A stretch of DNA of 25,943 nt from a virus (IMGVR_UViG_3300042892_002166:1-25943); one strand, 5' to 3'. Positions 1 through 25,943 are shown, counted from the stretch's first letter. The notes: a model not told the origin generated them from the letters alone. Made by a program: numbers and translations.

Positions 1-2
1 AC

Positions 3-221
3 ATTTACTCAGAAGACGAAGGGTGGACAGAGATGCCTCACCCACATCACATCATTGAGCAGTTTGTCAGCGTGATAGCATACGAAGTCATAGATGCCCA
101 ACGAGCAGAACGAAGCAGAAAAGAGACCCTAAAAAAAGAACGAAGGCTATATCGGGAACTTAAAGCAGATGCTTTAAAGTTCTTCCAAGAAGAATTGAAC
201 ACCCACTTCCTACGGTCATAA
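3..221 (+). CDS. Hypothetical protein, 5' end probably outside the window
   Basis: The reading frame is open from the left edge to a TAA at 219-221, so the gene probably begins upstream. An internal ATG at 33, with a GAAGGG stretch about nine bases before it, is an alternative start giving 62 residues. The visible product is charged. It starts with a His/Pro-rich stretch after the ATG and then forms a lysine/arginine/glutamate-rich helix (AQRAERSRKETLKKERR region). I do not recognise a family. It is followed by a non-coding stretch of about 400 bases, so it is likely the last gene of a transcription unit. Confidence 0.55.
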   Translation: MYSEDEGWTEMPHPHHIIEQFVSVIAYEVIDAQRAERSRKETLKKERRLYRELKADALKFFQEELNTHFLRS

Positions 222-224
222 GGT

Positions 225-280
225 GGGATTACCCCACAATGGGATTACCCCACAATGGGATTACCCCACAATGGGATTAC
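225..280 (+). repeat. 16-bp tandem repeat, 3.5 copies
   Basis: The unit GGGATTACCCCACAAT occurs at 225-240, 241-256 and 257-272 without a mismatch, then as a half copy at 273-280. Each unit contains a small dyad, TGGG-ATTAC-CCCA, so every copy can form a short stem or bind a dimeric protein. It begins four bases after the stop codon of the first gene. Exact short direct repeats with internal dyads are typical of iterons or of multi-copy operator sites. Confidence 0.9.
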
Positions 281-381
281 ACATAGACATTTCTATGTCC
301 AACCAAACATGAGATAACCTCATATTTTCATTGACAAATTTCCAAAACCATGTCCGTATGACTTGGACATACACTGTCCAA
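281..381. promoter_or_regulatory. TGTCC-box operator-like cluster around a TTGACA hexamer
   Basis: There is a perfect dyad TTGGACA-N5-TGTCCAA at 363-381. The same half-site recurs as ATGTCC at 350-355, forming ATGTCC-N9-GGACAT with 365-370, and as ATGTCCAA at 295-302. A second dyad, ACATAG-N6-CTATGT, is at 281-298. A TTGACA hexamer (331-336) lies among them, but I see no good -10 hexamer at 16-18 bases. Repeated half-sites in both orientations suggest a dimeric DNA-binding regulator; its identity is unknown. Confidence 0.45.
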
Positions 382-469
382 GGTAAGCCTAATCAATCCA
401 TACACTTAACAGATTCCTTGAATAATCACGGTATAGGCCACGTTAACTAAAGCGCAATACCATCAAACG

Positions 470-499
470 CAGACAACACCCAGACAACACCCAGACGAC
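470..499 (+). repeat. 11-bp tandem repeat, about 2.7 copies
   Basis: CAGACAACACC occurs at 470-480 and again at 481-491, followed by the partial copy CAGACGAC at 492-499. The first copy overlaps a CGCAGACA octamer (468-475), which is abundant through the window. Confidence 0.8.
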
Positions 500-501
500 A
501 A

Positions 502-561
502 AATACTTGAATTCCCAAGTATTAAAAATACTTGACCCATATATCTAAACCACAGCACAAT
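502..561 (+). promoter_or_regulatory. AATACTTG inverted repeat overlapping a candidate promoter
   Basis: AATACTTG (502-509) and CAAGTATT (516-523) form a perfect 8-bp inverted repeat with a 6-base spacer. A third AATACTTG half-site at 527-534 overlaps a TTGACC hexamer (532-537). A weak -10 candidate, CACAAT (556-561), follows at 18 bases. A repressor binding the half-sites would cover the -35 box of a promoter reading into the gene at 619. The dyad is seen directly; the promoter is inferred from a poor -10 match. Confidence 0.4.
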
Positions 562-618
562 AAAGTATATAGGCATTTCAATTAGTTATGCCGAATAAGT
601 ACCACAGTGAGATACAAC

Positions 619-1449
619 ATGGACGAAAAGAGTGTTAAAAAGACCCGTAATAGTGCGAAATTGCTGAAAGAAGCGTCAGCGGGAAGACGTGCAAGCTCTC
701 TTTTGCGGGAGAAGACCAAGGCGGGATTGAAACACCGTGAGGAAGTCGAAATCAAAGACCCATTCACAGAGGCGGGCTTTTCGGCGGGTGGACCCGCAGC
801 ACTTAAAGATAAACTATCGCACGATGCTTCCATTCTCAAATCTGAATGGTCACTATTCGGTGGAGAACTCGCACCGGAGACATGGCTTGAACAGAATAAG
901 GGATATACTCAGCGACAGTCTAAAATGCTTATCGACTTCGAAGGCTTGGGTTCATGGCTTGAGGAGCGTACGAAAGTTCAAAACGCTATCCTTGAGAAAA
1001 TGGCGAAGAGAAACATCGACCAAATCGTAGAGAGCAATGAATACTTCGTGAAGGGCGCAAAGCTCGGCCTAGTAAAGACTATGGACTCGCTTGCAAAGAA
1101 TCCAATACGGACCATCAATGCACTCACAGGACGATGGGAAAGCGGTCTATCAATGAAAGACCTAAGCGATGGAGCAAACGCTCTTGAAAAATATCATGCA
1201 GTTTATTTGAAAGCGATGGGCGTTCATCCCAAAGAGAACGTGGGAATCACCCAAATTGTAAACCAGTTAAAGGTTGTTCATCACCATGCCACAGGACCGT
1301 CAACAGGAACCACAGTCGAAGCCACATCCACAACAGTTGAAGGCGTACCAGACCCAAGGCTTGAATCGCTCACGTACGACGAAATGTTTCAAGTGATTGA
1401 GAAAATAAGAGAATCAGGACTTGTAAAAGACCCAGAACCAGAGGAATAG
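619..1449 (+). CDS. Hypothetical protein, possible small-terminase-like
   Basis: This is an unidentified soluble protein of 276 residues. The ATG at 619 follows GTGAG; a GTG four codons earlier (607) is a possible alternative start. The N-terminal 60 residues are basic (KKTRNSAKLLKEASAGRR). The middle (about 100-200) is predicted helical, with the stretch GAKLGLVKTMDSLAKNP followed by MKDLSDGANALEKYH. A His/Thr-rich segment (VVHHHATGPSTGTTVE) precedes an acidic tail. The helical part followed by a KDL...A..LEK block resembles some phage small-terminase or packaging proteins, but this is a weak impression, and the large terminase lies 6 kb away with unrelated genes between. It sits directly downstream of the repeat-rich control region. 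Confidence 0.75.
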   Translation: MDEKSVKKTRNSAKLLKEASAGRRASSLLREKTKAGLKHREEVEIKDPFTEAGFSAGGPAALKDKLSHDASILKSEWSLFGGELAPETWLEQNKGYTQRQSKMLIDFEGLGSWLEERTKVQNAILEKMAKRNIDQIVESNEYFVKGAKLGLVKTMDSLAKNPIRTINALTGRWESGLSMKDLSDGANALEKYHAVYLKAMGVHPKENVGITQIVNQLKVVHHHATGPSTGTTVEATSTTVEGVPDPRLESLTYDEMFQVIEKIRESGLVKDPEPEE

Positions 1450-1506
1450 AACGAACATAGAACCAACCAGAGAACTCCAAGGATTGTAAGGAGTTGCATA
1501 ACATTC

Positions 1507-1542
1507 TGCTAAGTATTTCACAGAGAAAACTTAGCATAGGAG
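1507..1542 (+). promoter_or_regulatory. Hairpin abutting a ribosome-binding site
   Basis: TGCTAAGT (1507-1514) and ACTTAGCA (1529-1536) are perfect 8-bp complementary arms around a 14-base loop. The ribosome-binding site AGGAG (1538-1542) of the gene at 1548 starts two bases after the stem. A second purine-rich AAGGAG lies upstream at 1488-1493. Such a stem could control ribosome access. GGA triplets beside hairpins are the type of target used by CsrA, and the window encodes a CsrA; that link is inference. Confidence 0.4.
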
Positions 1543-1547
1543 CAAGG

Positions 1548-1760
1548 ATGACTCATACTGAAATGCTGAAAGAACTCATGGAAACTAACGACCACATCGA
1601 GCTTGGGAAGGCCATGTCGATGTCACCAAGAAAGATGCGACACTTGGTTAGCGGAGACCTTCAGTGGAAGGCGCACGACGAGAAAGAGGTTAGGTCTCAT
1701 TACGAGATGAAGAAGAGGGTAAAAGAATTTAAACAGAGAATGTCAGAACATCATGTTTAG
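1548..1760 (+). CDS. Small hypothetical protein
   Basis: The product is a basic, helical protein of 70 residues. The ATG at 1548 is chosen because AGGAG lies five bases upstream; the longer frame from a TTG at 1494 has its purine tract touching the start codon and is unlikely. The segment ELGKAMSMSPRKMRHLVSGDL could be a helix-turn-helix-like unit, but no family is recognised. The C-terminal third is Lys/Arg/Glu-rich. It overlaps the next gene by 8 bases, so the two are probably translated together. Confidence 0.6.
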   Translation: MTHTEMLKELMETNDHIELGKAMSMSPRKMRHLVSGDLQWKAHDEKEVRSHYEMKKRVKEFKQRMSEHHV

Positions 1761-1977
1761 CCTCTTGTGGGTTAATCCAAATACCATTCGACGAATCATG
1801 GTAGGGGCCTGCTTAAGAAAGAGAAACTTTTCAGAAGAACAGGCGAATACAATTGTTGATAAATACATAGAGCAAGGAAGACTTATGTATTTTTACAAGT
1901 GCGACCTATGCGGCTCACACCACATGACCAAGTCACCACCAAAAACACAACAGGAGCGACCATTCCAATTTGTTTGA
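1753..1977 (+). CDS. Small zinc-binding protein (CxxC...HH)
   Basis: The product has 74 residues. A helical N-terminal half (residues 8-43, with IRRIMVGACLRKR and EEQANTIVDKYIEQ) is followed by YKCDLCGSHHMTKS, where C50, C53 and H56/H57 fit a treble-clef or knuckle zinc site. Small phage proteins with a Y-x-C-x2-C-G-x2-H-x-T/S motif are common and usually uncharacterised. The start overlaps the previous gene by 8 bases. It could be a small nucleic-acid-binding or regulatory protein; no target is visible. Confidence 0.65.
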   Translation: MFSLLWVNPNTIRRIMVGACLRKRNFSEEQANTIVDKYIEQGRLMYFYKCDLCGSHHMTKSPPKTQQERPFQFV

Positions 1978-2029
1978 CAAGCGCAGACAACTTTCATTCA
2001 ATTGAAGTACCACAACAGGGAGATTGAAA

Positions 2030-2422
2030 ATGAACAACGAACAGTACGTTGAAAAGTCAGCACGAACAGACCTTCCAAGCTATGCGGTTGTAGCTCACAG
2101 GTTGCAGAACGAAGATACTTGCAAGCTACTTCATGCAGGGATTGGACTAAGCACAGAGGCGAATGAAGTGTTGGATATGCTCAAGAAGCATATCTATTAT
2201 GGGAAACCAATCGACAAAGTAAACCTCGCAGAAGAATGCGGAGATATTCTTTGGTACGTTTCGATTGTATGCAGAGTCAGTGGACTCTCAATTGAACAGT
2301 TGATGGAAATGAATATCAATAAACTTGCTAAACGCTTCCCTGAAAAATTCACAGAAGAACTAGCAGACAACAGAGACCTCGCAGTTGAGCGAACAACATT
2401 GGAGAGTAGCTATGCAGGATAA
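2030..2422 (+). CDS. MazG-like nucleoside triphosphate pyrophosphohydrolase
   Basis: This 130-residue protein belongs to the all-alpha MazG/dUTPase-2 type of NTP pyrophosphohydrolase, which cleaves (d)NTPs to the monophosphate and pyrophosphate using Mg2+. The metal-binding signature is present: EANE at residues 43-46 and EECGD at 68-72 (E69 and D72), in helices separated by about 25 residues. The helix following D72 (ILWYVSIVCRVSGLS) is typical of the family. The ATG at 2030 is chosen over a TTG at 2024 because AGGGAG lies seven bases upstream. Phage MazG-like enzymes may sanitise nucleotide pools or affect alarmone levels; which applies here is unknown. The gene overlaps the next one by 11 bases. 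Confidence 0.85.
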   Translation: MNNEQYVEKSARTDLPSYAVVAHRLQNEDTCKLLHAGIGLSTEANEVLDMLKKHIYYGKPIDKVNLAEECGDILWYVSIVCRVSGLSIEQLMEMNINKLAKRFPEKFTEELADNRDLAVERTTLESSYAG

Positions 2423-2798
2423 AACATGGTGGGAAAAAGTTAAGTTCGTTGTAACAGATGTTATTAAATCTATAGCACTCGACGTTGATTCAAGATTTTT
2501 TCACTTATTCTATATTGTAACAACACCGTTATCACATGTTTTGGTTGAAGGATTCTCAGCACACTATTGGTTGGTAATGACTCAGTTGATTCTTGGAGTA
2601 ACACTCGTGGGCCTTGCACTCAGACAGTCTTCAGTTGCAGCGCATCAAGAGCTATTCGTTGAAGCGGTCAAATGTGTTGACGCTTATGAGAAGAGATTCC
2701 ATAGAGACCAAGACAGATTAAAGTTTCTTGAAGAATCGCTAAACGCACACAAGGGAGTTAATCCCGAAACCTACGCAGACGGCGTACGATTAAACTAA
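2412..2798 (+). CDS. Small membrane protein
   Basis: The product has 128 residues. The ATG at 2412 has GGAGAG six bases upstream, inside the end of the preceding gene. Two hydrophobic segments can be seen at about residues 29-46 (FFHLFYIVTTPLSHVLV) and 52-71 (YWLVMTQLILGVTLVGLAL). They are followed by a charged helix that may form a coiled coil (EAVKCVDAYEKRFHRDQDRLKFLEESL). One or two membrane spans plus a soluble helical tail could fit a holin or spanin-like lysis protein, but there is no signature for either. The lysis candidate at 6797 is more than 4 kb away. Confidence 0.65.
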   Translation: MQDKTWWEKVKFVVTDVIKSIALDVDSRFFHLFYIVTTPLSHVLVEGFSAHYWLVMTQLILGVTLVGLALRQSSVAAHQELFVEAVKCVDAYEKRFHRDQDRLKFLEESLNAHKGVNPETYADGVRLN

Positions 2799-2810
2799 GG
2801 CGCAGACAAG

Positions 2811-3053
2811 ATGACTAAGAGCTTTGTACCCGGAAAATGCTACCAACACGAAACCGGGTACACTCTTTACATCAGAGTTCTCTCAGTACGTCACCAAAAC
2901 GAAGAACGTATAAAGATGAAAGTTTCGTTTCATCACCTAATCAATGACCGCATTCAATACACTGGCAAAGGCAGTTATGGCCTTACAGAAGAAATAATTA
3001 TCAAAACATCTGATATGGAAAGGTGGACCCTCCGACATGACAATCCGAAATAG
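2811..3053 (+). CDS. Small hypothetical protein
   Basis: An 80-residue, probably beta-rich protein (FVPGKCYQHETGYTLYIRVLSV, then KMKVSFHHLI). No family is recognised. It starts 12 bases after the previous stop, and the gap contains a CGCAGACA octamer at 2801-2808. A ribosome-binding site is weak: AAGG lies more than ten bases from the ATG. Confidence 0.6.
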   Translation: MTKSFVPGKCYQHETGYTLYIRVLSVRHQNEERIKMKVSFHHLINDRIQYTGKGSYGLTEEIIIKTSDMERWTLRHDNPK

Positions 3054-3170
3054 TTTGCGGTGGGAAGAGAATACTGGCCCCAAGGTAGGGACTAAAGTGA
3101 ACTCAAGGAAGATTGTCTTTTCCTGCCTCCTTAAATTGCGATGTCGAAATCCGACAGGAGATATTACCAA

Positions 3171-3551
3171 ATGAGTTTTTTAAAAACCAGTTATCAACAC
3201 GTTGAAGATAAGACTTTAAGGGCAACCACTAGCACTGAATTTTGGGTTACGGCAGCGACCATGACCACTCCAAAACTTGCAAGTGGGACATATCGGCTTG
3301 AGTTCACAGCGGAGTTTATGATGGCCTCAAATGCTCGTTCTATTCACTTTCAAGTCTTGATAGATGGCGAAGTGGTTGAGGACGTTGAAGACACATCTCC
3401 TTCAGGAAAGTTCACAGAGTTTGGCTCATACATCACAGTCCCAACGCTAATTGATGCGAAAATAATAGAACTAAGATTCAGAGTTGGTACAAGCGGAAGT
3501 GCTTTAGCTACAGTAAGAAATGCAACATTGGAAATTTTCAGAACGATATAA
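3171..3551 (+). CDS. Small beta-rich protein, probable virion accessory protein
   Basis: The product has 126 residues. The ATG at 3171 is preferred over that at 3141 because CAGGAG lies ten bases upstream, while nothing like it precedes 3141. The sequence alternates hydrophobic and polar residues throughout (TYRLEFTAEFMMAS, IHFQVLIDGEVV, IIELRFRVGTSG), as in a jelly-roll or beta-sandwich. It lies immediately before two fibre-type genes, which suggests a small tail, baseplate or decoration protein. A perfect dyad TGTCG-AAATC-CGACA (3142-3156) lies just before the ribosome-binding site. Confidence 0.6.
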   Translation: MSFLKTSYQHVEDKTLRATTSTEFWVTAATMTTPKLASGTYRLEFTAEFMMASNARSIHFQVLIDGEVVEDVEDTSPSGKFTEFGSYITVPTLIDAKIIELRFRVGTSGSALATVRNATLEIFRTI

Positions 3552-3574
3552 GATAAGAAGAAGCGAGGATTGAC

Positions 3575-4327
3575 ATGACATACACGTTTAACAAGGCAGC
3601 GGCATTAGACAGGTTAGCGAGTGAAATTAGAGCTAGTTCGATTGTTCCTACCTTGAACTATATTCAAATCGTGGGCACGGCCATTGACATTGATTTTGCC
3701 GAACCGCTTTCAGAATCAGAACAGGTTTATCTATCAGAGATAGTTGAAGCACACGAAGCGATACCTTTGCCAGAATCAGAATTTCTGTTCACAGACATAG
3801 AGAGAGCTAAGTTGTCAGGTATTGAAGAGGGAGCGACAGCAAACGACACTGATGCAAACTTGAAGGCCAGAGCAAATCATACAGGTACTCAGCTTTCAGA
3901 AACTATCTCAGACTTCTTTTCAAGCGTTCTTGTAACTACACTGTCGGGCCTCTCTTTAGTGACAGGTACGATATTAGAAGCAGACACAATCCTTGAAGCC
4001 TTTGGGAAAATTAAAAGCAAGTTTATAAGCATTGATAGCACTTTGATTGAATTGTCCGAAAAAGTGATTGAACAAGCTTTTGCAAAAGAAAAAGTAGTAA
4101 TACAAGATTCTTCTACTTTCACAGGTGTAGTTTTACCACATAGAGCGGTTGAAAATTCTGTCCATGTCCATTTATCCCGTTTGATGTTGATTGAAGGCGA
4201 AGACTATATAGTTGAAGCCTTGGGCGAACAGACGAGAGTCACCCTAATAGGCAGCGTGGCCTATAATGGGATTGAAGGCATTGAAGATGGAGACACCATC
4301 ATAGTTAACTACGCAAAATACATGTAA
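3575..4327 (+). CDS. Tail-fibre-type protein (short)
   Basis: A virion appendage protein of 250 residues, started at an ATG with GAGGA six bases upstream. Residues 75-114 carry a classic tail-fibre segment: AKLSGIEEGATANDTDANL, then RANHTGTQ and ISDF, motifs repeated in many phage fibre and collar proteins. A helical stretch follows. The last 85 residues end in LIEGEDYIVEALGEQTRVTLIGS... and align by eye with the last 85 residues of the next protein (HEGEDFITSIVDGKTRITWVGS). The two therefore share a C-terminal domain, which may be a trimerisation or receptor-binding tip, or the site where both attach to the same partner. Confidence 0.85.
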   Translation: MTYTFNKAAALDRLASEIRASSIVPTLNYIQIVGTAIDIDFAEPLSESEQVYLSEIVEAHEAIPLPESEFLFTDIERAKLSGIEEGATANDTDANLKARANHTGTQLSETISDFFSSVLVTTLSGLSLVTGTILEADTILEAFGKIKSKFISIDSTLIELSEKVIEQAFAKEKVVIQDSSTFTGVVLPHRAVENSVHVHLSRLMLIEGEDYIVEALGEQTRVTLIGSVAYNGIEGIEDGDTIIVNYAKYM

Positions 4328-4379
4328 TAATTCCGAAAAGATTGTTTGTTTGAAATAACACGTTTCAAGGAGAAACCAG

Positions 4380-6743
4380 ATGTCTCAACAGATTAAAAAG
4401 AAGTTTTTGGCCCCACAAGTGGTCAGCTATTTTGATGACCAAATTGAAGATGTAAAGTCAGACCTCACATCGGAAGAGAATACTCGTTCGCTCGAAGATG
4501 CTGCTATCAGAGAAGAATTGGCAGCCGCAGACATCGCTTCAGTTAATGAAGCAAAAAGCTATGCAGACCAAAAAGTTGCAGAAGCGAAGACTGAAATCAT
4601 GGGTGGAATCCCTGATGCAACTCTTGATACGATTACAGAAATTGCCGCTGCAATTGCTTCTGACCAAACGGCTACAGGTGCAATTCTCACTCAGCTTGGA
4701 GCTTTAGAATCTGAAAAGGCAAGCAAAGTTGAACTATCTGATGGAATCGCAGAAGCTAAATCCTATGCAGATGCTCAAATTGCGGCCATTCCACCAGTTG
4801 ACTTTAGTGGGCTAGAAGCTAGAGTATCAATCGCTGAAAGTGATATTGTTGCGCTAGAAGTTTATTCTAAAAACATCGTGCATGTTGATGCAGTAAACGG
4901 TGTGGATGAAATCGGTCGTGGTTCATTACTTCGTCCATTCAAAACTATTAACTTCGCTTATTCACAAGTCCCTTCACTTGGAAACCCTTCAAACACTTCT
5001 TACAACGCTAACGTTGGAAAGTTTGTTACTGAAAAACTAATCATTAACCTCGCTCCGGGCCGCTACACTGAAAACGTAGTTCTTGGATTTAAAAGAGCAA
5101 GAGTTCAATTAAAAGGCGATGGCGCAACTATTATCGGCGATGTTAAGACATCGGTAAAACTTGCAGATTTTCCATGTTCTGCTTTAGAAAATATGAAAGC
5201 TAGTTTCCCTGCTCCGTTCACAGGTGTGTCAGCTTTCATGAATATGGAAATTTCTGGAAATGCTAGTGGTGGTACTGAGTCAGACCAAACATCTAGTGTC
5301 TTCGTTATTACTGGTCAAGTAGCTTTGGCTTTTGAAGAATCAACAGTAGCAGGTTTTGGTACTGGTCTTAACTGGGATAGTTCTCACGGTCAGTTCTATG
5401 CTGCCCTTGATAGCGTTTCAGTTGGTAACTGGGTAGTTACTTCAAGCTATACAGCTAACATGACAAGAGCATTGCCCGGTGGTGTAATTGAAGTTGATTC
5501 TTGTAACATCGCTGCCTCATCAGCTTATAGAATGTTCTTTGGTGCTGTTCCTTATTCTTACTTAACAGATTTTGCTACATGGAACGTTGCTTCTAAAGGT
5601 ACAGCTAATCTGGCACCGAATTCAGGTTTAACACTTAAAGCGCACAATTCGACATTCGGCAACGTTATCGGTCCTGCTTTAACTCTTGGTGAAATTGACG
5701 GTTGTAGAATTTACGACATTGATAGAACGATGAGAGGCACAGTTTCTAACGGTTCTATTCTTGGCTCTACATCATCTTCTTATCTTGGTTTTGTTAATAA
5801 CCAATTCAGAATTTTTTCTGGTTCAGGCGACCTTGCTTCTGCTTATAAACTTGGTCAAGCGGTAGGTGCTACTCGCTACAAGATGGATTCTGTCTCTCAT
5901 ACAACAATGTCTTTCAACAGAAGTTCATCAGGTGTATTGACCGCTAGAGTTCTTGATTTAGGAGCTGGTGTAAGCTTTGACTTCTTAGATGATGCTCGCA
6001 GTATTTCTGTTGCCGACCCTGCTACTAACTACACAAGGTCTGCAAGCACTGTAGACGCTTCTCTTGAAGGTATTGATAATGCTCTAGCTTTAAAGGCCAG
6101 CACGTCAGCTTTAATTGCCGGAGATGCTGCTAGTTTACTGGATTCAAAAGCTTATACAGATTTAAAGATTTCTCAAATTCCAAGCGTAGACACTTCCGCT
6201 TTTGCACTACAGTCAGATTACGTATCTATTGAACAGTCTTTACAAGCTACTCAAGAAGAGTTGTCTCTACGTTCTCAAGACTCAGCTAATAGTATTATCG
6301 TTGAACAGAATGCGAGAATCGCAGGCGATGACGCTACTTTACTTGCTGCGAATGAAAATACTGAGGCAAGAGTTATCGTTGAACAGAATGCAAGAATCGC
6401 AGGCGATGACGCTACACTTGCATCTAGTCAGGCATATACTGATGCCGCTCTAGTTCCTTTGGAAGGTAGAATTGAAATTTTAGAAGCCAGAGTTGACGGT
6501 CCATCTTTCGCAAACGGTTCAGCGGTTGTTGGAGCAGAACTTTCGTTCATCGACCTCGACAGAGTGTATTTAAAACTCATGTCTTGTGCGGTTGGACGTA
6601 TGGCAGTTCACGAAGGTGAAGACTTCATCACTTCTATCGTTGATGGCAAAACTCGTATTACTTGGGTGGGTTCACTCCTAGCTCCGGGCGGTGCCGAAGC
6701 GATTGAAGAAGGCGACAAGATTTTCTTTGTTGGTGCTTATTAA
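4380..6743 (+). CDS. Tail fibre/spike with beta-helix core
   Basis: A 787-residue appendage protein, probably a homotrimer, starting at an ATG with AAGGAG upstream. Residues 1-160 are mainly coiled coil with fibre-type segments (DATLDTITEIAAAIASD). From about 170 there is a pectate-lyase-like beta-helix: VDAVNGVDEIGRGS, PFKTINFAYSQV, then NLAPGRYTENVVL and many asparagine/serine-rich rungs to about 530. A second coiled coil (550-710) contains two near-identical 26-residue blocks. The last 85 residues match those of the preceding protein. It probably binds the host surface and may degrade a polysaccharide, though no catalytic residues can be assigned. Codon use is richer in GCT/TCT/CTT than in neighbours, and the CGCAGACA octamer is absent after its first 160 bases, hinting at exchange of this gene. 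Confidence 0.9.
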   Translation: MSQQIKKKFLAPQVVSYFDDQIEDVKSDLTSEENTRSLEDAAIREELAAADIASVNEAKSYADQKVAEAKTEIMGGIPDATLDTITEIAAAIASDQTATGAILTQLGALESEKASKVELSDGIAEAKSYADAQIAAIPPVDFSGLEARVSIAESDIVALEVYSKNIVHVDAVNGVDEIGRGSLLRPFKTINFAYSQVPSLGNPSNTSYNANVGKFVTEKLIINLAPGRYTENVVLGFKRARVQLKGDGATIIGDVKTSVKLADFPCSALENMKASFPAPFTGVSAFMNMEISGNASGGTESDQTSSVFVITGQVALAFEESTVAGFGTGLNWDSSHGQFYAALDSVSVGNWVVTSSYTANMTRALPGGVIEVDSCNIAASSAYRMFFGAVPYSYLTDFATWNVASKGTANLAPNSGLTLKAHNSTFGNVIGPALTLGEIDGCRIYDIDRTMRGTVSNGSILGSTSSSYLGFVNNQFRIFSGSGDLASAYKLGQAVGATRYKMDSVSHTTMSFNRSSSGVLTARVLDLGAGVSFDFLDDARSISVADPATNYTRSASTVDASLEGIDNALALKASTSALIAGDAASLLDSKAYTDLKISQIPSVDTSAFALQSDYVSIEQSLQATQEELSLRSQDSANSIIVEQNARIAGDDATLLAANENTEARVIVEQNARIAGDDATLASSQAYTDAALVPLEGRIEILEARVDGPSFANGSAVVGAELSFIDLDRVYLKLMSCAVGRMAVHEGEDFITSIVDGKTRITWVGSLLAPGGAEAIEEGDKIFFVGAY
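6295..6415 (+). repeat. 43-bp direct repeat inside the fibre gene
   Basis: Positions 6295-6337 and 6373-6415 are identical except for one base and are 78 bases apart, exactly 26 codons. They encode two copies of IIVEQNARIAGDDAT-like coiled-coil sequence (the second reads VIVEQ). The in-frame spacing suggests duplication of a coiled-coil module, a common way for fibres to change length. Confidence 0.9.
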
Positions 6744-6753
6744 TTAAATGATG

Positions 6754-6775
6754 AGGGGGAGGTAAAACTCCCCCT
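6754..6775 (+). terminator. Probable intrinsic terminator after the fibre gene
   Basis: AGGGGGAG (6754-6761) and CTCCCCCT (6768-6775) form a perfect 8-bp GC-rich stem with a 6-base loop, 11 bases after the fibre stop codon. The following TCTCTAAT is only a weak U tract, so termination may be partial. The position at the end of a two-gene fibre block supports the call. Confidence 0.65.
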
Positions 6776-6796
6776 TCTCTAATAGAGGTAAGGCCA

Positions 6797-7387
6797 TTGA
6801 GGATATACATTCAAAGACAGCTTATAAGATTCGTAACGTGGATATCACCACTCATAGGCAACATCGCCTCACCATGGACACGCAAGCTCATCACAGCGGA
6901 AGATTATCGTTCATTCAAGTCTCTACTCTTAGATGAAGGGACAATTCTAATCACTAAGACTAATGGAGAGTTGGGAAACTTATTCATTCCTGATTTTTGG
7001 TCACATTCCGCAATCTATACCGGAAGCTCATCGGTTATCGAAGCGATTGGCAAAGGCGTAGTTGAGACAGACCTAATCGACTTCATGATGAAAAAAGATT
7101 TTATCATTGCAGTTAAGCCCAACAAGGCAACGGTCCCAGATATGGCCAAAGCCGTTGAGATTGCAAAAACACAAATTGGAAAGCCGTACGACTACAGCTT
7201 TAAGCATTCAGACGTTGAAGCATTTTACTGTTCAGAATTAATTCAATGGTCCTACAATCAATCAAACAAAGAGATAGCATTTAATAACAAGACAGTTTTT
7301 GGCGTGATAACGCTCACACCAGATGACCTAGTCGGCGAGGGGTTCGAAGTTGTTTGGGCCAGTAAAAGCTGCGCAGACATAAAGTAA
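6797..7387 (+). CDS. Permuted papain-like (YiiX/NlpC-P60-related) hydrolase
   Basis: A 196-residue member of the circularly permuted papain-like group (YiiX/YaeF type), which hydrolyses amide or ester bonds in peptidoglycan, lipids or other small substrates. The permuted order is visible: the catalytic His comes first in FWSHSAIYTG (H70), with a polar residue in SSVIEAIGKG (E82), and the nucleophile comes later in AFYCSELIQW (C145, with E147). The start is a TTG with GAGGTAAGG upstream; the next ATG (MMKKD) lies after the His motif. The hydrophobic N-terminus (LIRFVTWISPLIGNIA) could anchor it at a membrane. It lies between the fibre terminator and the terminase, so it may serve in lysis or in entry. 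The substrate cannot be read from sequence. Confidence 0.8.
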   Translation: MRIYIQRQLIRFVTWISPLIGNIASPWTRKLITAEDYRSFKSLLLDEGTILITKTNGELGNLFIPDFWSHSAIYTGSSSVIEAIGKGVVETDLIDFMMKKDFIIAVKPNKATVPDMAKAVEIAKTQIGKPYDYSFKHSDVEAFYCSELIQWSYNQSNKEIAFNNKTVFGVITLTPDDLVGEGFEVVWASKSCADIK

Positions 7388-7403
7388 TTTCGATATCGAA
7401 ATT
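7386..7403. promoter_or_regulatory. 18-bp perfect palindrome before the terminase gene
   Basis: AATTTCGATATCGAAATT is a perfect 18-bp palindrome that starts inside the stop codon of the preceding gene and ends 13 bases before the terminase ATG, directly upstream of its AAGGA. A 17/18 match lies at 18260-18277, at the start of the Nudix gene, and a 14/18 match at 9911-9928, upstream of the hydroxylase. It may be an operator or an RNA stem. Confidence 0.5.
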
Positions 7404-7416
7404 GAAGGATTGATTG

Positions 7417-8862
7417 ATGACCGTAATGACCAAGAGACCGCCCGACCAATGGCTTGAATGGTTTCAGCGGAACGACTTATCATTCTTCGCTGAAAGAGTA
7501 TTGGGAATGGAAGTCTCCACTCATCATAAATCATGGTCAAAGATTGTTGCTCAAGAAGATAAGATGGCCCTTGAGGCCCCACGAGACCACGGTAAAAGCT
7601 TTTTCTTCTCGTTCGCCTATCCAATATGGAGGGCCTACTACAATTGGATTCCACAGAAGCTTAGAGGTGCCACAGAATTCAAATCTATCCCACGAGTTTC
7701 CATCGGGTACATTTTCTCAAACACTCAAGACCAAGCTATTAAACTTTTAGACCTCGTGAAGCGTGAAATCGAAGAAAATCCAAAACTGCATTGGCTCATT
7801 CCAGAGGTGAAAGACGTTTGGTCCAAGACCGAAATCAAGTTATCCAATGGAGCTATCATTCGAGCGAGAGGTTGGGGAGTTTCAGTCCGAGGTGCCCACC
7901 CTGTTTGGATTGTGGCCGATGACTGTTTGAACGATGAATCAATCTATTCAGAACTCACTCGAAATAAGCAGATTGATTACTTCTACTCAGCGGTAACACC
8001 CATGCTAGTTCCCTACGGACAGTTAATTGTAGTTGGAACACCATTCCACCAAGAAGACCTTTACTTCAAACTTGAAAATAACAGGGCATACTTCTTTAAA
8101 AAATTCCCTGCATTCAATGACCGAGGAGAGGCGTTGTGGCCCACTCGATATAACAAAGAAATGCTTGAGAAAAGAAAGGACGAGGTAGGTTCAACACGTT
8201 TCTCACGAGAGTATCTTTGTAACGCTATCTCAGACGAAGCATCGCTATTCCCCGACTATATTATTCAATCAGCGTGTGACAACATGTATGAGATGCCAAC
8301 GTTTCTCACAGAAGCAGAGAAGCGTGAAATGGATGTATTCATGGGCGTGGATTTGGCCCTATCATCCACAGTCGGAGCGGATTTTACAGTTATCACCACC
8401 ATAGGCGTAGACCAATATAAGAACCGATGGCTTTTGGATATCAATCGTAAAAAAGGCCTTTCGATGAATGAACAACTAAGGAACATTCAGGAAGTAGCAC
8501 GAGTCTTTAAGCCACAGAAAATCATTATTGAATCAAACGGATTCCAACGAGTCTTCGCAGACACATTGATATCAAACACCGACCTGCCGATTGAACCGTT
8601 CACCACGACAGCGGTGAATAAAAACAATGCAGAGCGAGGCGTTCTCTCACTACAAGTTCTATTCGAGAATAAGAAAATCATTATCCCAAGGAAGACTGAA
8701 AGATGTAGGGCAAAGACCGACCCACTCATTCACGAACTTCGTTCTTTCTCGTTTATGAATGGCAAGCTTCAGGGCCTTGGAGCGCACGATGACTGTGTGA
8801 TGAGTTTATGGCTTTGCAATGTTGCCTGCGATAGTTCACCATTTAACTTTAAGTTGGTTTAA
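7417..8862 (+). CDS. terL: Terminase large subunit
   Basis: The packaging motor and nuclease, 481 residues, a usual length. It hydrolyses ATP to pump DNA through the portal and cuts the concatemer. The ATPase domain shows Walker A APRDHGKS (54-61), Walker B VWIVADD (163-169) and the coupling motif VGTPF (206-210). The RNase H-like nuclease shows D312 in GVDLA, E372 in IIESNG and D458/D459 in AHDD. The ATG at 7417 is used because AAGGA lies seven bases upstream; a TTG one codon earlier is possible. A perfect 18-bp palindrome lies just before the ribosome-binding site. No clear small subunit is adjacent. Confidence 0.97.
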   Translation: MTVMTKRPPDQWLEWFQRNDLSFFAERVLGMEVSTHHKSWSKIVAQEDKMALEAPRDHGKSFFFSFAYPIWRAYYNWIPQKLRGATEFKSIPRVSIGYIFSNTQDQAIKLLDLVKREIEENPKLHWLIPEVKDVWSKTEIKLSNGAIIRARGWGVSVRGAHPVWIVADDCLNDESIYSELTRNKQIDYFYSAVTPMLVPYGQLIVVGTPFHQEDLYFKLENNRAYFFKKFPAFNDRGEALWPTRYNKEMLEKRKDEVGSTRFSREYLCNAISDEASLFPDYIIQSACDNMYEMPTFLTEAEKREMDVFMGVDLALSSTVGADFTVITTIGVDQYKNRWLLDINRKKGLSMNEQLRNIQEVARVFKPQKIIIESNGFQRVFADTLISNTDLPIEPFTTTAVNKNNAERGVLSLQVLFENKKIIIPRKTERCRAKTDPLIHELRSFSFMNGKLQGLGAHDDCVMSLWLCNVACDSSPFNFKLV

Positions 8863-8863
8863 A

Positions 8864-8889
8864 TGATACAAACAAACACATTTGTATCA
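8864..8889. promoter_or_regulatory. 9-bp inverted repeat between terminase and csrA
   Basis: TGATACAAA (8864-8872) and TTTGTATCA (8881-8889) are perfect complementary arms with an 8-base spacer, starting two bases after the terminase stop and ending 17 bases before the csrA ATG. The stem is AT-rich and no U tract follows, so an operator or a 5' leader hairpin is more likely than a terminator. Confidence 0.5.
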
Positions 8890-8906
8890 AATAATTGGGG
8901 GTTGAA

Positions 8907-9107
8907 ATGTTAGTCCTTACTCGCAGACAAAAACAGCACATCACCATCACTACACCGAGAGGAGAAATAATAACGATTCACATCGCCTCAATCAAATCAA
9001 ACCAAGTTCGAATTGGATTCGAAGCACCGGACGACTTTCATGTTGACCGAGGCGAGCTTGAGCCTAAAGAAAAAAGGATTTTTAAAAATGACAACACTAC
9101 CACTTGA
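8907..9107 (+). CDS. csrA: CsrA/RsmA-type translational regulator
   Basis: This is a 66-residue CsrA homologue, which acts as a domain-swapped homodimer that binds GGA motifs in mRNA leaders and blocks or promotes translation. The family signature is clear: MLVLTRRQ at the N-terminus, NQVRIGFEAP at 32-41 and VDRGEL at 46-51, where R48 corresponds to the RNA-binding R44 of E. coli CsrA; the preceding His is Asp here. The strand 1-2 region is about four residues longer than in E. coli. The ATG follows GGGGG; the frame extends upstream but the start matches the family exactly. It overlaps the next gene. Several phage genes have GGA in their ribosome-binding sites and are possible targets (inference). 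Confidence 0.92.
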   Translation: MLVLTRRQKQHITITTPRGEIITIHIASIKSNQVRIGFEAPDDFHVDRGELEPKEKRIFKNDNTTT

Positions 9108-9309
9108 TGTCCAATACAAGGAAGAAGAGAAGTCTCCTAACCCGACCAAGGCAGACGACCTCAACTTCCATAATGCCCGACTCTCAAAGTTATTGCGTGA
9201 GCAACAGTTCTTTCAAACCCAAGGCAACGACTTCATGGTTGATAAGCTTCAAAGCATGATTGAACGTGAGATAGAAGCATCTTCAAAAAGAACATTAATT
9301 ATCAACTAA
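9088..9309 (+). CDS. Small hypothetical protein
   Basis: A 73-residue protein, charged and mostly helical, with DLNFHNARLSKLLREQQFF and FMVDKLQSMIEREIEAS as likely helices. The ATG at 9088 is chosen because AAGGA lies nine bases upstream; the frame also continues upstream across csrA, but that part is a shadow. It overlaps csrA by 20 bases, so it is probably translationally coupled. No family is recognised. A role as a partner of CsrA is conceivable only from the coupling. Confidence 0.55.
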   Translation: MTTLPLDVQYKEEEKSPNPTKADDLNFHNARLSKLLREQQFFQTQGNDFMVDKLQSMIEREIEASSKRTLIIN

Positions 9310-9322
9310 TCATACATGACGT

Positions 9323-9898
9323 TTACTTGAATGGTTCACCGGATATCCAACCAACCAACGAGTGACGAACACCATGAATGATAGGCGTGACCTGATGAGG
9401 ATTGAACGATGGGAAAATTATCAAGTCACCCATACCAGATGAAACTTTAGTACCCTCATGTCCCATAAACTTCAGCTCACCACCACTATAAGATTCACCA
9501 TCATCAAGCTGAACAGATATTGAGAGCTTTCGGATAGAGAATTCGTTAGGTCCAAAGTCTTGATGATAGTCATAGAAGTCACCCACATCATACCGGGCCA
9601 ACTGAAAGGGTTCGAGCATTCCACACAAGCTAAAACGATAGCGAGCATTGTTACATGATTGGACGAATTCACTAATTTTTTCGTAAATCCAAATTGTGTC
9701 TGCGCTACATTCCAACCAACACACCTTGGACTTCCTGATGGCCACATCCTCCACACCCTGACCTCCCCCAACTTGAGCATCAACACCATCAGAAAACATG
9801 GCCTTGATACGTTCACATTCTTCACGAGAAAAAACACCTTCAAAGAAAGTCCATTGAGCGTACTCGGATAGGGGATTCGGTCTATAAGCATATTGCAT
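9323..9898 (-). CDS. 2-oxoglutarate/Fe(II)-dependent hydroxylase (PKHD type)
   Basis: A 191-residue oxygenase of the prolyl-4-hydroxylase-like (PKHD) type, which couples 2-oxoglutarate decarboxylation to hydroxylation of a protein or nucleotide substrate. The facial triad is present: H112 and D114 in YDYHQDFG, and H168 in FNPHQVTP. R178 in HGVRHSL should bind the 2-oxoglutarate carboxylate. The start at 9898 is chosen because a perfect GGAGG lies five bases upstream and the length then matches phage relatives; longer starts at 9967 and 9976 exist. It is the only reverse-strand gene here and converges on the gene ending at 9309. Phage members of this family are common but their substrates are generally unknown. 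Confidence 0.9.
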   Translation of the reverse strand: MQYAYRPNPLSEYAQWTFFEGVFSREECERIKAMFSDGVDAQVGGGQGVEDVAIRKSKVCWLECSADTIWIYEKISEFVQSCNNARYRFSLCGMLEPFQLARYDVGDFYDYHQDFGPNEFSIRKLSISVQLDDGESYSGGELKFMGHEGTKVSSGMGDLIIFPSFNPHQVTPIIHGVRHSLVGWISGEPFK

Positions 9899-9993
9899 GA
9901 GGGCCTCCAGTATTGTGATATCGAAATCGTACACCAAATATATGCCATGGAGTAAGAGTTTATACATTTGCGCCACGCTTCCGATAGCGGGAT
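9899..9993. promoter_or_regulatory. Divergent intergenic region
   Basis: Ninety-five bases separate the two divergent genes starting at 9898 (-) and 9994 (+), so promoters for both directions are expected here or within it. A 14/18 match to the palindrome at 7386-7403 lies at 9911-9928. On the + strand TCCGATAG (9980-9987) matches 6 of 8 positions of the sigma-28 -10 element, but the -35 (TATACATT, 9961-9968) is weak and the start site would coincide with the ATG at 9994. No convincing sigma-70 promoter is seen. Confidence 0.35.
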
Positions 9994-10254
9994 ATGAGCA
10001 AGTTCAAGGATGAGATTGCTGAAAAAATGTTCCTATACCTCGACAAAAACCTATCTTCAGAGGTGAAGGCCGTTCTCACTCCAACTCTCATCACAGAACT
10101 CATCTATCACTCGGCAGATTTTGTCGTGGCCCAAAGGTTAAACGACATCTTCGATTCGGCCATTATTTTACATAAGGCCATTCTAAAATGGAAAGCCGAG
10201 GAGGATTCGGAAGAAGAAGATGAAAGCTTCATAAGCCTATTAAAAAAAGTATAG
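9994..10254 (+). CDS. Small acidic hypothetical protein
   Basis: An 86-residue protein. It is helical with a hydrophobic middle (VVAQRLNDIFDSAIILHKAIL) and a run of acidic residues near the end (EEDSEEEDES), then SLLKKV. The ribosome-binding site is weak (GCGGGAT immediately before the ATG). No family is recognised. It leads a small block of regulators (cold-shock protein, sigma factor) in the same direction, so it could belong to that module. Confidence 0.6.
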   Translation: MSKFKDEIAEKMFLYLDKNLSSEVKAVLTPTLITELIYHSADFVVAQRLNDIFDSAIILHKAILKWKAEEDSEEEDESFISLLKKV

Positions 10255-10303
10255 ACACATTGTTCGCAAACAAACGAACATTTAATAATAAGGAAACTGA
10301 TAG

Positions 10304-10537
10304 ATGAAAACACTCAAAGGTAAAGTTTTGTGGTTCGACGTAAAAAAAGGATTCGGATTCATCAAAGGTGAAGACGATGTTGATTACTTCGCCCACTTTT
10401 CAAAAATACAAGCTCCTTCAGGAGAGTTTAGACTTCTTGAAGAAGGCGACGATGTTGAATTCGAGCCATTCATGGCCGCACGTCAAGATGGAAAAGAGAA
10501 GCCACAGGCGAAGATGATTAAATCTATAAAAGCATGA
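10304..10537 (+). CDS. Cold-shock domain protein (CspA family)
   Basis: A 77-residue single cold-shock domain protein that binds single-stranded RNA and DNA and melts RNA structure. Both RNA-binding motifs are present: RNP1 as KKGFGFIK (14-21) and RNP2 as DYFAHFSKI (27-35). The opening KGKVLWFDVKKGFG is diagnostic. It is slightly longer than CspA in the loop before the last strands (MAARQDGKEKPQ). An AAGGAAA precedes the ATG, and a TGTTCG-N8-CGAACA dyad (10261-10280) lies in the short leader. It is followed within nine bases by the sigma factor gene, so the two are likely co-transcribed. Confidence 0.95.
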   Translation: MKTLKGKVLWFDVKKGFGFIKGEDDVDYFAHFSKIQAPSGEFRLLEEGDDVEFEPFMAARQDGKEKPQAKMIKSIKA

Positions 10538-10545
10538 GGTAGAGA

Positions 10546-11229
10546 TTGAACACGACAGAGCAGCGAGCAATTATAAAATGGATTAAAATTGTCGTTCTCC
10601 GTACGTTGAAAGAAAAGAATCTTACACGGCTTGATGTCAACACTCTCATTTCCGCAGGAATGTTGGGTTACTCACAGGCCAGAACTAGGTTCGATGAATC
10701 TCGAAATGTTAAGTTCAAGACTTTCGCAGAATATCGAATCAAAGGCGCAGTTCTCGATGAAGTCAGAAAGATGATTGGGGACGAGAGAGCAAAAACTCCA
10801 AGAGCAAGACGAGTTGAAGAATATGACTACGAGCTTAAGTCTGACGATAATGATATGATAAATAATCTCGAATCGGGTATGGACGTGGATTCAACACTTG
10901 AAGAGTTGGGCCTGAACAATAGAGATGTCGAAATAATCCGTTGTCGGATTGAAGGCTACTCGATTCGGGAGCTTGCTAGAGAGTTTAAATTCAGTGAGTC
11001 AAGAGCAAGCCAAATTCTTTTTAGAATTAAGAAAACTCTACACGCTTACTACCAGAGTCAGTTCTCGTTAAAAACAGTTCAGTGCCCACTATGTAACAAA
11101 GAGAATTTAGTCTCCGATAAGTCAAAAGAATTCCGTTGCGACCATTGTGATGAAAAATTGAAATTTGAAAATGGGCTAATCGTCCATGTTATAGAGGTTG
11201 AAGATGACCAAGAGATTGAACATTGCTGA
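10546..11229 (+). CDS. FliA/WhiG-lineage sigma factor with C-terminal zinc ribbon
   Basis: A 227-residue sigma-70 family factor that redirects RNA polymerase to particular promoters. Region 2 has the hallmark of the sigma-28 lineage (LGYSQARTRFDESRNVKFKT, then RIKGAVLDEVR, 50-75). Region 4 is the helix-turn-helix DVEIIRCRIEGYSIRELAREF through SRASQILFRIKKTL (127-165). Region 3 is poorly conserved and the linker is acidic. After region 4 there is an added zinc ribbon with C180/C183 and C198/C201 (CPLCNKEN...FRCDHCDEKL), not part of normal FliA. The start is a TTG with GAGG six bases upstream; no alternative lies before the conserved region. It overlaps the next gene by 26 bases. It probably drives middle or late phage genes. 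Confidence 0.92.
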   Translation: MNTTEQRAIIKWIKIVVLRTLKEKNLTRLDVNTLISAGMLGYSQARTRFDESRNVKFKTFAEYRIKGAVLDEVRKMIGDERAKTPRARRVEEYDYELKSDDNDMINNLESGMDVDSTLEELGLNNRDVEIIRCRIEGYSIRELAREFKFSESRASQILFRIKKTLHAYYQSQFSLKTVQCPLCNKENLVSDKSKEFRCDHCDEKLKFENGLIVHVIEVEDDQEIEHC

Positions 11230-14200
11230 ATTTGCCTCCTCATTGCTTGATGAGACCATCGAAAAAGGTCATAAGCTTGAAGAACGTAAGTTATTAAAAT
11301 CCAAAAAAGAAAGACAGGAACTCCGTAAGGCCCTGTCTCACAACCCATTCCAACCACACGACATGACGGGTGAATCTCCGTATTACAATCCGTACAAGTT
11401 TGATGAAACCGGAACCGGATGGATGCCTCTACCTGCGAACGAATGGTATGATATGGGCAAGAAACCAGAGATTGATAACTACCTCACCACCAAACAGTTT
11501 TACGGTGAGGCCGGACCTCAATCAATGATTGACCAAACCTTAAATCGTTTCGCACAGCTCCGTAGGTCACTAACACCAGACCTAATCAAAGCGGAACCAC
11601 AAACACCAAAACCAAGCGCAGGTGGGAACAAGGCCCCAATTGGAACAGTCCATACATACAAGGATGGGAACCGTTACAAGAAGTTTGCTGAAGGCGATTG
11701 GAGACCTCTAGCTGGCCTTGAGACAGGAGACATGAGAGACCGATTGAAGTCCCCTCAACACGGAAAGAACGCAAACGAAACCCTCGAATCGCACCACAGC
11801 TACACTCAAGGTCTCCATAAAGACATCGACACACATGCTGAAAAACACATGAAGATATCTGGCCACATCAAAGAAAAGCAAAAACAAGAAGACACTAAAT
11901 CTTCGGTCAAGAAAGATACGCTTGGAACGCTTAAGACAGTTCTTGAGAAGATGAACGGTGGGAAGCTACCTCCTGAACTTGAAGAACACTTCAACGAAAA
12001 TTCTCAGTCACACCTTCCTCCTGAACTCGCAAAAAAGATTCAAAAGAAAGAAGCAGGCAAGGGTCACGAGATATCTCTCTCAAAACAAGAACTCACCACT
12101 CTCCTCAAGAGCGGCAAGTACGCACTCATCAGCGCAGGTAAAAACCCTAAGCTTGAAGAGGGAATGGAAGAGACCGCAGTTGCACAACGCTACGAAGACC
12201 TTCGTGGAGAGTTGAAGCAAGGTGGATATGCCTTCACGAAAGTGAAAGGACACTACGGTGGGGAAGAGGATTCTTTCCTCGTTATGGTTCACGACCATGA
12301 TGATGACCACATGCTTGAGCTTGGAAAGAAGTTCAACCAAGATAGCGTAATCGTTGCAGACGGTGGAAAGCAGAAGATGGTTTACACTACCGGAAGCGAT
12401 GAAGGACAAGCGCACGAAGGTAATGGATTCAAGGAAGTAGGCGAAGACCAACAAGACTTCTATTCGGAATATCCTACGTCAGATGGACAGGTTATGAAGT
12501 TCGCCTTGAACTTCGACTTTGATACCAAGAGCGACCACAAAGACAGCGCAGACAAAAAGCCAGAGAAGAAGGAAGCCGCCGGGAAGAAGCCGGAATCGAC
12601 CGGGAAGACTCCGGCAAAGAAGAAGACAGGCGTTTCTTGGGAAGACGTTGCCAACGCATACAAATCACTATTCGATGGAATCGAAGGCGACTACTTGATG
12701 AAGTCAGACGACCTAATCAAGGGTGGCGTACCAGTTGGAACGGTCCACATATATACAGATGGAATCAAGTACAAAAAAATTACTGACAATCCTTCGACAT
12801 GGAAGCCAGTTTCAGGCGCAGGAGTTGGCGCACGTCCAACGGTTGCAGGTGGGATGTCAGGTGGACGAAGAGAAGACCACTCTGAAAAAGTTGAAGCGGC
12901 CATTGCAGAGAAGTTAGAGAAAGTTCAGAAGAAAGAAGAGAAGAAGAAAAAGATGGAGAGCGTGAATCATGAAGATGTATTCAACGTTGAACATCCTCAC
13001 TCTCTTGTCAGCGTGGACCAACTAAAAGGTGCCGAGAGACAGACAGAAGAAAAGCTTCGCTCTAAAGAGAAGTTTAGAGAAACGCTCGATGGAAGTTACG
13101 ACAAACGTGCGCCACTTGACGTGCATAAGATAAACAACAGAGATGGAAGTTATCACTATGCAGTTGGAGATGGTAATACCACATTCCAGATGCTCAAAGA
13201 ACTTGGACTTAAGAAGTTTCCAGTAAACATCATAAGCGAGATGGACGAGAAAGATTGGAAGCCAGTTGGCGAGCATAAGCGCAAAGAGAAGAAAACAATT
13301 GCACCCAAAGATGCAGGCAAGCCAGATAACAGAATGGGACCACCCCCGCCTGAAAATGAGCGTTTCCTTAAGCCCGGTAAAGATGTGACAGAAGACGATG
13401 TGAAAGCATTTATTGAGAAGTTTAAGCACGACTATGTTGAGCTTCAAACTCTCGCTCACGACTTGAAAGCGGTAGGCGCAGACAACTTCGGTAACAGATT
13501 GAAGGACGTTGATTCACTCTTAAAAAAGATGAATGGAAGAATGCAAGAGCGTTCGCTTAATACAGTGAACGATGCGATAGGCACACGAGCTTTAGCATCT
13601 TCTCCTGACAAGCAGAAAGCAATCCTTAAACATATCGAAGACAACTATGCAGTTGTTGAGCGTGATGACTTTTCTGATAGTGGCAGACCTGACGGCTACC
13701 GAGCTATGCACATTACGTTTCGCTCAGATAACGGCAAGCTCGTTGAGCTACAGATTAAAACTCACATGCAGCAAATATATTCGGGTTACACGCATGATAA
13801 CTTTTACAAACCACCCAAACACCTTGAAGACCAATTTTCGAAAGATACTGATGGTCTGATGAAGAACAAAGAAGTGGCGAAATATCTCCAAGATGTTTCA
13901 AGCTATCTGAACGAGTTGGACAAGGGCGGCGAAGACAAACCTGAGAACCGTCCTAAAGAGCCAGAGCTTCTTGTAAAAGAGAAGATGATGTTTCCTTGGG
14001 AACAGGTTGTTAAGGCCAAGTCAGGCGACCTGTCAGACTTCACAAAAGAAGAAGACGACAAGACCGCAGACAGAGTTAAGAAGTTCGAACGTCAAGAGCG
14101 TGGTAAGGTGAAACACTTCGTCGTAGTTCGTGACGAGAATAAAGCGGTCAAAGAGATTAAAGAATTCAACACGTTTGAAGATGCCAATAAACACCTTAAA

Positions 14201-14305
14201 AAACAAAAAGGCGATAAGAGCGAGCGAGTAGCAGGTTACTCCCACTCTAAAGAAGAATTCTTACAAGTATTCTCTGAATATCGTCCCGAAGGATGGGAAG
14301 CATGA
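11204..14305 (+). CDS. Multidomain protein with DUF3293-like, ParB-like and RelA/SpoT-like domains
   Basis: A 1033-residue protein started at an ATG with GAGG upstream. Approximate domains: an N-terminal charged region; a 27-residue GTVH-Y-DG--YKK motif near 148 that recurs near 512; a DUF3293-like region (290-400, with EEDSFLVMVH and LELGKKFNQDS); a Lys/Pro-rich linker; a ParB/sulfiredoxin-like domain (600-680, with RAPLDVHKI and DGNTTFQMLKELGLKKFPV); and a RelA/SpoT nucleotidyltransferase (725-900). The last shows NDAIGTR, DGYRAMH and VELQIKT, matching the DxxGxR, GYRSxH and ExQIRT motifs of (p)ppGpp synthetases. The array resembles the polyvalent proteins of phages. Its position before the portal suggests a head-internal or delivered effector. 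Alarmone synthesis or tRNA modification (toxSAS-like) is possible, not shown. Confidence 0.85.
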   Translation: MTKRLNIAEFASSLLDETIEKGHKLEERKLLKSKKERQELRKALSHNPFQPHDMTGESPYYNPYKFDETGTGWMPLPANEWYDMGKKPEIDNYLTTKQFYGEAGPQSMIDQTLNRFAQLRRSLTPDLIKAEPQTPKPSAGGNKAPIGTVHTYKDGNRYKKFAEGDWRPLAGLETGDMRDRLKSPQHGKNANETLESHHSYTQGLHKDIDTHAEKHMKISGHIKEKQKQEDTKSSVKKDTLGTLKTVLEKMNGGKLPPELEEHFNENSQSHLPPELAKKIQKKEAGKGHEISLSKQELTTLLKSGKYALISAGKNPKLEEGMEETAVAQRYEDLRGELKQGGYAFTKVKGHYGGEEDSFLVMVHDHDDDHMLELGKKFNQDSVIVADGGKQKMVYTTGSDEGQAHEGNGFKEVGEDQQDFYSEYPTSDGQVMKFALNFDFDTKSDHKDSADKKPEKKEAAGKKPESTGKTPAKKKTGVSWEDVANAYKSLFDGIEGDYLMKSDDLIKGGVPVGTVHIYTDGIKYKKITDNPSTWKPVSGAGVGARPTVAGGMSGGRREDHSEKVEAAIAEKLEKVQKKEEKKKKMESVNHEDVFNVEHPHSLVSVDQLKGAERQTEEKLRSKEKFRETLDGSYDKRAPLDVHKINNRDGSYHYAVGDGNTTFQMLKELGLKKFPVNIISEMDEKDWKPVGEHKRKEKKTIAPKDAGKPDNRMGPPPPENERFLKPGKDVTEDDVKAFIEKFKHDYVELQTLAHDLKAVGADNFGNRLKDVDSLLKKMNGRMQERSLNTVNDAIGTRALASSPDKQKAILKHIEDNYAVVERDDFSDSGRPDGYRAMHITFRSDNGKLVELQIKTHMQQIYSGYTHDNFYKPPKHLEDQFSKDTDGLMKNKEVAKYLQDVSSYLNELDKGGEDKPENRPKEPELLVKEKMMFPWEQVVKAKSGDLSDFTKEEDDKTADRVKKFERQERGKVKHFVVVRDENKAVKEIKEFNTFEDANKHLKKQKGDKSERVAGYSHSKEEFLQVFSEYRPEGWEA

Positions 14306-15051
14306 GCAACAAGGTGACTGAGTTTTACATACTCGTGGAAGCGGAAGAATTGGATAAGTCCGACAAACCATTCCACGGTTACAACAAGAAAAAGCATTCC
14401 CCTACAGGTGGATTAAATTCTGATTTCAGAGAGAAGTATAATCGTGAAAACGGTTCAAATCTTCAGGCCCCTGTCACAGAGAGCAAACCCACAGGAAAGA
14501 AAGCGGCAAGAAAGCGTTCTTTCTGCGCTCGTATGAGCGGAGTGAAAGGGCCAACTTCAAAAGAAGGTAAGCTCACACCGAAAGGCGCAGCACTCAAACG
14601 ATGGAAATGTAAGTCTGAAGACGAAACCGAAACTGACCTCGGGGACTTTGGTAAATCTGATTTATATGCACAAATAGACATCATGAAAGGCGAAGGCGAA
14701 GGGACTCGTGGTGGAGTCATTATAGGCCATACGACGAGTGGTAAGCCGATATATAACTCTCACGGAAATAAAGGTCATAAGGAGTTTTCACAGGAAGACC
14801 ATCAAGATGCTTATGATACACACAACCACAAGAAGAGAGAGGCGACTGACAAGTATCACTCACAACACAACGGAGATGGAACTTATTCAGAGAAACACGC
14901 AAAGAATAAGAAAAAACTTATGAAGGAAATAGAGCATCATCACACTCACATGGCGAGACATAGAGAAAGTGCAAATCCAACGCCCAAACAGGCCACACAA
15001 AAAGATTGGGATAGAGAAGATAGAAAAGCTGAAAAAAATAGAAACAAGTAA
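14302..15051 (+). CDS. Basic protein with DUF6321-like domain
   Basis: A 249-residue very basic protein whose ATG overlaps the previous stop (ATGA); an in-frame ATG three codons earlier lacks a spaced ribosome-binding site. Residues about 30-105 (HSPTGGLNSDFREKYNRENG, then RKRSFCARMSGVKGP and LTPKGAALKRWKC) match a motif I know from marine phage proteins as DUF6321. The second half has GHTTSGKPIYNSHGNKGHKEF and EDHQDAYDTHNHK, a His-rich motif also common in phage head-region proteins. The tail is Lys/Glu-rich. Its charge would suit DNA binding inside the head; the function is unknown. Confidence 0.75.
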   Translation: MSNKVTEFYILVEAEELDKSDKPFHGYNKKKHSPTGGLNSDFREKYNRENGSNLQAPVTESKPTGKKAARKRSFCARMSGVKGPTSKEGKLTPKGAALKRWKCKSEDETETDLGDFGKSDLYAQIDIMKGEGEGTRGGVIIGHTTSGKPIYNSHGNKGHKEFSQEDHQDAYDTHNHKKREATDKYHSQHNGDGTYSEKHAKNKKKLMKEIEHHHTHMARHRESANPTPKQATQKDWDREDRKAEKNRNK

Positions 15052-15066
15052 TAATAGGAGAATCTA

Positions 15067-16245
15067 ATGGATATTTTTAAACAAATGGGAATCACAGTCG
15101 GTATGCCTTCACTCATTTCAGAAGAGACACAAAAATCTCTATCTGACAAAGAAGTAATGGAAGGTCAACTTGTCCGTAAAGGATATGGTTCAAACCCTCG
15201 TGACGTTCTTGAAGCGCAACTATCTAAGGGTGGAGTTTCTGTCGAAGGTCTCAAGGACACAAGTGGAGAGTCTTTCCATTCTGATAACGACAAAGAAGTT
15301 CAAAAAATTCAGGAAGAGACAGAAGAGATTGAATGTGAAAAATCTTTCTCTGATTCAGACCTTATCCTTAAGGCCCTTGGCGACCTATGTGAAGAACCAT
15401 CATGTGACGGTACATACAAACCAAAGCCAAAGAGAGCTACAAGAAAGGGCGACCTGAAGATTGAAGTCTCTCATGAAGATGATGATGAGATGGATAAAGC
15501 AAATTGCGACAAAGCATTTCCAGTTCCTCCAAAGAAGCCTTCTTTCCAATTAAAGAAAGAGCCAAAAGATGCTGAACAAAAGAAAGAAGAGAAGGAAGCC
15601 GCAGACATTGATAAGGCCGGTTCTTGCGTGAAGAAAGGTGAAATGCCTGAAGGCGTTTCAAAGAAAGAGTTTGAGAAGGTAGCAAGCCTCCACGAGAATT
15701 CTCCAAAGGTTGCAGAGCAAGGCAAAGGCCAGCCACTTAAGAAAAAACAAAATCCATTCATCAAGTCACAAGGTCCGGGTGGGGTTTACTTCGACTTCGG
15801 TCATATCACTGGAAACCCTCTCGCAGACAACGCTACAGCACTACTTAATCAGACGAGCGACCCTGCTCAGGCCCACATTGCAAACTATCAGAGAAATCAG
15901 ATGGACAAGGCCATGCAGAGCTATGTTGAAAAGGGCGAAGCTGCATATATGACCGAGCAAGGTGAAGGCCAACAGGACTTAAATGCAACATCACAATTCT
16001 CTAAGCCGATGGACCAACAAGTAAAAGAATCATTTGAAAAGGGAGAGTTTGGAGGCAATAATACTCCTGCTCCAATCACGAAGCATTCAACGACCGAGAT
16101 GACACTACCTAACGGTGAAGTAATCAAAGGTATGTCTGAGACTGACGCTGCCGTAATCGAAATGATGAAAGGCATGATGGGTTCTCAAGACGAAAGCGGG
16201 ACAGTAGTTGTTGCCGGAGTTGAAAAAGTTACTGTTGAAATCTAA
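15067..16245 (+). CDS. Acidic hypothetical head-module protein
   Basis: A 392-residue hydrophilic protein with AGGAG before its ATG. The first half is rich in Glu, Asp and Lys with a cysteine cluster (LGDLCEEPSCDG, ANCDKAF, AGSCVKK). A conserved-looking core spans about 235-300 (GPGGVYFDFGHITGNPLADNA, then SDPAQAHIANYQR). The C-terminus ends in short beta-like segments (TVVVAGVEKVTVEI). It lies nine bases before the portal gene in the same direction. Position and composition would fit a scaffold or internal head protein, but no family can be named. Confidence 0.75.
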   Translation: MDIFKQMGITVGMPSLISEETQKSLSDKEVMEGQLVRKGYGSNPRDVLEAQLSKGGVSVEGLKDTSGESFHSDNDKEVQKIQEETEEIECEKSFSDSDLILKALGDLCEEPSCDGTYKPKPKRATRKGDLKIEVSHEDDDEMDKANCDKAFPVPPKKPSFQLKKEPKDAEQKKEEKEAADIDKAGSCVKKGEMPEGVSKKEFEKVASLHENSPKVAEQGKGQPLKKKQNPFIKSQGPGGVYFDFGHITGNPLADNATALLNQTSDPAQAHIANYQRNQMDKAMQSYVEKGEAAYMTEQGEGQQDLNATSQFSKPMDQQVKESFEKGEFGGNNTPAPITKHSTTEMTLPNGEVIKGMSETDAAVIEMMKGMMGSQDESGTVVVAGVEKVTVEI

Positions 16246-16254
16246 GAGGTTTAC

Positions 16255-18051
16255 ATGGGTTTTATCAGAGATGCACTTTCCAAGTCAGTAGAGTTCGTGC
16301 AGGAAGAAATACTTCCTCTACGAACCGACTTGTATAAGGCAGGGATTCTCACACCAGAGAAGCAGGCGTTCGAACAAAAAGCAAATCTTGTTGACCCTTA
16401 CGGTTACAATAATGCCGGACTTGGTTATAAAGAAAAGTATGCACTCCTCGATTATTCAAAGTGTAGACAAATCACTTACGCCAATCCAATCGTCGCATCA
16501 GTTATTCAAACTCGTTTAAATCAAGTTGCCGCATTCTGCACACCTCAACCGGACAAGTTCTCAAACGGATTTAAGGTTGGACTTCGTGATTTAAAAGCGA
16601 AGCCAAACGAAATGCAGAAGAAGAAGATGCAAGAGCTTGAAGAGTTCTTGATGGGATGTGGAGTTCCTGAAAGTTTCGATGACACTCCTGAAAGGAATCG
16701 TCGTGACTCGTTCGAAACATTCATCAGAAAAATCACTCGTGACTCATTAACATTCGACCAAGTAAACTTCGAAGTTACACCACGCCTGAATGGAATACCG
16801 TACAGCTTTACAGCTATCGACGCAGGAACCATTCGTCGTATTCCAGATGACAAAGAGAAGTCAGACCAAGGTGGATTCTTTGATTCGAAAGGACAAGGCG
16901 CACTCTTCGCACAAGCGACAAGAGAGAGCAAACAGTTCAGAGAGTTCAAACCAAAACATCCTAAGTTCTGTCAGGTTATCAATGGAGTTATCACAACCGT
17001 ATTCGATGAATGGGAGATGTGTTTCGGCGTAAGAAACCCACGCACAGATATCCTTGCATTCGGTTACGGTTACTCAGAAATCGAAATGCTTGTGGCCACA
17101 ATCACAGCACACATGAATGCTGAAACCTACAACAGAAAATTCTTCTCACAGGGTTCTTCTATCAAAGGTATTTTAGCGTTCGAAGGTTCAGTACCACCGG
17201 ACCAATTAGAAGCCTTCCGCAGACAATGGTATGCACAGGTCACAGGTGTGAACAACGCTTGGAGAACACCTATCGTTGCTATGGGGAAAGATGGAAAGCT
17301 TAACTGGCAATCTCTCCACTCGAACAACCGTGAAATGGAATTCGGAAAGTGGATGGAATATTGTATCAAAACTATTTGTGGAGTCTTTCAAATCGACCCA
17401 CTAGAAATAGGATTCGATATTTCAAAAGGTTCTTCAGGTCAGTCAGGTGGAGGCGGTGGACTTGGTAATGGACAACAACAAGAGAGAATTCGTTTCTCTC
17501 AAGATAAAGGTCTCAAGCCTTTACTGATGTTCATTCAATCAATGATTAACGACTATATTATTTATCGTATCGACCCAGATTTTGAATTCCGTTTTTGCGG
17601 TCTCAACATGGGAACAGATAAAGATGAATTAGATAAACAAGTTCAACAGGTAAAATCTTTTAAAACAGTGAACGAAATTCGTGCTGAACAAGATTTAGAA
17701 CCTCTCCCAGACTTCGACAAGATAAAGAATCCGGGTGACGTTGTTCTTGACCCTTCTCTAATTCAATTCATCACAGGTCAAATGCAAGCTGCTCAACAAG
17801 CTCAACAACCAATGGGGCCTGATGGGCAACCACTTCCACCGGGAGGCGCACCGGGTTCTCCAATGGACGCTCAACCGGGCGAAGAAGAATCTCCAATGGA
17901 CGATGAAGGTCAAGGAGAGCCAGAGCCGGACTATGAAAATATGAGTCTTGAAGAGTTGGAAGCTGAACTTGGAAAACTCAATCAAGCTGAAGATGGCGCA
18001 GACAAAAAGAAAGCAGTTACCAAGTCTCTCGTTAAGGAGTTTGAGTTTTGA
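16255..18051 (+). CDS. Portal protein
   Basis: A 598-residue portal, which forms the dodecameric ring at one head vertex through which terminase pumps DNA and to which the tail joins. Diagnostic parts: an N-terminal segment with YANPIVASVIQTRLNQVA; the basic middle; and a long conserved block near 345-425 with WQSLHSNNREMEF, KTICGVFQIDPLEIGF and a Gly/Ser/Gln loop before ERIRFSQDKGLKPLLMFIQSMIN. The last 90 residues are a flexible Gln/Pro/Glu-rich tail, as in many portals. The next gene starts within its stop codon (TTGA). Confidence 0.93.
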   Translation: MGFIRDALSKSVEFVQEEILPLRTDLYKAGILTPEKQAFEQKANLVDPYGYNNAGLGYKEKYALLDYSKCRQITYANPIVASVIQTRLNQVAAFCTPQPDKFSNGFKVGLRDLKAKPNEMQKKKMQELEEFLMGCGVPESFDDTPERNRRDSFETFIRKITRDSLTFDQVNFEVTPRLNGIPYSFTAIDAGTIRRIPDDKEKSDQGGFFDSKGQGALFAQATRESKQFREFKPKHPKFCQVINGVITTVFDEWEMCFGVRNPRTDILAFGYGYSEIEMLVATITAHMNAETYNRKFFSQGSSIKGILAFEGSVPPDQLEAFRRQWYAQVTGVNNAWRTPIVAMGKDGKLNWQSLHSNNREMEFGKWMEYCIKTICGVFQIDPLEIGFDISKGSSGQSGGGGGLGNGQQQERIRFSQDKGLKPLLMFIQSMINDYIIYRIDPDFEFRFCGLNMGTDKDELDKQVQQVKSFKTVNEIRAEQDLEPLPDFDKIKNPGDVVLDPSLIQFITGQMQAAQQAQQPMGPDGQPLPPGGAPGSPMDAQPGEEESPMDDEGQGEPEPDYENMSLEELEAELGKLNQAEDGADKKKAVTKSLVKEFEF

Positions 18052-18260
18052 AAGTAAGAATTGAAGGAACTCAAGAAGAACTTGAGGAGAAACGATTCAC
18101 GCTAGTCAAGGCCATGGCAGGGAAACAATATGACGTTTCCCTTTCCCCCGTCTACAAGCCGCCATTCTATGTCGCTCAAAAAGAGATGATGGACTATTGG
18201 AATGATAAGTATGACGAGATGCTTCAAAACATTATGAAAGAGATTGATGAGGTTATATGA
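18048..18260 (+). CDS. Small hypothetical protein
   Basis: A 70-residue protein starting at a TTG that overlaps the portal stop by four bases (TTGA), with GGAG upstream, and ending in ATGA with the next gene. This makes a tight portal-small protein-Nudix coupling. It begins with a short strand (MKVRIEGTQEEL) and ends in a helix (MMDYWNDKYDEMLQNIMKEIDEV). No family is recognised. Confidence 0.65.
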   Translation: MKVRIEGTQEELEEKRFTLVKAMAGKQYDVSLSPVYKPPFYVAQKEMMDYWNDKYDEMLQNIMKEIDEVI

Positions 18261-21200
18261 ATTTCGATATCGCAATTTATAAGTCGGAAGGCAGCGTGAT
18301 GTACGTTTCATCAATAGCTGTTATGAATGGCACGAAGATTCTCATGGGCGTTCGTCGTGATTCTAAGAAGTGGACCTTGCCGGGTGGTGGGGTTGACCCT
18401 AAAGAAGATAGGGCCGAAGGCGCAATCAGAGAGTTGTTTGAAGAAGCGGGAATTAAAACTGACAAGAGCAAGCTAACCCATTTAAGAACTCAAACAGTTT
18501 CAGGGAATGCCGGAGTTAAAATAACCGTTGCCGCATACAAGTACGAGTGGGACGGACAAACCGCAACATCAAAGAACGACCCCGACGAAGAAGTGGCAAA
18601 GTGGGAATGGATTGAAACTAAAGGTGGACTTCCAGAACATGTTCGAAACAACCTGAACTCTCCGAAGAACGTAGTGCTGCAAGCAATGGGACTCATTCAT
18701 GACGAAACCAAACAGGAAAAGCCACACAAGTACAAGCGCAAGTACAAAGGGCCAAAGGGCGAAATGATTTACATTTATAAGGGTGAAGATAAAGTTGTAT
18801 ATGACAAAAAAGAAATAGAGAAAGTCATAGACGAAGATGAAATAGAAGAACAGAAGGGTGGAGTTGGTTCAGGCCAACGTGGACATCATACTGCCGATTC
18901 TCACGCTGAAGCTGTTCATGAACAGATGAGACAACCGGACACCGAAACAGCTTGGGATGAATCAGTTGAACGCAAGAGAAGTATATTTTACGTTTCACCT
19001 GAAAGTAAAAACGAACAAAGCGCAACGGAAGAAAATATCAGACGCAAAGAAGAAGAGTCGTGGAAGCGAATGATGGCAGAAGCTATGAAGATGAAGTCTG
19101 CTAAGAAATCATTTGCACTTGTCATTGACCTTTTAAAATCAACTGGCACACATAAGTACCTTAGAAAGTATAAGCGTGGAGCGAAGTGGATTTACGTTTA
19201 CTATGAGCCGGGAAATAAACCAAAGCGAATGGAAGACCGTGCGATGGAAATTCTTACTCGCATGGCAGAGCTTGGTGACGAAAGAGCTAAGAAAATTCTT
19301 GAAAGTGTCGAGGAACATCCTGAAAATGTTCTTACCGCTCTCAGAGAAGAAGCACGAGGCACAGGCGTACACGCTCGTGATGCAAAGAAGATGCTCGCAA
19401 ATGACTATGGTATTGACCATGACGAAGAACAACTTGAAGAAAGGTTGATGCCGGGAGTGGTCGCTCCTCCTAGTGATAAGATTCACCAAGAGATGACCCC
19501 GGAACAAAAAGAACATCTAAAAGAAGCACTCAATATTCATCTAAAGAAAATGTTCGACCACTTGGAGAGTTCTTCATATAGAACTGACGTACACGCTGTT
19601 AAAATGCGTGAAGCGGGAATTACAAAAGAAGTTCTCACAGATGGCGTACTCGATAAGCCAAATATGGCAGAAGCATTTAAACAGCTTCATGAGAATTTAA
19701 AGAAGCTCGACGTTGCACATACCGGACTTAACTCAAGCGCAGGAATGAACGAGCAACATCAAAAGTCATATCCAAACATGCTATTCAACGAATCGTTGAA
19801 ACACATGGAGAACAAAGGACACCTGACAGCGGGCTATACCGATGCACATAAGCGTACTCGTGAGAACGCACCAACAAACCACGAACTCACTCCGGTTGCA
19901 GCACTCCAAGAACGTCTTGAACAACAAGCAAGAGAGAAGAGAGAACGTGAAGCTGCCGCCGCACTTGCAGCGAAACAATTAGCAGCACAACAACGTAGAG
20001 AACGTGCCGAACGTGAGCGTATTGAAGCTGCACGTTTGGAAGTTGAGAACAGAGAAGTTTTAACTACTCATGGTGAGACCGCAGACAAGATGATGGAATA
20101 CTTCGGCATACGCACAACAAGCGAAGCTGAGAAAACAAAGATGAAGGCGAATCTTTGTAAGGGTATTCAGAGAGTTTTTGGAACCACATTTAAGTGGGAC
20201 AAATTTGAAAGCTCGTTAAACCCAAACCCAACTGCCAAAACCAAAGTTAAAGTTAAGAAGAACTTCCTCGATGGACTCATAAACTTCGGTCAAAGTGGAA
20301 GCACATCTGGCACATTCGAGGCCCGCTTTGATATCATGGCGAATGATACAGGCGAGTATATTACATACGCCGATAGAAAAATCACAAAGAACCCAGACGG
20401 TTCAATCAGTTGGTATAACGGATATTTTAATCGTCCAGAAAACGATATGCTCGAACGCTACAACGGAATGGGCAAAGGTCTCTATGGAGGCGTTGAACGT
20501 TTCCTGAAAGACTTAACATCAACATGGACAGGCACCGCCAAAGAAAACACCCGCATCCACATGTCTGCGGCAAACCATGGTTGGGGAGATGGACTTAAGG
20601 GCGCACTCGTATGGTCTAAGCACTACTACGACTTCGCCAACCCAGATGAGTATGTTGGAAATTGGAAATCAACATGGAAGAGTAACTTCAAACGCATGGC
20701 CGACAGGTTGAGCCTTCCCGAGGAACAACAGGCAGAAGTTCGTGCAAGAATTGATAGTTGCAGATATCCAAACGACTTCGTTCGTCTTGGAGTTATCGTT
20801 GATAAAGCGACAGGTCTCAAAGCATTAGATAAGAGAGCGTTCGACTTCGACTTTAATAAAGTATTTGCCTCGAAAGGTCATTGCGATATTGGTGAGCTTA
20901 TCTTGATTGATTCAACTTCAAGTTTTTCTGGTATGAATTACATCAACAAAACTGATGCACGTTGGGGAACTTTGAACGAGCGCAGAACTCATTATTACAA
21001 TACCAACAACAATCTCGTTGAACCTGCACAAATCTCTCTAACTTCTGGAAGAAGACCTAAGCCAACTTCAACTCCCACACCTGCGCAGACAAGTCCGGCA
21101 ACATCGGCCACCTCGCCTCCGGGCATTCTTAATCAAAGCAATCCTCATGCTCAAGATGCTATAAACATGGCAGACAGATGGAGAAGGTCGAGCCGTGGTG

Positions 21201-21379
21201 GAACCCTAACTGTTGGACCTGCCAGACTGAAGAAGATGATAACCTTATGGCCATCACTACGCCTCGATGCTTTCCTGATTCATACAGGGTTGTCAGCGGC
21301 CCAACAAAGACGTATTACTAAGGTCCGTAAACAGTATGTTCTACACCTAGCAGGTAGAGCAGAAAATCCGTTCGCTTAA
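18257..21379 (+). CDS. Large multidomain protein with Nudix hydrolase and GNAT-like domain
   Basis: A 1040-residue protein. Residues 1-150 form a Nudix hydrolase with a complete Nudix box, G44 to I66 (GGVDPKE, then REL-FEEAGI); such enzymes cleave nucleoside diphosphates linked to other groups. Two HKY-x-RKY-x-G--IY-Y motifs follow (157-175 and 299-316), with GGVGSGQRGHHTA (201-213) between them. The middle includes a long Arg/Glu/Ala-rich helix (549-603). At about 685-795 a probable GNAT-like domain has NGMGKGLYGGVERFL and later NHGWGDGLKGALVWSKHYYDF. This type is frequent in phage polyvalent proteins but I assign it by memory of the pattern. A Pro/Thr/Ser linker (933-955) precedes a basic tail. 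It is coupled to the gene upstream by ATGA. Confidence 0.85.
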   Translation: MNFDIAIYKSEGSVMYVSSIAVMNGTKILMGVRRDSKKWTLPGGGVDPKEDRAEGAIRELFEEAGIKTDKSKLTHLRTQTVSGNAGVKITVAAYKYEWDGQTATSKNDPDEEVAKWEWIETKGGLPEHVRNNLNSPKNVVLQAMGLIHDETKQEKPHKYKRKYKGPKGEMIYIYKGEDKVVYDKKEIEKVIDEDEIEEQKGGVGSGQRGHHTADSHAEAVHEQMRQPDTETAWDESVERKRSIFYVSPESKNEQSATEENIRRKEEESWKRMMAEAMKMKSAKKSFALVIDLLKSTGTHKYLRKYKRGAKWIYVYYEPGNKPKRMEDRAMEILTRMAELGDERAKKILESVEEHPENVLTALREEARGTGVHARDAKKMLANDYGIDHDEEQLEERLMPGVVAPPSDKIHQEMTPEQKEHLKEALNIHLKKMFDHLESSSYRTDVHAVKMREAGITKEVLTDGVLDKPNMAEAFKQLHENLKKLDVAHTGLNSSAGMNEQHQKSYPNMLFNESLKHMENKGHLTAGYTDAHKRTRENAPTNHELTPVAALQERLEQQAREKREREAAAALAAKQLAAQQRRERAERERIEAARLEVENREVLTTHGETADKMMEYFGIRTTSEAEKTKMKANLCKGIQRVFGTTFKWDKFESSLNPNPTAKTKVKVKKNFLDGLINFGQSGSTSGTFEARFDIMANDTGEYITYADRKITKNPDGSISWYNGYFNRPENDMLERYNGMGKGLYGGVERFLKDLTSTWTGTAKENTRIHMSAANHGWGDGLKGALVWSKHYYDFANPDEYVGNWKSTWKSNFKRMADRLSLPEEQQAEVRARIDSCRYPNDFVRLGVIVDKATGLKALDKRAFDFDFNKVFASKGHCDIGELILIDSTSSFSGMNYINKTDARWGTLNERRTHYYNTNNNLVEPAQISLTSGRRPKPTSTPTPAQTSPATSATSPPGILNQSNPHAQDAINMADRWRRSSRGGTLTVGPARLKKMITLWPSLRLDAFLIHTGLSAAQQRRITKVRKQYVLHLAGRAENPFA

Positions 21380-21389
21380 GGAGATTGAA

Positions 21390-21605
21390 ATGGAAGATTT
21401 AGATAGTCTTTGGGAAGATGATACGGAAGAATCATTTATCAACTTATTGAAGTGCGGTTATTCAAAGCCGTTATTCGAAAGAAGCGTCAAAGTTCTTTAT
21501 GGAGATGATTGGATGGCAGAAGCCGAAGTCATTTGCAAGGACAACCCAGAGCTTAAAGGATTGTTGAATAAGTATGTTGACCAAAGCGCAATTAAAGAAG
21601 ATTGA
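21390..21605 (+). CDS. Small acidic hypothetical protein
   Basis: A 71-residue acidic protein with AAGGAG six bases before its ATG. It reads MEDLDSLWEDDTEESFINLL, then GYSKPLFERSVKVLYGDDWM, and is mostly helical. It overlaps the MuF-like gene by 32 bases. No family is recognised; a small head-assembly partner is a guess from position. Confidence 0.65.
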   Translation: MEDLDSLWEDDTEESFINLLKCGYSKPLFERSVKVLYGDDWMAEAEVICKDNPELKGLLNKYVDQSAIKED

Positions 21606-22563
21606 AGAAATCATAAAGAAGCATTATCTCGCTTTAACATTTGAGGCCCTCGGAGAGAGGGCCTTGACCGAAGAAGAGATTGAGTTGCTTCAAAAACATA
21701 AACTTCTCAGAACAGGCGTTCGACATTTTACAGGCGACGCATACACGCTTGGAAGAATAGTTTCATCACTTGATAAGGCCAAAGCAAAGCCCATCACATA
21801 CGAAGCGATGAAAGAAGCTGCAAAGAAAATCCCACGCACCACAGTTGAAAAGAAATCAATCGAACACTCCTCTGCCCATGCCGGAGAGTATATTAAAGGT
21901 ATTGGCGCAGACACCGCAAAAGACTTTAGAACGTCTGTTGCTCGTGCAGCACAGGAACAAGTTCGTAGAGAAGTTTCAACCGCCGTGGCCGACCGACTTA
22001 CGATATCGCAACTGAAGTCAAATCTCATGGCGAGCATTCAAACACGAAAGCGTGATTGGCTTAAAGTGGCCTCAACCGAGATGCAGGACGCTATTCAAAA
22101 TGGAGTTCATGACGAGATTAAAAGAACATCTCCTGAAGGGGACGATGCGCTCGTTTATAAAAGACCTTCTCCGAACGCTTGCAAACATTGTAAGAAGCTC
22201 TATCTAAAATCCGATGGAGTCACACCAAAAGTATTCAGACTGTCTGCGCTTTATCCAACCAACATCGGCCTCAAATCAAACGATTGGCAACCGACCATTG
22301 GGCCTGTTCATCCTTTCTGTCAGTGTCAACTTTCTCCTGTCCCGAAGGGGTGGGGGTTCAAAAAGAAAACTGTCGCTGCCGAAAGCTTTGGACGTTACAA
22401 AGCAGGGCAAGTGATAGACGATATTACTACACTAACCCCAGATGAGCGTTTGAAGACACGTCAAGAAGCTGTCCTTGCCTTTACCGGAGAGGATATGGAA
22501 GAGGATATGGATAAGAGCTTACCCTTTTCCGAAGAGGACGATGTCTGCGAATGTGATTATTGA
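21574..22563 (+). CDS. MuF-like head morphogenesis protein
   Basis: A 329-residue minor head protein of the Mu gpF/SPP1 gp7 type, which assembles with the portal and may enter the host with DNA. The N-terminal half is helical. The core has DWLKVASTEMQDAIQNG (161-177), then KRPSPNACKHCKKLYL (C203, C206) and GPVHPFCQCQLSPVPKGW (H246, C249, C251), the usual cysteine/histidine set. A C-terminal acidic tail ends in DVCECDY. The ATG at 21574 lies inside the previous gene with only a distant AAGGA, so coupling is likely. Position after the portal fits. Confidence 0.85.
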   Translation: MLTKAQLKKIEEIIKKHYLALTFEALGERALTEEEIELLQKHKLLRTGVRHFTGDAYTLGRIVSSLDKAKAKPITYEAMKEAAKKIPRTTVEKKSIEHSSAHAGEYIKGIGADTAKDFRTSVARAAQEQVRREVSTAVADRLTISQLKSNLMASIQTRKRDWLKVASTEMQDAIQNGVHDEIKRTSPEGDDALVYKRPSPNACKHCKKLYLKSDGVTPKVFRLSALYPTNIGLKSNDWQPTIGPVHPFCQCQLSPVPKGWGFKKKTVAAESFGRYKAGQVIDDITTLTPDERLKTRQEAVLAFTGEDMEEDMDKSLPFSEEDDVCECDY

Positions 22564-22574
22564 TTGGAGAATGT

Positions 22575-24929
22575 ATGGATTTTGACCTCGTTAAAGCTCG
22601 CCCGCACAAATATGTAAAGAGAACCGGAACTCCCGGCCACTACAAATACTGGTACAAGCTCGCTGATGGCACTTTGTCCACATTGGATGATGAGGCTCAA
22701 AAGGCTGGCCGTAAAGAACACCTTCAAAGATTAATCGCCGCTCGCCTACATGGTCATCATACGATGGACCGTGAAGCAATGCTCAATGAATCTGGTATTC
22801 ATAAAGATGCAGCGGGCGCAGATGATAGAGCAAAGAGAACCAAAGCAAGACAGAATCTTCGTGGTTACGAAGATGCTTTTTTCAAATTAGGAAAAAGAAA
22901 GTTAATAGCTGAAGGCCTGAACCCAGAAATCTATTCTCGTGAGGCGATTCTTAAGCGTGGTCACGACTTCGCTGAACACCACATGAAAGAAGGTTCGCAT
23001 GGTGATGTAAACCATTCTGGTTACGTCGATACTATCGGCGATGACCATGTTGCGGTTGAGAGAGTTGTAAACAGAACCGCTCGTCGTGGAACTCGTGCTG
23101 CCACTCCTGCTCCTGCCACTCCTGCTCCTGCCGCTCCTGTGAGAACCGCAGTTGAAGCGACCCAAGCTGAAGCAGAAGGCGTTGGACAAAGAGCGAACGA
23201 AAGAGAACTTGAAACACTTCGCACAGAACTCTCAGGAATGGGAATCAATCTTGATTCTCCTGCGGAAGCTGCACCAACTCCAAGTCCAAACTTTCAAAGA
23301 GATTTGGAAAGAGTTCGGGAAGCTGCCGACCGAGCATCGACGACAAGAAACAAAAGAAGAACTCGTGCTACTCCACCACCTACAGAAGCCGCTGCCGAAA
23401 ACCCTGAGATGACAAGTCTCAGAGGTCGTCTTGACGAAGTGTTTGCTGACCGTGATGCGAGAAGAGTAGAAGATAGAGAGGTTGATTCAGCGATTGCTGC
23501 TCAAGCTGCTCCCGAAGCACCCACTCCTGCGGAAACACCAGAACAGATGGTTGCTCGCCTGACACAAGAGAACGAGAGACTCCGGGCAAAGCTCGCAGCG
23601 CAGACAAGGACTCCGGCGGCTCCTGTTGCCGAACAGCCTACGCCAGTTACAACTACTGCCGAACAAAAACAAGCTCTTAGAGCAGCAGCCCAAAGAGCCA
23701 AGGCACTTGCCAGAGCGATTGGACCAGATGCTCCCGCCGCCAGAGAGATGGCCGCTGCCGACCCAACTTTTGCTGCCGACGAAGCTCCAATTCGTGAAGC
23801 AATTGCCCGTCAGGCATCAGGTAAGAATCCATACCTCGAACGTGCGAAAGAAATTTTCGAAAGAGTAGCTCCACATATCAAGCCACAAAACAGATTATCG
23901 TTTCAGCATTTTTTAAATTGCATGGATGAAGCTGTCGGTGGAAGGCCATGGGCCGTTGGCGATGCTATGGATGAAAGCAGAGTTAAAGCACTCTACGTTT
24001 CCGGCAAGACAGATGAGATGCTCGATTGGTCTTCTAAGACGGTTGGTGGAAGAAAAGTACAGGGCCTTAAAGATGTTATGACTACATATCAGGGACTTTA
24101 TCACGACATAAAAGAAATTCTAGGGAACGCTCCAATCAATCCTGAAGTTGAACGTATGAAGCGTGGGTTCGCCAGAAAGCAATTCGAAAGAATGCGTCCA
24201 TACATTAAAGACCAATGGCATCTTGCAAACCCAAATGCTCCTGCTCCGTATCCGACATTCGATGATTGTAAATCATGGAACGAGTTTGGCGGTCGTCCAT
24301 CTTGGGTTTCTCCGCAAGCGAGAATGGCAATTCCAAAAGAAGTGTTTGATGCCGCTCCAAAAGATGCGAATGGGAAAGTACAACTTCCTCCGGGTTGGAT
24401 GCCAATTCATCTTTCTCCTCTTTGGAACTTTGCATGTCAGAAGCAATCCGACTACTCGGCACGTCCTTCATCAAACGAAGTAAATGGTTCAGGAATTAAT
24501 CTCGACCCATCAAGAGATTTGCGCTCACACATCATGAACGCTTTAAGAAAATATGTTCAGGCCCGTGGTGGAGCGGAACAGCTTATCGACATCCCTTCAT
24601 CAAAGCTTCCTCGTGGTATTTCTCACGCAGACATCTTTAAATCGTTTGCTGAAGGCGACCTTTCAGAAGCCACGATGAGAAGAGTTCTTTCAAATAAAAT
24701 CATCGACCCTGTTGCCATGGCTCCTTTTGTTGAGGCAGAATTACAGCCTAAAGAAGTCAAGAAATCATGGGTTCTCGTAACTGATTTGAGAATGCCTCCT
24801 CCACCTAAAGTGGAAGAAGCCCTAGTAAAATCCGAAACAGAGAGAGCCGAAGAGTTGAGAAAGTCTCAGCTCATACATGCTATTAAGGTCAAGCGAGATA
24901 AGTTGGCCAAAGCAATTGTAAGAGGTTGA
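22575..24929 (+). CDS. Large coiled-coil, Ala/Pro-rich head-module protein
   Basis: A 784-residue protein. The ATG at 22575 has GGAGA five bases upstream; a TTG at 22560 is less likely. The N-terminus has the HKYVKR---GHYKYWYKL motif seen also in the Nudix protein. Residues 60-165 include HHTMDREAMLNESGIHK and GKRKLIAEGLNPEIYSREA. Residues 175-425 are Ala/Pro/Glu-rich with coiled-coil pieces (RELETLRTELSGMG, VARLTQENERLRAKLAAQ). The C-terminal 350 residues are more globular (RLSFQHFLNCMDEAVGGRPW, LPPGWMPIHLSPLWNF). No enzyme motif is recognised. It may be an internal head or ejected protein. Confidence 0.8.
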   Translation: MDFDLVKARPHKYVKRTGTPGHYKYWYKLADGTLSTLDDEAQKAGRKEHLQRLIAARLHGHHTMDREAMLNESGIHKDAAGADDRAKRTKARQNLRGYEDAFFKLGKRKLIAEGLNPEIYSREAILKRGHDFAEHHMKEGSHGDVNHSGYVDTIGDDHVAVERVVNRTARRGTRAATPAPATPAPAAPVRTAVEATQAEAEGVGQRANERELETLRTELSGMGINLDSPAEAAPTPSPNFQRDLERVREAADRASTTRNKRRTRATPPPTEAAAENPEMTSLRGRLDEVFADRDARRVEDREVDSAIAAQAAPEAPTPAETPEQMVARLTQENERLRAKLAAQTRTPAAPVAEQPTPVTTTAEQKQALRAAAQRAKALARAIGPDAPAAREMAAADPTFAADEAPIREAIARQASGKNPYLERAKEIFERVAPHIKPQNRLSFQHFLNCMDEAVGGRPWAVGDAMDESRVKALYVSGKTDEMLDWSSKTVGGRKVQGLKDVMTTYQGLYHDIKEILGNAPINPEVERMKRGFARKQFERMRPYIKDQWHLANPNAPAPYPTFDDCKSWNEFGGRPSWVSPQARMAIPKEVFDAAPKDANGKVQLPPGWMPIHLSPLWNFACQKQSDYSARPSSNEVNGSGINLDPSRDLRSHIMNALRKYVQARGGAEQLIDIPSSKLPRGISHADIFKSFAEGDLSEATMRRVLSNKIIDPVAMAPFVEAELQPKEVKKSWVLVTDLRMPPPPKVEEALVKSETERAEELRKSQLIHAIKVKRDKLAKAIVRG

Positions 24930-24930
24930 T

Positions 24931-25152
24931 TTGAAACACGATTTGGATTGCCCTAGCTGTTCATCAAGCATAATTAAAAGCTATCAGAGTGAGACCAAGT
25001 TTCGCTCTAAGCTTATTATTTGGAATGCAAAGGGTATGTTCGCAGTTTGTAAATCGTGCAATCATGAAGTCGCAATTGAACCAGAACTTTTGAAATCAAT
25101 TACGACGAATTTCTCTTTTGAGATAAATCAAGAAAAAAAAGAAAAGAAATAA
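24931..25152 (+). CDS. Small zinc-ribbon protein
   Basis: A 73-residue protein that starts at a TTG one base after the previous stop, with GAGG five bases upstream. C7/C10 (DCPSCSSS) and C40/C43 (CKSCNHE) form a four-cysteine zinc ribbon separated by a beta-like segment (FRSKLIIWNAKGMFAV). The tail is lysine-rich. Such ribbons bind nucleic acids or proteins. Its stop codon overlaps the -35 of a sigma-28-like sequence. Confidence 0.7.
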   Translation: MKHDLDCPSCSSSIIKSYQSETKFRSKLIIWNAKGMFAVCKSCNHEVAIEPELLKSITTNFSFEINQEKKEKK

Positions 25153-25176
25153 AGTTTTTCTTGCGTCAAACGGTAA
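25150..25176 (+). promoter_or_regulatory. Candidate sigma-28-type promoter before the protease gene
   Basis: TAAAGTTT (25150-25157) is a perfect match to the sigma-28 -35 element. After exactly 11 bases AACGGTAA (25169-25176) matches the -10 consensus GCCGATAA at five of eight positions, including CG and TAA. It lies in the intergenic gap about 90 bases before the protease ATG. An overlapping sigma-70-like pair, TTGCGT (25161-25166) and TACTAT (25185-25190), with an 18-base spacer, is also possible. Confidence 0.45.
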
Positions 25177-25225
25177 ATGTAGTTTACTATTAAAAAATAG
25201 ACCAACGATGACTCAAGTTTGATGG

Positions 25226-25254
25226 AGTGTTGGAAATGTTGAACACACAACACT
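25226..25254 (+). promoter_or_regulatory. Leader hairpin before the protease gene
   Basis: AGTGTTG (25226-25232) and CAACACT (25248-25254) are perfect 7-bp arms, with a second small dyad TGTT-G-AACA (25237-25245) in the loop. The stem ends three bases before the AGGA ribosome-binding site (25258-25261) of the protease gene. It would sit in the leader of an mRNA started at 25150-25190 and might control translation. Confidence 0.4.
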
Positions 25255-25267
25255 TTCAGGACTTGAG

Positions 25268-25943
25268 ATGGATTTTAAACAGAAGAACTTTTTCGTTGGA
25301 GAGGACACATTTCGTGTTTGGCTTCCTGAAGTCGCATTCATAGAGAAATCCGAAGACAACGACAATCATAATTCCCGCAAAATCAAAGGCATCATGTCTA
25401 CCCAACGGAAAGACCGTCAGGGTGAGGTTCTTTTATCTAAAGGTTTGGACTTTGAAGAGTTCCTTCACCAAGGCCACTTCAATGACAATCATTCTCAAGA
25501 TACATCTGCAATCATAGGCTATCCAGAATCAGTTCAATACCATAACGACCTCTCATCATTCGGAGTGAAAGCTCCGGGTTGGACTTGCGAGGGTTATGTT
25601 CTTAAAGGCACTAAACGTGCTGATGCTATTTGGGAACTTGCAAGAGCATTACAAGATGTTCCAAACAGAAAGCTTGGCTTCTCTGTTGAGGGTAAAGTTT
25701 CTCGTCGTGAAGATAAAACAATTAAAGAAGCAAAAATCAGAAACGTAGCTATCACTAATTGCCCGGTCAATACAGATTGCACATGGGAAATTTTTGAGAA
25801 GTCGTTTCATGATTCTGATATGGCGAAGTCTCTTATGGCCGGTGGGATGGGACAAGTTCTTGCTACCGAGTCGCTTGATTCAGACGTGAAGAAAGTTCTT
25901 CAAAACGCAGACAAAAAAAAGAAATCAAAAGTTGAAGCCCTCA
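25268..25943 (+). CDS. Prohead protease (XkdF-like), 3' end outside the window
   Basis: The frame is open from an ATG with AGGA six bases upstream to the right edge, giving 225 codons so far. It matches phage prohead proteases, serine enzymes that process scaffold and head proteins during maturation. The pattern is KIKGIMSTQRKDRQGEVLLSK, then GLDFEEFLHQGHFNDNH (H75 probable catalytic His), then LGFSVEGKV (S139 probable nucleophile) and EAKIRNVAITNCPVNTDC. A charged Lys-rich stretch follows, as expected before a fused scaffold segment. The major head protein should follow downstream, outside this window. Confidence 0.88.
   Translation, partial: MDFKQKNFFVGEDTFRVWLPEVAFIEKSEDNDNHNSRKIKGIMSTQRKDRQGEVLLSKGLDFEEFLHQGHFNDNHSQDTSAIIGYPESVQYHNDLSSFGVKAPGWTCEGYVLKGTKRADAIWELARALQDVPNRKLGFSVEGKVSRREDKTIKEAKIRNVAITNCPVNTDCTWEIFEKSFHDSDMAKSLMAGGMGQVLATESLDSDVKKVLQNADKKKKSKVEAL

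Follow-up and report, generated by a model that had tools for sequence, protein, structure and literature searches.

A Nudix domain on a conserved C-terminal unit with a GNAT-like domain in the head-gene cluster of uncultivated phages

The window analysed here is the whole of a 25,943-bp virus record (IMGVR_UViG_3300042892_002166), which is probably a fragment. It carries a head-gene cluster (Table 1) in which ORF 18257-21379, on the plus strand, runs without interruption for 1040 codons, opening with ATG and closing with TAA. The portal protein encoded upstream is approximately 40% identical to portals of the SPO1 group (Herelleviridae), and the MuF-like and protease genes are related to those of the same group as well. 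In the Herelleviridae phage LysYB1, however, the portal gene is followed directly by the protease gene, whereas a multi-gene block lies between the two in the window. The original prediction had coupled the ORF to the portal gene; its position within the head-gene cluster agrees with this, but the two genes do not directly adjoin, as a 70-aa ORF (18048-18260) intervenes. Elsewhere in the window are genes for a MazG pyrophosphohydrolase (2024-2422), a cold-shock protein (10304-10537) and a sigma-70-like protein (10546-11229), along with a 2OG-Fe(II) oxygenase gene (9323-9976, Pfam 1.2e-13) on the minus strand, opposite to its neighbours. Cold-shock-like and sigma-like ORFs are likewise found upstream of the large proteins in the related contig L014. 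The border motifs HKYxRKY..WxYxY, GTxHxYxDGxxYKK and GGxxxGHTxSGKPIY are common to the large head-cluster proteins of the window and its relatives. They sit, in the window, in ORFs 18257-21379, 22560-24929, 11198-14305 and 14293-15051, and the motif scan found none of them in the portal or protease genes.

Table 1. Genes, domains and motifs in and around ORF 18257-21379 (window coordinates)
Feature	Position	Strand	Basis
Large protein with S-AdoMet-lyase-like (12098-12487) and RelA/SpoT (13463-13912) domains	11198..14305	+	Pfam 6.9e-8 and 3e-13
Portal protein, SPO1/Herelleviridae-like	16255..18051	+	Pfam 2.9e-23; about 40% identical to portals of the SPO1 group
Small 70-aa ORF between portal and Nudix genes, 4-nt overlap with each	18048..18260	+	84-aa ORF at the equivalent place in L005
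Nudix cargo plus constant C-terminal unit, 1040-aa polyvalent-type protein	18257..21379	+	Open frame; full-length relative, 33-36% identity
Nudix domain, residues 17-146 (Pfam core 20-120)	18305..18694	+	Pfam 4e-13, PHROG, PDB Nudix hydrolases 4e-7
Complete Nudix box, residues 44-66 (Gx5Ex7REUxEExGU)	18386..18454	+	Sequence; intact in 32/34 complete distinct relatives
First, weaker KYxRKY/hairpin-like copy, residues 157-176 (HKYKRKYKGPKGEMIYIYKG)	18725..18784	+	Read from sequence; missed by the regular expression of the motif scan
HKYLRKYKRGAKWIYVYYE motif, residues 299-317, opening the constant unit	19151..19207	+	Motif scan, shuffles; 80-100% conservation at most positions across 11 proteins
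Constant C-terminal unit, residues 299-1026	19151..21334	+	Own profile HMM; present in 11/11 slot proteins with the unit essentially whole
GNAT-like C-terminal domain, residues 584-916, subtype ctd1	20006..21004	+	Profile comparisons, AF2 pLDDT 80, Foldseek
R734-x-x-G-x-G739, GNAT motif-A-like P-loop	20456..20473	+	Sequence and model
Conserved C-terminal tail, residues 960-1026	21134..21334	+	Invariant W975, R990 and F1006 in the constant-unit alignment
MuF-like head morphogenesis protein	21574..22563	+	Weak PHROG head-morphogenesis match 0.011; family HMM vs Herelleviridae gene 3e-61
Second large protein, also starting PHKYVKRTG	22560..24929	+	Kept at the same place in relatives
Prohead protease-like ORF, running off the window	25268..25943	+	Family HMM vs phage LysYB1 procapsid protease 4e-50

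The Pfam NUDIX family matches residues 20-120 of the ORF 18257-21379 protein with 50 bits (4e-13; cut-off 21.1), and the PHROG nudix families concur. The Nudix box, which the original prediction had described as complete, is indeed so: it reads G44-GVDPK-E50-DRAEGAI-R58-E59-L-F-E62-E63-A-G65-I66, with no position missing. The full pattern was found in 32 of 35 distinct sequences, or in 32 of the 34 complete ones, as one of the remaining three is truncated by a contig end. Both exceptions (EEAN in L040 and REC in L053) depart from the pattern at one residue each and retain the acidic residues. An active site substituted in all relatives, the finding on which the prediction was to be given up, is therefore not what is observed, and the sequence points to a real Nudix domain that is probably catalytically active.

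Regarding its substrate, the closest curated NCBIfam profiles include those of RppH and MutT-type enzymes; every match lies far under the family cut-off, and a substrate assignment by this route failed. Among solved structures, plant Nudix hydrolase 1 and diphosphoinositol polyphosphate phosphohydrolases are the best matches. ADP-ribose pyrophosphatases are characterised by a proline 15–16 residues past the Nudix box, and Ap4A hydrolases by a tyrosine 16–18 residues past it. At positions 15 and 16 the window protein has V and S, and none of its fused relatives from the genomic slot described below possesses a proline there; at the positions of the tyrosine signature it has S, G and N. Both signatures are absent.

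The gene order portal / small ORF / Nudix-type protein / MuF-like protein / second large protein / protease is kept in approximately 15 related contigs, several of which are incomplete, and the place of the Nudix-type protein in it is referred to below as the slot. One of these contigs encodes a full-length 1040-aa protein sharing 33–36% identity with that of the window, in the same gene order. A search of 50,697 phage records with the whole protein yielded Myxococcus phage Mx1 alone, matched through its Nudix part, and tblastn of the C-terminal domain against the same records gave no match. In L040, the slot is occupied by a stand-alone 162-aa Nudix and the constant C-terminal unit is absent; the unit is therefore not always required.

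In these uncultivated phages, the genes for portal and protease appear to contain inteins. Insertions with intein features were found in the portal genes at L027:4620-7718 and L040:344-2263 and in the protease genes at L019:13840-15459 and L027:15980-17620; they start with C and, where seen to their end, finish with HN before S or C. The portal insertion of L027 matches Pfam Intein_splicing (5e-14) and LAGLIDADG (5e-8), and the intein match of the L019 protease insertion is weak (1e-3). A stretch of about 30 residues is common to the protease tail and the capsid-like gene that follows the protease (L005:14304-14747, L018:16551-18017 and similar), possibly a shared maturation cleavage site; the Nudix protein showed no such stretch.

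Two motifs of the HKYxRKY type, helical stretches, a charged coil and a conserved tail are found beyond the Nudix domain of the window protein. Starting at the last HKYxRKY motif and ending with the protein, a unit recurs in all 11 slot proteins that have it essentially whole, with lengths of 622–806 aa (mostly about 620–740, with 806 in one protein) and of 504 aa in L005. The relatives were collected partly with this unit as query, and its recurrence is therefore favoured; likewise, the profile HMM was built on 11 relatives, so that the window score of 6.9e-196 is by construction. The motif pattern used for the unit allows T at the first position, since the motif of L029 begins with T. In its form HKYxRKY...W(V/I)Y(V/I)Y, the motif occurs 19 times among 134 proteins from 19 contigs and not once in 200 shuffles; as some of these proteins are related, the occurrences do not count as independent, and the pattern itself was drawn up from examples already seen.

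While the C-terminal unit is constant in this lineage, the cargo preceding it changes. It is a Nudix domain in eight of the 11 proteins (window, L001, L005, L014, L018, L019, L027 and L029), of which L027 additionally carries Pfam LPD1, a ‘large polyvalent protein-associated domain’. In L022 the Nudix is replaced by RelA/SpoT and SNF2 domains, and L020 carries SNF2, a HEIGH metalloprotease-like segment, DUF5661 and DUF6321. Nothing recognisable stands ahead of the unit in L065 (2124-4169), where the edges of a Nudix domain are joined in frame (...MKVASVAVLD-KMGLQKS...); the Nudix core looks to have been deleted in frame in this single 4.2-kb metagenomic contig. Other cargo missing on short contigs is not readable as loss. 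A tree of the portals, with Herelleviridae taken as outgroup and several weak forks, places the Nudix-less members among the Nudix-bearing ones, and the divergence of Nudix and portal, measured as identities, is correlated (r 0.49; equally high in 56 of 5000 permutations). Based on this placement and this correlation, the Nudix domain looks ancestral in the slot and seems to have been lost or replaced subsequently, at least twice by the most parsimonious count, the starred branches of the tree alone being compatible with one event.

The constant unit includes the region near residue 740 for which a GNAT-like fold, and with it an added acyltransferase, had been predicted. The segment NGMGKGLYGG (N736-G745) begins within R734-Y-N-G-M-G739, which fits the GNAT motif R/Q-x-x-G-x-G/A. 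In the window protein itself, this region gave no match to any Pfam family, GNAT included. Profile comparison with hhalign connects the subtype ctd1 (window, L001, L027 and L029) to a sister group, ctd2 (probability 95%, E 2.5e-8), and to a wider phage set, A9 (91%, E 9e-7); ctd2 and A9 match with 99.8% and E 3.8e-28, a link that is partly built in because A9 was gathered with ctd2 as query. Up to four of the 23 A9 members match a Pfam GNAT family (5.9e-5 at best), and the ctd2 profile also matches the tail of L001. An AF2 model of ctd1 from 13 sequences reached a pLDDT of 80, compared with 64 for a first, two-sequence model, and shows the order strand-helix-three strands-helix-strand, with R734-x-x-G-x-G opening a long central helix, as in GNATs. 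Nearly all top Foldseek hits in the PDB are GNATs, but none reaches significance, with E-values of 0.036 (first model) and 0.091 (second) at best and low TM-scores; the strongest structural matches are predicted structures of uncharacterised SPO1-group proteins, from Bacillus phages JL (2.6e-7) and CP-51 (9.6e-7).

Judged from the profiles and the model of residues 584-916, a GNAT fold is likely, in line with this part of the prediction. The expected acyltransferase activity is doubtful, because the region belongs to a constant unit whose sister subtype lost the acyl-CoA motif: no motif A was seen at the corresponding place in ctd2. Within ctd1, the full pattern is present in the window (RYNGMG) and L001 (RYDGMA) only, and it is altered in L027 and L029, with K as the first residue in both and S as the last in L027. 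According to our reading of the alignments, the position taken by Tyr in many GNATs is apparently Trp here.

The Nudix protein had also been placed, together with a RelA/SpoT-like protein, in a set of delivered nucleotide-acting enzymes. A RelA/SpoT and an S-AdoMet-lyase domain do occur in a neighbouring large protein, but a SAM lyase is not nucleotide signalling, and the set is loose in other respects as well. Among solved structures, the RelA/SpoT domain (13463-13912) is closest to FaRel2, a tRNA-targeting (tRNA-modifying) toxin, and the window domain may therefore be of toxin type instead of an alarmone synthetase. Moreover, Nudix and RelA/SpoT do not always co-occur, and an obligatory pair is ruled out by L022, whose slot has RelA/SpoT where the Nudix would be. 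L001 possesses a SAM-lyase domain without a RelA/SpoT match and L005 the reverse, a distribution that is module shuffling, as in polyvalent proteins (PMC5512222).

The fusion of a Nudix enzyme to a large head-cluster protein was originally called unusual. Precedents have been published, namely Nudix domains fused to MuF, portal and protease in phages, for which packaging and injection were proposed (Iyer et al. 2022, PMC9503650), and polyvalent proteins with predicted injection, whose described modules include GNATs, RelA/SpoT and SNF2, with a mention of NUDIX (Iyer et al. 2017, PMC5512222); the Nudix fusion itself is therefore not new. Like polyvalent proteins, the window protein is large, combines unrelated globular domains (Nudix and GNAT-like) in one polypeptide and is encoded in late structural gene surroundings, between the portal and MuF-like/protease genes, and its slot relatives carry shuffled modules shared with them (SNF2, RelA/SpoT, metalloprotease-like, DUF5661, DUF6321 and LPD1). 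Two GNAT families are described in that work. The window lineage differs in its constant C-terminal unit with changing N-terminal cargo. The Nudix fusions of PMC9503650 are likewise joined to head-cluster proteins, but their partners are MuF, portal and protease, whereas the partner in the window is the GNAT-like constant unit. They were described as T4 NudE-like, whereas the window Nudix resembles T4 NudE at the Nudix box only: the family HMM gave no match, and BLAST aligned 32 residues round the box.

Among the isolated phages of the collection, Mx1 alone gave a recognisable match, and a more distant one. Its protein WNM70333.1 (1479 aa), encoded near the major capsid gene, unites a Nudix domain of approximately 41% identity with GNAT and ART-PolyVal domains; in contrast to the window protein, the Nudix is in the C-terminal half and the constant unit had no match at the threshold used. 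No virion proteomics was found in the literature for Mx1 nor, by titles and abstracts, for Nudix fusions. A constant part with exchangeable enzymatic parts, encoded in phage head clusters, is also the plan of MuF polymorphic toxins, in which the constant MuF part is N-terminal. The window lineage shares this plan, but its constant part is C-terminal and the MuF-like protein is encoded by a separate gene; Pfam found no MuF domain inside the ORF 18257-21379 protein.

We consider it probable, on the whole, that ORF 18257-21379 encodes a polyvalent protein, whose Nudix cargo on the constant unit would be packed in the head, injected and active early; the window protein is probably one of several enzymes delivered in this manner into the bacterium. 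The sequences themselves show the domain content, the intact Nudix box, the conserved slot, the exchange and loss of cargo and the GNAT-like homology; packaging, injection, the substrate and a carrier role of the constant unit are inferences that go beyond them. The protein would be produced together with the head proteins and most likely be packaged into the prohead close to the portal, with the constant unit (the C-terminal ~740 residues: HKYxRKY motif, helices, charged coil, GNAT-like domain and tail) bearing exchangeable enzymatic cargo. After injection into the host with the phage DNA, the Nudix would hydrolyse, early on, a nucleoside-diphosphate-linked compound, such as a host alarm nucleotide, an ADP-ribose/NAD derivative or capped RNA. 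More tentatively, the C-terminal part might be a true carrier, a GNAT fold largely stripped of its acyl-CoA site and turned into a packaging or delivery module that brings Nudix, RelA/SpoT, SNF2 and metalloprotease into head and cell, with a polarity reversed relative to MuF polymorphic toxins.

Another explanation, which we regard as rather unlikely, is that the gene exists mainly for the constant unit, as a protein of head assembly or of the head interior, with the Nudix either acting in the infected cell late in infection or being an undelivered accessory. The location between portal and protease genes and the above matches of the C-terminal domain to predicted SPO1-group structures are consistent with such a role, as are a related gene (EalM132_00060) located ahead of the portal gene in EalM132, a phage of the Herelleviridae, and the partial overlap of the wider family with a PHROG named minor head protein. 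However, the SNF2, RelA/SpoT and metalloprotease-like cargo of the slot is of the kind typically found in polyvalent proteins for which injection is predicted (PMC5512222), and the Nudix box stays intact over large divergence. It is improbable that the domain has a housekeeping role, clearing oxidised or surplus nucleotides, and is fused by chance to a late protein: RppH and MutT-type enzymes are indeed among its closest profiles and plant Nudix hydrolase 1 is its best solved match, but the profile scores all lie far under the family cut-offs, and there is no evident reason for a sanitiser to be kept in the portal-protease slot on a large constant unit. That an artefact of assembly or frame explains the fusion, conceivable for one metagenomic contig, has a negligible probability, as this is refuted by the same fusion on independent contigs, including that of the 1040-aa relative, and by further Nudix-bearing members.

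New in this work are the phage lineage, its slot, and a GNAT-like C-terminal unit that stays constant while its cargo is exchanged. A Nudix enzyme is thereby tied to a defined place among the head genes, where the enzyme in front varies and the unit behind it does not. Under the polyvalent reading, the idea of multiple injected enzymes becomes concrete, in asking whether the constant unit serves as a packaging signal and which host molecule is the first to be destroyed by the Nudix. If that reading is true, the constant unit would be a marker for further injected phage effectors.
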